Assembly: GCA_017642695.1 (NCBI GenBank)
Contig: JAEPQD010000001.1
Coordinates: 699,301 to 763,300 of the forward strand
Direction: 5' to 3'
DNA length: 64,000 nucleotides
Origin: Parvibaculum sp.
Lineage (GTDB): Bacteria > Pseudomonadota > Alphaproteobacteria > Parvibaculales > Parvibaculaceae
Of the stretch, positions 1 through 64,000 are shown piece after piece. The first letter of the stretch is position 1. Every line of letters starts with the position of its first letter. The translations under genes and the position numbers were made by a program. The notes under the pieces were generated by a model. It searched no databases. It worked only from the letters and a program-made list of their open reading frames with translations, and was not told where the DNA came from.

Positions 1-738
1 GAGGGCGAAGGAGAAGGTGGCGAAGGCGGAGAAGCCGGCGAAGGCGGCGAAGGCGGTGAGGGCGGCGAGGGCGGCGAGCGGGGCGTGGACCCGGCCGAGG
101 CCGCGAAGGACCCTGTCGCCTATCTTTCCGCGCTCGATGTCATCCGCGCCCATTATCTCGCGGGCGAGGCGATGCTCGAGGTCGAGGGCGGCCGTCAGGC
201 GGGTGGCGAGATGTTCGCCCACCCGATTTCCGAGGTCTATATCGACCTTGAGCCCGTCTTCGAGGAGCGGGGCGCGCCTCTCTTCCTCGACGAGATGACG
301 GAAGCCGTCGATCTTGCGCTCGGCGATGCGCCGGCCGGCGAGGTGAAGGCCGCGGCCGCCAGGGTCTATGCCGCGATCGACGCCGCCGAGGAAACGGCGC
401 CCCCGAGCGACAGGAGCGAGGACGCCATCGAGGCCGCCCTCATGGCCGACATGTTCGACCGCGCCGCGAAGCAATACGACACGGCCATGGGCCCGGCAGG
501 CACCGAGGAAGCCTGGATCGACGGCTACGGCTTCTGGAAGGTCGCCGAAAAGCGTGCGGCGCACCTGAAGCCGCAGCTCGGCGAGGAACATGCCAGCCTC
601 GCGGAAGAGATCGCCACGGCGGAAGAGCTTTTCGCCAATGCCTATGCGAGCGTCGCGAAGCCGGAGGAAGCGCCGGTCGAAACCGGCACGCTGCTGGCGG
701 CGAGCTCGCGCATCTCCTTGAAAACAGGCAGCTTTTAA
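1..738 (+). CDS. 3' part of an unrecognised protein with a Gly/Glu-rich linker
   Basis: The frame is open from the first base, so the gene starts upstream of the window. The visible part begins with about 27 residues built almost only of Gly and Glu (GEGG/GEAGEGG units), a disordered acidic linker. About 215 residues follow, rich in Ala and Glu and probably mostly helical (for example ALDVIRAHYLAGEAMLEVEG). It ends at a TAA, 130 bases before bioF. I do not recognise the family and see no cysteine pairs, Walker motif or membrane segment in this part. The stop, codon use and length support a real gene. Confidence 0.7.
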   Translation, partial: EGEGEGGEGGEAGEGGEGGEGGEGGERGVDPAEAAKDPVAYLSALDVIRAHYLAGEAMLEVEGGRQAGGEMFAHPISEVYIDLEPVFEERGAPLFLDEMTEAVDLALGDAPAGEVKAAAARVYAAIDAAEETAPPSDRSEDAIEAALMADMFDRAAKQYDTAMGPAGTEEAWIDGYGFWKVAEKRAAHLKPQLGEEHASLAEEIATAEELFANAYASVAKPEEAPVETGTLLAASSRISLKTGSF

Positions 739-868
739 GGAGCGTTTCCCGGCAATGCGGAAGCCGGTTCGGCGTCCGGAAACGCGCCCGGACCGGGAGC
801 CGGTTGACGAAAAGGCTTGCGTGGGGAACCCCGCGCGGCCCATACCTCCTCGCCGAGAGGAGCGAAGG

Positions 869-2053
869 ATGGCGAAGTCCCCTAAAGAGACCCTCGACGA
901 TTTCGCGCGGGCAAAGCTCGATGCGCTCGAAGCGCAGGCATTGCGCCGCCGCCTCATCGAGACCGACAGGCGCGAGGGCGCGATTGCCTTCCGCGACGGC
1001 CGCCGCCTCGTCTCCTTCTGCTGCAACGACTATCTGAACCTCTCGCAGAACGAGACGGTGAAGCGCGCCGCTATCGAGGCGACGGAGAAATACGGTGTCG
1101 GCTCCGGCGCCTCGCGCCTCGTTTCCGGAAATCATCCGCTCTTCCGTGAACTCGAAACGCGCCTCGCCGAATGGAAGCAGGCGGAAGACTGCGTCGTCTT
1201 CGGCTCCGGCTACATGGCGAACATGGGCATCATCCCCACGCTGATGCGTAAGGGCGATCTCATTGTCGCCGACGAACTCGCCCATGCCTGCCTGCTCTCC
1301 GGCTCGAAGCTTTCCGGCGCCCGCGTCGAGATCTTCCGCCACAACGACATGGGCCATCTCGAGGAACTGCTCGCCGCGCACAGAAATGCTGCGCAGCATT
1401 GCCTCATCCTCACCGACGGCATCTTCAGCATGGACGGCGACGCCGCGCCCGTCGAAGCGATGGCGGAAATCGCGAAGCGCCACGACGCCTGGCTGATGAC
1501 CGACGATGCGCATGGCATCGGCGTCGTCGGGCACGAAGGCCGTGGCTCAAGCTTCATGGGAACGGCGAAGGCCGACGTGCCGCTCCAGATGGGCACGCTC
1601 TCGAAAGCGGTCGGCGCCTATGGCGGTTATCTCTGCGCCAGCCGCGCCGTCTGCGACCTGATCCGCACCCGCGCCCGCACGCTCATTTATTCGACGGGGC
1701 TCCCTCCCGCGACGGCCGCCGCCGCCATCGCCGCGCTCGAATTCATGCGCGCGAACCCCGACTACTGCAAACGCCCGGTCGCGAAGGCCCGGGCCTTCAC
1801 CCGCGCGCTCGGGCTTCCCGATCCCGAAAGCCCCATCGTGCCGCTGATCCTCGGCGATGCCGAGTTGACGCTCGCGGCTTCGGCACTCCTCGAAGCCGAA
1901 GGCTACCTCGTCACCGGCATCCGTCCGCCGACGGTGCCCGCCGGCACCGCGCGGCTCCGCTTCACCTTCACGGCCGAACATGACGACGCCGACATCGCGC
2001 GGCTCGCTGCGCTCGTCCGCGAACGCATCCTGCCCCGCCGCGCTGCCGAGTAA
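869..2053 (+). CDS. bioF: 8-amino-7-oxononanoate synthase (biotin synthesis)
   Basis: PLP enzyme of the alpha-oxoamine synthase family, 394 aa. It condenses pimeloyl-ACP or pimeloyl-CoA with L-alanine to give 8-amino-7-oxononanoate (KAPA), the first biotin-ring step. The fold-type I pattern is clear: FCCNDYLNLS near the N-terminus, GSGASRLVSGNH, DDAHGIG with the ring-stacking His215, and TLSKAVGAYGG with the PLP-binding Lys246. The ATG at 869 is chosen because GAGAGGAG lies just upstream. An in-frame ATG at 755 would add 38 residues with no family counterpart. bioD follows 2 bases after the stop, so the two are one operon. Confidence 0.96.
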   Translation: MAKSPKETLDDFARAKLDALEAQALRRRLIETDRREGAIAFRDGRRLVSFCCNDYLNLSQNETVKRAAIEATEKYGVGSGASRLVSGNHPLFRELETRLAEWKQAEDCVVFGSGYMANMGIIPTLMRKGDLIVADELAHACLLSGSKLSGARVEIFRHNDMGHLEELLAAHRNAAQHCLILTDGIFSMDGDAAPVEAMAEIAKRHDAWLMTDDAHGIGVVGHEGRGSSFMGTAKADVPLQMGTLSKAVGAYGGYLCASRAVCDLIRTRARTLIYSTGLPPATAAAAIAALEFMRANPDYCKRPVAKARAFTRALGLPDPESPIVPLILGDAELTLAASALLEAEGYLVTGIRPPTVPAGTARLRFTFTAEHDDADIARLAALVRERILPRRAAE

Positions 2054-2055
2054 AC

Positions 2056-2703
2056 ATGCCTCCCATATTCGTCACTTCATCCGGCACCGAGATCGGCAAG
2101 ACCTATGTCTCTGCCATGCTGACGCGTGAGCTGAAGGCGCGGGCGATAAAGCCGCTGGTGAGCGGCATCGACGAGGAAACCTTCCCGGAAAGCGATCCCG
2201 CGCAGCTCCTCGCCGCGATGGGCGAACCGGTCACGTTCGCGAATGCCGGCCTTGTCTCACGCTGGCGCTTCAAGGCCGCCCTCTCGCCCGACATGGCGGC
2301 GAAGCGCGAAGGCCGTTCGATCGATTTCGATGAACTCGTGGAGGAATGCGTCTCTGCCGCAGCGAAACACGATCCTCTCGTGATCGAGGGCGTCGGCGGT
2401 CTCATGGTTCCGCTCGACGGCACGCACACGGTTCTCGACTGGATGAAGGCGCTCGACGCGAAAACCGGCGTCGCGCCGCTCCTCGTCGTCGGCGCCTATC
2501 TCGGCACCATCAGCCACACGCTGACGACGCTGGCTGTGATGCGCGCCGAAGGCATTCCGCCGCGCGCCATCGTGGTGAGCGAGGCGGCGCCTGGTCCCGT
2601 GCCGGTCGAGGAAACGGCGGAGACCATTGCGCGCTTCGCCGGCCGCGTTCCCGTCCGCGCGCTTCCGCGCGGCGGGACGCTTCCTCTCGCCGGTCTCTTC
2701 TGA
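2056..2703 (+). CDS. bioD: ATP-dependent dethiobiotin synthetase
   Basis: 215 aa cytosolic enzyme that closes the ureido ring of dethiobiotin from 7,8-diaminononanoate, CO2 and ATP. The P-loop is GTEIGKT at residues 10-16, where most homologues have GTDVGKT. The substrate and Mg site EGVGGLMVP follows near residues 112-120. It lies 2 bases after bioF and is surely co-transcribed. bioA and bioB are not in the window, so the pathway genes are split or lie upstream. Confidence 0.95.
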   Translation: MPPIFVTSSGTEIGKTYVSAMLTRELKARAIKPLVSGIDEETFPESDPAQLLAAMGEPVTFANAGLVSRWRFKAALSPDMAAKREGRSIDFDELVEECVSAAAKHDPLVIEGVGGLMVPLDGTHTVLDWMKALDAKTGVAPLLVVGAYLGTISHTLTTLAVMRAEGIPPRAIVVSEAAPGPVPVEETAETIARFAGRVPVRALPRGGTLPLAGLF

Positions 2704-2706
2704 GCC

Positions 2707-2997
2707 TTACGCGCCCGGCAGCTTGTCGCGGATCTGGCCGAGCCTGTCGTTCATCGACAGGAAGGTCAGGTACATCTCGCAGATCACCCGCCAGAAAAGA
2801 ATGCCAAGCACGCCGCCGATCAGCGCCACCACGAATTGCAGCAGTCCGAGAGCGCCGTTCCAGCTCATCGTGCTGACCGAGCCCGCGAGCGATGCCAGCA
2901 CGAACAGAACGATGACGACGAGCCCGAGCCAGTAGAGCAGCTTGATGACGCTGCCCGAGATCATCTTCTCGAAACCCAGAAAATCCTTGAAGCTCAT
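2707..2997 (-). CDS. DUF4282 small membrane protein
   Basis: 96 aa with two hydrophobic segments (about residues 18-40 and 50-72), the second leading into the family-typical stretch FWRVICEMYLTFLSMNDRL. Length and motif match DUF4282, inner-membrane proteins of unknown function. It is convergent with bioD, whose stop is 3 bases away, so the two ends share almost no spacer. No partner gene gives a clue to its job. Confidence 0.8.
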   Translation of the reverse strand: MSFKDFLGFEKMISGSVIKLLYWLGLVVIVLFVLASLAGSVSTMSWNGALGLLQFVVALIGGVLGILFWRVICEMYLTFLSMNDRLGQIRDKLPGA

Positions 2998-3074
2998 GAG
3001 GTCCTCTCACAATAAGAGTCGCCCGCCCGCATGGCGCGCGGGCGGGTTAAGACGCATACGGACGAAAAAGGGCG

Positions 3075-3254
3075 CTACTTCGGTCCGAACAGGAACCAGA
3101 TAATGAGGCCGAGAACCGGCAGCAGCAGAACGACGACGATCCAGATCGCCTTCCAGACGGGTTCTGCACCGCTCTGCACGATACGGATGATCGCATAGAT
3201 ATCCAGTATCAGGATGATGATGCCGAGAATGCCGGTATAACCGTCGCCGAACAT
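3075..3254 (-). CDS. Small PLDc_N-type membrane protein
   Basis: 59 aa. Two membrane segments are separated by a short loop, and the C-terminus is LIIWFLFGPK, the hallmark of the PLDc_N (phospholipase D-nuclease N-terminal) domain found alone in many small proteins. The ATG at 3254 is chosen because the perfect ribosome site GGAGGAA lies 5-6 bases upstream; a longer reading from 3290 lacks one. It may be co-directional with the DUF4282 gene (77-base gap). The function of stand-alone PLDc_N proteins is not known. Confidence 0.75.
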   Translation of the reverse strand: MFGDGYTGILGIIILILDIYAIIRIVQSGAEPVWKAIWIVVVLLLPVLGLIIWFLFGPK

Positions 3255-3403
3255 GTACTTCCTCCAGACCAAACGCTCCCCCGGCGGCAAGCGTAGCGCG
3301 ATTTGCGGTGTGAGGTAAGTTCCGAATACGGCGGATTTCGTGGATTAGTGTAATCGAACGAAAGCGGCGTTCGCGCGTTTCCTCCCGTTGGGCAGCGGTC
3401 TGC

Positions 3404-3919
3404 TCAAACGAAACTGGGCGTGGCGATCCCCTCGAATTCGAGCAGCCACTTCTTCGTCGGCAATCCGCCGCCGAACCCGGTCAGCGAGCCGTCCGCGCCG
3501 ATCACGCGGTGGCATGGCACGATGATCGGAAGGGGGTTCTTTCCGTTGGCGAGCCCCACCGCGCGCATGCCCTTGGGGTTGCCGATGGCGCGCGCGATGT
3601 CGGCATAGCTTCGCGTCTGACCGAAGGGAATGCCGGTGAGCGCATTCCAGACGCGCTTCTGGAAATCGGTGCCTTGCGCCGCCAGGGTCAGCCCGGAAAA
3701 GTCCTTCTGCTTTCCCTCGAAGTAACGCGTGAGCGCTTTCACGGTCTTGTCGATCTGTGCGCGCGCCTTTGCACTGCCGTCCCGCTTCGGGAAAGCGACA
3801 TCCTTCTGGTTCGGAAAGAGCACGGCCGCCAGTCCGGCATCGGTCGCCGCAAGACGCAGCCGGCCTATGGGCGTCTCGAGTGTCGCGGTGGCGAGTGTTT
3901 CGTCGTCGGGAAGTTTCAT
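3404..3919 (-). CDS. ogt: Methylated-DNA--protein-cysteine methyltransferase
   Basis: 171 aa suicide enzyme that moves the methyl group from O6-methylguanine or O4-methylthymine to its own cysteine. The active site is PCHRVIG with Cys136, preceded by the Arg-finger helix SYADIARAIGNPKGMRAVG. The length fits the short Ogt/AdaB form. It starts 11 bases after the stop of the Ada/AlkA fusion on the same strand, so the two form an alkylation-repair operon. That fusion has no transferase domain, and this gene supplies it. Confidence 0.95.
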   Translation of the reverse strand: MKLPDDETLATATLETPIGRLRLAATDAGLAAVLFPNQKDVAFPKRDGSAKARAQIDKTVKALTRYFEGKQKDFSGLTLAAQGTDFQKRVWNALTGIPFGQTRSYADIARAIGNPKGMRAVGLANGKNPLPIIVPCHRVIGADGSLTGFGGGLPTKKWLLEFEGIATPSFV

Positions 3920-3930
3920 GGTCGTCTCCT

Positions 3931-5403
3931 TCAGGTGGTCCAGAGCGCCAGCGCCGCATAGCTGCGCCAGGGCCGCCAGCGTTCCGAAAGCGCTTCGAGA
4001 GCGGCGGTGGAAATCGGCTCTCCGTCCCCTGCGGCCTTGCGCAGCCCGAGGTCGGACGAGGGAAAGGCGTCCGGTTCGCCGAGCGCGCGGAGAGCGATGT
4101 AATGCGCTGTCCACTCGCCGATGCCGGGCAGCGCCGTCAGCTCGGCGATCTTCGCATCGAGGCTTTCGCGCGGCGTGAAATCGAGCGCGCCGCTCGCGAC
4201 GGCGCGGGCGAGCGACTGCAGCGTCGCGATCCGCGCGCCGGTGAGGCCGAGCCCGGAGAGATCGGCGCGCGCTAGCCGTGCCGCTGTCGGAAAGAAATGA
4301 GTGAGGCCTTCTTCGCCCGTCGCGGCGGGCTCGCCGAACTTCGCGACGATACGCCCGGCGATCGTCGTCGCGCCCTTCACGGAAATCTGCTGCCCGAGAA
4401 CGGCGCGCACCGCGAGTTCGAATCCGTCGAAGGCGCCGGGTACGCGCAGGCCCGGCATGCGCTTCAGGCGCGGCCCGATGAGCGGATCGCGCGCGAAGGC
4501 GGCGGCGATGGCGCCGGGCTCCGCGTCGAGATCGAAGAGCCGCCGGAGCCGCGCAGCGAGGGCGCGAATGGGCAGGGCGGTTGCGCTGGCGTCGAGCATC
4601 GTCACCCGCGCTTCGAGCGCATGGCCGCTCGCTGCGGGTGTCACGGTGAGAAAACCCCTGGCGCCGCCGATGTCGAAGTTCCGCGCGTAGCGCCCCGTCT
4701 CGATCCGCTCCACGCCCGGCAGCGCGCGCGAGGAAAGATAGGCAAGCACGCTGTCGAAATCGAAGGGCGGCCGGTAGCCGAGCCGGATGCGGATCGCGGT
4801 GCCTGCTTGCGTTTCTGACGCGCGGCGGATGTCCGTCGGCGCCACGCCATAGGCGGTGCGGATCGCGTCGTTGAAGCGCCGCAGGCTCTGGTAGCCCGCC
4901 GCGAAGGCGACATCCGCCAGCGGCATCCGCGTATCGCTGATGAGCTGCTTCGCGGTGAGGAGCCGCCGGTTCGCGGCGACCGCCTGCGGGCCCGCGCCGA
5001 CATGCGCGAGAAACAGGCGCCGGAGCTGCCGCTCGCCGAGGCCGAGCCGCGCGGCAAGGTCTTCGAGCCGTCCCTCGTCCAGCGCGCCTTCCTCGATGAG
5101 GCGCAGCGCGCGCGAAACGGTTGCGGCCGTTCCCGCCCAGGCGGGCGTTCCCGGTGCCGTTTCCGGCCGGCAGCGCAGGCAGGAACGGAAACCCGCCGCC
5201 TCGGCCGCCGCTGCGGACGGCACGAAGCTGCAATGCTGACGCTTCGGCACGCGCGCGGGGCACACCGGACGGCAATAGATCCCCGTCGTCGACACGCAGA
5301 CGAAGAAGCGTCCGTCGAAGCGCGCGTCCTTCGCCTCGATGGCGCGGTAGCACTGGTCGGGGTCGAGCGGGGCGGCGGCGATGGGTGTGGCGATCTCGTT
5401 CAT
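3931..5403 (-). CDS. Ada-type regulator fused to AlkA DNA-3-methyladenine glycosylase
   Basis: 490 aa with three parts. Residues ~14-80 are the Ada N-terminal zinc domain with Cys44, Cys48, Cys75 and Cys78 (GIYCRPVC...CLRC), which takes methyl from phosphotriesters. Residues ~85-190 are an AraC-type double HTH. Residues ~200-485 are an AlkA N-domain plus HhH-GPD glycosylase, with the hairpin LPGIGEWTAHY and the catalytic Asp in SSDLGLRKA. Methylated Ada would activate this operon, and the glycosylase would excise 3-methyladenine. The start at 5403 is preferred because the upstream 19 residues (MAMSDFGERRRTRRSRLHL) do not belong to the Ada fold. Confidence 0.93.
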   Translation of the reverse strand: MNEIATPIAAAPLDPDQCYRAIEAKDARFDGRFFVCVSTTGIYCRPVCPARVPKRQHCSFVPSAAAAEAAGFRSCLRCRPETAPGTPAWAGTAATVSRALRLIEEGALDEGRLEDLAARLGLGERQLRRLFLAHVGAGPQAVAANRRLLTAKQLISDTRMPLADVAFAAGYQSLRRFNDAIRTAYGVAPTDIRRASETQAGTAIRIRLGYRPPFDFDSVLAYLSSRALPGVERIETGRYARNFDIGGARGFLTVTPAASGHALEARVTMLDASATALPIRALAARLRRLFDLDAEPGAIAAAFARDPLIGPRLKRMPGLRVPGAFDGFELAVRAVLGQQISVKGATTIAGRIVAKFGEPAATGEEGLTHFFPTAARLARADLSGLGLTGARIATLQSLARAVASGALDFTPRESLDAKIAELTALPGIGEWTAHYIALRALGEPDAFPSSDLGLRKAAGDGEPISTAALEALSERWRPWRSYAALALWTT

Positions 5404-5670
5404 GAGGTGCAGTCTAGAGCGCCGTGTCCGCCGTCGCTCGCCAAAATCGGACATGGCCATTTCGTCCCGTTTTCCCCTCTCGGTGACGCCACCGTCATCG
5501 AATGAAGCAGGGGCTCACCCACATCAATGTGATGCGCTCACCCGATTGCGCAGCTTGAGTTCCCCGCCTCCGCTGCTACGCTTCGCGCAACGAGGAATTC
5601 GGAACGCAATTGCAATGCGGCCCGGCGGGGGGAGGAAACCGGCCGGGCACGACATCCGGGGGAGGAAAGA

Positions 5671-7008
5671 ATGACGGACAGGGCTGGCGCCGCTACGGGC
5701 GCCGCAGGTGGTGCTGCGCCTTCGCTGGGCTTCACGCCCGCCTATCGCAACTACGCGCTCTTCGTGCTGATGCTCGGCTACTCGGCGAATTACGTGGACC
5801 GCCAGATCCTCGCCGTTCTGCTCGAACCCATCAAACTCGAACTCGGTGTCAGCGACACCATGCTCGGTTTCCTGTCGGGCATCACCTTCGCGATCTTCTA
5901 CGCGACGCTCGGCGTCCCCATCGCGATGCTCGCCGACCGCACCAACCGCCGCAACATCGTGGCGGCGGCCATCACCATCTTCTCGACCATGACGGTCGCC
6001 TGCGGCTTCGTGACGAGCTTCGCCCAGCTCGCGCTCGCGCGCATCGGCGTCGGCATCGGCGAAGCGGGCTCGAGCCCGCCTTCTCATTCGATGATCTCCG
6101 ACATGTTTCCGCCCGAGAAACGCGCCGGCGCGATGGGCATCTACTCGCTCGGCATCAACATCGGCATCCTGATCGGCTTCCTCGTCGGCGGCTGGGTCAG
6201 CCAGTGGTATGGCTGGCGCGCGGCCTTCTTCGTCGTTGGCGGGCCGGGTATCATCATCGCGCTCCTCGTCCGCTTTACCTTGAAGGAGCCGTCGCGCGGC
6301 CATGCCGATGGCGCCTCGGCGCAGCAGGTGGCAGCGGCCGCGCCGGGCTTCATGGAGGTCTGGAAGCTGCTCTGGGCGCAGAAATCCTTCCGCCACATCG
6401 CGTTCGGCTGCGCCACGGCGGCTTTCGCGGGTTATGCCGGCGTCACCTGGATTCCCGCCTTCCTCATCCGTTCTTTCCAGATGACACCCGGCGAGATTGG
6501 CACCTGGCTCGCGCTCATCATCGGCTTCGTCGGCGGCGCGGGCACCTATGTCACGGGCTGGCTCGCGGACCGCTACGGCAAGGGTGACGTGCGCTGGAAC
6601 CTCTGGGTCGTCGCGATCATCATGTTCCTCTGCTTCCCCTTCTCGGTCGGCATGTACCTTTCCGCCGACAAGTACTGGGCGCTGGCGATGTTCCTCCTCC
6701 CGGCCTTCGCGGGCGCGGCCTATATCGGACCCGCGCTCGCCATGACGCAGGGCCTTGTCACGCTCCGCATGCGCGCCGTCGCCTCCGCCGTCCTTTTCCT
6801 CATCCTCAACCTGATCGGCATGGGGCTCGGCCCGCAGGCCGTCGGCATCCTGAGCGACCTCTACAACGATTCCTTCGGCCAGGAATCGCTCCGCTACGCG
6901 CTCCTCACCGTGATGTTCGTCTGGATCTGGGCCGGCATCCACTTCGTCCTCGGCGCACGCACGCTTAAGGACGACCTCGCCCGCGCCAAGGCGCATGGAC
7001 TGAAGTAA
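5671..7008 (+). CDS. MFS transporter, spinster-like
   Basis: 445 aa with about 12 membrane segments. The first loop YSANYVDRQILAVLLEPIK and the MFS signature LADRTNRR (loop 2-3) match the spinster-like subgroup common in hydrocarbon- and steroid-using Alphaproteobacteria and Gammaproteobacteria. It would export or import a small hydrophobic or anionic solute across the inner membrane; the substrate cannot be read from the sequence. A GGGGGAGGAAAG ribosome site precedes the ATG. The neighbouring dehydrogenase is 141 bases downstream and may or may not be linked. Confidence 0.85.
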   Translation: MTDRAGAATGAAGGAAPSLGFTPAYRNYALFVLMLGYSANYVDRQILAVLLEPIKLELGVSDTMLGFLSGITFAIFYATLGVPIAMLADRTNRRNIVAAAITIFSTMTVACGFVTSFAQLALARIGVGIGEAGSSPPSHSMISDMFPPEKRAGAMGIYSLGINIGILIGFLVGGWVSQWYGWRAAFFVVGGPGIIIALLVRFTLKEPSRGHADGASAQQVAAAAPGFMEVWKLLWAQKSFRHIAFGCATAAFAGYAGVTWIPAFLIRSFQMTPGEIGTWLALIIGFVGGAGTYVTGWLADRYGKGDVRWNLWVVAIIMFLCFPFSVGMYLSADKYWALAMFLLPAFAGAAYIGPALAMTQGLVTLRMRAVASAVLFLILNLIGMGLGPQAVGILSDLYNDSFGQESLRYALLTVMFVWIWAGIHFVLGARTLKDDLARAKAHGLK

Positions 7009-7149
7009 CACCATTCCCGGCGGCGGGCTTGTCTGCCTGCCGCCGGGACGTTCTTCTCTGCGCCTCCGCCCCCCGCCGCACCGCGACACCGTCGCCCCTC
7101 GAACACCCGCTCCCTTTGTGGAAACATGAACACGCAAAGGAGCCCGCCG

Positions 7150-8154
7150 ATGTCCCTCCCGCAAACCATGCGCGCCATGCTGTTCGAGGCGCCGGGAAAG
7201 AAGCTGCGCCTTGCGGAGATACCCGTGCCGCATGCCCGTCCGGGCGAGGTCGTGGTCAAGGTCGAGGCTTGCGGCGTCTGCCGCACCGATCTTCATGTCG
7301 TCGATGGCGAACTGCCGGAGCCGAAGCTCCCCCTCGTGCCCGGCCACGAGATCGTCGGCCGCGTCGCAGCCCTTGGGGAAGGCGTCGCCGCGCCCGCCCT
7401 CGGCGCGCGTGTCGGTATTCCCTGGCTCGGATGGACCTGTGGGCAGTGCCGCTACTGCAGGGCCGGCAAGGAAAACCTCTGCGAGAGCGCGCTCTTCACC
7501 GGCTACACGCGCGACGGCGGCTATGCCGAGTTCGCGCTCGCCGATGCGCGCTTCTGTTTCCCGGTCGCCGAAAGCTACGGTGCGGCGGAAGCGGCGCCGC
7601 TTCTCTGCGCCGGGCTCATCGGCTACCGCTCGCTCCGCATGGCGGGCGAGGGAAAGCTGCTCGGCATCTACGGCTTCGGCGCGGCGGCGCATATCGTCGC
7701 GCAGGTGGCGCGCCACGAAGGCTGGCGGCTCTTCGCTTTCGTGAAACCCGGCGACGAAGCCGCGAAGGCGTTTGCGCGCTCGCTCGGCGCGGAATGGGCA
7801 GGCGGTTCCGACGAGGCGCCGCCGGACCTTCTCGACGCCGCCATCATCTATGCGCCTGCCGGGCCGCTCGTCCCTGCCGCGCTCCGCGCCGTTGCGCCCG
7901 GCGGCCGCGTCGTCTGCGCCGGCATTCACATGTCGGACATTCCCTCCTTCCCCTACGACATTCTCTGGCGCGAGCGCTCGCTCCATTCGGTCGCGAATCT
8001 GACGCGCGCGGATGGCGAGGAGTTCCTCGCCCTCGCGCCGAAAGTGCCGGTCGTCACCACGGTCGAGACGCTGCCGCTCGAGCAGGCGAACGAGGCGCTG
8101 GCCCGTCTCCGCGACGGCCGCCTCACCGGCGCCGCCGTGCTCGTGATGGAATAG
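7150..8154 (+). CDS. Zinc-dependent alcohol dehydrogenase family protein
   Basis: 334 aa medium-chain dehydrogenase. Catalytic zinc ligands are visible in ACGVCRTDLH and PGHEIVG, and the structural zinc loop is CGQCRYCRAGKENLC. The coenzyme fold is centred on GIYGFGAAAH, a looser GxGxxA than usual. The motif set matches the subgroup often annotated as 'zinc-binding alcohol dehydrogenase family protein'. The ATG at 7150 follows AAAGGAG with 8-base spacing; an ATG at 7126 lacks such a site. The substrate is unknown. Confidence 0.85.
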   Translation: MSLPQTMRAMLFEAPGKKLRLAEIPVPHARPGEVVVKVEACGVCRTDLHVVDGELPEPKLPLVPGHEIVGRVAALGEGVAAPALGARVGIPWLGWTCGQCRYCRAGKENLCESALFTGYTRDGGYAEFALADARFCFPVAESYGAAEAAPLLCAGLIGYRSLRMAGEGKLLGIYGFGAAAHIVAQVARHEGWRLFAFVKPGDEAAKAFARSLGAEWAGGSDEAPPDLLDAAIIYAPAGPLVPAALRAVAPGGRVVCAGIHMSDIPSFPYDILWRERSLHSVANLTRADGEEFLALAPKVPVVTTVETLPLEQANEALARLRDGRLTGAAVLVME

Positions 8155-8201
8155 GCGTCATGCGCAGGATAGCCGTATCTGATCGCCTCTCGCTCGAGAT
8201 C

Positions 8202-8245
8202 ACCCTCCCCTCGGGGAGGGTCGAAAAATTCGAGAGAATTTTTCG
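8202..8245. repeat. Double hairpin, candidate dispersed intergenic repeat
   Basis: Two perfect inverted repeats lie back to back: a 9-bp GC stem (8202-8210 with 8213-8221, loop TC) and a 10-bp AT-rich stem (8222-8231 with 8236-8245, loop GAGA). They sit between the dehydrogenase and the PstS-like gene. The architecture resembles dispersed repeats of alphaproteobacterial intergenic regions. No second copy was seen in this window. It could also act as an attenuator or terminator. Confidence 0.55.
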
Positions 8246-8329
8246 GGGCGGGGGCTGCCACGGTGTCACGCGCATGACGCAAAAGCCGGGCATGGCTTGG
8301 GCTGTTCTCTTTTCCGGGCTCGCCGATTG

Positions 8330-9124
8330 ATGAAACGCCACCTCCTTCTCACCACCCTTCTTTCCTTTTCGGCTCTCACACCCGCCCATGCGGTCGACGA
8401 GCGCTACCCGGACTATGAACCGCGTCCCGGCCTCGCGGGCGAGGCGTCGGTTGCCGGGGCGCCGGCGCCGGCGAGCCTCCTGCTGCTCTGGCCGGAGAGC
8501 TTCCGCATGGCGCAGCCGGAAACCGTGCTGCATCCCGGCGGCGCGGAGGGAGGTGTCAGGATCAGGGCGGCGGTCGAGGCGATTGCCGTTCTCGTCAACG
8601 CGGAGAACCCGCTCGCCTGCATCCCGCTCGACGCGCTGCACACTCTCTACACGGACGAAAATCCGTCGTGGAGCATGGCGGGCGGACCGTCCACGCCGGT
8701 CCTTGCGATGGCGCGCGAGACGGAGCCGGGCGAGAGCGACTTCTTCGCCGAAGCCGCGCTCACGGGTGCGCCCTTCGCCCCCGGCGTCGTGCGCGTCGCG
8801 CGCTATTCGGATCTGCTCGACAGGCTCGCCGAAACGCCGGGCGGCATCGGCTACGCGCCTGCCGGCTACCGGGGCGACGGCGTCAAGGCGCTGCAAGTGT
8901 CGGATGGCGGCGGCTGCGCCGCTCCCAGTGCATCGAGCGCCTACCGTGCCGACTATCCGCTCGCCCGCTTCGTCCATCTCGAAGGCATGAAGAACGAAGT
9001 GAGTCTTGCCTTCTTCGACTACGTCCTCTCGCAGGACGGTCAGCGTGACGGTGTCATCGCGGGCTTTTATTCCCTCCCCTGGGTGTTCGCGGAGGAAGAG
9101 CGGGAGAAGCTTCGTCTCGATTGA
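8330..9124 (+). CDS. PstS-like periplasmic substrate-binding protein
   Basis: 264 aa. A signal peptide (MKRHLLLTTLLSFSALTPAHA) is followed by the pattern of PBP-like phosphate-binding proteins: AIAVLVNAENPLACIPLDAL, LYTDENPSWSMAGG, GGIGYAPAGY, and a C-terminal ALSQDGQ-like stretch (VLSQDGQRDGVIAGFYSLPW). It is probably a periplasmic binder of phosphate or another oxyanion. No ABC permease lies nearby, so it may act alone. The region before the ATG has no good ribosome site. The OprP-type porin gene lies on the opposite strand just beyond, in keeping with a phosphate link. Confidence 0.7.
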   Translation: MKRHLLLTTLLSFSALTPAHAVDERYPDYEPRPGLAGEASVAGAPAPASLLLLWPESFRMAQPETVLHPGGAEGGVRIRAAVEAIAVLVNAENPLACIPLDALHTLYTDENPSWSMAGGPSTPVLAMARETEPGESDFFAEAALTGAPFAPGVVRVARYSDLLDRLAETPGGIGYAPAGYRGDGVKALQVSDGGGCAAPSASSAYRADYPLARFVHLEGMKNEVSLAFFDYVLSQDGQRDGVIAGFYSLPWVFAEEEREKLRLD

Positions 9125-9239
9125 CGTTCCGCGGCTTTATCCCCGCTGTGACTTTTGCCGTTCCGGCTGTGACCTTTCTGTCGTTGCCGTTCTGCATCGG
9201 CGATGCCGTGCCGCCACAGCGGGGACAAGAGGCGCGTTC

Positions 9240-9268
9240 TTGACGGTTCGGTGACAGTTCGATGACGG
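9240..9268 (-). promoter_or_regulatory. Triple Pho-box-like repeat between two convergent genes
   Basis: Three 7-bp units (TTGACGG, GTGACAG, ATGACGG on the plus strand) recur exactly every 11 bases. Read on the minus strand they are CCGTCAT, CTGTCAC and CCGTCAA, close to the PhoB half-site CTGTCAT with 4-base spacers. A leftward PhoB promoter here would run antisense to the end of the PstS-like gene, since the next minus-strand gene to the right ends at 9382. Confidence 0.5.
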
Positions 9269-9312
9269 TCGCCCCGATTTGTCCCCGCTTGCCGGGTTAT
9301 CCCCATGGCAAA

Positions 9313-9340
9313 ACCCCCGGTGGATTTCTCCACCGGGGGT
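9313..9340 (-). terminator. Rho-independent terminator of the porin gene
   Basis: An 11-bp perfect stem (9313-9323 with 9330-9340) with a 6-base loop, followed on the minus strand by a T run. It lies 42 bases past the porin stop. Confidence 0.85.
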
Positions 9341-9381
9341 CTGCCGTCTGACGATCTGCGAGGATCGGACTGGACGTAGGC

Positions 9382-10770
9382 TCAGAAGGCGAACTGCGTG
9401 CGCAGCGCAACCGCATCGTGGCCGAAGTTCGAGTTGGTGACGCCGCCCCGGTCTTCTACATCCACGTTCAGGTAGTTGAGCATGAAACGGAGGTTGTTGT
9501 TGACGTACCAGTTGAGGCCCACCGTGATGATGTCCTGCTCGCCGCCCGCGATGCCCGCGCTGGCGTCGTTGAGATCGGCCTGGCTGTAGCGCGCCGCGAT
9601 TTCCCAGGCACCCGAGCCCTTGTTGCCGAAGCCGAAGGGATTGGCAGGCTTCACACCCTTGAAGGCAGCCTTCTTGATGTCATAGTTGTAGGATTCGCCC
9701 GTCAGAATCCACGAGGCCTGCAGGTACCAGGCGTCAAGATCGGCGTCGGGGTTTGCGTTGAGGCCGCTGACGTCGAAACGGTAGTATTCGCCCTGAGCGC
9801 GGAACGGGCCGTAGTTGAACGCGAGTTCCGGACCATAGACCGAGACCGTATCGACCGTGGCGCCGAAATTCGCGTCGATCAGGCGCGTCGGGTCAATACG
9901 GAGTTCCGGCCGGTCGCGGAGGCGAAGCGCGTCGCCCGGCAGATTGAAGGAGTGCGAAGCCGAAACGCCAAAGTGAAAGTTCGCACCTTCTTTCGGTGAG
10001 GTTGCGTAGGCCAGACGACCAACGGCGTTCGACGTATCGAAGTCCGTGTTGCCCGCCGAAGTGTTGTTGCCGACGGTGCCCATGGAATAGAAGGCGCTGC
10101 TGTAGAAATTGCTGGTGTTGTAGATACCGCCGAGCAGCATGCGCCCTTCGCCCGCCGCCGGGCTGATGGCGAGATTTGCTGCCGTGGCGCGTTCGATGAA
10201 GGTAATGTCGTTCGAAGACGTCGAGTCGTCGAGCGTCATCCGCGGCTTCGTCGCACCGGTGAGGATCTGCAGGCCGTCGATGCCTTTGTAGGCCAACACC
10301 GCTTCGTAGATGCGGGCGTTCGATTCCGTGCCACTGTCGCCGAAGTTGAATTCGATATTGTATCCGAAATCCTTGGCGAGCGTGCCGTTGAGACCGACAC
10401 GGAGGCGCCGGAAGTTGGCGTTGCCGCGCAAGCCGCCGAAGTTGGCCTTGCTGGCGTCGTCCTGGTCGTAGCCGCCGACGTCGAGATGGGCGCGACCGGT
10501 GATGCCGAAAGTGAAGTTGCCGTCGGCCGACTTGAAGACCGGACGGCCGTTCTTCAGCGAGACCTCGACGTCGCTCTTGCGTTCCTCGAGGCTCTTGATC
10601 GCGTTGCCGTGCTGGATCTGCACGTCGTCGACCTTCCGCTGCAGCGCTTCGATCTGCGCTTTCAGGGCGTCGAGTTCCGCCTGGGTGTTGCTGGCGGCGA
10701 AGGCGGGTACCGCGAGAAAGGCGGCTGCGCCCAGTGCGGTACCGGCCAGCAGAATGTTTCGCAACGTCAT
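9382..10770 (-). CDS. OprP/OprO-type porin (phosphate-selective porin family)
   Basis: 462 aa outer-membrane beta-barrel. It has a signal peptide ending VPAFAAS, then a coiled coil (about residues 28-65, heptads such as ELDALKAQIEALQRKVDDV), as in trimeric OprO/OprP-type porins. The barrel has alternating strands and ends in a terminal Phe (ALRTQFAF). Members carry phosphate or polyphosphate, although selectivity varies. A Pho box about 120 bases upstream of the ATG supports induction under phosphate starvation, and a clear terminator follows. It appears to be a single-gene transcript. Confidence 0.85.
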   Translation of the reverse strand: MTLRNILLAGTALGAAAFLAVPAFAASNTQAELDALKAQIEALQRKVDDVQIQHGNAIKSLEERKSDVEVSLKNGRPVFKSADGNFTFGITGRAHLDVGGYDQDDASKANFGGLRGNANFRRLRVGLNGTLAKDFGYNIEFNFGDSGTESNARIYEAVLAYKGIDGLQILTGATKPRMTLDDSTSSNDITFIERATAANLAISPAAGEGRMLLGGIYNTSNFYSSAFYSMGTVGNNTSAGNTDFDTSNAVGRLAYATSPKEGANFHFGVSASHSFNLPGDALRLRDRPELRIDPTRLIDANFGATVDTVSVYGPELAFNYGPFRAQGEYYRFDVSGLNANPDADLDAWYLQASWILTGESYNYDIKKAAFKGVKPANPFGFGNKGSGAWEIAARYSQADLNDASAGIAGGEQDIITVGLNWYVNNNLRFMLNYLNVDVEDRGGVTNSNFGHDAVALRTQFAF

Positions 10771-10892
10771 TTGACGTCTCCGTGTTCTGTGGATGAGCTT
10801 CTGTTGCAGGATTGGCAGCCGCGACGAACGCCGCGAACACCCCCCATGCCGTCGCTCGTAACAGAGCCATGTGACGGTTCGTTTCCATTTTT

Positions 10893-10910
10893 ATGACAGT
10901 GAGATGACGG
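10893..10910 (-). promoter_or_regulatory. Pho box upstream of the porin
   Basis: On the minus strand CCGTCAT and CTGTCAT are separated by 4 bases, matching the PhoB consensus of two 7-bp units with an 11-base period. A further unit (CCGTCAC, 10871-10877) lies exactly two periods downstream. It sits 123 bases before the porin ATG and points toward it. Confidence 0.75.
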
Positions 10911-11090
10911 TCGGAAAATGTGGCCAGCCTGCATCGGTATTCGGCGGATCGCGCGGGGGAAATTGTAAGGACAGATCGGAAAAGCCTATAAAAATGAATG
11001 AGTTACGATGTGCGCTTGCCCCACGGCCCAGAAGCCACAACCGCGAGGAAAGATGCCGACCCGGTTCTCCATTCTCGACCGTGCAAGAGA

Positions 11091-11117
11091 AAACGGCAGG
11101 GACTGGCCCTGCCGTTT
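11091..11117 (-). terminator. Terminator of the TonB-dependent receptor gene
   Basis: An 11-bp stem (11091-11101 with 11107-11117) followed on the minus strand by TTTTCTCTT, 23 bases after the receptor stop. Confidence 0.85.
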
Positions 11118-11139
11118 GTCATGATCGGGGCCCGGACGA

Positions 11140-13419
11140 TCAGAAGGTAAGGCGGATGCCTCCGAGCACCGTGCGGGGCTTGCCGGGGCGTGCGCCGGCC
11201 GGGTCGAACGAGACATTGTAGACCTCGTCCGTCACGTTCTCGACGATGCCGATCAGGCTGACGCCGGGAACAATGTCGACCTCCGCCGACAGATCGAGAA
11301 CAATCCGTTCGTTGATGAGCTGGTTGTCCGGAATCGCGCCCTGGCCGGCAACCGAGCGTGTCTCGCTGACATAGCTGGCAATGACGTTGGCCCGCCATGT
11401 TTCGCTTTCCACGCCCGCCGTCAGAGTCAACTGGTGGTCGGGAACATAAGGCAACTCATCTCCCGCGATCACATTGCCCCACGGGCCGAAACCGCTGTTG
11501 AAGCTCGTTTTGAATTCCGCATTCGTATAGGTGTAGATCGCGGCGACCGGGAGGGACCATGCCGTATCGAGAAGGTCGGCGGCATCGTAGCCAGCGGTGA
11601 TTTCGAGGCCCTTTACGTCGACCTCGCCACCATCGAACTGTGCACCAATAGCGCAACCGCCGCCGGTCGAAGCAGTGCAGGTGCCGAGCAGGTTCGAATA
11701 GTCGTTGAAGAAACCCACAGCCTCGAAGTTGAACTCGCCGGCACCGTAGCGAAACCCCGCTTCGTAGTTGACCGATCGTTCTGCATCGGAGGTGGATCCG
11801 GTACCGGGGGCGACGAACCCGCGATGCACGCCGCCGATGATCTGCCACTCGTCATTGAGGTAATAGACGGCGCCGGCCCCCGGAATGAAGACATCGACTG
11901 TATTTTCGGCAACGGTTGCCGGACCGGTTCTGCCTGGATCTGCCGCTCCCCAGCGGGTTTGCCGCAGGCGGATCGTTTCATAGCGCAGGCCCGGCGTAAT
12001 TGTCAGCTTGTCCCAGTCGATCGTATCCTGAACGAAGAACGACCAGGCCTGGGCATCGCCAACCCGGTTATCCTGGCTGCCTGGAGCCCCTGCCGTCGTC
12101 AGCGTCATCTGTCCGCCCGCCATTGTGTACACATCGTCATTCTGGAAGCGGTCCTCTTCGTCCTCGTGATAGCGGACGGAGAGTTCCAGATAGTGGGCGA
12201 TGTCGCCGGTCAGGAAGGCCGATCCGAGAACGGACTGAATTCCGGCGGAGTAATATTCGCGATTGTTGTTGCGGACGCGGATTTCGCCTGCGGCGCCTTT
12301 GAGGACGGCCAGTTCGGCGGCGTTGGCCGAGGGGTCGCCGACAATGCTCGAAATGCTCGTCCATGTGGGAGCGCCGGTAAGCCGAGCATCGTTGATCTTG
12401 TACCAGGCGCGGCTTGTGTCGTTGTAGTAAAGCGTGGTCGTCAGATTGATGTCGTTTGAAAAATCGACCCGATGGGATGCCTGCAGCGTCAGGTGGTCGA
12501 CATTCATTTCGTCGACTTGGCTGGCCGCGTAGCGCCGATAGGGATTCGCGGCGAAGTCCGCGGGAGTGAGACCAAGATAGGTTTCATCCGAGACTTCGTC
12601 CGAGCGTTGTACCTTGAACTCGAAGGACTGCCGCAAGCCCGATTCCGCAGTGCTTTTGAATGCGAGCTTCGCGAGATAGTCCTGGATACGATAGCCCGTA
12701 TCGCCACCTCCATCGAGCTCCTTGAAACCGTCGGTGCGGTCCTGCAGCGTCTCCGCCAGAAGACCGACGTCCCAGTCTTCGGAAAGGGACATCCATCCGC
12801 CGCCATAACCATGGACGCGAAGCGTGCTGTCTTCGCCTCCAAGGATCTTGAGCGATCCGGACAGGCTTCCATCGTCACTATCCGGAATGGAAGTCGAAAA
12901 GAGATTGATGGCACCGGCAACCGTCGAAGGCCCGTACTTGATTGCCGCCGGACCCTTCACGACTTCGATCGCCTCGATGCGGCCCATATGCGGGAAGTAG
13001 TAAGCGGCGGGCGCAGCGTAGGGGGCCGGCGCCATCAGCACGCCGTCTTCCATAATGACGATCTTGTTGTTGCGGTCGCTGCCGGATCCTCGAATGCCGA
13101 TATTCGGTCTGAGGCCGTAGCCGTCTTCTTCCTGAATCTGGAGCCCGGGGACGACGCGCAGCGTACGATTGATGTCCGTGTAGGAGAACTTTTCGATCTC
13201 CTCCTTCGGGACGAATGTGGCGGAGCCGCCGACGTCCCGGACGTCTTCGGCCGACCCGGTAACCAGAAGGCCTTCCAGTATGTGCACCTTTACATTGGTG
13301 TCCGGCCCCTGTTCGGAAACGGTGGTTGGGCTGGTTTCCTGGGAAAGGGCCGGAGCGGCCCATAGCGTCATAGCGGTGAGCGCACCGGTGAGTGATCTTG
13401 AGGTCGTTCTGAAAGCCAT
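11140..13419 (-). CDS. TonB-dependent outer-membrane receptor (FecA/siderophore type)
   Basis: 759 aa. After a signal peptide (ends AAPALSQ) comes a TonB box-like stretch (ILEGLLVTGS), then the plug domain with VVPGLQIQEEDGYGLRPNIG and IRGSGSDRNNKIVIMEDGV. The 22-strand barrel ends in a terminal Phe (LGGIRLTF). The GLRPNIGIRGS signature resembles FecA-like receptors for ferric citrate or siderophores; no FecI/FecR pair is nearby. The ATG at 13419 follows GAGGGGG. A 19-bp palindrome 70 bases upstream may be the iron-responsive operator. It is transcribed alone, with its own terminator. Confidence 0.92.
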   Translation of the reverse strand: MAFRTTSRSLTGALTAMTLWAAPALSQETSPTTVSEQGPDTNVKVHILEGLLVTGSAEDVRDVGGSATFVPKEEIEKFSYTDINRTLRVVPGLQIQEEDGYGLRPNIGIRGSGSDRNNKIVIMEDGVLMAPAPYAAPAAYYFPHMGRIEAIEVVKGPAAIKYGPSTVAGAINLFSTSIPDSDDGSLSGSLKILGGEDSTLRVHGYGGGWMSLSEDWDVGLLAETLQDRTDGFKELDGGGDTGYRIQDYLAKLAFKSTAESGLRQSFEFKVQRSDEVSDETYLGLTPADFAANPYRRYAASQVDEMNVDHLTLQASHRVDFSNDINLTTTLYYNDTSRAWYKINDARLTGAPTWTSISSIVGDPSANAAELAVLKGAAGEIRVRNNNREYYSAGIQSVLGSAFLTGDIAHYLELSVRYHEDEEDRFQNDDVYTMAGGQMTLTTAGAPGSQDNRVGDAQAWSFFVQDTIDWDKLTITPGLRYETIRLRQTRWGAADPGRTGPATVAENTVDVFIPGAGAVYYLNDEWQIIGGVHRGFVAPGTGSTSDAERSVNYEAGFRYGAGEFNFEAVGFFNDYSNLLGTCTASTGGGCAIGAQFDGGEVDVKGLEITAGYDAADLLDTAWSLPVAAIYTYTNAEFKTSFNSGFGPWGNVIAGDELPYVPDHQLTLTAGVESETWRANVIASYVSETRSVAGQGAIPDNQLINERIVLDLSAEVDIVPGVSLIGIVENVTDEVYNVSFDPAGARPGKPRTVLGGIRLTF

Positions 13420-13488
13420 GTGTCCCCCTCGCTGCGCCCGATGGCGCGAGTCTGTGAAGGGTTCATACAAGCTTCACAAAGGGGTGTA

Positions 13489-13507
13489 AATGCGATTGCC
13501 TCGCATT
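13489..13507. promoter_or_regulatory. Palindrome upstream of the TonB-dependent receptor, possible Fur-type site
   Basis: AATGCGA and TCGCATT flank a 5-base centre, a perfect 7-bp inverted repeat. It resembles alphaproteobacterial Fur-type boxes built on TGC...GCA ends. It lies between the hydrolase stop and the receptor start, about 70 bases before the receptor ATG. Confidence 0.5.
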
Positions 13508-13547
13508 TTTGATCGCAGAACCAGCGTTTTTGAGTGCGTCCGTCAGG

Positions 13548-14795
13548 TCAAGCGCGGCCCTCTTCGCTGTCTCCGGCCAGCTTTGTCAGAACCGCCGAAC
13601 TTTTCTCAAGCGTTCGGTGAACGGGGCACTTTCCCGCGATCTCGACGACCTTCTCCGCAAGCGTCGAGTCCTCCAGACGACCTTCGATATGGATGGTTCG
13701 CTCGAAAAGGTCGACATACCCCTCCCGGCCTTCCGCGCAGGCTTCGCAGTCCTTCGCATGTACTTTCGAGTGCCCCACCTCAACGGAGATCCGGCCAAGG
13801 TCCAGGCCCTTCTTCTCGGCATACAGCCGCAATGTCATCGAGGTGCAGGCGCCGAGGGCGATCGAGAGGTAGTCGTAAGGGTTCGGACCGGAATCGAAGC
13901 CGCCATGGCTCTCCGGTTCGTCTGCGAAAAGCCGGTGCGGACCGCTCGCGATACGCTGCTGGAACTTGCCCTTGCCGGTCTCGGTCACGGTGACGGTCTG
14001 CGGATCGCCCGCGTCGTCGCCGGTCTCCTCGATACCGATATAGCGCGAGGCCCAGGCCGCGAGGACATCGGCCACGTAAAGCGCATCGCTCCGCCGCGCG
14101 AGTAGGTGGTTCGCATTGTCGAGCGAGACAAAGCTTTTCGGATGCCTGGCCGCGTCGAAGATCTTTGCGGCATTCTCGATGCCGACGGTCTGGTCGAGAG
14201 GTGCGTGGAATATGAGAAGAGCCTTGCGAAGCGAGGAAATTTTCCCGGCAAGGTTCTGTTCCCGTACATCGTCCAGAAACTGTTTGCGGATCCGGAACTT
14301 CCGGCCGGCAAGCGTGACTTCGGCTTCCCCTCTCGTTTCGATCTTCGAGAGGTCCGCCTGGAAACTGCGAGTGACATGGTCGGCATCCGCCGGGGCGCCG
14401 ATGGTCGCGACCGCCTTTGCTTCCGGCACGTCACCGGCCGCGGCAAGGACCGCGGCGCCGCCCAGGCTGTGTCCGATCAGGATGGCAGGCGCCTCGTATT
14501 CCTCACGCAGAAAGTCGACGGCGCACAAAAGGTCGGCAACGTTGGACGAGAAATTCGTGTTGGCGAACTCTCCGCCGCTCATTCCGAGCCCGGTGAAGTC
14601 GAAGCGGAGCACCCCTATGCCGCGCGCGGCAAGCGCCCCCGCGATGCGAGCGGCGGCGAAAATGTCCTTTGAGCAGGTGAAGCAATGGACGAAGACCGCA
14701 TAGGCGCTCGCGGGTCCGACGGGAAGATCGAGCAGAGCGGCCAGCGGCTCTCCCTGCGAACCCGTGAAAGTCACCTTCGTCGAACGAACTGTCAT
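13548..14795 (-). CDS. Fused alpha/beta hydrolase and OsmC-like protein
   Basis: 415 aa. Residues 1-255 are an alpha/beta hydrolase with the nucleophile elbow GHSLGG, an acid region near HAPLDQTVG and the His in DNANHLLAR. Residues 265-410 are an OsmC/YhfA-like domain with the two redox cysteines in GACTSMTLR and GKCPVHRTL. OsmC domains reduce organic hydroperoxides through the cysteine pair; the hydrolase may release the substrate from an ester or lipid. This fusion is a known arrangement in Alphaproteobacteria. The gene lies between the receptor and the stress locus. Confidence 0.9.
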   Translation of the reverse strand: MTVRSTKVTFTGSQGEPLAALLDLPVGPASAYAVFVHCFTCSKDIFAAARIAGALAARGIGVLRFDFTGLGMSGGEFANTNFSSNVADLLCAVDFLREEYEAPAILIGHSLGGAAVLAAAGDVPEAKAVATIGAPADADHVTRSFQADLSKIETRGEAEVTLAGRKFRIRKQFLDDVREQNLAGKISSLRKALLIFHAPLDQTVGIENAAKIFDAARHPKSFVSLDNANHLLARRSDALYVADVLAAWASRYIGIEETGDDAGDPQTVTVTETGKGKFQQRIASGPHRLFADEPESHGGFDSGPNPYDYLSIALGACTSMTLRLYAEKKGLDLGRISVEVGHSKVHAKDCEACAEGREGYVDLFERTIHIEGRLEDSTLAEKVVEIAGKCPVHRTLEKSSAVLTKLAGDSEEGRA

Positions 14796-14938
14796 TGTTC
14801 CCTCCCGTCGCGCAGGTACGAGTGTGCGTGAGCTTACCCCAGATGACGGAACCCGGCTCGCCTTTCACGCCGCGTTGTGGAACGCGGATGGAACTCGATC
14901 AGGGCAAATCCGGCGCCAATGCAGCAACAATAAGATTC

Positions 14939-14963
14939 GGAACGCCGCCTTCCCGGGCCCGTT
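14939..14963 (+). promoter_or_regulatory. EcfG-type promoter of the PRC-barrel gene
   Basis: GGAAC (14939-14943), 16 bases, CGTT (14960-14963): a perfect match to the alphaproteobacterial EcfG consensus GGAAC-N16/17-CGTT. The predicted start near 14970 leaves a leader of about 50 bases before the ATG at 15020. Confidence 0.85.
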
Positions 14964-15019
14964 GATACGACAAGGGTTGCGCGACCCCGCGCACCCAGAT
15001 GGCACGAAGGAGAAATACC

Positions 15020-15826
15020 ATGAAGCGGCTTTTCACGACGACCGCGCTGGTTGCCTCGATGGCTTTTGCGTCGGCGGCCTATGCGGCATCGGACGATATG
15101 CAGAATACGTCGAAAGAAGTGACGCCGGCGGAGCAGCAGGACACGCAGGCTGCGACCGAGACGCCGGAGGAACTTCTGACGGGATCTCTCAATGAAAGTG
15201 CGGACGTGCTCACCATCGACGGCGAGGCTGCCATCATGTCCGCAACGGCGATTTCCGCCCGCGACGTGATCGGCGCGAGCGTCGTCGGCCCGGACGGCGA
15301 GGAAGTCGGCGTCGTTGACGATCTGGCCCTGGCGGAGGACCGTTCCATCGAGCAGATCATCGTCGCCGACGGAGCCGTGTTCGGCTTTGGCGGCAAGGAT
15401 GTCGCCATCGACTTTCAGGGAGCATCCATAACGCGCGACGAAAACGACGAGCGCACCGTGCGGATTGGCATGACGGCCAAGGCGCTTGAGAGCGTTTCCG
15501 AGTTCGACAAGGCTCCGCTGGAAGAGTCCGGCACTCGCCTCGCCAGCACCTGGCTCGACCGCGAAGTGACGCTGGCAACGGCCGATGACGGCTCGGGCGA
15601 GGTGACCGATCTGATCATGAGCGAAAGCGGTACGGCCAGGTATGCGGTCGTGGAGTTCGGTGGTCTTCTGGAAATGGGTGACAATCAGGTCGCCGTCGAG
15701 GTGGCCGAGCTCGGCGCGGCGCCCGCCGGTGAACCGTTCAACCTCTCCATGACGCAGGACGAACTTCGCGAGGCCCCGAAGTTCCATTATGACGCCGACG
15801 AGGTTCCGCAGCAGACCGACATGTAA
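15020..15826 (+). CDS. Exported PRC-barrel domain protein
   Basis: 268 aa with a signal peptide (MKRLFTTTALVASMAFASAAYA), an acidic linker, then two PRC-barrel-like repeats: residues ~75-135 (DVIGASVVGPDGEEVGVVDDL) and ~165-225 (LASTWLDREVTLATADDGSG). PRC-barrel proteins of this exported type are common EcfG-regulated genes of unknown role, perhaps at the cell envelope. The ATG at 15020 has GAAGGAG at the right distance. A perfect EcfG promoter lies about 55 bases upstream and a strong terminator follows. Confidence 0.85.
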   Translation: MKRLFTTTALVASMAFASAAYAASDDMQNTSKEVTPAEQQDTQAATETPEELLTGSLNESADVLTIDGEAAIMSATAISARDVIGASVVGPDGEEVGVVDDLALAEDRSIEQIIVADGAVFGFGGKDVAIDFQGASITRDENDERTVRIGMTAKALESVSEFDKAPLEESGTRLASTWLDREVTLATADDGSGEVTDLIMSESGTARYAVVEFGGLLEMGDNQVAVEVAELGAAPAGEPFNLSMTQDELREAPKFHYDADEVPQQTDM

Positions 15827-15851
15827 CGTCATCCGCTGCCAAGGCGATAAG

Positions 15852-15879
15852 CCCGGCCGGTGAAACCGGCCGGGTTTTT
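15852..15879 (+). terminator. Terminator of the PRC-barrel gene
   Basis: A 10-bp GC stem (15852-15861 with 15865-15874), GAA loop, then five T. It lies 25 bases after the stop codon. Confidence 0.9.
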
Positions 15880-15939
15880 CTTTGCCGCTCGAGAATCGCG
15901 AAACGCCGCCGCGCGCTCGCTGCACGGACAGTGCGAAGG

Positions 15940-16056
15940 AAATTTTTGGGAAGAAGTAGCCCCCGATCCAGTGGGGCTTGGGGGGCGGGGATAAAACTGG
16001 ACCGGGGGGCTTGCAAAGGTTGCTGGCTCCGGGGAGACGCCACCATCGCAATTGCA
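15940..16056 (-). ncRNA. Candidate EcfG-dependent small RNA with a C-rich loop (GsrN-like)
   Basis: No credible protein is encoded here on either strand, yet a minus-strand EcfG promoter (16064-16089) points into it. The predicted transcript forms a 13-bp stem (15996-16008 with 15960-15972, one G-U pair). Its 23-base loop holds CCCCGCCCCCC and CCCC, an ideal anti-Shine-Dalgarno surface. A second C-rich stretch (CTCCCC, within 16028-16038) lies near the 5' end. Caulobacter GsrN is a sigma-T-dependent small RNA with such a C-rich target loop. The 5' end is predicted from the promoter. The 3' end is a guess, because no clean terminator is visible. Confidence 0.5.
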
Positions 16057-16063
16057 CCCAGAT

Positions 16064-16089
16064 AACGCGGGCCGGAACGGATTGGTTCC
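16064..16089 (-). promoter_or_regulatory. EcfG-type promoter with no protein gene downstream
   Basis: On the minus strand GGAAC (16089-16085), 17 bases, CGTT (16067-16064). The next minus-strand protein gene is over 1.2 kb away behind an opposing gene, so a non-coding transcript is the likeliest product. Confidence 0.7.
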
Positions 16090-16122
16090 TTCTCAGATCA
16101 AAAAAATCTGTGTGATTTGTCT

Positions 16123-17880
16123 TTAAACAAGAACCGGCAGCGAAACGGTAACGACGCAACCGGGTTCATCGACATCCATATGGGCGCGGAGCTGACGGAT
16201 CAGACCCCGAAAGAGATTGATATGGCCCTCGTCCGGGCGGTTCTCCATCAGATCCGCGAGCACGGGCTGGTCGACCTTCATGGTGAGAATGGAACCGCCT
16301 CTCGGTTGCTCGGCGAGGTCGAAATCGATCTGGGTCGCCGGATGGCCCTCAGGGGAGAGCCGCGAGGTCGCATCTGCGATCAACTCGGTGACGAGAAAGG
16401 CGAGGGTGAGGGCGGCATCGGGGCGCGCGAAAACCGGAGACGGGCAATGCATGCTCAGGACGGGGCGTCCCCACTCGCTCGAGAGGTGTCGCTCCGTCGA
16501 CTGGCAAAGGTCCTTGAGAAGGATGCTGAGGTCCACCGAGCGGAAATCGTCGCCCTGATAGAAGGCGGCGTGCACGATACCGAGTGCGTTGAGCCGCCGC
16601 TGGACGTCGAGAAAGATAGCCGCCTGTTCCGGCGTCTTGGCACGTCGGCTCTGCAGGTTGAGCAGGCTGTTCATCACCTGAAGGTTGTTCCTCACGCGAT
16701 GGTTGATCTCCCGGACAAGAGCTTTCTGGTGATCGAGTGCGGCTCGCAGGGCCTCGTCGCGCGCCTGGATCGTGTCGGCCATGGTATTGAACTTGGTGGC
16801 GACCGCCTGAACCTCCTCCGGCGCATTCGTGTCCCTCTCGACACGCGCGGTATCGTCGCCTGCTATGTAGCGGCGGATCGCCTGACGGACATTGTTCAGC
16901 GGCTCGATCACGATACGCTCCGTCGCGCGGCCGGCCGTGACACTCGCCACGATCCAGATGAGAAGCGGAAACGCGATGATGAAATAGAGAAGTGCGCGTG
17001 CCGCCGACGAAAGTTCTTCCGCATCTTGCGCGTAGATGCCGAAAATATTTCCCGGCAGCGCGACAACGACGTAAGTGCGTTTGATTGAATCCAGACCGGT
17101 TAGAACATAGGCCCCGGACATGAGCCCGGCGTCCGCCTCCCGGCTTCGTGCCGCCGGCAGCCACTCGTCGACAGGGACGCCCTTTGCGCGCTGGGCAAGT
17201 ATTGTGCCCTTGGCGTCGAGAATGGCGACGGCGGAGGCGTCGGGCAGATCCGTTTCCTGTATCGACAAGGTGAGCGAACGGGAGGGAACTTTCGCGCCAA
17301 GAATGCCTATCGCACGCCTGTCGGCGTCGTAGATCGGCAGGGTAGCAATCAGTTCCCGGTTCTGGTCCGCATCCTTTTCTGTTCCTGTTGCCGGCGGGGG
17401 AGCCCAGATAGCGAATTGCTGAACTTCAATGGCTCTTTCGAACCACTTGTCCTGCATGTCTCCGTCAGCGCCCGGACGAAGCTGCGGGGTGCGACAGACG
17501 GTCTCGCCGTCAAGTGCGATCAGGTGAAGCGATGAAATCTTGCGGTTCTGCAAAACGATACGGCGGAAAGTTTCGTCGCAGACATTGCTGTTTGACGGAT
17601 TGCCGAGGGGAAGCGCCGAAATCGTTTCGAGAAGGATGTTCAATTCCTGGAGCGCGCTGCTCTGCCGGGCGAGGATGGCTTCACCACGCGAAACGAGGGC
17701 ACTCTCCCGAAGCGACCGATTGTGAAGGGCATTGCTGTATTGGGCGATCTCCGCGGCAAGGCAAAGCGGAAGAATCGCGACCGCAAGATGGATCGCGATT
17801 CGCGTCCGAAGCGTCAGCCGTCCGCTGGGCGAGCGTCCAAAGCGTCTTAACCATTTATTGGATACGGACTCTGCTGCCAA
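16123..17880 (-). CDS. HRXXN-type sensor histidine kinase with degenerate ATPase domain, next to nepR/phyR
   Basis: 585 aa. A membrane segment (~25-48) is followed by a periplasmic sensor of ~240 residues, a second membrane segment (~290-312), a HAMP-like region (~315-370), and a HisKA_2 dimerisation helix with NHRVRNNLQVMNSLLNLQ (HRXXN). Such kinases phosphorylate PhyR in the general stress response. The ATP domain is unusual: the N-box reads ELIADA where TELVTNA is normal, and no DxGxG box is seen. It may therefore work as a phosphatase or pseudokinase on PhyR. It starts 65 bases after the nepR stop on the same strand, so the two are probably one operon. Confidence 0.88.
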   Translation of the reverse strand: MAAESVSNKWLRRFGRSPSGRLTLRTRIAIHLAVAILPLCLAAEIAQYSNALHNRSLRESALVSRGEAILARQSSALQELNILLETISALPLGNPSNSNVCDETFRRIVLQNRKISSLHLIALDGETVCRTPQLRPGADGDMQDKWFERAIEVQQFAIWAPPPATGTEKDADQNRELIATLPIYDADRRAIGILGAKVPSRSLTLSIQETDLPDASAVAILDAKGTILAQRAKGVPVDEWLPAARSREADAGLMSGAYVLTGLDSIKRTYVVVALPGNIFGIYAQDAEELSSAARALLYFIIAFPLLIWIVASVTAGRATERIVIEPLNNVRQAIRRYIAGDDTARVERDTNAPEEVQAVATKFNTMADTIQARDEALRAALDHQKALVREINHRVRNNLQVMNSLLNLQSRRAKTPEQAAIFLDVQRRLNALGIVHAAFYQGDDFRSVDLSILLKDLCQSTERHLSSEWGRPVLSMHCPSPVFARPDAALTLAFLVTELIADATSRLSPEGHPATQIDFDLAEQPRGGSILTMKVDQPVLADLMENRPDEGHINLFRGLIRQLRAHMDVDEPGCVVTVSLPVLV

Positions 17881-17945
17881 ACGTCAGCCCCTGTTTTGGC
17901 GTCGTGTAGGCCCGGCTTCTTGTCCTCGGGAAGCGGAGTGTCCGC

Positions 17946-18197
17946 TTACTCCTTCTTCCGATCGCCATTGGAGTCCGACAATTGGTCAAGCAGAGCCGAA
18001 AACTCGTCGGGAATGGGCTCATTGAGAACTTTTTGATATGCTCGTCTCAGGCCGGTGCCGAGCGCTTCCCGCCGAGCACTCTGTTCGACTTTGTCGCGCG
18101 CATTTGCGGAATTGCCGTCGGATTTCGGCGCCGCCTGCTTTTCCGTTTCGTTCGCCACTTTCTCACCGCACTTTGGCGTCGGCTCCTGCACATTCAC
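17946..18197 (-). CDS. nepR: NepR-type anti-sigma factor, copy 1
   Basis: 83 aa. The conserved NepR core is GLRRAYQKVLNEPIPDEF followed by SALLDQL; flanking regions are polar and disordered, as usual. NepR binds and blocks EcfG until phosphorylated PhyR takes it away. The frame starts with GTG at 18197; a GTG at 18158, with GGTGAG just upstream, is a possible shorter start, and both keep the core. An EcfG promoter at 18245-18269 would give autoregulation. It is divergent from phyR and lies upstream of the kinase gene. Most genomes keep nepR beside ecfG; here a second copy does that. Confidence 0.9.
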   Translation of the reverse strand: MNVQEPTPKCGEKVANETEKQAAPKSDGNSANARDKVEQSARREALGTGLRRAYQKVLNEPIPDEFSALLDQLSDSNGDRKKE

Positions 18198-18244
18198 AAA
18201 TCGGCGACCGCAGAAGACGGTAAAAATTTTTCTACAGAGGATGA

Positions 18245-18269
18245 AACTCTTTTTGTTTCCGAGGGTTCC
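18245..18269 (-). promoter_or_regulatory. EcfG-type promoter of nepR copy 1
   Basis: On the minus strand GGAAC (18269-18265), 17 bases, GTT (18247-18245), equal to GGAAC-N16-AGTT. Transcription would start near 18237, about 40 bases before the GTG start of nepR. It lies in the nepR-phyR divergent region. Confidence 0.75.
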
Positions 18270-18361
18270 CTAAAACGACAACTTTTTTGCGAATTTAGTT
18301 CGCAGACATGAGGGCCGCAAGCCGGTTATCCTGATAGTTCATCTTTTGGAGTCCAAAACGC

Positions 18362-19156
18362 ATGTCGCTCGCAGATCAGATCGCCCCCCTTCTGCCCCAC
18401 TTGCGCCGGTACGCCCGTGCACTTACCGGGAGTCAGAAACGCGGGGACGCTTATGTCCGTTCCCTGCTCGAGGCGATCATCGCCGATGAAGGTATTCTCG
18501 ATCGCGAGATGGAGCCGAGGGTGGCGCTTTACCGCGCTTTCCACGCAATCTGGTCGACATCCGACATGGATGCGGCTCAGCCCGAGGAGGCGGCGGATGT
18601 GGAGCAGGTCGTCTCCAGGCGCCTTTCGCGAATGACGCCCATAAATCGTCAGGCGCTGCTTCTGACGGCCATGGAGGGTTTCAGCAATCAGGAAGCTTCT
18701 GTGATTCTGGCTGTCGATGGCGCCGAAGTGGCGACCCTTGTCGATGCGGCCTTGAAGGAAATCGACGAGCAGATCGCGACGGAGGTCCTTATCATCGAGG
18801 ATGAGCCGATCATATCGATGGATCTGGAACAGATTGTTCGCGACCTGGGGCATGAGGTCATGGCAACGGTCGTCACCCGCGACGAGGCGGTGAATGCGAT
18901 CGGGGCGAGAAAGCCCGGTCTGGTGCTTGCCGATATCCAACTTGCCGATGGAAGTTCTGGCATCGATGCCGTGAAGGACATTTTCGCTCGCTTCTCCGTT
19001 CCGGTGATCTTCATCACTGCATATCCGGAGCGGCTGCTGACCGGAGAGCGGCCGGAGCCGACATTCCTCATCACCAAACCTTTCCTCCAGAGTACGGTGA
19101 AAGCCGCCATCGGCCAGGCGCTCTTCTTCAATGCAGAGGAAAGCGCAGCTGCATGA
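18362..19156 (+). CDS. phyR: PhyR, sigma-mimicking response regulator of the general stress response
   Basis: 264 aa. Residues 1-135 mimic an ECF sigma factor: the sigma2-like part starts LADQIAPLLPHLRRYARAL and the sigma4-like part contains MTPINRQALLLTAMEGFSNQEA. Residues 142-260 are a receiver with acidic EDE at 146-148, phospho-acceptor Asp191 (LVLADIQLADGSSG), Thr219 and Lys239 (ITKPF). Phosphorylated PhyR uses its sigma-like half to capture NepR and so frees EcfG. It is flanked by two nepR genes, one divergent, and is convergent with ecfG. No EcfG consensus was found directly upstream on the plus strand. Confidence 0.96.
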   Translation: MSLADQIAPLLPHLRRYARALTGSQKRGDAYVRSLLEAIIADEGILDREMEPRVALYRAFHAIWSTSDMDAAQPEEAADVEQVVSRRLSRMTPINRQALLLTAMEGFSNQEASVILAVDGAEVATLVDAALKEIDEQIATEVLIIEDEPIISMDLEQIVRDLGHEVMATVVTRDEAVNAIGARKPGLVLADIQLADGSSGIDAVKDIFARFSVPVIFITAYPERLLTGERPEPTFLITKPFLQSTVKAAIGQALFFNAEESAAA

Positions 19157-19183
19157 TGCGGCTGCGGCAGATCTGCTGAAACA

Positions 19184-19214
19184 CGAAAGGCGCCGTTTTC
19201 AACGGCGCCTTTCG
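19184..19214. terminator. Shared bidirectional terminator of phyR and ecfG
   Basis: A 14-bp perfect inverted repeat (19184-19197 with 19201-19214) with AAA/TTT ends, midway between the convergent stops. Confidence 0.85.
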
Positions 19215-19240
19215 CTTGCTTGCGGATCGTCATCCGCTCG

Positions 19241-19846
19241 TTAACGGGTGATCTTGTCCATTTCGCCCATGATGGCATCCGTCGTCTCGCTTACCGCCAG
19301 CGTGCTATCAGCGCGAGCCGGAAGGAGACCATTGTCGATCATCTCGTCGAGGGCCGTACGTGCTCTCGCAACGCGACTCTTGACGGTTCCAATGGCGCAG
19401 TCACAAATCTCCGCAGCCTCCTCGTAGGAGAAGCCGCCAGCGCCCACAAGGATGAGCGCTTCGCGTTGTGCGTCCGGCAAACGCATAAGGGCGCGCTGCA
19501 GATCGGAAAGCTGCATCTGATGGTCCTGATGCGCGGGCGTCGAAAGCAGGCGTTCCGCAACGGTGTCGTCCCAGTCGCCCTTGAAACGCGAACGTCGCAT
19601 TTGCGACAGGAACTGATTGCGCAGAATAACGAATACCCAGGCGCGCATGTTCGTTCCGGCCTTGTAGCGCTTGCGTGCCGCCCAGGCCTTCAGCAACGCA
19701 TCCTGCGCGAGGTCGTCCGCCATATCCGGCTTGCCGCACAGGTTGCGCGCGAAGGCGCGGAGATGCGGAATGAGCCCTTCCAGTTCTTTCTTGAAGTCGG
19801 CATCGCTCAATGGCGATGCCGACTGCATGTCTTCCCTGTCTGTCAT
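19241..19846 (-). CDS. ecfG: EcfG, ECF15-type general stress sigma factor
   Basis: 201 aa. Sigma2 (residues ~15-85) contains DDLAQDALLKAWAARKRY and MRAWVFVILRNQFLSQMRR. Sigma4 (~125-175) contains LPDAQREALILVGAGGFSYE and the HTH stretch EICDCAIGTVKSRVARAR. This sigma factor reads GGAAC-N16/17-CGTT promoters, several of which lie within 6 kb. The ATG at 19846 is chosen, 4 bases after the nepR copy 2 stop; an upstream ATG at 19867 would overlap that gene. It is held inactive by NepR and freed by PhyR. Confidence 0.95.
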   Translation of the reverse strand: MTDREDMQSASPLSDADFKKELEGLIPHLRAFARNLCGKPDMADDLAQDALLKAWAARKRYKAGTNMRAWVFVILRNQFLSQMRRSRFKGDWDDTVAERLLSTPAHQDHQMQLSDLQRALMRLPDAQREALILVGAGGFSYEEAAEICDCAIGTVKSRVARARTALDEMIDNGLLPARADSTLAVSETTDAIMGEMDKITR

Positions 19847-19850
19847 GTCG

Positions 19851-20036
19851 TCAGCTCTCGTCGCCATTGCCGAGCTGCTGAAGCAGCCTTTTGAATTCCG
19901 GCGGAATGGGTTCTTGCGCGATATCGCGATACATGTTGCGAAGCTCGCGACCAAGAACGGCGCTCCGCGCAGTTGTTTCGCGCCGGGTTTCGGCGGTCTC
20001 TCTCGGGCGCGCTCCTTTTGGTCTGTTGTCGATCAT
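19851..20036 (-). CDS. nepR: NepR-type anti-sigma factor, copy 2 (ecfG operon)
   Basis: 61 aa. The core GRELRNMYRDIAQEPIPPEF followed by KRLLQQL matches the NepR helix pair. The N-terminal 28 residues are basic and disordered. It lies immediately upstream of ecfG on the same strand with a 4-base gap, the usual nepR-ecfG operon form. Its sequence differs strongly from copy 1 outside the EPIPxEF core, so the two copies are old paralogues and not a recent duplication. Confidence 0.9.
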   Translation of the reverse strand: MIDNRPKGARPRETAETRRETTARSAVLGRELRNMYRDIAQEPIPPEFKRLLQQLGNGDES

Positions 20037-20109
20037 GACTCAAAGCCAACCAGATGTATCGGCGCGTATGGGTATGATGGCCGCGCCTGTTGGGTTCAGT
20101 ACTCTGGAA

Positions 20110-20134
20110 AACGCTCTGGACCCGGAAAAGTTCA
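20110..20134 (-). promoter_or_regulatory. EcfG-like promoter of the nepR-ecfG operon
   Basis: On the minus strand TGAAC (20134-20130), 16 bases, CGTT (20113-20110): one mismatch to the EcfG consensus, in the first base of the -35 element. It lies about 75 bases upstream of nepR copy 2 and would give positive autoregulation. Confidence 0.55.
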
Positions 20135-20264
20135 AAGAAACTCGATTCAGTCAATGTCCCGGGTTGCCATTTTCCGTTCACATTCAATGCTCTAAGCCCA
20201 TCTCCCTTACGGCGTCTTCCTTTGGCGAAATTGTGGCAGTGGAGACGGGTTTCGGGAATCGAAA

Positions 20265-20302
20265 CCGCCGCCGGATCGTTATTGCGAACGATCCGGCGGC
20301 GG
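20265..20302 (-). terminator. Terminator of the csbD-like gene
   Basis: A 16-bp perfect inverted repeat (20265-20280 with 20287-20302) with a 6-base loop, 19 bases past the csbD-like stop, followed by TTTC on the minus strand. Confidence 0.8.
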
Positions 20303-20320
20303 AACTGTTTCGCGGCGATC

Positions 20321-20518
20321 CTAGTGACGCGACAGCCAGTTATCGATCTCTTTCTCCGCGTCTTCCTTTTCCTTCCCGTAGCGCGCCTGAATGGCGCCGG
20401 CAAGCCGGTCTCGCTTGCCCTCGATCTTGCTCAGGTCGGAATCGGTAAGGTCGCCCCAGGTCTCCTTGACCTTGCCCTTCATCTGCGTCCAGTTGCCTTC
20501 AATTTGATCCCAGTTCAT
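20321..20518 (-). CDS. CsbD-like stress protein
   Basis: 65 aa small, highly charged protein: MNWDQIEGNWTQMKGKVKE at the start and DLSKIEGKRDRLAGAIQ in the middle are the two CsbD-family repeats. CsbD proteins accumulate under general stress; the mechanism is unknown. The ATG at 20518 follows AGGAG. An EcfG promoter (20575-20599) lies about 60 bases upstream and a strong hairpin follows the stop, so it is a single-gene stress transcript. Confidence 0.92.
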   Translation of the reverse strand: MNWDQIEGNWTQMKGKVKETWGDLTDSDLSKIEGKRDRLAGAIQARYGKEKEDAEKEIDNWLSRH

Positions 20519-20574
20519 TTGCCGCACTCCTGTGATGATATACCTCTCCGGACAATTATCCGGCTGCCGGATTC

Positions 20575-20599
20575 AACCGCCTGTCAGCAGCTTTGTTCC
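20575..20599 (-). promoter_or_regulatory. EcfG-type promoter of the csbD-like gene
   Basis: On the minus strand GGAAC (20599-20595), 17 bases, GTT (20577-20575), i.e. GGAAC-N16-GGTT. Transcription would start near 20567, about 50 bases before the ATG. Confidence 0.75.
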
Positions 20600-20627
20600 A
20601 GCATCACGCGATCGCTTGCAACGAAGA

Positions 20628-20647
20628 AGGGCTCCCGAAGGAGCCCT
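20628..20647 (-). terminator. Terminator after the DUF1328 gene
   Basis: An 8-bp stem (20628-20635 with 20640-20647) with loop CGAA, then TTCTTCG on the minus strand, 22 bases past the stop. Confidence 0.7.
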
Positions 20648-20668
20648 CTACCGTCCGAAAGCCATTGC

Positions 20669-20845
20669 TCAACGGGGTGGTCGGGGCCTGCGGGCTACGC
20701 CGAAGATCAGGCTGACGATGAAGAGCACAAGGAAGACGAAGAAGAGAATCTTCGCAATCCCGGCGGATGCGGCAGCGATCCCGCCGAAACCCAGCACTGC
20801 CGCGATCACGGCAATGACGAAGAAAACAGCAGCCCAGTAGAGCAT
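20669..20845 (-). CDS. DUF1328 (YtjA-type) small membrane protein
   Basis: 58 aa: [20 protein letters not shown], then [19 protein letters not shown] and a short basic tail ARRPRPPR. Two membrane helices and the [13 protein letters not shown] motif identify DUF1328. Such proteins are often stress-induced, of unknown role. It starts 46 bases after the entericidin stop on the same strand, so it is probably read from the entericidin EcfG promoter. Confidence 0.85.
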
Positions 20846-20891
20846 TTCTATACCTCAACTTTCAGTTTCGATGAGTGGCGCTACCGGCGTC

Positions 20892-21026
20892 TTACTTCGC
20901 CTCGTTCGCAGTGTCCTGCACAGCCTCGCCGGTATTCTCGATATCCTGGCCAGCGCCTTCGATGGTGTTGCAGGCAGCAAGACCAAAACCGAGAAGAAGA
21001 GCAACGGCGGTGAAAATTTTCGTCAT
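20892..21026 (-). CDS. Entericidin EcnA/B-type lipoprotein
   Basis: 44 aa. A short signal peptide with lipobox LAAC (Cys19), then NTIEGAGQDIENTGEAVQD, the entericidin core. Entericidins are tiny envelope lipoproteins induced by stress or stationary phase. A perfect EcfG promoter (GGAAC-N16-CGTT) lies 48 bases upstream. It is the first gene of a probable two-gene unit with the DUF1328 gene. Confidence 0.88.
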   Translation of the reverse strand: MTKIFTAVALLLGFGLAACNTIEGAGQDIENTGEAVQDTANEAK

Positions 21027-21073
21027 TGGGTGAAACCTCATGAAAATCGAAGCCGGATATCGTTCATGGGCAC

Positions 21074-21098
21074 AACGAAACAGGTGGAAAAAAGTTCC
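21074..21098 (-). promoter_or_regulatory. Perfect EcfG promoter of the entericidin gene
   Basis: On the minus strand GGAAC (21098-21094), 16 bases, CGTT (21077-21074). Predicted start near 21066, leader about 40 bases. Confidence 0.88.
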
Positions 21099-21109
21099 AC
21101 GGCGGAGGA

Positions 21110-21631
21110 CTACTCCCCAGGCGTATCATTGCCGGATGGTCCGCCTACATCGTCTTTCTGATTGTCCGAACGCTCACCGAACCTGCTTTCCAGAGGACGG
21201 ATTGCCGCCAGAATGATTGCGGCAAGAGCGAGGGCTATGACGGCAAGAAGATAGTTCTCCGTGCCGCAGGCAACGCCAAGCGCACCGGCAAGCCACATGC
21301 CCGCGCCGGTGGTAAGCCCCTTTACCTCGCCCCGCGCCTGTATGATCGCGCCGGCCGCCAGAAAGGCGACACCCGCGGTTACGGCCTCCACAATTCGAAT
21401 GGGATCTGCCGTTCCGTGTGCACCCTTCTCGATGAATGTCTCGTGCAGCTCCATCGTCAGAATGGTGAAGATGGCGGCTGCCATTGCCGTCATCATGTGG
21501 GTGCGCAGCCCCGCCGGTCTGTCATGCTTTTCGCGGTCCAGGCCGATCACGCCACCCATGATCGCAGCCGATAGAAGCCGGAGCGTGTAGTCCGGTGCAT
21601 CGGACGAAATTATGAGTGACACGATGTCCAT
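21110..21631 (-). CDS. MgtC/SapB family membrane protein
   Basis: 173 aa with about five membrane helices. The conserved N-terminal part LLSAAIMGGVIGLDREKHDR followed by PAGLRTHMM and GLTTGAGMWLAGALGVACG mark the MgtC/SapB family. These proteins are tied to Mg2+ limitation and survival at low pH; some inhibit the ATP synthase. The short C-terminus lacks the ACT-like domain of Salmonella MgtC. It is last in a minus-strand run with the FMN reductase (16-base gap) and the small membrane gene. Confidence 0.88.
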   Translation of the reverse strand: MDIVSLIISSDAPDYTLRLLSAAIMGGVIGLDREKHDRPAGLRTHMMTAMAAAIFTILTMELHETFIEKGAHGTADPIRIVEAVTAGVAFLAAGAIIQARGEVKGLTTGAGMWLAGALGVACGTENYLLAVIALALAAIILAAIRPLESRFGERSDNQKDDVGGPSGNDTPGE

Positions 21632-21647
21632 ATGACTATGCGATCGA

Positions 21648-22226
21648 TCAATCGATGCCGTCGTGCGAGGTCACGCCGGGAGCCGAGCGAGCCCATGCCT
21701 CGAGCTCGGCAAGAAAGTCGGCGGCAAGGTCGGACCACGGACTGTCGTCGGGTGTCTCCCCGTTTTCGTCCACGCTGTTTTCGATGTCGGGTATCGAGAG
21801 TACGGAAGGGATCGTCACCGCTCCAAAGGAAGGTATCAGGAGACGCATTTGTTCTGCAGCCCGCACGCCGCCGAAACGGCTGATGGAGTAGGAGACAATC
21901 CCGGACGGGCGTCCTCCGAACTCGTCGGTGCTGAAGTGGTCCATCAGGTTTTTCAGAGCGGGCGGGATACAGTGGTTGTATTCCGCCGTCACGAAAACGA
22001 ATGCATCCGCGCGCCGAAAGATGCCGGAAAGGCGAAGGAGGTCTTCGGGTACCTCTCCTTCCTTGAAATCGAATATCCGCTTGTCGAGCATCGGAAGACC
22101 GTGTTCCGCCGGGTCCACAATCTGTGCCGTGTGACCGCGGTTGCCGATAGCCCGCGCCATCAAACTGGCCGCGCGCAAGCCGACGCGCTGACTGCGGACG
22201 GAACCGTAGATGACGGGCACAAACAT
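21648..22226 (-). CDS. NAD(P)H-dependent FMN reductase family protein
   Basis: 192 aa flavodoxin-like fold: YGSVRSQRVGLRAAS binds the FMN phosphate, and TAEYNHCIPPALKNLMDHFS is the signature of NADPH-dependent FMN/azo reductases. It reduces flavin or quinones in the cytosol, often for oxidative stress defence. It lies 6 bases after the preceding small membrane gene and 16 before mgtC-like, so it is in an operon. Confidence 0.9.
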   Translation of the reverse strand: MFVPVIYGSVRSQRVGLRAASLMARAIGNRGHTAQIVDPAEHGLPMLDKRIFDFKEGEVPEDLLRLSGIFRRADAFVFVTAEYNHCIPPALKNLMDHFSTDEFGGRPSGIVSYSISRFGGVRAAEQMRLLIPSFGAVTIPSVLSIPDIENSVDENGETPDDSPWSDLAADFLAELEAWARSAPGVTSHDGID

Positions 22227-22232
22227 GAGGCG

Positions 22233-22514
22233 TCAGCGAAAATTCACGGGCCGCACGCGCAAGTGAATGTCGCGATCGGCGCGCTGCGCTAGTGCGAGCT
22301 GGAGCATCAGCCAGACGATGCCGCTCAGCATAAGCGCCGAAAACAAGGAGATGATCGCCAGCGGCAGCAGCCACATCATCATGTCGAAAGACTCTGTGAG
22401 AGGCCGCGCGACGAGGATTGCACCGATAAAGGCCACGCCACCCCCAACCCAGAAAGAGCGAAGACGACGTTCCCACTTGCGTTGCGTAGTTTCGGAGATG
22501 ACGTTCATTTCCAT
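22233..22514 (-). CDS. Small two-helix membrane protein, unrecognised
   Basis: 93 aa. A basic N-terminus (RKWERRLRSFW) is followed by two hydrophobic segments (~22-36 and ~45-75) and a basic tail (RADRDIHLRVRPVNFR). No family was recognised. The ATG at 22514 has AGGAG upstream. It is the first gene of the run leading into the FMN reductase and MgtC genes. Confidence 0.65.
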   Translation of the reverse strand: MEMNVISETTQRKWERRLRSFWVGGGVAFIGAILVARPLTESFDMMMWLLPLAIISLFSALMLSGIVWLMLQLALAQRADRDIHLRVRPVNFR

Positions 22515-22698
22515 GTGTCTCCTGAGGGGAAGAGCCGGAAAGACTTATGGCGATAACGTGCATCGCGAGATTCCGTTGCAGCAGAGTCGAAATAAGCATG
22601 TGGATCAATCGCCGGCTGACGAGGGCAATGCTGCGCATTAATGCCGATCATTTTCCGGAGATGGCACGACGCTCAATCGGGAGCGGGGCCAGGTCCTG

Positions 22699-22723
22699 GG
22701 AACCTGCCCCCGTCTTCAGCGTT
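22699..22723 (+). promoter_or_regulatory. Perfect EcfG promoter of the DUF3309 gene
   Basis: GGAAC (22699-22703), 16 bases, CGTT (22720-22723). Predicted start near 22731, about 25 bases before the ATG at 22755. Confidence 0.85.
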
Positions 22724-22754
22724 GTTGGGAGATCAATGTCACGGAAATACACCG

Positions 22755-22907
22755 ATGAGCACCTTTCTCCTGATCATTCTGATTTTGCTGATCCTCGGCG
22801 CCATTCCCGCGTGGCCTCATAGCCGAAGCTGGGGGTATGCGCCGAGCGGTCTGCTCTCGGTGCTGCTGATTGTGATGATCGTCTTGTTGCTGACTGGCAG
22901 GGTTTGA
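22755..22907 (+). CDS. DUF3309 small membrane protein
   Basis: 50 aa, MSTFLLIILILLILGAIPAW then PHSRSWGYAPSGLLSVLLIV, with a short end LLTGRV. The WPxSRSWGYxPSG motif between two helices is typical of DUF3309, found mostly in stress-related gene sets of Alphaproteobacteria. The perfect EcfG promoter directly upstream supports this short start rather than a longer frame from 22641. Confidence 0.85.
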   Translation: MSTFLLIILILLILGAIPAWPHSRSWGYAPSGLLSVLLIVMIVLLLTGRV

Positions 22908-22925
22908 CGCGCGGTATGCGCAACC

Positions 22926-23468
22926 TCATACGACCGCGAGTGCGCGATGAGGAGCGCAGGGGAGAACGGCCCGGACAATGTCGCCGGGCGATACGGTGCC
23001 GCCCGTCACCACGACTCCCATAATCCCGGCCTTGCGTACGAGGTTCCCTTTGGCGTCGCGCTCGAGCACCGCGGCCATGAGACCGGGCAGAAGCTCGTCG
23101 AGTTGCCGACAGGGGTTTCGCAGGCCGGTCACTTCCACAACAGCGTGGTCGCCGATGATGAGCCGGGTGCCCGCAGGAAGATTCAGGAGATCGATGCCTT
23201 GCGTGGTGATGTTTTCACCCATGTCACCGGGCTTCACCGCGAAGCCCTGCCGTTCTAGTTCCGCGTGGAGCTCCGCATGGATGAGATGTACTTGACGAAG
23301 ATTAGGCTGAGTGGGGTCTCGCGCCACACGCGAGAGGTGCTGCACGGTGACACCGTTATGCGCATCGCCTTCGACGCCAAGGCCTCGTATGAGCCGGATC
23401 GAGGCCTCGCGCGTCTTTGTGAATGTATGCGTGCCACTTCTGGCGACCGCTTGAACACTTGCTGTCAT
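22926..23468 (-). CDS. MOSC domain protein
   Basis: 180 aa. MOSC (molybdenum cofactor sulfurase C-terminal) features: GLGVEGDAHNG near the N-terminus, GDMGENITTQGIDLLNLP, and VTGLRNPCRQLDELLPG with the invariant cysteine. Such YiiM-like proteins bind the Mo cofactor and transfer sulfur or help reduce N-hydroxylated compounds. It is convergent with the DUF3309 gene, 19 bases apart. Confidence 0.9.
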   Translation of the reverse strand: MTASVQAVARSGTHTFTKTREASIRLIRGLGVEGDAHNGVTVQHLSRVARDPTQPNLRQVHLIHAELHAELERQGFAVKPGDMGENITTQGIDLLNLPAGTRLIIGDHAVVEVTGLRNPCRQLDELLPGLMAAVLERDAKGNLVRKAGIMGVVVTGGTVSPGDIVRAVLPCAPHRALAVV

Positions 23469-23900
23469 CGTTTCCCGCCGAATGCTGGTTCACAGATAGC
23501 ACAAGGCGATCCGCCCGGGATATCGGCGTGAATCCTGGCTTCGGGGTGGGCGGACTCCGGCGATTACATAACTCGACCTAATTCCCAGTGACTTAGCGAG
23601 GACCGTTGCGAAAATTGGCAATAGAGCTGAACGAGAGACCGTTGCGAGATCGGTCTGGGGTACCGGGATCTGTCCCGGCTGACACGGAGGCAAGCACAGG
23701 GCATCTGCAAATCCGGCGACCTCACGAGCCCCCCACTCTGCACACAGGTCCATGTCGATTTGCCGGTCTGCCCTGCCTTTCCCCGGTCCGCCATTCCGGT
23801 AGCCCTCCCCGAGGTCGACGATGCGGATATGCGAACCCCACGCAGCGCGACCTCGGGGGCTTTTGCTCATGCTCCCCAGGAACGGCAAGCGAGTAAGAGA
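23469..23900. other. Intergenic stretch of 432 bases with no supportable gene
   Basis: Open frames on both strands exist but have no recognisable domain or ribosome site. It separates the MOSC gene from the orphan zinc-ribbon gene and could be a remnant of the mobile element that brought the latter. Confidence 0.5.
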
Positions 23901-24407
23901 ATGTCGCATGAACCCCAATACGCCCTGCACACCTATCGGGCGCATCAAGGCAGATCGGAAACAGCGGTGGGCCGTTCCCGTCCGATCATGGAATTAATCG
24001 ACTCGGATGAATTCTGTCGCGAGCTGCTGGAGAAGGCTCGTTGGCCTAACGGTCCGGTCTGCATGAATTGTGGAGCGCACGGTGCAGCCAGTCGCCTGAC
24101 CACACGTCCTGGCCTGTGGACGTGTAAGGCTTGCCGTCGTTGCCAATACAGCGTTACCTCAGGCACGCAGTTGCATCGCTCCAGATTGCCGGTATCGGCA
24201 TGGGTGAAGCTGTTCTACGCCATTCAAATTCGGAATCAGAGCTTGACGGCATCGCAGGTCAGCAGACGGTTCAGTGTTGCCTATCTGACGGCAAAGAGCA
24301 TGCTCAAGCGGATCGACGCCATGAAGCAGGAAATGCCGGACATGGCGATGCGGCTCGAGCAGCAACTGCGCGATCTGGCGAACAAACCCGCCGTGGAATC
24401 TCGCTGA
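23901..24407 (+). CDS. Orphan IS1595-type transposase zinc-ribbon protein
   Basis: 168 aa. Residues ~30-100 match the zinc ribbon that opens IS1595-family transposases: FCRELLEKARWPNGPVCMNC, then CKACRRCQYSVTSGT. An HTH-like part follows (SLTASQVSRRFSVAYLTAKS). The DDE catalytic domain is absent, and the frame stops with a short charged tail. It could be a broken transposase or a domesticated DNA-binding protein. No terminal inverted repeats were found. The ATG at 23901 is one option; 23988 (MELIDSDEF) is another. Confidence 0.7.
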   Translation: MSHEPQYALHTYRAHQGRSETAVGRSRPIMELIDSDEFCRELLEKARWPNGPVCMNCGAHGAASRLTTRPGLWTCKACRRCQYSVTSGTQLHRSRLPVSAWVKLFYAIQIRNQSLTASQVSRRFSVAYLTAKSMLKRIDAMKQEMPDMAMRLEQQLRDLANKPAVESR

Positions 24408-24460
24408 CGAAAGCAGATTGGGGCGCGCTCCGGCACTCCAAATTCTCGGAGAAATGGTGT

Positions 24461-24907
24461 CTAGAGACTGTCGTTCCGCGCAGGTGGCGGCGAGGGCAGA
24501 AGTGGGTAGGCGCCCTGGTAGTTTTCCAGCGGTCGATATTCCGTATCCGGATCTTCAACCGGTTCTCCCTCGCCTGAATCATTGGCCCAAACTGCGATGC
24601 CCGATGCCATGTCCCGGATTCCGACCGCAGCACGGCCAAGAAGCTCACGGCTTGCTTGACAGGCAAGCGGCTCGCGGTCGCAAAACCCCCGCGTATCTCC
24701 TGCCGCATGCGAGACGACGATCTGCGCGTTGGTGAAAGTGGAAAGCTTGCCTGTGATGTCAGGATCTGCAGCCTGGGCTACGCCTTCCGTGTAGTTCGCA
24801 GGCATGAACCGAGGCTCCACGTTCGCCTGTTCTACAGGTTCGAGGAGCTTGATTGCATGGCCGACAAGGACCATGACGACTAGAGATTTTATCGCGAATT
24901 TGATCAT
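24461..24907 (-). CDS. DUF5330-type exported protein
   Basis: 148 aa. An N-terminal hydrophobic segment (MIKFAIKSLVVMVLVGHAIK) acts as signal anchor. The middle carries SHAAGDTRGFCDREPLACQA, a cysteine-pair motif seen in DUF5330 proteins of Rhizobiales. The C-terminus is Pro-rich and disordered. Function unknown, probably periplasmic. It is transcribed alone between the zinc-ribbon gene and the receiver genes. Confidence 0.7.
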   Translation of the reverse strand: MIKFAIKSLVVMVLVGHAIKLLEPVEQANVEPRFMPANYTEGVAQAADPDITGKLSTFTNAQIVVSHAAGDTRGFCDREPLACQASRELLGRAAVGIRDMASGIAVWANDSGEGEPVEDPDTEYRPLENYQGAYPLLPSPPPARNDSL

Positions 24908-24994
24908 TGCAGCCTGACCTCGTTTGGTGAGGTAGGCCAAATATACCACTTTCCAACTCGTTAAGAGCGTCGAAACTGGTGGAAAGCTGTTAGA

Positions 24995-25369
24995 TCAGGC
25001 AGCGTTCGCCTGTCCCAAAGCGGAACGCAGGAAGTCTGTGATCTTGTCGATCTGCACAGGTTTGCGGAAGACGGCGACCGCGCCGCAATCAGCAAGGCTC
25101 GCGTAGTGATAGGTTTCACTTTCCGCCGTCATCAACATGACGATGACCTTGTGATTCAGGTTGCGCGCTGCTTCCGCCACGCGAACGCCGTCCCAACCAG
25201 GCATGTTAACGTCGAGCATTAATATGCGGGGGCGTTCGCTGGCAATCAGTTCAATTGCCTCGTGTCCATCCCGGGCCTCGATGACCTCCAGGTCATTTGA
25301 GCGGAGAAACTCCGACATTTCCTGCAACTGGACGGGGTCGTCGTCGGCGACAAGAACACACGCACGCAT
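24995..25369 (-). CDS. Single-domain response regulator
   Basis: 124 aa receiver only. ADDDPVQLQEM carries the acidic pocket, LMLDVNMPGWDG the phospho-Asp, MTAES the Thr switch and FRKPV the Lys. No output domain, as in CpdR or DivK-type proteins. It is 140 bases from a second receiver gene and lies between the stress locus and the Tad genes, so its kinase partner is not evident. Confidence 0.9.
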   Translation of the reverse strand: MRACVLVADDDPVQLQEMSEFLRSNDLEVIEARDGHEAIELIASERPRILMLDVNMPGWDGVRVAEAARNLNHKVIVMLMTAESETYHYASLADCGAVAVFRKPVQIDKITDFLRSALGQANAA

Positions 25370-25509
25370 TTGTCACTCCACACGAAAGAAGGGCGGCTCT
25401 GGCGCCGCCGTACTGTCACATCAAACGCGAGTTGGCTTAACCGCTGGTAAATCCACCGTTCCGCCGCGAGATTCATGTGTCGACTTTTGTATGGCACGGA
25501 GGGTGCGCG

Positions 25510-25893
25510 TCACGGCTGGGCCAGAGCAGGTCCGGAAAGCAGCTCGTCCATGTCTCTTGACGTGAAGGGCTTGTTCAAGGTCCCGAGCAGGCGGATTTCG
25601 TGGGCGACGCTCAGGGAGGCACCGGCATCGAGCAGATTGTCCCGGGCGCCCGACATCATGATCACGGAAATCTCCCTCTTGCGCGGATTATTCGCTAGCG
25701 CGAGCAAAGCCTCGAACCCATTGAACTCGGGCATATGTACATCGAGCATGATGAGGTCGGGCTTGAACTCCGCGACGAGCGCCGCGAAGTCCGCGCGACC
25801 CTCGCGCATGCGGGTCTCGTAGCCCCGTCGCCCCAGCGCCTCGGCGCATTCCTGGGAGAGATCGTCATCGTCGTCGTAGATGAGAGCGCGCAT
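25510..25893 (-). CDS. Single-domain response regulator
   Basis: 127 aa receiver: IYDDDDDLSQE acidic cluster, LIMLDVHMPEFNG phospho-Asp, MMSGARD Ser/Thr switch, LNKPF Lys. It differs clearly from the receiver gene just downstream, so the two are not a recent duplication. No effector domain. Its closeness to tadG suggests, but does not prove, a link to pilus or surface control. Confidence 0.9.
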   Translation of the reverse strand: MRALIYDDDDDLSQECAEALGRRGYETRMREGRADFAALVAEFKPDLIMLDVHMPEFNGFEALLALANNPRKREISVIMMSGARDNLLDAGASLSVAHEIRLLGTLNKPFTSRDMDELLSGPALAQP

Positions 25894-25991
25894 TCCGGTT
25901 TCCTCTGACTTTCCGCGTGCCCGGTTCTAGCCCGGACAATCGTAATCGTGTGAGCCGGTTTGAAGAATTAAGTGCGCCAACGCAACGCCGC

Positions 25992-27677
25992 TTAACCAAC
26001 CAGAACCGGCGCCCGGCACTTCGCGCCGTGAACGATCATGTCCATCGCGCCGAGTTTGACGCCGAGTGTCGTGAGGAGGGAGTCGATGACAGCGTCAACC
26101 GAGGTGAGTGCACTGCCGACCGTATTGGTTAACGTCGAAAGAATAGTTGCCAGACCGGGAATGGAAACTCCCACCAGCGTTACCTGCTGAATTGTCAGCG
26201 CTCCTCCCAGTCCAGACAGGATATTTGAGCCCGAAGAGACTGTCTTGATCGTCGCGCTGTCGACATCCGCTTGCGTGAAAGTGATGTCGGTAGGTCCTGC
26301 GGAAGCAAGTTGTTGAGAGCCGTTCGCTTTCAGGTTCATCACGGGAACCGTCCCCAACCCTAGATTGAGCTCAATCGTGGCGATGGTTGGTGCCGTGTCG
26401 CCTTCGGTTCCGTATCGCGCGGTTGCGGCGCCCGTTGTTCCTGCCAGAACGGCAACGGCACTTTCGGAACAGGGAATGCCAGCAACGGTGGCGGTGCCTT
26501 CAGCCGCAGTGATGTAAATCGGCACCGTAATCTGGGAGTTGACGAGAGAGAGAATGCCGGTGTCGATCACGGCGCTAAGCTGAATCTCGGTTTGAGAAGT
26601 TCGAACGCTGTCGCCGACCTTGCCGACCGCCATGTGCGCCATGGGAGATCCGACGGTAATCGTGCCTGAGGCCGAGGCAAGTGAACCGAGATTTATCTCG
26701 GTGTCGAATCCCACGACCTTGCCTTCTCCCACAACCATCGCGGTCCCGGTCAGGATGTCGTAGACGTTGAACGGAACGTCATCGCCAGCGGAAGAGCCGA
26801 TGGATCCGATCGTGCGGTTTACGAAGGGGGTGGCGTCAAGAATCTGGTCGAGAGGTACGGTAACACTATCCACGGGAGATAACGCGGTCTGCAGTGCGAC
26901 CCTCGCCACGGAGGGATCTCCTTCGAAATTTTCCCCGTTCAGCACATCGATCGCCGCCGCAACGATGTCGCCAATGGCGATGTCGGCATCGAGAAGGTCT
27001 CCGTAGGTGTCCGATCCCGCCTCCATTCCTACCTCAACAGCAAGTGCATCGAGGAATTCAAGCGCGTCGATGTTGGCTGCGGCAAGCGCGTTGTAATCGA
27101 CAAGCGACAAGTTCAGCGTTGTTCCAAGAAGACCACCAAGTATCTGATTGGCGAGACCTTCGTTGAGTTCCGCCAGCCGTGTTCCCGCGGAGAACGACAC
27201 GGTCTTCACATAAGCTGCTGTCGCCTCCGCGTCGATTGCGGTGAGATTTCCGAATCCGAAAAGGCGTGCGAAATAGGTGGGTGACGCGGCTGTCTTGCGT
27301 ACGCGCACGGCATTGATATCCGCTTCGTCGATTCCGCCACCCTCGGCGACAAACCGGCTGGCAGCCTGTTTCGATGGATCTGGGTCATAGACGCCACGTT
27401 CAACTTCGGTGCCCGCGGTCTGAAAGCCGTTGAGGTCGAAAATCGTCTCAGCCGCAGCTTGTGTTGCTTCCTGAGCCTGCAATTGACGTACAGCACCGAG
27501 CGCGGCCGCGTCGGTCGCGGCTTGAAGATCGCGTCGCGCATAGAGCATGGCGCCTGTGTCGATCACGATCATTGCGACGGCAAGTGCCAGAAGAAGCGCC
27601 CCCACCGCCATCACGGATATGACGCCACGCTCGTCTCTTGCGAATTGCCGCACGAGGGTTCTCAGCGGTTGCGGCAT
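25992..27677 (-). CDS. tadG: TadG-like pilus assembly protein
   Basis: 561 aa. The N-terminus has the TadE/TadG pattern: RDERGVISVMAVGALLLALA, a single membrane helix, then GAMLYARRDLQAATDAAALG, the Tad-like conserved stretch. A long extracytoplasmic part, rich in Thr, Ala and Val, ends with a lone Cys (HGAKCRAP). TadG proteins are minor pseudopilin-like parts of the Tad machine. The ATG at 27677 has GGAGG at 8-base spacing. It is transcribed away from the main tad operon. Confidence 0.82.
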   Translation of the reverse strand: MPQPLRTLVRQFARDERGVISVMAVGALLLALAVAMIVIDTGAMLYARRDLQAATDAAALGAVRQLQAQEATQAAAETIFDLNGFQTAGTEVERGVYDPDPSKQAASRFVAEGGGIDEADINAVRVRKTAASPTYFARLFGFGNLTAIDAEATAAYVKTVSFSAGTRLAELNEGLANQILGGLLGTTLNLSLVDYNALAAANIDALEFLDALAVEVGMEAGSDTYGDLLDADIAIGDIVAAAIDVLNGENFEGDPSVARVALQTALSPVDSVTVPLDQILDATPFVNRTIGSIGSSAGDDVPFNVYDILTGTAMVVGEGKVVGFDTEINLGSLASASGTITVGSPMAHMAVGKVGDSVRTSQTEIQLSAVIDTGILSLVNSQITVPIYITAAEGTATVAGIPCSESAVAVLAGTTGAATARYGTEGDTAPTIATIELNLGLGTVPVMNLKANGSQQLASAGPTDITFTQADVDSATIKTVSSGSNILSGLGGALTIQQVTLVGVSIPGLATILSTLTNTVGSALTSVDAVIDSLLTTLGVKLGAMDMIVHGAKCRAPVLVG

Positions 27678-27949
27678 CCTTTGGTCCTCCGATGTTCCCG
27701 CCCCAGCCGGAAACACTGCCTCACGAGCGATTGCCACTCTACGCCATAACTAAAGTTCCGAGAGGTTAGCGAAGATTTAAACCGAAATCTTCCGGATACG
27801 CACCATGTCCACTGGAAGTCACGCTTCTAAAGTTCCGGCACACAAATAGACATAACGCCACACCTCCTCATACGCCTCTGTTTTAGAAAAAGAGCAGGGA
27901 AAAGGGCAGCGTTCAGCCTCGTGAACTGCTGAAAGGAATGGAGGAGCCC

Positions 27950-29035
27950 GTGTCGGGAAGAGTTCTGGTCAGTTCCATCGTCTGCCTCGGTCTCGCGGGT
28001 TGCGTCACCGACAAGATTTCCATGTCGTCAGAAGTAGGCGGCAGTGGCGGCAGTAGCGTCGTTTCCGCGCGGGCCAATGATTCCGGCGGCAGCGGATTTG
28101 GCGGTGGCGACGCCGGTTCCGGGCTCGGCGTAACCGGCGATGGGGGTGTTCTGGACAATGTTGTAGGCACGGACCCGGTCGGCGGATTCGTCGAAGACGC
28201 ACTCGGCGCAGGCAATCCGGTCAGCGCCATCCTGGGATCCGGGAGTGACGGGCTGGTGCCCTCCGCCGCGGCCGCGCTTGCAGGCGATCCGAACGCCGAA
28301 GTGACAGGCCTGGGAGTTTTGGGAGACGGTGGCCTTGTGTCCGACCTTGCAGGTACCGATCTCGTCGGCGGCTCTTTCGACACGAGTGGTGTACTCGGCG
28401 CAAGCATCGCTGGAGGAAACGACGGGCTGCTCGGCTCTCTGCTGAATGGCCGGCTTTCGAGCCCACCGCTCGCGCCCGTGGCCGGTCCCATCGCTTCAGC
28501 GCTGCCCGCCGATGCCCTCGACAGCGCGCTGTCTCAGGTCCCTGACCTTGGTGTGACAGGTGACGGCGGTCTTGTCGCCGATCTGATCGGTGTGGACCTC
28601 GTTGGAAACCTGATCGGTGAGAATACGCTGCTTGGAGGCGGAAATGCCGGGCAGCTCGGCGCCCTCGTCCCGACCGAGGACGCGCCTCTCGGCTATGTCG
28701 GTGAAACCTCGGCCGGGCTACTCAATATCGTTTCTGGATCGCAGGGGGCACCGGTCGATGGCGGCAGCGCGCTCGCTCCCGCCATCCCGGTCCTTGAAAA
28801 CATTCTCGGCAGTGGGGCCAGTGTCATTGGTGGTGTCGCAGCTCCTGTCACGGGCGCTCTCGGCTCCACTCCGCTGATTGGCGATATCGTCAGCGGTCCT
28901 TCTTCCTCTGCTGCTGCGTCGGCTGCATCTTCGGGCAGCACTGCCCCGGCATCGCCGGCCGGCGCCGCCCTTGCCCCTGTCACGGGAGCACTCGGCAGTG
29001 TGCCGATCGTCGGCGGGATTCTCGGCGGAAGCTGA
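27950..29035 (+). CDS. Repeat lipoprotein, LGVTGDGG family, member 1
   Basis: 361 aa from a GTG start with GGAGG five bases upstream; an ATG at 27938 would add an acidic MEEP that does not suit a signal peptide. The lipobox is LAGC. The mature part is Gly/Ala/Ser-rich and carries three repeats opening with LGVTGDGG or LGVLGDGG and continuing VADLIGVDLVG. PVTGALGS(T/V)P units occur near the end. Two more genes of this family lie at 47655 and 49736. Databases often label such proteins collagen-like, without proof. It converges on the TpsB-type gene, with a shared terminator. Confidence 0.75.
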   Translation: MSGRVLVSSIVCLGLAGCVTDKISMSSEVGGSGGSSVVSARANDSGGSGFGGGDAGSGLGVTGDGGVLDNVVGTDPVGGFVEDALGAGNPVSAILGSGSDGLVPSAAAALAGDPNAEVTGLGVLGDGGLVSDLAGTDLVGGSFDTSGVLGASIAGGNDGLLGSLLNGRLSSPPLAPVAGPIASALPADALDSALSQVPDLGVTGDGGLVADLIGVDLVGNLIGENTLLGGGNAGQLGALVPTEDAPLGYVGETSAGLLNIVSGSQGAPVDGGSALAPAIPVLENILGSGASVIGGVAAPVTGALGSTPLIGDIVSGPSSSAAASAASSGSTAPASPAGAALAPVTGALGSVPIVGGILGGS

Positions 29036-29089
29036 ATCCGGCTCATGCCAACCCCCCGGGGCTCTTGAGCTTCAAGGCGCCTCAAGCGG

Positions 29090-29117
29090 AAAGGCCCGGC
29101 AATATTGCCGGGCCTTT
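29090..29117. terminator. Shared terminator of lipoprotein 1 and the TpsB-type gene
   Basis: A perfect 28-base palindrome (AAAGGCCCGGCAAT and its complement), with TTTCTT beyond on the plus strand, between convergent stops. Confidence 0.88.
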
Positions 29118-29140
29118 CTTGCTCTTGCATCTCGCTTTCC

Positions 29141-30817
29141 TCAGAAACGAACTTCGAACGACAGGAACAGGCGCGGGTCCTTGTTGCTTTGCGAGATCGG
29201 TGTGCGGTTGATGGGTTTGTCGATCTCAATACCCACCGAAAGCCAGCGCCTGTTCGAAAGGGTTACGCCGATACCGGTGGAGAAGAGACGTGCATCACCT
29301 TGCCGATCGACGTCCGTGTTCCAGGCATAGGCGTGATCCAGAAATGTATAGGGTGTGACGGACCAGCCGCCCAACATCTCCACGTCGAACCGGTAGCTCG
29401 CCTGGATGGAGGTGCCAAGCCCGCTGTCGCCGCTGATTTCCGAGTTGTTGTAACCTCGAGCGAAACGCGCGCCGCCGAAGCTGATTTCCTCCGAACTATA
29501 CAGGGAGTCTGGGCTGTATTGTCCTTCAACGCGCAGACTGAGGAGTAGCTTTTCCGTCGCCGCGTAGTTCGCCGACGCTCCGCTCTGCACCTTGAAGAAG
29601 TTCGGTGTCGCACCAAGACGGGAATGCAGCGTGTTGTCGGGCCCCCCGTCGAAGATTGAAAAGCCCTTGGTGATGCGTAAATGCGAACCGAGAGATAAGC
29701 GTTCGCCGACCTGTGTGGCGTAACTTCCGCCCAGATGTGCCGCGCGTATTGCGTCCTTGCTGAAAGTAACGCCGTTCAGCTCGTTCTCCGCATCGGTGAA
29801 GTAGGCGCCAATGAAGGTTGTCAGCGTTTCCTTCGTTGCACGTATCACCGGATAGCTGAGCAAAAAATCGGCCTGGGTGCTTGTACTGACAAGTTCGATT
29901 CCGGGCGGCAAGTCCGGCTGTTCTGAACTCGCATAGGCGACGCCACCCGATGCGCGCAACCCGTCAGTTCCGATGAAGGTCGAAAAGGCGCCGCGGAAAT
30001 ATTGCTGCGTGTCGATCTCGGGAGTCGCAAGCGCTGTGATCGAGAACTGATCGCCATATCCGAAGATGTTGTTGATATTGCCCGTGAGGTAGGCTTGAAA
30101 CGGCGAGTCGTCGAGATTGGCGCGGTTGTCGACGGCCGTGGAGGCCGTCAGCGTGTCGCTTTCGACTGTAAGCGCAAGTGTCGCTGCGCCGGAGTAAACG
30201 TCCATCGATTTCAACTGACCGCCAAGTGTTACGCCTGGAATATCGCTGATGAGAAGCAGGTAGCGTTCCAGTGTCTCCTTGCGTAGTGGAATTTCCGAAA
30301 CGATGCGGCGGCTGAAACCTTCGACCATCTTGCGTACGGCTGGATCTGCGGCCGTGATCTGGATTTCGCCCACATAGCCCTCCACGATGCGTACGATCAA
30401 CGTGCCGCCCTGGATGACTTGCACCGGAATATAGGCTCGACCGAGCGCATATCCTGCCTCGTCGTAGAGCTGGTTGGCCCGGTCGAGCGCCGCGCGCAGT
30501 TCACCGGCCGTAATCTGACGGTTCAGAAGCTCGTCGAACTGTGCTGCCAGTTGCTCATCGTCGATGACACTGGCGCCTACGATCCGGACCCTGGAGACCT
30601 TGAAGTTAAGTACCTTTTCCGAGCCGTCGGGCAGACCGAGATCTTCCTTCAGCTGGGGGGCATCGCGTTCTTCAAGTTCGGGCGCCGGCGGCGGCGGTGA
30701 AAGAACGGTACCCGGGGCAGGTGCGTTCAGCGGGCTTGCACTCTGCGCAAAGGCCGGGTGGCAGATCAGTGCAAGGCCGGACACCGCGAGTAGAAGCTTG
30801 CTCGTATGCCGGTACAT
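29141..30817 (-). CDS. ShlB/FhaC-type (TpsB) outer-membrane translocator
   Basis: 558 aa. A signal peptide (ends PAFAQS) and Pro-rich linker are followed by a POTRA domain pair (~70-225: FKVSRVRIVGASVIDDEQLA; YIPVQVIQGGTLIVRIVEGY) and a 16-strand barrel with the conserved LRVEGQYSPDSLYSSEE / GGARFARGYNN lid-lock region. The last residue is Phe. TpsB proteins export one large TpsA adhesin or cytolysin. No TpsA gene, recognisable by a TPS secretion signal, lies in the window. The adjacent repeat lipoprotein is the only surface-protein neighbour. Confidence 0.9.
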   Translation of the reverse strand: MYRHTSKLLLAVSGLALICHPAFAQSASPLNAPAPGTVLSPPPPAPELEERDAPQLKEDLGLPDGSEKVLNFKVSRVRIVGASVIDDEQLAAQFDELLNRQITAGELRAALDRANQLYDEAGYALGRAYIPVQVIQGGTLIVRIVEGYVGEIQITAADPAVRKMVEGFSRRIVSEIPLRKETLERYLLLISDIPGVTLGGQLKSMDVYSGAATLALTVESDTLTASTAVDNRANLDDSPFQAYLTGNINNIFGYGDQFSITALATPEIDTQQYFRGAFSTFIGTDGLRASGGVAYASSEQPDLPPGIELVSTSTQADFLLSYPVIRATKETLTTFIGAYFTDAENELNGVTFSKDAIRAAHLGGSYATQVGERLSLGSHLRITKGFSIFDGGPDNTLHSRLGATPNFFKVQSGASANYAATEKLLLSLRVEGQYSPDSLYSSEEISFGGARFARGYNNSEISGDSGLGTSIQASYRFDVEMLGGWSVTPYTFLDHAYAWNTDVDRQGDARLFSTGIGVTLSNRRWLSVGIEIDKPINRTPISQSNKDPRLFLSFEVRF

Positions 30818-31473
30818 GTTCTCTCCCTCACTCCAGGATTCCCTGAACCGCATGGTACAGAGCGGGGAGGATCAACAAAGAAGAGTACTGTATTCAATTT
30901 GAGTAACACGGAACTCTCCGTAACTGCTTGTCGATCAATGTAATCCTCGTTCGACCGACGTTAGATTCAAGCCATTACATTTTCATTCGATATTTCGCAC
31001 ACACACGCCCCCGTATTTCCTAGGTTCTTCCGGGGGGTTGGGAAAATATCTGCGTCAATGGAACCCAATCCGTGTGAGTCTGTTTAAGGATTTGGGGAAT
31101 AGCGTGGAAACAGAACGAGTTGCTTGGAAACGTAGGTAGACAGTTGCAACGGAGGAATCCGTCGCTCTTGTGGGTGCAGCGGAAACGCTCTCCATTCTGT
31201 CTTTCCATAAAATAGGTCAATACTGCTGGACTATTTCGTGCTTGAACAAGTATTGCGGAGTGGTGCTTCGTAAACCAAAACCCGGCTTCCTTAAGTAGAG
31301 GGACCGGTTTCCAGCGGTAAGTTCAAATCAAGTGAACGATGTTAGAACTTTATTGACCAGGCTGATTCGTAGAATAAACGTCTCTGCGACGGGAAGATTG
31401 AGATGTACGTCGTGAGCGGCGTAGAGAGAGGGCAAAGGGGCCCGGCTTCTGGACCGGGTGGAGGGAGAGTGGG
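30818..31473. other. Long AT-richer intergenic region before the tad operon
   Basis: 656 bases without a supportable protein gene, clearly richer in A+T than its surroundings. It must hold the promoters of the TpsB-type gene (left) and of cpaB and the tad operon (right). A weak EcfG-like motif (GGAAC-N17-GTT at 31060-31084) is present. A region of this size and base composition is a plausible target for H-NS- or MucR-like silencers or for CtrA-type regulators. Confidence 0.6.
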
Positions 31474-32370
31474 ATGAGTTTCGCACAACGGATTCAGCGA
31501 AACCCGATATTGCTGCTGGGCGTGGGGATCGTGCTGATCGCGGTCGCCATCGTTCTGATATGGCTTAATCTCTCCGCCCGCAATGCGACGCCTGTTCAGA
31601 CGACGACCTCGCAAAGCGGGGATGGCCTTGAAGCGGACGCGGCCGTTGGTGTTATCGTCGCCTCCCGTTCCATTCCCCGAGGCCAGGCCATTTCATCGGG
31701 CGATCTCGTGTTGCGCCGCATGGTGGGCCCGGCGCCCGCCGGGAGCTTTTCAGATTCGACGCCCGTCGTCGGTCGTGTCGCAACCGTCGATATCCGTGCT
31801 TCCCAGATTGTCTTTCAGGACAATCTGAGCGCGGATCCTGCCGCGTCCGGTATTGCAGCGCTTGTGCCCGAAGGGCAGCGTGCTTTCGCCATTCGTGTCG
31901 CCGAGGAAGATATTGTTGGTGGCTTTCTTCAGGCCGGAGACAGGGTAGATGTCTTTGTGACATTGCCGGGTTCGGTATATGGACAGCAGGGCGGCATCGG
32001 TCAGAGAGAGGGAGACCGAAGCAAGAGCACGCTTCTGCTGCAGGACATGCAGGTACTGGCAGTCGGCCCCGAGCTCTCTCCAGCAGGCAAGGAAGTTCAA
32101 AGCGGTGCGCGCACTGTTTCCGTCGCCGCGCCGCCGGAAGCGCTTGCCCGCCTCGCGCTTGCAGGCCGTCTGGGCCACATAACACTTGCGATTCGGAATC
32201 CATCGGACAGGGAAACATCGCAGCCGGAAGTCGTGGCGCTGGAGGATCTGCGGCCCGACACCTCTTCCGTCGCTTCCTCGGAAGAGGAAAAAGCTGAGGC
32301 GACACCCCAGGGGCACCGCATCACGATCTATTCGGGCGCCAGCCAGACCACTGTAACGGCGCCGCGCTAA
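31474..32370 (+). CDS. cpaB: Tad pilus assembly protein CpaB
   Basis: 298 aa. An N-terminal membrane helix (~11-32) is followed by the SAF/CpaB domain (VGVIVASRSIPRGQAISSGD), then the RcpC part: FAIRVAEEDIVGGFLQAGDR followed by VDVFVTLPG, and VAAPPEALARLALAGRLG. CpaB supports the secretin channel in the periplasm. It is the first gene of the tad operon; cpaC starts 20 bases later. The ATG at 31474 has GGAGGGAG upstream. Confidence 0.92.
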   Translation: MSFAQRIQRNPILLLGVGIVLIAVAIVLIWLNLSARNATPVQTTTSQSGDGLEADAAVGVIVASRSIPRGQAISSGDLVLRRMVGPAPAGSFSDSTPVVGRVATVDIRASQIVFQDNLSADPAASGIAALVPEGQRAFAIRVAEEDIVGGFLQAGDRVDVFVTLPGSVYGQQGGIGQREGDRSKSTLLLQDMQVLAVGPELSPAGKEVQSGARTVSVAAPPEALARLALAGRLGHITLAIRNPSDRETSQPEVVALEDLRPDTSSVASSEEEKAEATPQGHRITIYSGASQTTVTAPR

Positions 32371-32389
32371 GCGCGCATCGGGAGGGGAG

Positions 32390-33823
32390 ATGCACGAGCA
32401 GACAAGACGCGTATGGCGACGGGGAGGTCAGGCCGGCGGAGCGGTCACGGGGAGGCCGGCTATTACCCTGGTGCTTGCTTTTTTGGTTGCCCTTCTGTCG
32501 ATGGAGACTGGCGCGCTTGCGGCGGGCCGCAATCTCGATGTGCCGGTTGGCGGACAGCGCATCCTGAAACTCGGCCAGACCATAGATCGCATCGCTATCG
32601 CAGACCCGTCCATCATAGACGTGAAAGTCATCTCTTCCCGGGAACTTCGCGTGCTGGGTCAGCGGGATGGCACCACTGACCTGACAGTCTGGTTTACCGG
32701 TGACACCACGCTTTCCTATCATGTCGTTGTCGGCGCTGATCTGACCGGTCTTCGCGATGAACTCGCCCGCGATCCCATGCTGACCGATGTAAAGGCGGTC
32801 GAAACCGGCAGGGGAGTCGTGCTCAAGGGACAGGTCTACAGTCTCGAAGACCGCCAGAGAGCAAAGGAACTCGCGAGTTCCTATCTCGGCGAAAATGTCA
32901 GCGACATGCTCACAGTTGCGGATCGTCGTATGGTTGCCGTCGAGGTCCGCTTTGCAGCAGTTTCTACGAGTACGCTCAAGGCACTGGGCCTCAACTTTCA
33001 GAGCCTCGACAACAATATCCAGATCGCGGCGATTGGCCCCAACGCGGGTACAGGCTTCGGTTACAACGCGGGCAACTACGGGACAACCAATCCCGGCGGC
33101 GCATACACGGGCCTCGATCCCAACACGGACCTGCCGGTCGGGCAGGCCTTCAATCTCCTTATGGCTTGGCCGGGCAGCAATATTCTCGGCGTCATCAGCG
33201 CTCTCAGCAATGCAAACCTGGCGCAGCTTCTCGCGGAGCCTACGCTTCTGGTCAGAAGCGGCGAAGATGCGGAATTCCTGGCAGGCGGCGAAATTCCCAT
33301 TCCCGTACCGCAATCGGGAACCGGCAACGGGACAGTGACAATCGAGTACAAGAAATTCGGCGTTCAGCTCGCCGTCGCGGCGACAGTTCTCGACAACGAC
33401 CGGATCGTACTCAAGGTGAGTCCCGAAGTCAGCGAGCTCGATTTCGCCAATGCGCTGGTCGTTCAGGGTTTTCGTATACCTGCACTGCGGACGCGCTCGA
33501 CGCGCACGACGATCGAACTTGGTGATGGCCAGAGCTTCGTACTTGCCGGTCTCATGTATAGTTCCTCGGGTAACGTCGAAGATCGCGTACCCGGTATCGG
33601 CGACCTGCCGGTCATCGGCTCGTTCTTCAAACGCACACAGAACGCGCGCGAACGTCAGGAATTGATCATCGTTGCAACGCCCCGCCTCGTCTCTCCGATG
33701 GAAGCGGGAGAGGTACCCAAGCTGCCGGGCGAAGGCCAGGTGTACGATCCGAATCTGGGGCAGGTTCTACTGAACGCGGAAACGCTCGAAGACCATGTCG
33801 TCAAGCATGGATTGATGAGGTGA
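32390..33823 (+). CDS. cpaC: Tad pilus secretin CpaC
   Basis: 477 aa. A membrane or signal segment (~24-45) precedes the pilus N-domain (GGQRILKLGQTIDRIAIADP), a BON-like segment (~120-165), then the secretin domain with GGEIPIPVPQSG and the conserved VELGDGQSFVLAGL-type motif (here TIELGDGQSFVLAGLM) and VPGIGDLPVIGSFFK. It forms the outer-membrane ring for Flp pilus exit. The stop overlaps or abuts the cpaE start. Confidence 0.94.
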   Translation: MHEQTRRVWRRGGQAGGAVTGRPAITLVLAFLVALLSMETGALAAGRNLDVPVGGQRILKLGQTIDRIAIADPSIIDVKVISSRELRVLGQRDGTTDLTVWFTGDTTLSYHVVVGADLTGLRDELARDPMLTDVKAVETGRGVVLKGQVYSLEDRQRAKELASSYLGENVSDMLTVADRRMVAVEVRFAAVSTSTLKALGLNFQSLDNNIQIAAIGPNAGTGFGYNAGNYGTTNPGGAYTGLDPNTDLPVGQAFNLLMAWPGSNILGVISALSNANLAQLLAEPTLLVRSGEDAEFLAGGEIPIPVPQSGTGNGTVTIEYKKFGVQLAVAATVLDNDRIVLKVSPEVSELDFANALVVQGFRIPALRTRSTRTTIELGDGQSFVLAGLMYSSSGNVEDRVPGIGDLPVIGSFFKRTQNARERQELIIVATPRLVSPMEAGEVPKLPGEGQVYDPNLGQVLLNAETLEDHVVKHGLMR

Positions 33824-33828
33824 GTGCG

Positions 33829-35025
33829 ATGCACCGTGTTCTCCTCGTTTCCGGCAGCAAGGATCTGATCGCGCATGTAAAGCAGTCGCTTGAGGCGGAG
33901 GCAACGGTCATGTCCGTCGACCCTGCGATCGACAACATGATCGAAGTGGCGGCGCAGTTCCAACCGGACGGCGTTCTGGTCGACAGCGATGTGCGACTGG
34001 GCGCGCGGACAGCCTTCGAACGGTTGTCGACGATGCGCGACTGGTTTGAAGACCTGCCCATGATCGTCATCGGAAACGAGTCAGGTGCACAGCTCATCCT
34101 GACGGCCATGCGTGCGGGCGCCCAGGATTTCCTCGACCGGGATGCCGCCGCCGACGACATCAGAAAAGTCGTCTCGCGTCATATCTCTGCAGGCCGCGCC
34201 CGCTCCGTAACATCGTCGCACATTCTGACGGTGCTGAGCGTTGGGGCGGGGGAAGAGGACGGCGACTTTGCGCTCAACATGGCTGTATCCATTGCGTCCT
34301 CGCGTCCCCGCGAAGGCGTGCTCCTGGTTGACCTCGGCCTGCCGGCGAGCAACACCGCAATCTCGCTCGGTCTCGACCTTTCCTTCAGGGTCAAGGAAGC
34401 GGTGAAGGAGATGTCGCGACTTGATCGTGCGCTTCTCGACTCGGCGCTTGCCCGTTGTCCCAGGTCCGGTCTCTACGTTCTGCCTCTGGCGCTCTACGGA
34501 GATACCGATACCTGGTCTGTCAATGTTCATGACCTCCGGGCATTGCTTGAAATTTGCCAGTCGCTATACGACGTCGTCATCGTCTCGTGCGGACCGTTCT
34601 CGCGGCAGGAAGAACTCATCAATCTTCCACCGGACGATGCGCCGTTCTTTCTGCCTTGCAACCAGCGCTTTACTTCGATCAAGGGGGCGGCAGAAATGAT
34701 CCGCTTCGTCCGTCACGTCCGCTCCGGCAAGCAGGAACCTATCCTTGTCATCCATGAATTTGCGCCTGGAATGGCGCCGGACGCCGCTGGGATCAGAAGC
34801 GCGGTGGGCGCCGTCCGGGCCGTCGAGTTGCCGGTGCGCTGGAGCGAGCTCGCCGAAAGCGTAAATCGCGGAGAGCCTCTGGGTCTCGTTGCATCGACTC
34901 CATATGCGCAACATCTGACCCGTCATCTGCAGGCTCTTAACCTTCTCCCCTTGCCCGATAGTGGGGAAACAGCCGATCAACCGCTCAGGGCATGGGCCCG
35001 GAAACTGCTCGGAGTGCTGCCATGA
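33829..35025 (+). CDS. cpaE: CpaE/TadZ-like protein lacking its Walker A motif
   Basis: 398 aa. Residues ~1-120 are receiver-like (MHRVLLVSGSKDLIAHVKQS; LVDSDVRLGARTAFERL). The MinD/ParA-like domain follows, with LLVDLGLPASNTAISLGL as the Walker A' and VVIVSCGPF as the Walker B region. The KGGxGKT/S P-loop is missing: the site reads VGAGEEDGDFALNMA. CpaE/TadZ places the Tad machine at its site in the cell. The ATG at 33829 with GAGGTGAG upstream is preferred; a GTG at 33820 would overlap the cpaC stop by four bases. Confidence 0.88.
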   Translation: MHRVLLVSGSKDLIAHVKQSLEAEATVMSVDPAIDNMIEVAAQFQPDGVLVDSDVRLGARTAFERLSTMRDWFEDLPMIVIGNESGAQLILTAMRAGAQDFLDRDAAADDIRKVVSRHISAGRARSVTSSHILTVLSVGAGEEDGDFALNMAVSIASSRPREGVLLVDLGLPASNTAISLGLDLSFRVKEAVKEMSRLDRALLDSALARCPRSGLYVLPLALYGDTDTWSVNVHDLRALLEICQSLYDVVIVSCGPFSRQEELINLPPDDAPFFLPCNQRFTSIKGAAEMIRFVRHVRSGKQEPILVIHEFAPGMAPDAAGIRSAVGAVRAVELPVRWSELAESVNRGEPLGLVASTPYAQHLTRHLQALNLLPLPDSGETADQPLRAWARKLLGVLP

Positions 35026-36248
35026 AGTCGATGCAGCCCTATATGCTCGATGAGAAGCCGCCGGTTTCCGATATTGGCGTTTCGGACAGTTATCAGGAGA
35101 TCAAGTTTCGCGTCTTCGACCTGACGCTGGAATACCTTGACCAGCAAGGGGTCGAAGGCGAGGCAATGCCTGTTGCGGCGTTGCAGGACGAGATAGCGAG
35201 AGCGATAGCCGTCGTCCTGATGTCCCGCGGTATCGCGCTGAACATGCGCGAGCGTGCGCAACTGATCGAAGATGTGCAGAACGAGATTGTCGGCTTCGGT
35301 CCTCTCGAACCTCTGCTGAAAGATCCCTCGGTCGATGACGTGATTGTCAACGGCCCTGCCAACATCTTCGTCGAGCGGCATGGAGAGCTCGAGCCGGTCC
35401 AGACACGCTTTCGTGATACGACGCATCTCATGAATGTCATTCAGCGTATTGTAAGCCCCATCGGCCGCCGTGTTGACGAGGGAACGCCCTATGTCGACGG
35501 GCGGCTTCCTGATGGTTCTCGCGTCAATGTCATCATTCCGCCGGTCGCGCTTGACGGCCCCATTTTGTCGATCCGCAAGTTCAAGCACATTCCGCTCACG
35601 GGCGAAGATCTCGTGCGCAACAAGACGATGACCCAGGAAGTGCTGAAGTATCTTTCGGGCGCTGTCCGCGAAAAGCAGAACATGCTGATTTGTGGCGGCA
35701 CGGGATCGGGAAAGACAACCCTGCTGAACGTCATGAGCTCCTATATCGGTGCAAAGGAGCGTTTGGTAACGATCGAGGATGCCGCCGAGCTTCAGCTCCA
35801 GCAGTCTCACGTGGTTCGACTTGAGACGCGGCCGGCTTCACCCGATGGCGCCACGGATGTGACGGCCCGCGAACTCCTTCGAAATGCCCTGCGCATGCGA
35901 CCAGACAGAATCATACTCGGCGAGGTGCGCTCCAGTGAGGCAATCGAGATGTTGCAGGCCATGGGTACGGGCCATGACGGCTCGATGGCGACACTCCACG
36001 CGAATGCGCCGCGCGACGCTTTGGAGCGTCTGGAAATGCTGATCGGCCTGCATGGCTTTTCCGCGGATCTTCAGGCTGTGCGCCGGTTCATTGCGGGTGC
36101 TGTGGATGTTGTCGTGCACACGGCGCGGCTGTCCGACGGCAAGCGCAAGGTCGTTTCTGTCTGTGAGGTGGTGGGGATGGAAGGTCCGACCTACTCGCTG
36201 CGTGAAATATTCACCGACGGTGAGCTGGAAAAGAAACGGGTTTTATAG
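35022..36248 (+). CDS. cpaF: Tad pilus ATPase CpaF/TadA
   Basis: 408 aa secretion ATPase of the VirB11/GspE class. Motifs: [20 protein letters not shown], Walker [10 protein letters not shown], Asp box [11 protein letters not shown], Walker [12 protein letters not shown], His box [20 protein letters not shown]. It powers assembly and perhaps retraction of the Flp pilus. The ATG overlaps the cpaE stop (ATGA), showing tight coupling. Confidence 0.96.
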
Positions 36249-36265
36249 CAGCGGGATACCGCAAG

Positions 36266-37192
36266 ATGCAGGTGCTGATTGCAGTTTTGGCCGTTCTGTG
36301 TCTCGCCGCTGGGGGGTACGCGCTGTTTCTCCTTGCGCGTCTGCGGCGTGACCGCGAGGTGGTAACGCGTCTCGATCGGTTGATCAATCGGTCTCCAGCG
36401 TCTAGCAAGGCGGAATCTTTTCTCCGTGTCTGGCCGGACTCGACCCGTCTTCTTCCTGCCATTGTTCAGAACAAGCTCTATCAGGCGGGCATTGAATTTT
36501 CCGCCGACAGATTGACAGCGCTTCTGTTTTTTACGCTCTGCTTGTGGGTAGCCTTGTCGATACTGTTCGGATTGATCGCCGCAACGATTGTTCTGCTCAG
36601 CGTCGTTCTTGTCTCGGCGGCGGTTGTCGATTACAGGGCGCGCCAGAGAATGAACGCATTGTCCGACGCAATGCTCGGCTACTTCGATCGCGTCCGCCAA
36701 CTTCTCGTCGTTGGAAACAGTCTGTCGGTGGCGCTCGCGCGCGCGACGCAGTCTTCACCGCCTATCGTTGTGGAGTTCTTCCAGCCCACGATTCGGCGTA
36801 TAGCAAACGGTGCCGGTGTGGCCGAAAGCGTCAATCAACTTGCGCGCGAACTTGACCTTTATGAGCTGCGGTTGTTCGGAGCGGCAATCGAAACGAACCT
36901 TCGTTTTGGTGGTTCGTTGACGGCAATCTTGTCCAGTCTTATCGAAAATATCCGCCGCCGCGCGTCGGTCATGCGGGAGGTGCGCGTCAGCACATCCCAG
37001 ATTCGTGCCAGTGCCTGGGTTCTGGGCCTTTTGCCGATGGTTGTTGCGTCGGCTGTCGTGGTGCAAAGCCCCGAATACATGCGCTGGTTCATCGAGGAGC
37101 CGATCGGCAGGCAGCTTCTGATCTACTGCGGCATCTCGCAGGTTCTGGGTGCGTTCATGATGCGAAGCGTAGTGCGTACGGCATCATACTAG
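36266..37192 (+). CDS. tadB: Tad inner-membrane platform protein TadB
   Basis: 308 aa GspF-type protein with an N-terminal helix (MQVLIAVLAVLCLAAGGYAL), two central helices and a C-terminal pair. The T2SSF domain begins MLGYFDRVRQLLVVGNSLSV and contains LFGAAIETNLRFGGSLTAIL. It forms the inner-membrane base with TadC. It lies 17 bases after cpaF. Confidence 0.92.
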   Translation: MQVLIAVLAVLCLAAGGYALFLLARLRRDREVVTRLDRLINRSPASSKAESFLRVWPDSTRLLPAIVQNKLYQAGIEFSADRLTALLFFTLCLWVALSILFGLIAATIVLLSVVLVSAAVVDYRARQRMNALSDAMLGYFDRVRQLLVVGNSLSVALARATQSSPPIVVEFFQPTIRRIANGAGVAESVNQLARELDLYELRLFGAAIETNLRFGGSLTAILSSLIENIRRRASVMREVRVSTSQIRASAWVLGLLPMVVASAVVVQSPEYMRWFIEEPIGRQLLIYCGISQVLGAFMMRSVVRTASY

Positions 37193-37214
37193 TTTTTGAG
37201 AGAGAAGCGGGAGC

Positions 37215-38159
37215 ATGCTGGATGGATTGACATGGATGATAGCGGTGGCTGCCCTGGCGGCCGGCAGCTTCGTGTTCATCATGTCCTTCTCGCTCATCGC
37301 GAGGCGGCACGAAGTGGCGGTGCGTCTTTTCCATCTCTTTATGCCCGAGCGCGAACACGGAACTCTTGTGGCCATGACGCTTCGGTTCCTCGAGTACGCC
37401 GGCCGGCGTATCGAGGGCTCGCGGATCAATCGCGAGTTGCGGTCGCTTGTCCAGAAGGCCGGCCTCTTCCAGCCTTCGGCCGTCTACATTTTCGTTGCCT
37501 TGCGCTATCTCGTTGCGGTTGTTGTGGCCCTTCTTATCCTGATCTTCCGGTATGGCGCGGACGGGATAACGCCGGTCGATTTTTTCCTCGCACTTCTCTT
37601 CGGTTACCTCTTTTACCGCTATGCGCTTATTGGACTGAAGGTCTATGGAGATCGGCGGGCCAACGTCATTCGTGGAGAATTGCCCCCCGTACTCGATATC
37701 ATGCTGATGGCGCTCGATGCGGGAGTCAGCATTGATCAGTGCATGCGCTATGTCGCGAACATCACCGGCAACACGGCACCGGTTACCAGCGAATGCCTTC
37801 GCCGCCACATAGCGGATATCGACGCCGGCATGCCTTATGATGCAGCACTGGATCGTCTTGGGCAGCGTCTCGGCGTCGATGAAGCTCAAGATCTCGCGGC
37901 AACGATCAAGCAGGCATTGTTTCAGGGCGGCGAGCTCGGAACCACGCTCCGCCGTTTTTCCGCGGATTTGACTGACAAACGCCTGGCGACTGCGCGTGAG
38001 CAGGTTGGCCGCAAAGCACCGCAGCTTACAATGGTCATGATCATCTTCTTCATGCCCGTGCTTCTGATCGTGCTGGCGGGCCCCGCGGTGGTGAACCTGA
38101 AGGGAGCGCTGAGGACAGCCGGTCAGGAACTGGCGACAAAGGGGGACATCGTCAAATGA
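37215..38159 (+). CDS. tadC: Tad inner-membrane platform protein TadC
   Basis: 314 aa GspF-type protein: N-terminal helix, then helices around YLVAVVVALLILIF, and the T2SSF domain LPPVLDIMLMALDAGVSIDQ / AATIKQALFQGGELGTTLRR. It ends in a membrane helix (MVMIIFFMPVLLIVLAGPAV). Overlaps the next gene by four bases (ATGA). Confidence 0.92.
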   Translation: MLDGLTWMIAVAALAAGSFVFIMSFSLIARRHEVAVRLFHLFMPEREHGTLVAMTLRFLEYAGRRIEGSRINRELRSLVQKAGLFQPSAVYIFVALRYLVAVVVALLILIFRYGADGITPVDFFLALLFGYLFYRYALIGLKVYGDRRANVIRGELPPVLDIMLMALDAGVSIDQCMRYVANITGNTAPVTSECLRRHIADIDAGMPYDAALDRLGQRLGVDEAQDLAATIKQALFQGGELGTTLRRFSADLTDKRLATAREQVGRKAPQLTMVMIIFFMPVLLIVLAGPAVVNLKGALRTAGQELATKGDIVK

Positions 38160-38869
38160 AGACCATCATCACGATTTCTCTCTGCCTGGCGATTGCCGGG
38201 TGTGCTGATTCCGGTTTCGATTTCGATCCTGTGTCGACCGTTATTCCGCGGTCGAGTGAGGTGAAGTCTCTCGACGATGCGTCAACCTCAAAGCTTTACC
38301 TGAGCGTTGTGAATGGGCTGCTTGAGCAAGGGCGCTATCACGCCGCCCTGGCGTACCTAGATCAATATGCGGTGCAGGAGAAGAAGACGCCTTATTTCAC
38401 GGAGCTCTATGGCGAAGCGCTTCTCGGCACCGAACAATACAACAAGGCGGCCGAAGCCTTTGCTGAACTCGAAGACACAGAACGCGAATCTGAGGGCTTC
38501 AGCGGGCTTGGTCGAGTGAGCGCCTCGAGCGGAGACTGGGCGGGTGCCGTGGTCTATTTCAAGCGGGCTGTTGCCTCGCGGCCGTCCAGCGCCGAATATC
38601 TGAACAATCTCGGTTATGCGCAGCTCTGTGCCGGCGGAGCGGTCAGGGAAGCGGAGTTCAACCTGCGCCAGGCGCAGGAACTCGACCCCTCATCGGCTTC
38701 CATCCGTAACAATCTGGTGATCGCCCTGCTCCTGTCCGGCAAGGACAACGAGGCGCGCCGGCTTCTCTCCGGTATTCCGACGGCGCGGGAACGTGCCGAG
38801 GTCCAGAAATTCGCCGCCGATTGGCTCAAACAGCGGCCCGAGGCGGGCACCGCCAAGGAGGAGATGTGA
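38156..38869 (+). CDS. tadD: TadD, TPR lipoprotein of the Tad system
   Basis: 237 aa. Lipobox IAGC (Cys16). The mature part carries about four tetratricopeptide repeats (KLYLSVVNGLLEQGRYHAAL; YGEALLGTEQYNKAAEAF; NNLGYAQLCAGGAVREAE). TadD acts as the pilotin-like helper of the secretin. It overlaps tadC by four bases. Confidence 0.9.
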   Translation: MKTIITISLCLAIAGCADSGFDFDPVSTVIPRSSEVKSLDDASTSKLYLSVVNGLLEQGRYHAALAYLDQYAVQEKKTPYFTELYGEALLGTEQYNKAAEAFAELEDTERESEGFSGLGRVSASSGDWAGAVVYFKRAVASRPSSAEYLNNLGYAQLCAGGAVREAEFNLRQAQELDPSSASIRNNLVIALLLSGKDNEARRLLSGIPTARERAEVQKFAADWLKQRPEAGTAKEEM

Positions 38870-39129
38870 TGAAAACCCATGTTGCGTGCCGGCGCTCAGG
38901 CGCCGCGCTGATGCTTCTGCTGATGGGGCTCGTGGCTGGCTGTGCCCAGTCGAACGAGCCGTCTCCGGCCCCCGTCGGTGAGTCGCGAGCGAAACAGGTA
39001 CTGGATGCGCAATATGCGGCGAAAGGTGGTCCGAAGCCGATGCAGGCATCGGAAGCGGACCGAATCCACGAGAACTATCTCGATAATATTGGGGAGCCGC
39101 TGGAAAGCGAAAGTGCGACCAGTGAGTAG
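38869..39129 (+). CDS. Small lipoprotein of the tad operon, unrecognised
   Basis: 86 aa. Signal peptide with lipobox VAGC, then a short polar mature part (AKQVLDAQYAAKGGPKPMQA; HENYLDNIGEPLES). The ATG shares one base with the tadD stop (TGATG) and has GGAGGAG upstream, so it belongs to the operon. No family was recognised. It could be a periplasmic accessory of the secretin. Confidence 0.75.
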   Translation: MKTHVACRRSGAALMLLLMGLVAGCAQSNEPSPAPVGESRAKQVLDAQYAAKGGPKPMQASEADRIHENYLDNIGEPLESESATSE

Positions 39130-39372
39130 AGCAGTACATGACTTCGTATGAGTGTGCTAAAAAACTATGGTTTCGCAAATAAAGGGAGAAAGTAAACCGG
39201 ACGAACTTTGTGGTTTTAAATTAATTTAGGAGATTCTGGATAACATCATTACTGAAACAATTGCGATTCCATGGCGCAATATGGTGAAATTGTAACTGTG
39301 CAGAGTGAGATGTGGGGCAGGGGAGGCCTGATCTGTAAGCGCCGGAAACGGCATGAAACGTTGGAGGGTTCG

Positions 39373-39582
39373 ATGTCTGGAAGTGTGAAAAAGGCGTTCT
39401 TGCGCCGTTTCGTGGAGGATGAAAGCGGAATTTCCGCTGTGGAATACGGACTGCTCGCCGCAGGTATCGCGGTCGGTCTGTGGGCACTTGTCGGCGGGGA
39501 TGGCGGAATCGGTCCGAGTCTTCAGAGCGTGTTTGGCTCTGTGAAGGATGATCTTGCCACCGCGGTTCCGGCTGACGGCTGA
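39373..39582 (+). CDS. flp: Flp-type pilin
   Basis: 69 aa. A basic leader (MSGSVKKAFLRRFVEDESG) ends in Gly, then ISAVEYGLLAAGIAVGLWAL: the Glu-Tyr pair at +5/+6 and the hydrophobic core are the Flp pilin signature, processed by a CpaA/TadV peptidase. It is the major pilus subunit. GGAGGG precedes the ATG. It lies 243 AT-richer bases after the lipoprotein, so it probably has its own strong promoter, as expected for a pilin placed late in the cluster. Confidence 0.92.
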   Translation: MSGSVKKAFLRRFVEDESGISAVEYGLLAAGIAVGLWALVGGDGGIGPSLQSVFGSVKDDLATAVPADG

Positions 39583-39595
39583 TCGGGTCATCCAC

Positions 39596-40084
39596 ATGTT
39601 TTTCCGCTTGCGTATCGAGCGCGACGTGTCGCGCGGCACCTTCCCCACAGGGAAGGTGCCAGCGCGGCGCCGGTTGATCGGCGATGAGCGGGGATCTGTG
39701 GCGATCGAGTTTGCCTTCATCGCCGCTGTTTTTCTTACGATCCTTTTCGGGATCATGTCCTACGGGTTCCAGTTTGCGACGCGCATTGCGCTCTCCTACG
39801 CCGTGACGGAAGGCGGCCGGGCCGCTGTAGCTGGTCTGGATGAAGCCGAACGCGAAACCTTTGCGACCGCTGCGATGACGCGCGCCCTGGACGCTTACTC
39901 GCCACTGGTCGACCCGGCTCTCGCCCAGATGACCTTTGCCCAGGGCACTTCGGCGGCCGGCGATACGCTGGAAATTGGTATCGACTATACCGATGCGCGC
40001 TTTTCGTTCCTGCCCTTCGTCCCGACACCGGAGGAGACGATCCGAGTGGAGACGACCTTCGTTGTAGCCGATCCGTCGGGATAG
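39596..40084 (+). CDS. tadE: TadE-like minor pilin
   Basis: 162 aa. The pseudopilin-type start RRRLIGDERGSVAIEFAFIA is followed by a helix and AVTEGGRAAVAGLDEAER. TadE proteins are processed like the pilin and sit at the pilus base or tip. It starts 13 bases after the flp stop and may be translated from the same message. A longer frame from 39548 would overlap flp. Confidence 0.85.
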   Translation: MFFRLRIERDVSRGTFPTGKVPARRRLIGDERGSVAIEFAFIAAVFLTILFGIMSYGFQFATRIALSYAVTEGGRAAVAGLDEAERETFATAAMTRALDAYSPLVDPALAQMTFAQGTSAAGDTLEIGIDYTDARFSFLPFVPTPEETIRVETTFVVADPSG

Positions 40085-40091
40085 GTACCGT

Positions 40092-42230
40092 ATGGCCGTG
40101 CAGGACGAGCACGAACCCGATGGCCCCGGATCGGGGCATGAGGGATTGCTCTCGGCGTTTGCTTCGCAAACGCTTTCCCTTTTTCTTGCTGAAACCGAAG
40201 AGCAGGCCCATGCCGCGCTCGAGGCGATATCGCGTCGTCTGGCGGAACAGATCTCAGGGCGGGTTGCAATTTGCGAACTCGGCCTGTCGCCGAACGGACA
40301 GGCGCTCATGCTGTGGCAGTCGACCGAAGGTGGTCTGTCGGTCGACGAAGACAACCTCTTCGCGAACTGGTTCAGGCGGGCATCTCGCATAGGGGGTGAA
40401 CTCACAAACGCGTCACGCGGAAGTTGGGATGGACTTCTTTCCGCGGACACACTGAGTGGGGAAACGGGCCTGCGCATGGCCGTCATGCTGCAATCCGGTC
40501 TCGCCACCGCCGAAATCGTCGCTCAGGCATATGGCATCGCCGACGCCGCAGCTGCCGCAATGGTGCGCATCCGCAAGAAGAAGGCATCGAACCTGGAGCG
40601 CCGCCGGTTCGACGCGATATATGAATCAACGAGAGCATGGCTTGAACTTGGGGCCGACATCGTTTGGGAAGCGTCGGCGGAAGGTGTACTCCGTTGCCGC
40701 CGGATCATGAACCGCCGGGGCGACGCAGGCCGCGTGGTCGACGGTATGGATCTCAAGTCTCTTCAGGTCGGCGAAGGCGGCCGGAGTCTGTTCGACTATC
40801 TGGAACAGGAAGGAAGTGTGCGTCACCTGAGGGCTCGTCTGCCGCGGGACGCCTCCGTAAATCTACCTGCAAATGAGACGGTGTATGTTTCGGCGATGCG
40901 GCGCCCGGCGCCAGCCTCGGATGAAGCGCCTTATGTCGGCACGTTCACCTTGATCTGTGAGCAGGGACCCTCAAGTCATACGCGCGAAACGGCGGCGATG
41001 ATGGTGCAGGTGCGCGGTGCGCGATTACGCGAAGAGCAGCAGCGTCGCGAGGCGGAAGCGATGCTGCAGGGCTTGCGTCTGTTGCTGGGTCAGGATTCCT
41101 CGCGTGACAAGATGACGAAACTTGTCTCTCTCATTCTTGAATGCATTGGCGGCAGCGACGCGCGTGTCGCGCAGCGCGGGCTGGACGGCCAACCTCGCCT
41201 GCTTGTGCCGGAGCAGAGAATACTCGGCGCCGATGCCGATGCGGCTCTCGATCTTATCGCCGAGAACGCACCGGGGGGGCTTGCAAGCATCTACGATGCA
41301 AGTGCCGACGAAGGACAAAGCATCGCCCGCACCTTTGGGCTCGACGGTGGCCACGTAGCGGTCTTGTCCCTGCCGCTGCGAGGTGACACGGCGTACCTCA
41401 TCTGCACGACGCAGAGGAACGAAGGGTTTGCTGCCGCCGACATCGATTTCGCCGATCGGTTTACGCTGCTCCTGAGGCAGGCGTTGTTCCTCAGGGAAGA
41501 GCAATCGCAAATGGCGCAGACCGCCAAGATGGCGGCGCTCGGACAAATGTCCGCAAGCATAGCGCACGAGCTTCGGCAGCCGCTGAACACGATATCGCTT
41601 GCTGTGCAGAACCTGGAATATCTGCTCGAGGCACCAGAGGTAGATGCCGCAGCGGTTGCATCGAAGATCGCGCGTGTCCTGGCCCAGGTCGAGCGTGCGA
41701 GCGATGTTATAGATCGCATGCGCCGCTTCGGTCGCAAGAGCGTCGGTGAGAACGCGGTGCTGCCTTTGCGAAACGCCATCGAGAACGTCGAAGCCATAAT
41801 GCATCATGTTCTACTGCGGGCGGGCGTGCGTCTCGAAGTCGAGATCCCGGCTGATCTGACCACTTACGCCGATCAGCTGCAGTTGGAGCAGGTCGTGAGC
41901 AACCTCATTCAGAATGCCGTCGATGCCATATCGGGCATCGGCGCCAAAAGCGACCGTGACGAAGGGTTGATCCGGATTGTCGCCACGCGTTCTGATGAAG
42001 AAGAAGGAATGATCCAGTTGCGCATCGAGGACAGCGGTCCGGGATTTCGGCCGGAAATTCTGGAGCGCGTTCTGGAACCCTTCTTTACCACCAAATCGGC
42101 GGATCACGGTACGGGCCTCGGCCTGGCGATTTGCGAGACGATCGTCCGGGAAAGCGGGGGTCGGCTCGAAATCGGCAACCACGACGGCGGCGGCTATGTC
42201 GCAATAGTCCTGCCGCACGACGCCGGTTGA
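40092..42230 (+). CDS. Soluble sensor histidine kinase linked to the tad region
   Basis: 712 aa with no membrane segment. The N-terminal ~450 residues contain two GAF-like stretches (for example residues ~330-460). Then comes the HisKA helix with MSASIAHELRQPLNTISLAV (phospho-His492) and a complete ATPase domain: N-box NLIQNAVDAISG, DSGPGF and GTGLGLAICETI. It is an active cytoplasmic kinase. It starts 7 bases after tadE and faces an OmpR-type regulator 7 bases from its end, so the pair is the likely local two-component system. Confidence 0.9.
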   Translation: MAVQDEHEPDGPGSGHEGLLSAFASQTLSLFLAETEEQAHAALEAISRRLAEQISGRVAICELGLSPNGQALMLWQSTEGGLSVDEDNLFANWFRRASRIGGELTNASRGSWDGLLSADTLSGETGLRMAVMLQSGLATAEIVAQAYGIADAAAAAMVRIRKKKASNLERRRFDAIYESTRAWLELGADIVWEASAEGVLRCRRIMNRRGDAGRVVDGMDLKSLQVGEGGRSLFDYLEQEGSVRHLRARLPRDASVNLPANETVYVSAMRRPAPASDEAPYVGTFTLICEQGPSSHTRETAAMMVQVRGARLREEQQRREAEAMLQGLRLLLGQDSSRDKMTKLVSLILECIGGSDARVAQRGLDGQPRLLVPEQRILGADADAALDLIAENAPGGLASIYDASADEGQSIARTFGLDGGHVAVLSLPLRGDTAYLICTTQRNEGFAAADIDFADRFTLLLRQALFLREEQSQMAQTAKMAALGQMSASIAHELRQPLNTISLAVQNLEYLLEAPEVDAAAVASKIARVLAQVERASDVIDRMRRFGRKSVGENAVLPLRNAIENVEAIMHHVLLRAGVRLEVEIPADLTTYADQLQLEQVVSNLIQNAVDAISGIGAKSDRDEGLIRIVATRSDEEEGMIQLRIEDSGPGFRPEILERVLEPFFTTKSADHGTGLGLAICETIVRESGGRLEIGNHDGGGYVAIVLPHDAG

Positions 42231-42237
42231 GGATCGT

Positions 42238-43014
42238 TCAGTCGCCGCTCGGGAATCCCGTAAACAGATAGCCCTTGCCGCGAATGGTTTTGATGACCAT
42301 CGGATGATCGGGATTGGGTTCGAGCTTCCGCCTCAGTTTGACCACGATACTGTCGAGGCTGCGATCATAGGGCTGCCACTGACGGTTGAAGACCCGCCGG
42401 CATAGTTCCTCGCGAGTCTGTGGATCGCCCTCATGGGCCACCAACTCGATTAGGAGATCGCACTCAGCCGTAGTGAGCGGCACGAGCGAGCCGTCCGGAG
42501 TCGAAAGGCGGCGTCTGTGAGGATCGAATTTCCACCGCGCGACGGCATCGTTGTGTTCCTCTGAAACCGTGCTGCCCTTGCGGTTGCTCGAGCCGCCAGA
42601 GCCGCCGCTGCGGCGCAAGAGGGCTCTGATGCGCGCGAGAAGCTCGCGCAGGTTTACCGGCTTCACGACATAATCGTCGGCGCCGAGCTCAAGTCCGACG
42701 ACCTTGTCGGTCGGCTCGCCTTGCCCGGTGACCATGATACAGGGGGTTGTATGTGTCTGCCGAATTTCACGGAGCACATCGAAGCCGTTATCGGCGCCTA
42801 GCAGCAGATCCAGGACGATGAGATCGAATTTGTGCTCGGAAAAAATCTTCAGCGCGGTCTCGGCATCACCAGCTTCCATCACGGTCATGCCGTTCGCGCT
42901 CAGATAAGACGTCAATTCTTCACGAATCTCCGGATCGTCGTCCACAAGCAGCAACGAAGCGCCGTGTGTGCCGGATGTATTGGCGGTTCCGCTATGCTCC
43001 GCAGTGATCGCCAT
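42238..43014 (-). CDS. OmpR-family response regulator
   Basis: 258 aa. Receiver (20-140) with acidic VDDDPE, Asp69 (LIVLDLLLG), Thr in MVTGQ and Lys in VKPV. A Gly/Ser linker (RRSGGSGGSSNRK) leads to a winged-helix output domain (~165-255: VPLTTAECDLLIELVAHEGD; RSLDSIVVKLRRKLEPN; IKTIRGKGYLF). Start at 43014 by GGAGGGAG. It converges on the preceding kinase gene (7 bases), its probable partner; possible targets are the tad or surface genes. Confidence 0.93.
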   Translation of the reverse strand: MAITAEHSGTANTSGTHGASLLLVDDDPEIREELTSYLSANGMTVMEAGDAETALKIFSEHKFDLIVLDLLLGADNGFDVLREIRQTHTTPCIMVTGQGEPTDKVVGLELGADDYVVKPVNLRELLARIRALLRRSGGSGGSSNRKGSTVSEEHNDAVARWKFDPHRRRLSTPDGSLVPLTTAECDLLIELVAHEGDPQTREELCRRVFNRQWQPYDRSLDSIVVKLRRKLEPNPDHPMVIKTIRGKGYLFTGFPSGD

Positions 43015-43380
43015 CGTTTCTCCCTCCCACCGGATCAAGCAATAACTTTTGCCGAATTCAAGGCCAGAGCATCCTCATACTCTACTCCTGAGCAGGGCCA
43101 AGTTTAGACCTTCGACGTTTAAGAATCCTATACTAAATTCTACAGAACGACCGTTCCGTTTTGACTGACCGAACGCTTTACTGTTCTCAACTCAGATCAC
43201 ACAAGGCAGCACGATTTATTTGAAGTGCGTATCCTCGCTACGGCCTTTACTCAACTGCACCGATACCATCCGCGTTTCACCAATCCGTACAGTTTTCTAC
43301 ACCTTGCCGCCTGTTTTTCCCTGCAAGGTCGAGCATCTGCAAAGCAGCGGGCTTGAGTAGCGTCATATTGAGGACCGGTC
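43015..43380. other. AT-richer intergenic region, 366 bases
   Basis: No supportable protein gene apart from the small one starting at its right edge. It holds the promoter of the OmpR-type regulator (leftward) and presumably that of the small ORF (rightward). No clear repeat or consensus promoter was recognised. Confidence 0.55.
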
Positions 43381-43554
43381 ATGAATTACGAATGTGAACT
43401 CAAGAACGACGGTCAGAATCCGATGGATGATCGCACGACGGACCTGGCGGGAGCTGTCGAAAGCTTGAGCGATAACGAACTCCGGGATTTGCTGGTTGCG
43501 CTCCTCTCCGAGTGGCGCAAGCGTTGCGATCTGAACGAGCCGTTTCGCAACTAG
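43381..43554 (+). CDS. Possible 57-residue acidic protein
   Basis: MNYECELKNDGQNPMDDRTT, then DLAGAVESLSDNELRDLLVA and a charged end (SEWRKRCDLNEPFRN). It looks helical and amphipathic. GAGGA lies about 7 bases before the ATG, and GC is high at third positions. It stands alone between the AT-rich region and the convergent Rap1a-like gene. No family recognised; it may be a small regulator. Confidence 0.45.
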   Translation: MNYECELKNDGQNPMDDRTTDLAGAVESLSDNELRDLLVALLSEWRKRCDLNEPFRN

Positions 43555-43576
43555 CTGCCGTTGATCGAATCTGCGG

Positions 43577-43987
43577 TCACTCCGCAGGTTCCTTGTCGCA
43601 CGAATACCCCCATGCCAGGCTCGTCGCGAGATCGAGATTGGCGGGCAGGTCTCGAATTTGCGGGCGCTGCTCCAGAAGCGCCAGAAAAAGAACACGAACA
43701 TTTTCTGCACTCACTCCCTCCGCCGGGAGACAGAAATCGAGCTTGCTCATGTTTCGGCGGGACACGGAGTAGTGCCCGAGAAATCCCTGAATATAGGCTC
43801 CGCAAACGCCCAGCCTTTGACGTTCTTCTTCGGTGAGCGTCTTTGCATCCCCAGGATTGCTGCATACGGCGGCGAGGTCTGCCCCGGTCTGCAGCGAATA
43901 TGTTGGCGCCGCCATGGCGGAGCCCGCAAAGGCGATTGCTGCTGCAAGCGTACTCGTCTTGGCGATAAGCCACATTGTCTTGCCCAT
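43577..43987 (-). CDS. Rap1a/Tai-like exported protein
   Basis: 136 aa with a signal peptide (ends GSAMAAP). The mature part has the pattern of the Rap1a/Tai immunity-protein family: TGADLAAVC, CGAYIQGFLGHY and FCLPAEGVSAENV, with four cysteines that could form two disulfides. In Serratia such proteins neutralise a type VI amidase; most relatives have unknown targets. No type VI gene is present here. The ATG at 43987 is chosen for GGGAGAAACGGG upstream. Confidence 0.7.
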   Translation of the reverse strand: MGKTMWLIAKTSTLAAAIAFAGSAMAAPTYSLQTGADLAAVCSNPGDAKTLTEEERQRLGVCGAYIQGFLGHYSVSRRNMSKLDFCLPAEGVSAENVRVLFLALLEQRPQIRDLPANLDLATSLAWGYSCDKEPAE

Positions 43988-44135
43988 CCCGTTTCTCCCG
44001 TCTTGACCGGCATCCTTGATGTTTTCGGCCGTTGCTGGTTCGGGAAGAAATCTATCAAGTTGAGTCAAACAACTTGATCTTATGTTGTCGTGTTGTGTCG
44101 ACAACTGTCGCCGTTATGGCAAAACGGGAAGGCAA

Positions 44136-45548
44136 TCAAAAGGTTCCACTCGACGTTATCGTGGCCCTGAGGGGCACATTCGGGCGCAATACGATGCGTG
44201 CTTGAGGCATTACCTCGCTGGCGTTGACAATGGTGACGTGCGCCCGCTGGGCATAGGTGCCGAGAATAAGAATGGCTTCAAGTATGGCGAAGCTGGCGCC
44301 GATGCATATGCGCGGCCCGCCGCCGAACGGCATGTAGACATGGCGCGGTCGTGCCGCCGCTTCTTCCCCGATAAAACGCATCGGATCGAACCGATCCGGA
44401 TCGCGCCAATGTCTCTTGTGCCGGTGCAGAAGCCACGGCGATATCAGAACAGCTTCACCGCGTGGCACCGTCAGATCAGGCAACAACTCGGTGGTCCTCT
44501 CCGCGCATCTCATGAGATTGGCGACGACAGGGTAAAGCCGCAGCGCTTCGTCAATCACCGCTCGGGTAAGAACAAGAGAGGGGACGTCCTCCGCGGTCAG
44601 GGGGCGGTCACCGGCCACACGAATCACTTCGTCGCGAATCCGTTCTTGCCATTCGGGGTAGAGCGTAAGCAGATACCAGACCCACGTCATCGTCGTGGCG
44701 GTCGTCTCGTGCCCCGCGAGGAGGAACGTCGCAACCTCATCGCGTATCTGGTCGACGGTCATTTCATGCCCGTCTTCGCTGCGGGAAGCGGCCATCAGGC
44801 GATGAAGGAGAGTCGTGCCTGCATCTTCCGCTGTCGCTTCCTTGATGATCTTGCGGGCGAAGCTGTCGAGCTGGCGTCGTCCGGGGCTGACGATCGCTTC
44901 GATGAACCGATCCCGCAAGCCTCCGGGCAGAAAAGCCGACGCAAGAAACATCGCCGGAAACTTGTTGAGCGTTTCCGTCACCGTATCCGAAATGCCTTCG
45001 ATGCTTTCTCCTAGATCCGCGCTCAAAACGGCCTCGCCGATAATCTCGAGCGTGAGCTTGGTCATCTCTTGATCGATGCGGTAGACGCTCTTGCGCGCAA
45101 GCACACGACTGACGGAGCGTTCGGCGGCGCGAACAAAGAGGGGGGTGAATTCCTTGACGCTCGAATGCTGAAAGATTGGAGAGGCAAGCTTGCGGTTCCG
45201 GCGCCATTCCGCCCCTTCCGCCGTCAGAAGCCCGTTGCCGAGCAGCGGTTTCAGAATGGCGAGCTGGTTTTCCTCCTTCGGAAAGTGTTTTGCTTCCGTC
45301 ACAAGGACGCGACGGATTGCTTCCGGGTCGTTGATGAGAACGCCGCGTCCGCTACGGGAGACTCCGACGCGAAAATCGCAGTAGCGAACTTTGTACCAAT
45401 AGTCTGGATAGGAAGCGATCAGGTTGGTGAGCAGGTGAGGCTTGACGAGCGCCATCGCGATGCCCGGTGCTTCCTTCGGAGGTATCGGCCGCGCCGGTAT
45501 GACATCACCGCGGTCCCATTCGAACGTTGTTTCCGCGACCGCTGCCAT
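44136..45548 (-). CDS. Cytochrome P450
   Basis: 470 aa monooxygenase of class CYP4-like bacterial type. I-helix LLAGHETTATTM, ExxR in DEALRLYPV, PERF-like region DRFDPMRF, and the heme loop FGGGPRICIGASF with the Cys ligand. It hydroxylates a hydrophobic substrate, perhaps a fatty acid, alkane or terpenoid. No redox partner gene (ferredoxin or reductase) lies next to it. It follows the metal-dependent hydrolase gene by 25 bases on the same strand, so the two share a transcript. Confidence 0.95.
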   Translation of the reverse strand: MAAVAETTFEWDRGDVIPARPIPPKEAPGIAMALVKPHLLTNLIASYPDYWYKVRYCDFRVGVSRSGRGVLINDPEAIRRVLVTEAKHFPKEENQLAILKPLLGNGLLTAEGAEWRRNRKLASPIFQHSSVKEFTPLFVRAAERSVSRVLARKSVYRIDQEMTKLTLEIIGEAVLSADLGESIEGISDTVTETLNKFPAMFLASAFLPGGLRDRFIEAIVSPGRRQLDSFARKIIKEATAEDAGTTLLHRLMAASRSEDGHEMTVDQIRDEVATFLLAGHETTATTMTWVWYLLTLYPEWQERIRDEVIRVAGDRPLTAEDVPSLVLTRAVIDEALRLYPVVANLMRCAERTTELLPDLTVPRGEAVLISPWLLHRHKRHWRDPDRFDPMRFIGEEAAARPRHVYMPFGGGPRICIGASFAILEAILILGTYAQRAHVTIVNASEVMPQARIVLRPNVPLRATITSSGTF

Positions 45549-45573
45549 CTCGTATTCCCTCTTCGAAGCAGAC

Positions 45574-46422
45574 TTAGATCGGATTCACTTCTGCGCCGCC
45601 GAAATCGCTCATCACCGAGGAAACGAGTTCGCGGTTATCGTGATCCCAGGGATGAAAGTCCTTCTTGTAGAAGTCGAGGTAGGGCTGCTTCAGGCCGCGC
45701 AATGCGCCCTTCTCACCGAAGAGAAACTTGAAGCCGCCCCGCCACAACTCGATGCGCGATCCCTCGTAGTCGCGCAGCAGAAGTCGCATGTTGCGGATCA
45801 CGTGCTGTGTGAACTCGAGGGTGACGAGCGCCATTGAAAGGCGGCGGCGCCACGTCTTGCCGCCCACCGCGACAAAGACATCGAAAGCGACGGCCTTGTG
45901 TTCCGTTTCCTCAAGCGCATGCCAGCGCCACAACGCCGCCATCTCGGGATGCGCGCCCTCAAGTCCCTCGGGATTGCGGAACGTGGCGTCAGCGAGGATT
46001 GCGGTAAGATGTTCGAAAGCGACGGTCCCGCTCAGTTGCTGTTTCGGAGTGAGCAGCTTGCGCGCCAGCTTCTGGCGCCGGTTGACGGCCCGCTCCATTT
46101 TTTCAAGCGGCACACCGCGCGCCCGGCATAGCGCCTCGTTGTAGCGTTGATGTTCGCGGCGATGCACGGCCTCCTGCGCCATGAAACCACGAACGCGCCG
46201 CTCCAGCTCCGGATCGTCGAACTTTCCGCGAAACGCCTTCACACTGTCGATGAAGAATTGTTCGCCGAGCGGAAACAGGATCGACATGGCGTCGAAGAAG
46301 GCTGTCTTGAACGCATCTCCGCCATGCCAGTTCGTCGCCAGTGTCTCGTCGATATTGAACTGCCGGTTCCGAGGCACAATTTCGACATTTTGCGGCGTGC
46401 GGGAAAGGCTTTGGCTGTGCAT
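45574..46422 (-). CDS. PF10118-type metal-dependent hydrolase
   Basis: 282 aa. Many His and Glu in FMAQEAVHRREHQRYNEAL, LEETEHKAVAFDVF and FHPWDHDNRELV suggest a di-metal helical core. This family is commonly next to P450 and AraC genes in actinobacteria and alphaproteobacteria and is assumed to act on lipids or steroids; the reaction is not known. The ATG at 46422 follows AGGAGG. It is divergent from the AraC regulator gene, 119 bases apart. Confidence 0.85.
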   Translation of the reverse strand: MHSQSLSRTPQNVEIVPRNRQFNIDETLATNWHGGDAFKTAFFDAMSILFPLGEQFFIDSVKAFRGKFDDPELERRVRGFMAQEAVHRREHQRYNEALCRARGVPLEKMERAVNRRQKLARKLLTPKQQLSGTVAFEHLTAILADATFRNPEGLEGAHPEMAALWRWHALEETEHKAVAFDVFVAVGGKTWRRRLSMALVTLEFTQHVIRNMRLLLRDYEGSRIELWRGGFKFLFGEKGALRGLKQPYLDFYKKDFHPWDHDNRELVSSVMSDFGGAEVNPI

Positions 46423-46541
46423 CTTGGGCCTCCTGGGTTTGGCGTGACGCGCGCTTGCGCGTCTTGACTGCCTACATAAGCATTTGACGCCGGGGCAGGA
46501 GGTCATGTTCGGCCAAGCTGGGGGTCATAAACGGACACACG

Positions 46542-47606
46542 ATGCGTATTGAACCGGGTTATGTTGAAATCGTCGCTGTCGTCCTCAAGGAATTGGGGCA
46601 GGACCCCGAGCGCTTTCCATTGCCGCGGACCGGCCCTGTTTCCGAAGACGAGTTTCGCCGAATGTCGGAGAACCTCGTTCACCTCACGGGGGATCCGGCG
46701 ATCGCCCTGCGGCTCGGTGCAAGCATGCATCTCGGTACACATGGTCTTCTGGGACATGCCATTCTGAGCAGCCGCAGCCTCCGTCAGGCCGCGGGTCTGA
46801 TGATTCAATACAGTCCCCTCCAGGGCGCGCAGGGCGACATACAGCTGGCATTTACCGGTGATCGGGCGATCCTCACCTTCGAGCCGCCATTCGAGGTCGA
46901 TGGTGCACCCCACTTTCTCGTGGAGCTCTTTTTTGCAGGCGTTCTCGCCGCGCTGCGCCAGCTCATCGGTCCGCTACCGGACGAATGCCGCCTCGAACTC
47001 GCTTACGCACCGGCGATGCCGGAAGACGTCTATCGGCACTATCTCGGCGTGAATGTCTCCTTCGGGCATCGGGTCAATCGCTTCGTCGGTCCGAACGATC
47101 GCATCGACCAGCCGCTGTCGGCAGCGGGCATTCCCGTTGCCGAAATGTATCGCAGGCAATGCGAGAAGCTGTTGCGCGACATGAATGCGGCTGGCGGCGT
47201 CGCCGGCGAGGTGAGGCGCATGGTTCTCGGCGCGCGTGGAAAATTCCCCGGCATCAGCGAAGCGGCGCGGTGCCTGAATGTGAGCGAGCGCACATTGCGC
47301 CGCCGTCTGACGGAAGAGGGTCTTTCCTATCGTGGTATTGTCGACGACGTGCGCAGCTATCTCGCGCGGGAATATCTGCGCGACACGCCGCTTTGCGTAT
47401 CGGATGTGGCTTCGCTTCTCGGTTTCGACGATGTCGCCAACTTCCGGCGTGCCTTCAGAAAATGGAATGGTTGCGCGCCGCAGGATTTCCGCGCACAGGC
47501 CGCGCGTCAAAATGGGACATGCCTTCAGTCCACTGATCAGGTCGAATCAGGTGAACAATCGCGCACGCAATCGCACATGCTTCCACACCATAAAACGTTC
47601 GTGTGA
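46542..47606 (+). CDS. AraC-family regulator with Arabinose_bd-type domain
   Basis: 354 aa. The N-terminal half matches the PF12625-type ligand domain (GTHGLLGHAILSSRSLRQAA). The C-terminal HTH pair is SEAARCLNVSERTLRRRLTE and DVASLLGFDDVANFRRAFRK, ending WNGCAPQDFR. Placed divergently from the hydrolase-P450 operon, it is the likely activator of it, in response to a lipid-like inducer as in OruR/AlkR-type regulators. A 30-residue extension beyond the HTH is polar. Confidence 0.9.
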   Translation: MRIEPGYVEIVAVVLKELGQDPERFPLPRTGPVSEDEFRRMSENLVHLTGDPAIALRLGASMHLGTHGLLGHAILSSRSLRQAAGLMIQYSPLQGAQGDIQLAFTGDRAILTFEPPFEVDGAPHFLVELFFAGVLAALRQLIGPLPDECRLELAYAPAMPEDVYRHYLGVNVSFGHRVNRFVGPNDRIDQPLSAAGIPVAEMYRRQCEKLLRDMNAAGGVAGEVRRMVLGARGKFPGISEAARCLNVSERTLRRRLTEEGLSYRGIVDDVRSYLAREYLRDTPLCVSDVASLLGFDDVANFRRAFRKWNGCAPQDFRAQAARQNGTCLQSTDQVESGEQSRTQSHMLPHHKTFV

Positions 47607-47654
47607 CCTAGTCTCCCTCGCAGTCCAACGAGATGCGAGGGAAGGATAAGGCTG

Positions 47655-48521
47655 ATGTCCATGAACGTAATGAAGACGGCGCTGGCGATGAGTGCCCTGC
47701 TGCTCGCCACCGCCTGTAGCTCCAGCGACTCGCCGCTTGGCGGCGGCGGTAGCGGCGGCGGTGGCGGTTCGCCGGCCTCCGTGACCGCGCTCGGGGTGAC
47801 CGGCGAAGGTGGTGTGACGGATACGCTCGGTCTCGCCGAACTGACTGATCCGCTTCTCGGCACCGAAGGTGTGCTCGGTGGTGGCAGCGAGGAAGGCCTG
47901 ATCGGCGGCCAGATTCCGGATGAACTGGCCGATGGCCTCGCGCCGGTGGCCGACGGTCTCGAACCTGTCACCGGTGCACTCGACCAGGTTCCGCTCGGAA
48001 TGGTGACGGAGCAGATTCCGGCGCTCGGTGTCTCGGGCGAAGGCGGCCTCGGCGAAGATTTGCTCGGTCAGGATTTGACTGGAATGCTGCTCGGAGAGAC
48101 GGGCACCGTGCCGGCGCTTCTGGCCGGCGGCAATGATGGGGCCCTCGGCAGCGCCCTTCCTGAAGGCGCGCTTCCGGGGCTCCCCGGTGGCGATGGCGGC
48201 GATCCGCTCGCGCCGATCACGGATCTCGTGGGCGGCCTCGCTGGCGGTGAACTTCCCGGTCTTCCGGGTGGGGATGGCGGCGATCCGCTTGCGCCGGTCA
48301 CGGACCTCGTCGGCGGTCTCGCTGGCGGTGAGCTTCCCGGTCTTCCGGGCGGGGACGGCGGCGACCCGCTTGCGCCGGTCACGGACCTCGTCGGCGGCCT
48401 CGCCGGTGGCGAACTCCCCGGTCTTCCCGGGGGCGAGGGTGGCGATCTGCTTGCCCCGGTTACGGATATTGTCGGTGGCCTTGCGGAGGGCGGACTTCCT
48501 GCTCTGCCGGGCACCGAATAA
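47655..48521 (+). CDS. Repeat lipoprotein, LGVTGDGG family, member 2
   Basis: 288 aa. Signal peptide with lipobox ATAC (Cys21), then a Gly/Ser linker and two family repeats: LGVTGEGGVTDTLGLAELTD and LGVSGEGGLGEDLLGQDLTG. The last 110 residues are four tandem 27-residue units, LPGLPGGDGGDPLAP plus (I/V)TDLVGGLAGGE. The Gly-Pro content and low complexity suggest an extended surface fibre. GGAAGGATAAGG precedes the ATG. It lies 48 bases after the AraC gene, so read-through is possible. Confidence 0.78.
   Translation: MSMNVMKTALAMSALLLATACSSSDSPLGGGGSGGGGGSPASVTALGVTGEGGVTDTLGLAELTDPLLGTEGVLGGGSEEGLIGGQIPDELADGLAPVADGLEPVTGALDQVPLGMVTEQIPALGVSGEGGLGEDLLGQDLTGMLLGETGTVPALLAGGNDGALGSALPEGALPGLPGGDGGDPLAPITDLVGGLAGGELPGLPGGDGGDPLAPVTDLVGGLAGGELPGLPGGDGGDPLAPVTDLVGGLAGGELPGLPGGEGGDLLAPVTDIVGGLAEGGLPALPGTE
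48171..48494 (+). repeat. Four tandem 81-bp units inside lipoprotein member 2
   Basis: Units begin at 48171, 48252, 48333 and 48414, each 27 codons and in frame. Units 1-3 are near identical and the fourth is diverged. Copy number could vary between strains by slippage or recombination without shifting the frame. Confidence 0.9.
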
Positions 48522-48584
48522 GAAACCGGCTATCGCGCGAAATCGGGAGGCGGGGCGTTTGTCCCGCCTCTTTCTTCGTGCGTC

Positions 48585-49286
48585 TCACCCGCCAACAGCG
48601 GTTTGTTCTTCGTTGGCGAGAAAATGCCGGAGCCAGGCTTCAGGCCCACCCGCCAGGCAATCTCCAGGGCAATTTTCGAAGCTTTCGTCCCGTTTGATCG
48701 TCCATGCATCGTCATTGCGCGCGAGTGAGATCGTTCGCGCAGTTTGTGCCTGTGCGTCGCGCCAGACGGCGTGCAGTTCGCTACCGCGTTCCATGCGTAT
48801 CTCCCAAGGAATACTCGTATCGAATCGGAGCGAAGGATCCTTGATCATCCGAAGGTGCGCGTTATCCCTCAACGCATCCAGCATCGGTGGAACGAGATCG
48901 ATGTGCATGAGATAAGCGCGGTCCCCTCGCAGATGCGCGCGCCACGAGGGAATGCGCCTTGGAAAGACGAGAGGCACCGGTGCGTCGTCGGCATCGGTCC
49001 GATGAATTGCGATCTTTTGTGCCACGCGCATGGCGGGAACCTTGCTCAGCACGAAGACCCATTTCCTGTAACGGCTATCGACAGCCATCGCTGTTGCCGG
49101 GATGTTGGCCTGAAGGAATTTCATGAGGTCGCCGGACCCGTTGAACAGCGCGGTGGCGATGAGAGACATGGAGCCGGTCAGGACGATTGTGTCGTCCCGA
49201 ATGTCACTCAAGGAAGCTGCGGCAAGCGGCTTTTTCGTCAATGTTCCTGTCCGGCCAGTGATCGGGCTTCGTCGCACGGCCCACAT
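48585..49286 (-). CDS. Hypothetical protein, unrecognised
   Basis: 233 aa from the ATG at 49286. Content is mixed hydrophobic and basic (SLIATALFNGSGDLMKFLQA; YRKWVFVLSKVPAMRVAQKI; SWRAHLRGDRAYLMHIDLVP). No signal peptide or known motif was found. A longer frame reaches 49427, but a strong hairpin at 49340-49370 lies inside that extension, so the shorter start is preferred; 49169 (MSLIATALF) is another option. It is on the opposite strand to both flanking lipoprotein genes. Confidence 0.55.
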   Translation of the reverse strand: MWAVRRSPITGRTGTLTKKPLAAASLSDIRDDTIVLTGSMSLIATALFNGSGDLMKFLQANIPATAMAVDSRYRKWVFVLSKVPAMRVAQKIAIHRTDADDAPVPLVFPRRIPSWRAHLRGDRAYLMHIDLVPPMLDALRDNAHLRMIKDPSLRFDTSIPWEIRMERGSELHAVWRDAQAQTARTISLARNDDAWTIKRDESFENCPGDCLAGGPEAWLRHFLANEEQTAVGG

Positions 49287-49735
49287 GTCATCCCCGCACT
49301 GAGGTGCGTACTTTTCTTCTTTCCCGGCGGCAAAAATGTGGCGCCCGCTTCCTTGCGGATAGCGGGCGCCTCTTTCGTTGCGTGGTGGGGACTTTCCGCG
49401 ATTTCCCCGGGGTGAGGGATGCTGCATCGAGATCGAGGAGAACCGTCACGATCGAAATGACAGCTGGGGAAACGGCATCGGTCGTTCCGCCACGCGGCGA
49501 AAGTTCCGTTGGCTGGATCGTTGCAACCGCAAGCCTTGTAAGTCCATCGGAATTACAAAGAATTACACTCACACAATAGCGTTTACGGGATTGTGCCACC
49601 TCACTCTTTGTCTTTCAGACATTCGTATACGGACAAACATTTGCACCAGGATCGATCCGGAACATATCGCCACATTTCTCTACATCGTCTCTCCAGGGGA
49701 ATTTGCTACGCAAGTTCACACGGGAGGAACAAATC
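49287..49735. other. Intergenic region with an isolated hairpin
   Basis: 449 bases. Apart from the hairpin at 49340-49370 and the probable promoter of lipoprotein member 3 near its right end, no gene was supported on either strand. Confidence 0.5.
49340..49370. terminator. Isolated terminator-like hairpin
   Basis: A 10-bp GC stem (49340-49349 with 49361-49370) with an 11-base loop. T-rich stretches follow on both strands (TCTTTCG plus; ATTTTTG minus). No obvious gene ends just before it on either side. Confidence 0.6.
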
Positions 49736-50608
49736 ATGCGTACATCTCTGGTCGTTCTTATCGCTTCGGGCCTGCTTTCGGGTTGCCTCTCCTCTGGAGG
49801 CGACGGAAGCCCGTCCGCCATCCGGTCGAACTCGGTTTCCAGCACTTCGGCGGTCGCCGGAACGCAACTCGGTGTAGCCGGTGAAAGCGGTGTTTCCGAG
49901 GAACTTGTCGGTGCCGATCTGCTCACGCCGCTGATAGGCGGTGAGGGTCTCGTAGGAGCGACGCTGGGTGGCGGCGAAGGCGGGGTACTCGCTGGAAATC
50001 TACCCGCTGAAAGTCCGGTTCCAGAGGACGCCACGGCGCCGCTCACAAGCGGGCTCGCGCAGATCCAGTCTCAGGTACCGCATCTCGGCGTGTCAGGCGA
50101 AGGTGGTCTGTCCGAGGATCTTCTCGGCCATGACATCACGGGAATGCTGGTTGGTACGGAAGGCGGTGCCGTTCCGGTATTGCTGTCGGGAGGCAGCGAG
50201 GCGCAGCTCGGCGATATCGTACCAGAAGGGGCTACGCCCTTGTCTCCGGTTGGCGATCTGGTTGCCGGTCTCATTGACGGTGCCCAGGCCGATTCTTCGA
50301 ATGGCAATCTCAATGCACTTGCGCCGGTGCTAAGCCCGGTCGTTCTCGGACTGCTCGGTGCGGGCGGCGAAGGCGAGGGGCCGGTGCCTGGCGTCGCTGT
50401 GCCTTCCCTTCCGATCGAGCAGCTCGCTCCCGTTGTCGTTCCTGCAGCAAATGCTGCAACCCAGGTTCTGGCGACGCCGCTGCTGCCGAACGGTACGACG
50501 GCAACCGATGTCGTGTTCCCGGTTGTACTGGGCGCCGGTGCCGGAATTGCCGACGCTGCCCTGCCGCTCGAAACCGTCAACGACACCATCATCACAGTAT
50601 TGCCGTAA
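49736..50608 (+). CDS. Repeat lipoprotein, LGVTGDGG family, member 3
   Basis: 290 aa. Lipobox LSGC, then repeats LGVAGESGVSEELVGADLLT and LGVSGEGGLSEDLLGHDITG; the second is nearly the same as in member 2. The C-terminal part is rich in Pro, Val and Ala (ALAPVLSPVVLGLLGAGGEG) and ends TIITVLP. The ATG at 49736 follows GGGAGGAAC. The DUF1302 barrel gene starts 48 bases downstream, so they form one transcript. Confidence 0.78.
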   Translation: MRTSLVVLIASGLLSGCLSSGGDGSPSAIRSNSVSSTSAVAGTQLGVAGESGVSEELVGADLLTPLIGGEGLVGATLGGGEGGVLAGNLPAESPVPEDATAPLTSGLAQIQSQVPHLGVSGEGGLSEDLLGHDITGMLVGTEGGAVPVLLSGGSEAQLGDIVPEGATPLSPVGDLVAGLIDGAQADSSNGNLNALAPVLSPVVLGLLGAGGEGEGPVPGVAVPSLPIEQLAPVVVPAANAATQVLATPLLPNGTTATDVVFPVVLGAGAGIADAALPLETVNDTIITVLP

Positions 50609-50656
50609 CGGCGCTCGCAAGGCGTGAATTGTGCGAGTTGAGGGAGGAAGAGAATA

Positions 50657-52654
50657 ATGAAGTTTCGGGTTCCAGGTTCGATGGTCGTGCTTGCGGGATT
50701 GCTTGCATTTCCCGTTGGTGCGCAAGCCGCCCAGATCAAGATGGGGGATGTGGATATAGCTATTTCCACGACGGTTTCGGCCGGCGCCAGCATGCGTGTG
50801 TCGGAGCAGAGTTGCGAATTCATCTCCGTCTTCAACGGTGGTTGCCTCGCACCTGGTGGCACCGACTATGACGTCAACTCGGATGACGGTAATGTCAATG
50901 TCGAGCGCGGCGAGTTCATCTCGACACCGGTGAAGGTGATTTCCGAAGCTGACTTCAAGTGGGACAAATACGGCTTCTTTGTTCGCGGCAAGGCATTCTA
51001 CGACTATGTCGGCGATCAGGAGCTGGGCAACGGCAGCGGCAAGTATGGCCCGATACTGGCGGGCGGATCGCAGCGTCGGCCTCTGGAAGACGAATTCCGC
51101 GGCGACGATGCGCGCAATCTTCAGGGCCGCTCCTTTGATTTGCTCGACGCCTTCGCCTACACGAACTTTCTCGTTGCGGATATGCCTGCAACGGTGCGCA
51201 TTGGCCGTCAGGCGGTAAACTGGGGCGAAAGCCTTTTCATTCCCGGCGGTGTCTCGGCCTACTTGCCGCTCGACGTATCGGCGCTGGTTCGCCCTGGTGT
51301 CGAGCTGAAGGAAGTCTTCCTGCCGCAGAACTCTATCTTTGCCAGCATAGGCCTGCCGGCGAATCTCACTTTCGAGGCGCAGTATGTTTTCGAGTGGGAA
51401 GAATCGGTTCTTCCCGCTTGCGGCAGCTTCTTCTCGCCCAGCGATGCGGCGGCTGCCGGTTGCCGCTACGCATTGAGTGGCGGCGAAGTCTACGATCTCG
51501 GTGGTGGGCAAAGTTATTCGCCGACAGCCTTCATTCCCCGAGGCCGCGATCAGCGTGCCGATGACCAGGGACAATTCGGTTTTGCGCTTCGCTACTATGC
51601 CGACTGGCTCAACAAGGGCACGGAACTCTCCGCCTACTTCGTGAACTTTCACTCGAAGCTGCCCGTGGGAACGTTCACCGCGTCAACACCGACTGCGACA
51701 ACCGCCGCCCTGCAGGCTTTCTGCAACCCGGCCGTACCGGGCGCATTGTCGAGCCCGAGTTGTACGACCGCAGCACCCGGTCTCACGGACGATGCCGGCC
51801 GTCCGGTCTCCTTCGGTCAGGGTATCTTCGCCGAAGCTGCCGGCGACAACAAGAATCTGATTGTTCAATATCCTGAAGATATCGAGATGTTCGGGTGGAG
51901 CTTCAATACGACGATCCCGATCATTGGTGATGCGACGGCACTGTCCGGCGAACTCGCCTACTATCCGGATATGCCCTTCCAGCTGGACACGGGCGAAATC
52001 CTCGGCGCGGATATCGAGAACTTCGGCTACACGCCGGGGCCGGGCGAACCGGACTACTATCAGGGTCCGGCTGTGGCTCCTGGTTCGGTCATCCCGGGCT
52101 ACCGGGAAACCGAGGCGCTACATGGTCAGATCTACACGCTGAGCACGCTCACGCCCTCGGACCCGATCGTGAAGGCGCTCGATGGTGATCTGTTGATCCT
52201 TGTCGGCAATGTCGGCTTCCAGTACCTGCCCGACGCGAGCGGCAATCGCTATGCCATACCGCGCTCCAGTGAAACCAGCGCCAATCCCGGTACGGCGGCA
52301 ACGTTCGGCGACAACTGCATTCGTCTCGGCACCTGCACCATCAACCCGGTTTATGCTTCGACCTTCTCTTGGGGCTACAGGCTGCTGGCGCAGATGCAAT
52401 ACAATTCTGTATTCGGCACGCCCTACACGCTGAGCCCCCAGATCATCTGGAGCCACGATGTCAGCGGTTATTCGGCGGGGCCCATCGGTCCGGGTTTTGT
52501 CGAAGGCAAGAAGGCGGTGACGCTCGGTGTCACGGCGAGCTATCTCGACCAGTACCGTCTGTCGATCGACTACACCAACAACTTCGGCGCGAAATACCGC
52601 AACGGATCCTACGACAAGGACTTCGTGAGCATGACCGCGTCGTACGCTTTCTAG
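50657..52654 (+). CDS. DUF1302 outer-membrane protein
   Basis: 665 aa. Signal peptide (ends GAQAAQ). The N-terminal mature part has DFKWDKYGFFVRGKAFYDY and RIGRQAVNWGESLFIPGG, the core DUF1302 signature. The rest is a beta-barrel ending in Phe (VSMTASYAF). DUF1302 proteins usually pair with a DUF1329 LolA-like lipoprotein and an RND exporter for hydrophobic compounds; neither is next to it here, and the repeat lipoprotein takes that place. Confidence 0.88.
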   Translation: MKFRVPGSMVVLAGLLAFPVGAQAAQIKMGDVDIAISTTVSAGASMRVSEQSCEFISVFNGGCLAPGGTDYDVNSDDGNVNVERGEFISTPVKVISEADFKWDKYGFFVRGKAFYDYVGDQELGNGSGKYGPILAGGSQRRPLEDEFRGDDARNLQGRSFDLLDAFAYTNFLVADMPATVRIGRQAVNWGESLFIPGGVSAYLPLDVSALVRPGVELKEVFLPQNSIFASIGLPANLTFEAQYVFEWEESVLPACGSFFSPSDAAAAGCRYALSGGEVYDLGGGQSYSPTAFIPRGRDQRADDQGQFGFALRYYADWLNKGTELSAYFVNFHSKLPVGTFTASTPTATTAALQAFCNPAVPGALSSPSCTTAAPGLTDDAGRPVSFGQGIFAEAAGDNKNLIVQYPEDIEMFGWSFNTTIPIIGDATALSGELAYYPDMPFQLDTGEILGADIENFGYTPGPGEPDYYQGPAVAPGSVIPGYRETEALHGQIYTLSTLTPSDPIVKALDGDLLILVGNVGFQYLPDASGNRYAIPRSSETSANPGTAATFGDNCIRLGTCTINPVYASTFSWGYRLLAQMQYNSVFGTPYTLSPQIIWSHDVSGYSAGPIGPGFVEGKKAVTLGVTASYLDQYRLSIDYTNNFGAKYRNGSYDKDFVSMTASYAF

Positions 52655-52772
52655 GAGTGCGACCAGTCCAGGAGAGAGGCCACTCTCTGACCTGAGGCCA
52701 ACAGCCTGGCCTCGCGTCGCGGCCCGTTCCCGGGAAACCGGGGGCGGGTCGTCGGCATTTCAGGCTGAGAGG

Positions 52773-53423
52773 TCAGTCCCGGGCAGGCTGCAGATAGCCC
52801 CGCGTCAGCACTTCAAGCACGACCTCGGCATAGCGTCGCTGCAGGGCTTCGTCGATTTCGTCAACGCCATGCACGAATTTGAGGATAGAGCGGTTGGCAA
52901 AAATCTGTTCGCAGGCGCCGAGCGCCGCCATATAGAAGAGTTCCGGGTCGATCGGCCGAATGCTGCCGTCCTCGATCCCCGCTTCCATCAGCTCCTTCGC
53001 CGTCCGCGCCAGCGGTTCGGCAAAGAAGGTGGTGATCTCTCTCGCCGTCTCTTCCGAGCTGTCGCGCATCAGCGCCGCCAGCAGCCGGTAGAGATAGGGA
53101 TAGCGGAAAAAGGTCCGGATGACGCCGGCGAGATGGCGACGGAGCTTTTCGGCCGGGCTGATGTTGAGCGAGAGCAGGCGGTCGAGCTCGCCAAGCGCGG
53201 TTACGGCGTCGCGCTTCGCCAGCGCCACCAGGAGTCCCTCCTTGCCGCCGAAATAGTAGCTCACCAGCGCCACGTTCACTTCCGCGCGCGCCGCGATGTC
53301 GGTCAGGGGCACGTCGATCGTCTGCCGTTCGCTCATCACGGCGCTCGCGGCCTCGAGCAGCAGCTCCCGTGCCGCGGGGCGGGGCGGTGCCGCCCTGAGT
53401 TTGCCCTTCTCCTGCGCCTCCAT
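52773..53423 (-). CDS. TetR-family regulator
   Basis: 216 aa. HTH at ~38-62 (LTDIAARAEVNVALVSYYFG), then KEGLLVALAKRD. The ligand domain has FRYPYLYRLLAALMRDSSEE and ends in a basic helix. It is divergent from the alcohol dehydrogenase gene; paired ATTTAAAT sites lie between them. It likely represses the dehydrogenase-thiolase-aldehyde dehydrogenase group and itself. Confidence 0.92.
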   Translation of the reverse strand: MEAQEKGKLRAAPPRPAARELLLEAASAVMSERQTIDVPLTDIAARAEVNVALVSYYFGGKEGLLVALAKRDAVTALGELDRLLSLNISPAEKLRRHLAGVIRTFFRYPYLYRLLAALMRDSSEETAREITTFFAEPLARTAKELMEAGIEDGSIRPIDPELFYMAALGACEQIFANRSILKFVHGVDEIDEALQRRYAEVVLEVLTRGYLQPARD

Positions 53424-53454
53424 GAAAGGCCTCCTTGCTTCCGTGCCTTTTTCG

Positions 53455-53474
53455 ATTTAAATGTAGATTTAAAT
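53455..53474. promoter_or_regulatory. Paired ATTTAAAT palindromes, probable TetR operator
   Basis: ATTTAAAT occurs at 53455-53462 and 53467-53474, a 12-base period, in an AT-rich patch amid high-GC DNA between the divergent TetR and dehydrogenase genes. Confidence 0.6.
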
Positions 53475-53530
53475 TTTTAAATGCGCCATTAAAAACGACC
53501 CGCTCGAAGACGGGATCAGGGAGGCGGAGG

Positions 53531-54637
53531 ATGAAGGTTACGGCTGCGGTCGCGCGGGCGCCCGAGGCTGATTTCAGCATCGAGGAACTGGAGATCGACG
53601 AGCCGCGCGAGGACGAGATTCTCGTGCGCGTGGTCGGCGTCGGCCTCTGCCATACCGACCTTGTCTTCAAGATGAGCCAGACGATCGTGCCGCCCGCTGT
53701 TTTCGGCCATGAAGGCTCCGGCATTGTCGATCGCGTCGGAAGCGCCGTCACCAAGGTGGCGCCGGGCGACCGCGTTGCCATCACCTTCCGCTCCTGTGGC
53801 GAGTGCGCGCGCTGCAGGAAGGGCGACCCCGCCTATTGCCACACCATGCCGATGCTCAACTATGCGGGCATGAGGCCCGACGGCAGCAAGGCGCTGCATG
53901 GGCCCGGAGAGGACATCGCGAGCAATTTCTTCGGCCAGTCTTCCTTCGCCACCCATTGCCTCACCTATGAGCGCAACGTCGTGAAGGTGCCGGAAGGCTT
54001 CCCCCTCGAACTGGCCGGACCGCTCGGCTGCGGTATCCAGACCGGCGCGGGCGGCGTCATGCGCTCTCTCGCCTGCGAGGTCGGTTCTTCCATCCTCATT
54101 CTCGGCGGTGGTGCGGTCGGTCTCTCCGCCGTCATGGGCGCGGCGGTGCAGGGCTGCGAAACGATCATCGTCCTCGAGCCCCATGCGGAACGCCGCAGGC
54201 TCGCGCGCGAACTTGGTGCGACCCACGTGCTCGACCCGGCGGAAGCGAAGGACCTTGCGGCTGCGGTCCGCGCGATCCTGCCCATCGGCGTCGACTATGC
54301 CTTCGACACGACGGGCATCCCGGACCTCCTGCAGGCCACCATGGGCTGCCTCGGTCCGCACGGCACTTTCGGCATTGTCGGCATCGCGCCTCCGGGCACG
54401 CCCATGCCCGGCGACCTGATGAGCGCCGTCACCTTCGGCCACACCGTCAAGGGCATCATCGAGGGCGACAGCGACCCCGACACATTTATTCCGGAAATGA
54501 TCGAGCTTTATCGTCAGGGCAGGCTACCTTTCGACAGGCTCGTCAAGACCTATCCGCTGAGCGAGATCAACCGCGCCATTGCCGATCAGCACGACGGCAA
54601 ATGTGTGAAGGTCGTTCTGCTCACCGGCCAGAACTGA
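53531..54637 (+). CDS. NAD-dependent aryl/benzyl-type alcohol dehydrogenase
   Basis: 368 aa zinc MDR enzyme. Catalytic zinc: GVGLCHTDL and FGHEGSG; structural zinc: CGECARCRKGDPAYC; coenzyme site ILGGGAVGLSAVMGA with an acidic residue at the end of beta-2 (VLEPHAERR), so NAD is expected. It is close to XylB-like benzyl alcohol dehydrogenases. The ATG at 53531 follows GGAGG. It leads a group with thiolase and aldehyde dehydrogenase, consistent with oxidation of an alcohol to an acid or acyl-CoA. Confidence 0.92.
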   Translation: MKVTAAVARAPEADFSIEELEIDEPREDEILVRVVGVGLCHTDLVFKMSQTIVPPAVFGHEGSGIVDRVGSAVTKVAPGDRVAITFRSCGECARCRKGDPAYCHTMPMLNYAGMRPDGSKALHGPGEDIASNFFGQSSFATHCLTYERNVVKVPEGFPLELAGPLGCGIQTGAGGVMRSLACEVGSSILILGGGAVGLSAVMGAAVQGCETIIVLEPHAERRRLARELGATHVLDPAEAKDLAAAVRAILPIGVDYAFDTTGIPDLLQATMGCLGPHGTFGIVGIAPPGTPMPGDLMSAVTFGHTVKGIIEGDSDPDTFIPEMIELYRQGRLPFDRLVKTYPLSEINRAIADQHDGKCVKVVLLTGQN

Positions 54638-54674
54638 AGCATCTCAATAGGAACGGGAAACCAGGAGAACAGGA

Positions 54675-55919
54675 ATGAGCGACGCATATATCATCGACGC
54701 GGTACGAACGCCGCGCGGCATCGGCAAGGTCGGCAAGGGATCGCTGGCCCATCTTCATCCGCAGCATCTTGCACGCACGGTTCTGGCCGCGCTCGCGGAG
54801 CGCAACAACGTGAAGACCGACGAAGTCGACGACGTCATCTGGGGCACCTCGTCCCAGCGCGGCGCGCAGGGCGGCGACATGGGCCGCATGGCCGCGCTCG
54901 ACGCGGGCTACGACATCAAGGCGTCCGGTGTCACCCTCGACCGCTTCTGCGGTTCGGGCATCACCACGGTCAACCTCGCCTCGGCGCAGATCATGTCCGG
55001 CATGGAAGATCTCGTCATCGCAGGCGGCACCGAGATGATGAGCTACACCTCCGCCACTGCCGATCCGAAGACCCCGCCGATGATGGATGCGGGCAACCTG
55101 CATCTCCGCGCGCTGCATCCGCAGTCGCAGCAGGGCGTTTGCGCCGATGCGATCGCGACGCTCGAAGGCATTGACCGCAAGGCGGTGGACGAACTCGCTC
55201 TCATGTCGCAGCAGCGTGCGGCGAAGGCGCTCGAGGAAGGCCGCTTCAACAAGTCGCTCGTCACCGTCTACAACGATGACGGTTCCGTCGCGCTAGACCA
55301 TGAGGAATTCCCCCGGCCGCAGACGACGATGGAAGGTCTCACCGGTCTCAAGGCTTCCTTCGAGGTCTGGGCGGGCATCCCGGTCGACGCTGAAGGCACG
55401 ACCTATGGCGATCTCATCCGCAAGAAGTACCCGCAGCTCGAGAAGTTCAACCACATCCACCATGCCGGCAACTCGTCGGGTGTCGTGGACGGCGCGGCCG
55501 CCATTCTTCTCGCCTCGAAGCAGTATGCGGAAAAGAACGGTCTGAAGCCGCGTGCCCGCATCGTCGCCACGGCGAACATGGGCGACTGCCCGACGCTGAT
55601 GCTCAACGCGCCGGTGCCTGCCGCGAAGAAGGTGCTCGAGAAGGCCGGTCTCAAGGTCGAGGACATCGACCTTTTCGAGATCAACGAAGCCTTCGCCGTC
55701 GTCGCCGAGAAGTTCATCCGCGATCTGAAGCTCGACCGCGAGAAGGTGAACGTGAACGGTGGTGCCTGCGCGCTCGGCCATCCGATCGGCGCCACGGGTT
55801 CGATCCTCATCGGCACGGTGCTGGACGAACTCGAGCGTCAGGACAAGCGCTATGGCCTCGTCACCATGTGCGCTGCGGGCGGCATGGCGCCGGCCGTCAT
55901 CATCGAACGCATGCAGTAA
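54675..55919 (+). CDS. Acetyl-CoA acetyltransferase (thiolase)
   Basis: 414 aa thiolase. Cys92 in DRFCGSGITTVN is the acyl-enzyme nucleophile; NEAFAVVAEKF, GGACALGHPIGATG and CAAGGMAPA complete the active site. It either cleaves 3-ketoacyl-CoA or condenses acetyl-CoA. It lies 37 bases after the dehydrogenase and 62 before the MerR gene, all on the plus strand. Confidence 0.95.
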   Translation: MSDAYIIDAVRTPRGIGKVGKGSLAHLHPQHLARTVLAALAERNNVKTDEVDDVIWGTSSQRGAQGGDMGRMAALDAGYDIKASGVTLDRFCGSGITTVNLASAQIMSGMEDLVIAGGTEMMSYTSATADPKTPPMMDAGNLHLRALHPQSQQGVCADAIATLEGIDRKAVDELALMSQQRAAKALEEGRFNKSLVTVYNDDGSVALDHEEFPRPQTTMEGLTGLKASFEVWAGIPVDAEGTTYGDLIRKKYPQLEKFNHIHHAGNSSGVVDGAAAILLASKQYAEKNGLKPRARIVATANMGDCPTLMLNAPVPAAKKVLEKAGLKVEDIDLFEINEAFAVVAEKFIRDLKLDREKVNVNGGACALGHPIGATGSILIGTVLDELERQDKRYGLVTMCAAGGMAPAVIIERMQ

Positions 55920-55981
55920 CAGTGATTCAGCGGGCGGGAGCGGCGCTGCCGCTTCCGTCCTTTCCCAGGGGAGGTTGCACC

Positions 55982-56404
55982 ATGACCTACACGATCACAG
56001 ACCTGGCCAACGAGTTCGGCATTACCCATCGTGCGCTCCGCTTCTACGAAGAGAAGGGGCTGATCGAGCCCGCGCGAAAGGGCCAGACGCGCATCTACTC
56101 CGATCGCGATCGCACGCGCCTGCGCCTCATCATCAATGGCCGTGATGTCGGGCTTACACTCTACGAGATCCGCCAGATTCTCGATTCCTACCGCAAGGAC
56201 GACGTGACCGAGCAGAACCGCATCGCGGTCGAGTTCTTCCGCAGGCGTCTTGCCGCCGTGAAGGAACAGCGCGCCCGCGTCGACGACCAGATCGACCGTC
56301 TCGAGGAAGCCTGCGAGCGTCTCGCCGGCGAGGACATCGAGGCTTCCGCGCCGCGCAGGGGGTCCCGCTCGCGTCAGGCGGAGCTGCGCACCGGCACGCA
56401 CTGA
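55982..56404 (+). CDS. MerR-family regulator (LiuR/PhaR-like subgroup)
   Basis: 140 aa. HTH: YTITDLANEFGITHRALRFY, then EEKGLIEPARKGQTRIYSDR. A long coiled coil follows (~85-125: RRLAAVKEQRARVDDQIDRL). No cysteine ligands, so it does not sense metals. This MerR type often controls branched-chain or fatty acid catabolism (LiuR). It sits after the thiolase gene and before the aldehyde dehydrogenase gene, with GGGGAGG upstream of its ATG. Confidence 0.9.
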   Translation: MTYTITDLANEFGITHRALRFYEEKGLIEPARKGQTRIYSDRDRTRLRLIINGRDVGLTLYEIRQILDSYRKDDVTEQNRIAVEFFRRRLAAVKEQRARVDDQIDRLEEACERLAGEDIEASAPRRGSRSRQAELRTGTH

Positions 56405-56513
56405 CCGGCGCGCTTTTTTGCGAATCGCCATCGGGGCCGGGTGAAGCTAGACTTCGTCCGGCCTCAATCATAAGAGCCTCCGGAAAAACGGAGTTCACAG
56501 GGAGAACGAAGGC

Positions 56514-57917
56514 ATGAGCGATTTCAAGCTCCTCATCAACGGCAAGCTCGTCGACGGCGCCAGGACGTCGAACGTCGTCAATCCGGCGACCGAAGAACCC
56601 GTCGCCGCCTGCCCGCGTGCGTCGGAAGCGCAACTCAATGAAGCGGTCGCGGCCGCGAAGGCTGCCTTCCCGGCCTGGAGCGCGACGCCCATCGACGAGC
56701 GCAAGAAGGCATTGAACGCGATCGCCGACGTGATCGAGGCGAACGGCGCCGAGCTCGCCCGCCTCCTCACGCAGGAGCAGGGCAAGCCCATCGGCGACGC
56801 GACCGGCGAGGTCTACGGCACCGCCGCCTTCTTCCGCTACTTCACCATGCTCGACCTGCCGGTGAAGATCATCGAGGACAGCGAGGGCAAGAAGGTCGAG
56901 GCGCATCGCCGTCCCCTCGGCGTCATCGGCGCCATCGTTCCCTGGAACTTCCCGATGATCCTGATGGCTTTCAAGCTGCCGCCGGCCCTTCTCGCGGGCA
57001 ACACCGTGGTGCTGAAGCCCGCGCCGACGACGCCGCTTACCTCGCTGAAGCTCGGCGAACTCATCAAGGACATCCTGCCTGCCGGCGTCGTCAACATCGT
57101 CGCCGACGAGAACGATCTTGGCGCGGCGCTGACGGCGCATCCTGACGTCCGCAAGATTTCCTTCACGGGCTCCACGGCGACCGGCCAGAAGGTCATGGCA
57201 GGCGCGGCCGGGCTGCTCAAGCGCATCACCCTTGAACTCGGCGGCAACGATGCCGGCATTGTACTTGGCGACGTCAACCCGAAGGAAGCCGCACCGAAGC
57301 TCTTCCAGAGCGCCTTCCAGAATTCGGGTCAGGTCTGCATCGCGATGAAGCGGCTCTATGTGCATGAGTCGATCTATGACGAAATGTGCAACGAGCTTGC
57401 CGAACTCGCGAACAATGCGGTGATCGGCGACGGCCTCAAGCAGGGCACGCAGCTTGGGCCCCTTCAGAACAAGATGCAGTTCGACAAGGTGAAGGAGCTG
57501 ATCGAGGACGCGCGGAAGACCGGCAAGATCATCGCGGGCGGCGACACGCCCGAAGAGAAGGGCTACTTCATCCGTCCGACCATCGTCCGCGACATCACGG
57601 ACGGGTCGCGCCTTGTCGATGAGGAGCAGTTTGGTCCGGTATTGCCGGTCATCAAGTACTCCGACGCGGATGACGCCGTCGCCCGTGCCAATGCCTCGCC
57701 CTATGGTCTTGGCGGTTCGATCTGGTCGAACGACAAGGACAAGGCCTACGAACTGGCGACGAAAATGGAATCCGGCAGCGTCTGGATCAACAAGCATGCG
57801 GACCTCGCGCCGAACATTCCCTTTGGCGGTGCGCGCTTCTCGGGGCTCGGCACCGAACTCGGCGAGGAAGGCCTCGCGGAGTTCACGCAGCTCAAGATCA
57901 TCAACATGGCCAAATAA
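56514..57917 (+). CDS. NAD(P)-dependent aldehyde dehydrogenase
   Basis: 467 aa. Catalytic Cys275 (NSGQVCIAMKR), general base Glu in LELGGNDAG, cofactor-binding VPWNFPMIL and FTGSTATGQ. The family covers many substrates; the nearby alcohol dehydrogenase suggests that it oxidises the matching aldehyde. It starts 110 bases after the MerR gene, so it may have its own promoter. A hairpin lies after the stop. Confidence 0.94.
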   Translation: MSDFKLLINGKLVDGARTSNVVNPATEEPVAACPRASEAQLNEAVAAAKAAFPAWSATPIDERKKALNAIADVIEANGAELARLLTQEQGKPIGDATGEVYGTAAFFRYFTMLDLPVKIIEDSEGKKVEAHRRPLGVIGAIVPWNFPMILMAFKLPPALLAGNTVVLKPAPTTPLTSLKLGELIKDILPAGVVNIVADENDLGAALTAHPDVRKISFTGSTATGQKVMAGAAGLLKRITLELGGNDAGIVLGDVNPKEAAPKLFQSAFQNSGQVCIAMKRLYVHESIYDEMCNELAELANNAVIGDGLKQGTQLGPLQNKMQFDKVKELIEDARKTGKIIAGGDTPEEKGYFIRPTIVRDITDGSRLVDEEQFGPVLPVIKYSDADDAVARANASPYGLGGSIWSNDKDKAYELATKMESGSVWINKHADLAPNIPFGGARFSGLGTELGEEGLAEFTQLKIINMAK

Positions 57918-57942
57918 GCCGGACGGATATAAAAAGAAGAAC

Positions 57943-57970
57943 GCCGCCTCTCCGGAAACGGGGAGGCGGT
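57943..57970 (+). terminator. Probable terminator of the aldehyde dehydrogenase gene
   Basis: A GC stem of about 10 bp with one mismatch (CCGCCTCTCC region with GGGAGGCGG), 26 bases past the stop; the T tract is weak. Confidence 0.5.
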
Positions 57971-58004
57971 ATTCGTTTGGGACGATCGGCCCGTGCTGTC
58001 GCGG

Positions 58005-58358
58005 TCACGCCTCCGGCCGGGTCCATATCCATGAGCCACCGATCAGCGCCGCCGCCAGCGGCGCCAGCGACCAGGGCAGCGGTGCGATGGCGAGCGCCAT
58101 GACTGAACTCACCGCGAAGGCCGCGAGCGCGGCCTGCTTCCCCTTCCGCGAAATCGCGCCCCGCTCCCGCCACCTGCGAATATGGATGCCGAATGTCGGA
58201 TGCTCGAGCAGCCACCGCTCCAGCGCCTCGTTGCTGCGCGCGAAGCAGAAGGCGGCAAGAATGATGAAGGGGACGGTGGGCAGCAGGGGAAGCAGAACGC
58301 CTATCCCGCCCAGCCCGAGCGCGAGAAAACCGGCGATGAGATAAAACGTCTTGGACAA
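58005..58358 (-). CDS. DUF454 (YbaN-type) inner-membrane protein
   Basis: 117 aa from a TTG start with GGAG 6 bases upstream. Sequence: [40 protein letters not shown] and [11 protein letters not shown] match the DUF454 family with three or four membrane helices. Function unknown. An ATG at 58409 lies inside the adjacent tRNA gene and is therefore rejected. Confidence 0.85.
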
Positions 58359-58394
58359 TCGGAGCTCCGCAAGACGGCAGACCGCCCGGAGAGA

Positions 58395-58471
<77 letters not shown>

Positions 58472-58626
58472 CTTGGGCCTTGATGAGGCCCCGAAAGGGG
58501 GCCACGACGAGGCGGGCGCAAGGTAGAACAAAGCGAGCGGCCTGGCAATCTGGGAAGAGATGTGCCGGGAGGAGGGGATGGCATATAATCCCGCAAGAAG
58601 TCTCGTCAACAGGGATGGGGGTTGTC

Positions 58627-59358
58627 ATGGAAACGCGTGTTGCGGAGATTGCACCGGGGATATTCAGGCTTTCGACCTTCGTGCCGGAGGTCGCCCCGCC
58701 GGCCGGCTTCACCTTCAACCAGTTCCTGATCCTGGCGGACGAGCCCCTGCTCTTCCATTGCGGTGCCCGTGCCATGTTCCCGTCGATCTCGGCCGCCGTC
58801 GCAACGCTCATGCCGCTCGAGCGCCTGCGCTGGATCAGCTTCAGCCATGTCGAGGCGGATGAGAGCGGCGCGATGAACCTCTGGCTCGCCGCCGCGCCGA
58901 AAGCGGAGGTTGCGCATGGGGCAACAGCCTGCAACGTCTCGATCGGCGACCTCGCTGACCGCCCGCCCCGGATCCTTGCCGATGGCGAGGTGCTCGATCT
59001 CGGCGGCCGCCGGGTCCGCTATCTCGACACGCCCCACGTGCCCCATGGCTGGGACGCCGGCATGATGTTCGAGGAGGAGACGAAGACGCTTCTCTGCAGC
59101 GATCTCTTCACGCATCTGGGTGATCCCGAGCCGCTGACGGAGGGCGACATTCTGGGCCCCGCCACGGCGGCGGAGGAGGCCTTCCAGGCGACCTCGCTGA
59201 CGCCGGCCATCCGGCCGACGCTGGCGCGCCTCGCGGACCTCAAACCGCAGACGCTCGCCATCATGCATGGCTCGTCCTACACGGGCGATTGCGCGGCCGC
59301 GCTGACCGCGCTCGGCGACTTCTATGCCGCCCGGCTCGAGGCCTCGCTCGGCGCCTGA
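58627..59358 (+). CDS. Stand-alone ODP/MBL-fold (flavodiiron-like) protein
   Basis: 243 aa. A metallo-beta-lactamase fold with the di-iron motif of flavodiiron proteins: SFSHVEADESGAMNLW (HxExDE) instead of the hydrolase HxHxDH. CSDLFTHLGDPEP and the final His in IMHGSSYTGD complete the likely site. The flavodoxin part is absent, so electrons must come from a separate protein. Related free-standing ODP proteins are proposed to sense or reduce O2, NO or H2O2. ATG at 58627 chosen; 58615 is also possible. Confidence 0.8.
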   Translation: METRVAEIAPGIFRLSTFVPEVAPPAGFTFNQFLILADEPLLFHCGARAMFPSISAAVATLMPLERLRWISFSHVEADESGAMNLWLAAAPKAEVAHGATACNVSIGDLADRPPRILADGEVLDLGGRRVRYLDTPHVPHGWDAGMMFEEETKTLLCSDLFTHLGDPEPLTEGDILGPATAAEEAFQATSLTPAIRPTLARLADLKPQTLAIMHGSSYTGDCAAALTALGDFYAARLEASLGA

Positions 59359-59364
59359 GCGGGC

Positions 59365-60447
59365 CTATATTCCTTCGAGCCCGAGCGCGATGCCTTCGGC
59401 TTCGTAGAGCGCCGCGAGCCGCTCGAACCCAGCCATGCTGAAGCCTGTCTCGGGCAGCGCCGCGCCCGGTCCGAGCGGCGCGGGGCCGAGTCCCGCGATC
59501 CGCTCCAGTGCGTAGAGCGCGCCGACCGCGGTGAGATGAGACTGTCCTTCCGGATCGAGGATCGTCGCCTTCCGGCTGACCTTTCGTCGTCCGGCCTCTC
59601 CGTCGAGTTCGATGACGATCTCATGTGGCGCACCCGGCCCCGGCTTCGTCGCCGCGACGGCGCTCATGCCCGGCAGTTTCAAGAGGAGATCCCAGAGCCC
59701 GAGCTTGATGAGTCGCCGCATCGTCGCGAGCGAGTTTCCCTTGTCGAGACCGAGGCGTACGCCTGCTTCCCGCGCACCGCTGGCGAGTGCGAGCGTCATC
59801 ACGTCGCCCATGTTCATGCGGTAGACGGGCCGCGCCGCGCCGCTCGGGAAGCGCACCTCCCGCTCGTCCGACAGCGGGCCGACGCGCTGCCAGGCGCCGC
59901 CTTTGCGCGCGGTGAAGCCTTGCGACATGCCCTCGCCCGCGCTTGCTGAGTCGGGGCCCATCTTGTCACCCGTGTAGTAGAGGATCGACATGTCGACGCG
60001 CGTGACGCTGTCGAGCCCCTCCGCGAGGCGCCGCGCGACGATCGCCGGTCCGCCCGCCATCCAGTGCGAGGTGAAGAGCATCGGCGCGCCCGGCGTGAAA
60101 AGGGCCGCAGCCGCAAGGCCGCGCATCTGTGCTTCCTGACCTCGCGTAATGTCCATATAGGCAATGCCGCGTTTTGCCGCCTCGTTCAGGAGGTGGTCGT
60201 CGGTCTCGTGGATGAAACAGGCGACGGCGTCGATTCCCTCGAGGTTTCGCATTGGCTCGGATTTCGTCACATCCGTAACGGCAGCCTTCGCGCTGCCGCC
60301 GAGCGAGGAGGCGAGTGCCGCGGCTTCCTTCTCGCGCCGTCCACCGATCAGTATCTCTGCTTCAGGGTGATGCTTGCGCAGCAGCCGCGCCGCCTGCGCT
60401 CCCACCACGCCATATCCGCCCGCGAGCAATATCCGCCTGGTCATCAT
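59365..60447 (-). CDS. Saccharopine dehydrogenase-like NAD(P)-binding protein
   Basis: 360 aa. Rossmann fold at the N-terminus (RRILLAGGYGVVGAQAARLL; ILIGGRR), then the Sacchrp_dh_NADP pattern (DAVACFIHETDDHLLNEAAK). The rest resembles trans-acting enoyl reductase-like relatives more than lysine enzymes. The substrate is unknown. The start follows GGGAGGAAAG. It is divergent from the TetR gene, sharing a palindromic operator. Confidence 0.82.
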   Translation of the reverse strand: MMTRRILLAGGYGVVGAQAARLLRKHHPEAEILIGGRREKEAAALASSLGGSAKAAVTDVTKSEPMRNLEGIDAVACFIHETDDHLLNEAAKRGIAYMDITRGQEAQMRGLAAAALFTPGAPMLFTSHWMAGGPAIVARRLAEGLDSVTRVDMSILYYTGDKMGPDSASAGEGMSQGFTARKGGAWQRVGPLSDEREVRFPSGAARPVYRMNMGDVMTLALASGAREAGVRLGLDKGNSLATMRRLIKLGLWDLLLKLPGMSAVAATKPGPGAPHEIVIELDGEAGRRKVSRKATILDPEGQSHLTAVGALYALERIAGLGPAPLGPGAALPETGFSMAGFERLAALYEAEGIALGLEGI

Positions 60448-60481
60448 CTTTCCTCCCGGCCCGTTCCGTTGCATGCCTGAT

Positions 60482-60499
60482 ATTGGTCGTATGACCAAT
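60482..60499. promoter_or_regulatory. TetR operator between reductase and tetR genes
   Basis: ATTGGTC-GTAT-GACCAAT, a perfect 7-bp palindrome in the 89-base divergent gap. The core TTGGTC-N4-GACCA(A/G) recurs at 61823-61838 and 61874-61891. Confidence 0.75.
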
Positions 60500-60536
60500 T
60501 TTGTCAATACCCGGCCGCGGGGTTAGTCTCCGTCTC

Positions 60537-61160
60537 ATGAAAACCGCTCAGCAAACAACGCCCGCGGCACCGCCGACGGAAAAGGGTGCAAACCGCCGCG
60601 AGGAAATTCTCGAAGCCGCTTCCGCTCTGCTGCTGGAAGACGGCTATGCGGCCTTCTCCGCGCGCGGCGTCGCCGCGCGCGCGGGGCTGCGACTCAGCCA
60701 TGTGCAGTACTATTTTGCCAGCCCCGCCGCGATCCTGGCGGAGCTGCTGGAGCGTTTTGTGCGCCGCTATGGCGACGAGATCTTGGCGCGTTTCGGAGCG
60801 GGCAGCGGAACGGGCGAGGAGCGTCTTTATCGCGCGCTCGACTTTCTCCTGAACGACGAGGCTTACCGCCGGGACTGCGGCATCTTCATGATCGAGGTTG
60901 CGGGTTTCGCCGCGCGCAACGCGGTGATCGCGGCTGCGCTCGAGCGCTATTACGATGTCTATTTCGACCTCTTCTCCGGCATTGTGAAAACGCTCAATCC
61001 GTCTCTCGCGCCCCGGGCGCGGGCGCGCCGTGCGCGGCAATGTGTGGCGCTTATCGAGGGAATGTCGATGACGCGCCCGCATATGGGGCCGAAGGGTGAG
61101 GCTGATTTCAGTGCCCGGGAAGCGGCGCGCGCGATCATGCGTCTCGTCGCAGGCGAATGA
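60537..61160 (+). CDS. TetR-family regulator of the TTGGTC regulon
   Basis: 207 aa. HTH: FSARGVAARAGLRLSHVQYY, followed by FASPAAILAELLERFVRRYG; the ligand domain is helical with AGFAARNAVIAAALERYYDV. Palindromic sites upstream of this gene and beside the GNAT and PAS genes indicate that it controls itself, the reductase-like gene, and both of those genes. The effector is unknown. Confidence 0.92.
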   Translation: MKTAQQTTPAAPPTEKGANRREEILEAASALLLEDGYAAFSARGVAARAGLRLSHVQYYFASPAAILAELLERFVRRYGDEILARFGAGSGTGEERLYRALDFLLNDEAYRRDCGIFMIEVAGFAARNAVIAAALERYYDVYFDLFSGIVKTLNPSLAPRARARRARQCVALIEGMSMTRPHMGPKGEADFSAREAARAIMRLVAGE

Positions 61161-61163
61161 ACC

Positions 61164-61805
61164 CTAAAGCCTGAGCATCATCCGCAGCTCCATTGCGAGC
61201 CCGTGCTCTCGGCAGGGAATGGGCGTCACCGTTTCCGCCATCGGCTCGAAACCCATCGCCCTGTAGAGTCCCACGGCCGGGTTGTCGGACATCACGTCGA
61301 GATGAACGCGGGAATAGCTCCGGGCACGCGCTCGCTCGATTTCATGCTCGATGAGCGCGCGCCCGGCGCCGCGTCCGCGTGCTGTCTCCGGCACGGAAAC
61401 GACGAGGATGTAGCTGCAATCTTCCGGCACATGCGGGTTCATGAAGCTTGCGATCTCCGCCCGCTCCGCCAGAGCGCCGATCTCGGCTTCCCCGATCCCT
61501 CCGTCCTCGGCGAGACCCTGTGCAACCGGCCAGACGCCGTCCTTCAGCCGGTAGTGCTCGGGTCCGTCATGCGAAATGAGCACGCCGCGAAAGGCGCCGT
61601 CCTCGAAGGCGAGCGCCGCTTGCTCATGCGAGAAGAAATTCGCGGGCGCCTTCCATGCTGCGTCGATGAAGCCGTCGAAAAGGGGGCCGCGTCCCCCGAA
61701 AATGTAGCTGTAGGAGGCGGGGCCGGTCGCGAAGACGAGTTCCGGAATCCGTTCCGCATGTGTCTCCGCAAGGTGCTTCTCCACGCGCGCGATCTCGATG
61801 CCCAT
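61164..61805 (-). CDS. GNAT family N-acetyltransferase
   Basis: 213 aa. Acetyl-CoA loop VPETARGRGAGRALIEHEIE (R/QxxGxG/A form) and the last strand VHLDVMSDNPAVGLYRAMGF. Target unknown. It is convergent with the TetR gene (3-base gap). Two copies of the TTGGTC operator lie just upstream, so it is in that regulon. Confidence 0.9.
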   Translation of the reverse strand: MGIEIARVEKHLAETHAERIPELVFATGPASYSYIFGGRGPLFDGFIDAAWKAPANFFSHEQAALAFEDGAFRGVLISHDGPEHYRLKDGVWPVAQGLAEDGGIGEAEIGALAERAEIASFMNPHVPEDCSYILVVSVPETARGRGAGRALIEHEIERARARSYSRVHLDVMSDNPAVGLYRAMGFEPMAETVTPIPCREHGLAMELRMMLRL

Positions 61806-61822
61806 CTGCTTCTCCCGGGATG

Positions 61823-61838
61823 TTGGTCTATCGACCAG
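61823..61838. promoter_or_regulatory. TetR operator copy next to the GNAT gene
   Basis: TTGGTC-TATC-GACCAG, 17 bases upstream of the GNAT ATG; same core as the site before tetR, with one mismatch in the right arm. Confidence 0.65.
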
Positions 61839-61873
61839 TTTTTCGCACGGGAAGGAGGAGGTGGCAATCTATT

Positions 61874-61891
61874 TTTGGTCTATTGACCAAA
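61874..61891. promoter_or_regulatory. TetR operator copy in the GNAT-PAS divergent region
   Basis: TTTGGTC-TATT-GACCAAA, a perfect 7-bp palindrome 51 bases from the previous copy. Confidence 0.72.
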
Positions 61892-62000
61892 TAAGGGGAG
61901 GCAACGCCCCGCTTGGCGGCCGTCCAGGATTGGCATATAGGAGGAGGCCCCCGGAAATCCGTCCGCCCCTCTGGGGCATGGCTTGAGAGTTCTGCGTTCC

Positions 62001-62501
62001 ATGTCGGAGCCCCTGCGGCTTGCGCCCCTCGACCTCTTTATCGACCCGCTCCTGTCGTTCCAGGACGGGCGTCTCCGCGAGATGCTCGCCTATTGGGAAG
62101 GCAAGCGCGCGGGCCGGGCGTTTCCGGCGCGCGCCGATGTCAGCCCCGCCGACATCGTGAGCCATCTGCCTTCGCTGTTTCTGATCGATGTCGTACCGCC
62201 GGCGCTGGGGCTCGCCGATTTCCGGGTCCGGCTCATGGGCACCGCTCTCAACGATCTCTTCGCCCGCGATTTCACCGGCCGCTCGCTCGAAACCGAGCTG
62301 TCGTCGAAATCTGCGGCCGCCGTCGGCAAGGTTTTTGGCATTGTCTGCCAGTTGCGCCGTCCGCTCAGGCTTCATGGCAAGGCTGTTTTCGCGAAAGCGA
62401 ATCCTGCGACAGCGGTCGAAGCCGTACTCATGCCGCTCACCACGGGCAGTGGCTCTGTCGATATGGTGATGGGTGAACTTGTGAAGCGCGCTTCCGCCTA
62501 G
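62001..62501 (+). CDS. PAS-domain protein (PAS_5 type)
   Basis: 166 aa cytosolic. Residues ~15-150 fit the PAS_5 family: LLSFQDGRLREMLAYWEGKR, SLFLIDVVPPALGLADFRVR, LMGTALNDLFARDFTGRSLE. No effector domain is attached. It may sense a small ligand or redox state for another protein. ATG at 62001 is chosen; a TTG at 61983 would add six residues. It is divergent from the GNAT gene across the operators. Confidence 0.8.
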   Translation: MSEPLRLAPLDLFIDPLLSFQDGRLREMLAYWEGKRAGRAFPARADVSPADIVSHLPSLFLIDVVPPALGLADFRVRLMGTALNDLFARDFTGRSLETELSSKSAAAVGKVFGIVCQLRRPLRLHGKAVFAKANPATAVEAVLMPLTTGSGSVDMVMGELVKRASA

Positions 62502-62525
62502 CCGCCCCGATCTGGCATCCCCGAG

Positions 62526-63527
62526 CTAGTGCGACGTCAGCTGCAGGAACACGTCCTCGAGATCCGATTCCGCAGTGGAAATGTCGACGATTTCCATGCC
62601 GCCCGCGCTGAGGGCACCGAGGATCGACATCGCGCTGGTCTCGGCCGGGTTGTACTGCACCTCGATGGCGCCGTCCGGCCGAAGTTCGGCCTTCATGTTC
62701 TCCAGCGCGGCCGGCAGCACCGTCGCCGGAGTCGCAGGCCGCACGATCAGCTGTTTCTCGCTGATGCGGGCGAGCAGCGTTTCCTTCGGCTCGCAGGCCA
62801 CCACCTCGCCCTTGTCGATGATTGCGATCGTATCGCAGAGCGCTTCCGCTTCCTCGAGGTAGTGCGTCGTGAGCACGATGGTCGTGCCACGATCGTGCAG
62901 CCCCTTCACATAGTCCCAGAGCTGGCGGCGCAGCTCGATATCGACGCCCGCCGTCGGTTCATCGAGGATCAGCACCGGGGGGTTGTGCACCATTGCCTTG
63001 GCCACGAGGAGCCTGCGTCGCATGCCGCCCGACAGCGTGCGGGCGTAGGCGTCCGCCTTGTCGTCGAGCCCCATGGCTTTGAGGATTTCCATCGTCCGCC
63101 GCTCGCGCTTCGGCACGCCGTAGAGCCCGGCCTGCATCTCCATCACCTCGGCGGGTGTGAAGAACGGATCGATGTTGAGTTCCTGAGGGACGACGCCGAT
63201 GGAGGCGCGTGCCTGGCGCGGGTTCACATCCGTATCGAAGCCCCAGATCGAGGCGGAGCCGGATGTTTTCAGCACAAGCCCGGCCAGAATGTTGATGAAG
63301 GTCGACTTGCCCGCGCCATTCGGTCCGAGCAGCGCGAAAATCGAGCCGCGCGGCACTGCGAGATCGATTCCCTTCAGCGCCTCCTTGGCAGGCTGGGTTC
63401 CGCTAGCCTTGTAGACCTTCCGGAGTGCCCGCGCCTCGATGGCGCAGCCGTTCGCGCCGCTCGGTGCCGGTTCACCCGGCACACGCGCGTCATATGTATT
63501 GTCCTCGTCGGCGAGCGTATGGGCCAT
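62526..63527 (-). CDS. ABC transporter ATP-binding protein (drug/Nod-type exporter)
   Basis: 333 aa. Walker A GPNGAGKST, Q-loop VVPQELNID, signature LSGGMRRRL, Walker B LILDEPTAGVD, H-loop TTHYLEEAE. A C-terminal extension of ~90 residues ends DLEDVFLQLT, typical of DrrA/CcmA-like exporters. Its permease is not in the window; it may lie elsewhere. Start at 63527. It is divergent from polA. Confidence 0.93.
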   Translation of the reverse strand: MAHTLADEDNTYDARVPGEPAPSGANGCAIEARALRKVYKASGTQPAKEALKGIDLAVPRGSIFALLGPNGAGKSTFINILAGLVLKTSGSASIWGFDTDVNPRQARASIGVVPQELNIDPFFTPAEVMEMQAGLYGVPKRERRTMEILKAMGLDDKADAYARTLSGGMRRRLLVAKAMVHNPPVLILDEPTAGVDIELRRQLWDYVKGLHDRGTTIVLTTHYLEEAEALCDTIAIIDKGEVVACEPKETLLARISEKQLIVRPATPATVLPAALENMKAELRPDGAIEVQYNPAETSAMSILGALSAGGMEIVDISTAESDLEDVFLQLTSH

Positions 63528-63661
63528 GAGCGGGCTCTTTTCGTTGAAGCGGGTCGGAAGGTCCGGCGGGTTCTTTTTTGACGCGCGGGACGCGCTATAG
63601 TGGCGACCCGGCGAGGCAGGGCAATATAGAAGACCCCCGATAGATAGGAAAGGTGAGGCGC

Positions 63662-64000
63662 GTGGCAAGCGGCAAGGCGCAAAAGAAAGCACCGGCGAAA
63701 AAGGCGCCTGCGAAATCCGGATCGGCAGGGAAACCGCTGAAAAATGGCGATCATCTCTTCCTGGTCGACGGTTCGGGCTACATTTTCCGTGCCTATCACG
63801 CGTTGCCGCCCCTGACGCGGAAGTCCGACGGATTGCCGATTGGCGCCGTCGCGGGCTTCTGCAACATGCTCTACAAGCTCATCGAGGATACGAAGGACGA
63901 ATTCGAGCCGACCCATCTTGCCGTCATCTTCGACGCCTCTTCCAAGACCTTCCGCAACGACATCTATCCCGAATACAAGGCGAACCGACTCGCGCCGCCT
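63662..64000 (+). CDS. polA: DNA polymerase I, 5' part
   Basis: The first 113 codons only; the gene runs out of the window. A basic Ala/Lys-rich tail (KAQKKAPAKKAPAKSGSAG), not usual in E. coli PolA, precedes the 5'-3' exonuclease start HLFLVDGSGYIFRAYHALPP. Then come VAGFCNMLYKLI and HLAVIFDASSKTFRNDIYPE. GTG at 63662 has GGTGAGG upstream; GTG at 63653 is the alternative. The enzyme fills gaps and removes primers. Confidence 0.93.
   Translation, partial: MASGKAQKKAPAKKAPAKSGSAGKPLKNGDHLFLVDGSGYIFRAYHALPPLTRKSDGLPIGAVAGFCNMLYKLIEDTKDEFEPTHLAVIFDASSKTFRNDIYPEYKANRLAPP

Follow-up and report, generated by a model that had tools for sequence, protein, structure and literature searches.

A candidate EcfG-linked small RNA gene with a C-rich loop beside the general stress response locus of Parvibaculum, and a parallel in Sphingomonas and its kin

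Comparative analysis of a 64,000-nucleotide stretch of Parvibaculum sp. DNA (hereafter the window) strongly supported the presence of an EcfG-linked small RNA gene with a predicted exposed C-rich loop, because EcfG-type promoter boxes recur in ten copies, the stems carry compensatory changes and the core of the loop is kept in the six full copies of one of two forms, type A. As a conserved RNA gene beside the general stress response (GSR) locus it is likewise well supported by comparison among relatives. We consider it probable that the gene belongs to the EcfG regulon and that its RNA product base-pairs with G-rich mRNA stretches under stress, where transcription, EcfG dependence, pairing, targets, the sign of regulation and any role of Hfq are what we infer. 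Alphaproteobacterial GSR loci repeatedly carrying an EcfG-driven RNA with a C-run on a stem, in at least three families that form a standing third arm of the response with one ancient origin or several, is a broader proposal to which we give even weight.

The surroundings were recognized as a GSR locus because the neighbours of the RNA are nepR, phyR, an ecfG-type sigma factor gene (Table 1) and a second NepR-like open reading frame (ORF) of 61 aa (19854-20036, minus strand) that overlaps the 5' end of the ecfG gene. The PhyR-NepR-EcfG switch is established elsewhere. The RNA lies about 2.3 kb from phyR, directly 3' of the kinase gene and on the same strand; the NCBIfam PhyK model gave 3.9e-55 for this kinase, yet scored below the cut-off of the model. 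Two further EcfG boxes were observed in the locus. One (14939-14963, plus strand) immediately precedes the PRC-barrel gene and recurs in front of its relatives in loci L017-L021, so the PRC-barrel gene is probably EcfG-driven too. The other (18438-18463, minus strand) falls within phyR but on the opposite strand, directed towards nepR. L015-L018, L020 and L021 have this box, which may drive nepR and the kinase gene or may be retained through coding constraint.

Table 1. Features of the RNA and its neighbourhood in the window
Feature	Coordinates	Strand	Basis or remark
PRC-barrel protein gene, convergent with the RNA	14999..15826	+	Pfam PRC 8e-13
Predicted small RNA, about 110 nt	15946..16057	-	5' end placed from the promoter; 3' end uncertain
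3' hairpin, 13-14 bp stem with C-rich loop	15959..16010	-	16010-15996 paired with 15972-15959
C-rich loop UUUAUCCCCGCCCCCCAAGCCCC, 23 bases	15973..15995	-	Putative seed for pairing with G-rich parts of mRNAs
5' hairpin, two helices, not C-rich	16011..16051	-	RNAalifold on six and nine sequences
EcfG-type promoter: -35 GGAAC (16085-16089), N17, -10 CGTT (16064-16067)	16064..16089	-	
AT-rich segment that adjoins the -35 box on its upstream side and overlaps the end of the kinase gene	16090..16134	-	GC 0.29
PhyK-like sensor histidine kinase gene	16123..17880	-	Pfam HisKA_2 1.4e-20, HWE_HK 1.4e-07
nepR	17946..18197	-	Pfam NepR 5.7e-13
phyR	18362..19156	+	Pfam PhyR_sigma2 4.2e-25; NCBIfam PhyR family 9.2e-111
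ecfG-type sigma factor gene	19241..19954	-	Pfam Sigma70_r2 and Sigma70_r4_2; name from locus and domains

A minus-strand EcfG promoter (GGAAC-N17-CGTT) had been proposed in an earlier sequence-only reading of this DNA, and it is present 33 bases behind the kinase stop codon in the window; the box consensus is one that we assumed from that reading and from general knowledge. The box alone (spacer 16-18) occurred seven times in the window against 1.84 expected in shuffles, and by itself such a box is weak evidence, not being rare. The same boxes were found in the ten RNA copies with a spacer of 16 or 17 bases that is variable in sequence, and in all six full type A copies GGAAC-N16/17-CGTT stands 69-73 bases ahead of the loop core. 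The AT-rich stretch upstream of the -35 box may be UP-element-like, judging by its composition; the corresponding stretch has a GC of 0.40-0.49 in the eight other copies measured.

The RNA predicted downstream of this promoter would hold two hairpins (the covariance model R1 spans 15948-16060) and a pyrimidine-rich tail 3' of the second, in which no clean T-run of an intrinsic terminator was found; the 3' hairpin may double as terminator. The stem with a 23-base, mostly-C loop that the sequence-only reading had described was recovered here as the 3' hairpin, while the 5' hairpin, which was absent from that reading's list, also covaries. No other hairpin of the window combines, as the 3' hairpin does, a stem of 11 bp or longer with a loop of 10-30 bases of which 60% or more are C; however, one or two hairpins of this kind occurred in five of 20 shuffles, and chance could account for the hairpin taken by itself. 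When an EcfG box was required no more than 130 bases ahead of such a hairpin, the window gave one instance and 200 dinucleotide shuffles gave none, under a criterion fixed after the hairpin had been seen. Single-sequence folding gave weak support, as the z-score varied with the choice of ends: it was -2.48 for 15940-16057 and -0.63 when a longer stretch was folded, while the RNA cut to its exact 113 bases scored -1.00 and was matched in folding by 36 of 200 shuffles. It is conservation that settles the matter.

A BLAST search with positions 15900-16130 (231 bases, promoter included) matched seven of 61 genomes, the genome itself included and all of them in the genus Parvibaculum. These seven type A copies comprise six full ones and that of G008, which is cut by a contig end but keeps the boxes. 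All six full copies hold the loop core CCCCGCCCCCC(CC)AAGCCCC, in which 18 bases are conserved. A second form, type B, occupies the same slot in G016, G021 and G006 behind kinases only 35-42% identical, and has an EcfG box, a 5' hairpin and then GGACCCCGACCCGGC..GCCAGGUUGGGGUCC (as in L025) closing a loop with CCCCCCGUGCCCCCCC. The type B copies were first detected through the EcfG box behind these distant kinases, and R1, which was built on type A and does not contain the promoter, matched them where the box had placed them (E 0.0016-0.012 over 178 kb); the R1 search of the relatives and the order had missed them.

Among 40 genomes of the order, a PhyR match of more than 240 residues was present in 13, of which 11 belong to the genus and two lie elsewhere at 35% identity; most of the Parvibaculum-group genomes among the 40 seem to be without this GSR locus, some of them being incomplete. 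Together with G005, whose kinase lies on a contig that starts with the kinase, these make 14 genomes with a GSR locus. The RNA was found in ten of the 14 (seven type A, three type B), and all ten RNA-carrying genomes of the order have a GSR locus. The sequence-only reading had made its case depend on close relatives keeping the stem pairing and the C-rich loop; both are kept in every full copy, but in G022 and G002, which are among the nine genomes whose kinase is 60% or more identical, the kinase gene is succeeded by a different gene and not by the RNA. No RNA was found nearby in G029 and G033, the PhyR genomes of another genus, and no EcfG box followed by a C-run was found in the stretches taken from G029, G033, G022 and G002.

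Model R2, run over the 40 genomes of the order, picked up each of the ten copies with an E of 1.2e-4 or lower, besides seven weaker matches (E 0.002-0.48) in G024, G005, G009, G027, G026 (two) and G004. Four of the seven were read: three are another two-hairpin element without an upstream EcfG box and the fourth is a fragment. This element, observed in G024, G005 and G009 (L187:382-471, minus strand; L188:416-525, plus strand; L189:468-559, minus strand), is conserved and lies opposite an open frame with no EcfG box upstream; it consists of GAACGGCCGAGAGGCCGTTC, then GGCCTCACCC..GGGTGAGGCC with an internal C-run, then a T-rich tail. In 385 genomes of the class, R2 returned G011 and the genome of the window itself, together with a weak match in G326 (E 0.012) that has no EcfG box, and R3, a model of the Sphingomonas-type RNA described below, returned two matches; absences in these searches are soft because only about ten candidates per genome were scored. 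At the gathering score, no family of Rfam 15 matched the RNA and the sole match in the window was a tRNA. The Rfam families BjrC174, Atu_C10 and CC3664 scored 13-15 bits over the stretch against cut-offs of 45-60 and were taken as chance. Our literature search found no report of a Parvibaculum small RNA.

Covariation was assessed on alignment A6, which holds nine sequences, the truncated G008 copy having been excluded from it and from alignment A4. In A6, 94.2% of pair cells form against 34.0-50.4% when the structure is slid by 1-3 columns, a comparison favoured by the fitting of A6 to the R1 structure, and both sides have changed in 16 of 28 pairs. RNAalifold on A6 gave 24 pairs, 14 of them with both-side changes. 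Within the 5' hairpin, 94.3% of cells are paired in helix 1 and 88.9% in helix 2, with both-side changes in 11 of 14 pairs; the 3' hairpin has 96.0% of cells paired over the nine sequences and both-side changes in 5 of 14 pairs. The number of independent covariation events is small, as much of the variation is that between type A and type B.

These patterns bear on two other readings of the stretch. The sequence-only reading had seen no protein gene here, and this is borne out: ORFs do overlap the RNA, and a 102-aa ATG ORF begins in the window copy, but two of the nine homologous RNAs have no ATG/GTG ORF start of at least 10 aa and the changes follow base pairing, which makes a short protein-coding gene extremely improbable. 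Alternatively, the hairpin could serve to end or stabilise the nepR-kinase mRNA, as its terminator or as an element of its 3'-UTR, and the EcfG box would then be incidental. This might be suggested by the same-strand position of the hairpin, 113-164 bases past the stop of the kinase gene, by its GC-rich stems and by its pyrimidine-rich tails. In all six full type A copies, however, the box with its varying spacer lies between kinase stop and hairpin, and neither the conserved 18-base loop core nor the covarying 5' hairpin is needed for a terminator; we therefore regard this as unlikely and prefer a separate small RNA gene.

For such a gene we propose the following mechanism. Under stress, phosphorylated PhyR would sequester NepR and so free EcfG, which would then transcribe the RNA of about 110 nt. 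The RNA would fold into its 5' hairpin and a 3' hairpin presenting the 23-base C-rich loop, and the loop, on the model of GsrN and sX13, would pair with G-rich stretches of mRNAs in the 5' leader or the ribosome-binding region. Pairing would alter translation or stability of the mRNAs and thereby provide a post-transcriptional arm of the stress response. An Hfq gene was found in all seven genomes tested; in GsrN, Hfq stabilises the full-length RNA, which is cleaved to give a stable 5' isoform.

Candidate targets were sought at katG, at genes of the GSR locus and by pattern. The stretches upstream of katG came from eight genomes, six with the RNA and two without, G025 being omitted because its katG is split over two contigs. 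No G-run was found beside the katG start in any of the eight. Each of the six genomes with the RNA does have a run of at least four G some 85-146 bases ahead of katG, in most cases terminator-like, and both genomes without the RNA have none; the offsets for L177 are about 44 bases too small owing to use of a wrong ATG. In the window's own genome the run is GGGGCGGGG at -113, a 9-base match to the complement of the loop. At least four of the six genomes have the run as one arm of a GC-rich hairpin that is followed by T's and stands above a shared AT-rich motif; in these the hairpin is probably the terminator of the upstream gene, and the motif was taken for the promoter region. The G-runs upstream of katG are not counted as support for pairing. 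As a separate observation, TTTTTAATTGTAATAATTCTAA recurs upstream of katG in L172, L174, L176, L177 and, in shortened form, L178, and is probably the site of a promoter or of a regulator. None of the three type B genomes, of which one is 57% complete, yielded a katG.

The loop was also compared with the start regions of six genes from the GSR locus in six genomes, which made 33 comparisons, with no hit for three. Three start regions, of three different genes and with some starts extrapolated, reached a pairing level attained by at most five of 100 shuffles; no pairing of GSR-gene start regions was consistent across genomes. The start region of the kinase gene has GGGGCT, complementary to AGCCCC of the loop, in six of seven type A loci and GGGGCC in the seventh, and two kinase orthologues without the RNA have GGGGGCC at the same place; judged on this match, GGGGCU in the kinase leader is a candidate target only. 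The pattern CTTGGGGGG-N0-20-ATG had 41 matches in 12 genomes, two of which were the complement of the RNA's own loop, and examination of 20 of the 41 yielded no convincing conserved start. One CTTGGGGGG match common to three genomes lay within a longer, near-identical stretch and had a short frame, and those that recurred, or nearly so, in two genomes had frames of 63, 29 and 3 aa.

That the katG and GSR-gene comparisons established no mRNA target could be interpreted in favour of a titrating RNA, whose C-rich loop would serve as a sponge for a protein or a G-rich RNA and would not regulate mRNA leaders, and the long, low-complexity, predicted exposed loop would suit that role. The core sequence of the loop is nevertheless kept within type A (AAG spacer, two C-runs), and the C-rich-loop precedents GsrN and sX13 pair with mRNAs (PMC5869019; PMC3771888). 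We hold the sponge to be rather unlikely and pairing with mRNA leaders to be the better reading.

A second C-loop RNA emerged from the PhyR loci, taken as the best 80 of 529 and leaning to relatives of the query: 33 of these 80, from Sphingomonas and its kin, carry an EcfG-like box, a hairpin like GGAUAGCGACCUUAUGCCCCCCCGCUCUCGCUAUCC and then a terminator-like hairpin with a C-rich loop. The -10 boxes vary between CGTT, GGTT, TGTT and AGTT. By a simple ORF rule, the nearest long same-strand ORF upstream encodes, in 29 of the 33 loci, a protein homologous to the Parvibaculum kinase, the rule having chosen a shorter ORF without a kinase match in the remaining four, and in 26 of the 33 the box stands 18-75 bases behind the kinase homologue. 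The Sphingomonas-type RNA thus resembles that of Parvibaculum in the box behind the kinase on the same strand, the two hairpins and the C-rich loop in a terminator-like 3' hairpin, and on comparison of the loci the slot and the design appear common to both. It differs in that the loop of its 5' hairpin also has a C-run and in sequence. R3, the model of this type (24 of the 33 sequences are in alignment A8), had no match at the RNA in the window or in five type A loci; over 58 loci (1.01 Mb) its two best matches were L105 (E 0.26) and the type B locus L049 (E 0.32), neither significant. Apart from the insignificant R3 match on type B, there was no cross-detection between the Sphingomonas-type and Parvibaculum models. 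Our literature search found no report of the Sphingomonas-type RNA, and a term search within PMC6599016 gave no mention of small RNAs.

The interest of these RNAs lies in the repeated occurrence of C-rich loops in GSR loci. There are at least three sequence families (GsrN, the Sphingomonas type and Parvibaculum types A and B), two of which (the Sphingomonas type and the Parvibaculum types) share the slot behind a PhyK-like kinase gene. Such RNAs may have a single ancient origin and have diverged past detection by the models, or they may have evolved several times. If our reading is correct, the EcfG response of Parvibaculum has an unannotated RNA arm inside its own control locus, and by the parallel the same would hold for many Sphingomonas relatives. 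It could explain repression by a sigma factor that only activates, and it would allow a test of single versus repeated origin of C-rich-loop stress RNAs in Alphaproteobacteria.

The known RNA closest to this description is GsrN, which PMC5869019 describes as controlled by sigma-T, bearing six C in a C-rich loop on its 5' side, equipped with an intrinsic terminator and targeting the katG leader; BLASTn homologues are given there for Caulobacteraceae only, and putative counterparts in Rhizobiaceae and others by position. The Rfam family RF01529 ('CC3552') is, as we infer from its length of 106, EcfG-like box, C-run and place near phyR, GsrN itself. Among the best 80 of 529 PhyR loci, a GsrN-type RNA was recognized by motif beyond phyR in 13, all of the Caulobacter group. 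RF01529 was called in seven of eight such loci scanned (L096, L098, L103, L107, L122, L124 and L128) but not in Peiella L105. In the latter, Peiella sedimenti, a GsrN-like RNA with the variant stem GCGGTGGCGGCGACGCCCCCCCGAC was observed at L105:10365-10500 (plus strand) under the RF01529 cut-off. As controls, 14 genomes were searched, of which three matched RF01529, Caulobacter vibrioides among them, and one was over the cut-off. A further observation concerns the Brevundimonas/Phenylobacterium loci L114, L118, L122 and L128, where a small lipoprotein, presumably entericidin-like, is encoded behind an EcfG box that lies to the kinase side of phyR.

The sequence-only reading had called the Parvibaculum RNA GsrN-like. 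The label holds for the EcfG-type promoter, the exposed run of about six C and the position near GSR genes, to which the length of about 110 nt can be added; it does not hold for kinship. RF01529 had no match in window positions 15800-16150 at E up to 10, and in the order it was over its cut-off (50 bits) in none of 40 genomes, with a weak match (E 0.02-0.9) in 13 of the 40 and none in the window's own genome. R2, run against 35 loci, had no match on GsrN-type or Sphingomonas-type RNAs and two insignificant matches elsewhere. The architecture also differs, as the C-loop of the Parvibaculum RNA lies in a 3' hairpin with a 13-14 bp stem and a 23-base loop, with no separate clean terminator and a 5' hairpin whose loop has no C-run, whereas the C-loop of GsrN is in its 5' half; and the Parvibaculum RNA is on the kinase side of phyR while the GsrN-type RNAs of Caulobacter-group loci lie beyond it. 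The absence of an RF01529 match and the different architecture ruled out filing the RNA as GsrN. A true GsrN orthologue diverged past recognition would share promoter type, C-run and GSR linkage, and the two best, albeit insignificant, R3 matches did fall on the GsrN-like L105 and on type B; set against the failure of RF01529 and R2 to connect the RNAs, the 3' placement of the C-loop and the opposite side of phyR, orthology appears improbable, and we retain the reading of a distinct family.

Likeness to the putative GsrN-like RNAs of Rhizobiaceae, Brucella and Bradyrhizobiaceae is by description only; these owe their name in PMC5869019 to a nearby GSR locus and EcfG site, and for some of them expression is documented there as well. 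The sX13 RNA of Xanthomonas offers a mechanistic parallel, since PMC3771888 reports for it stable stems that present apical C-rich loops, which act on mRNAs with G-rich motifs near start codons. sX13 differs in having three loops and in being gammaproteobacterial, so that the likeness is one of mechanism and not of descent. We know of no EcfG control of sX13. By analogy with GsrN, the Parvibaculum RNA likely works in the manner of that stress RNA.
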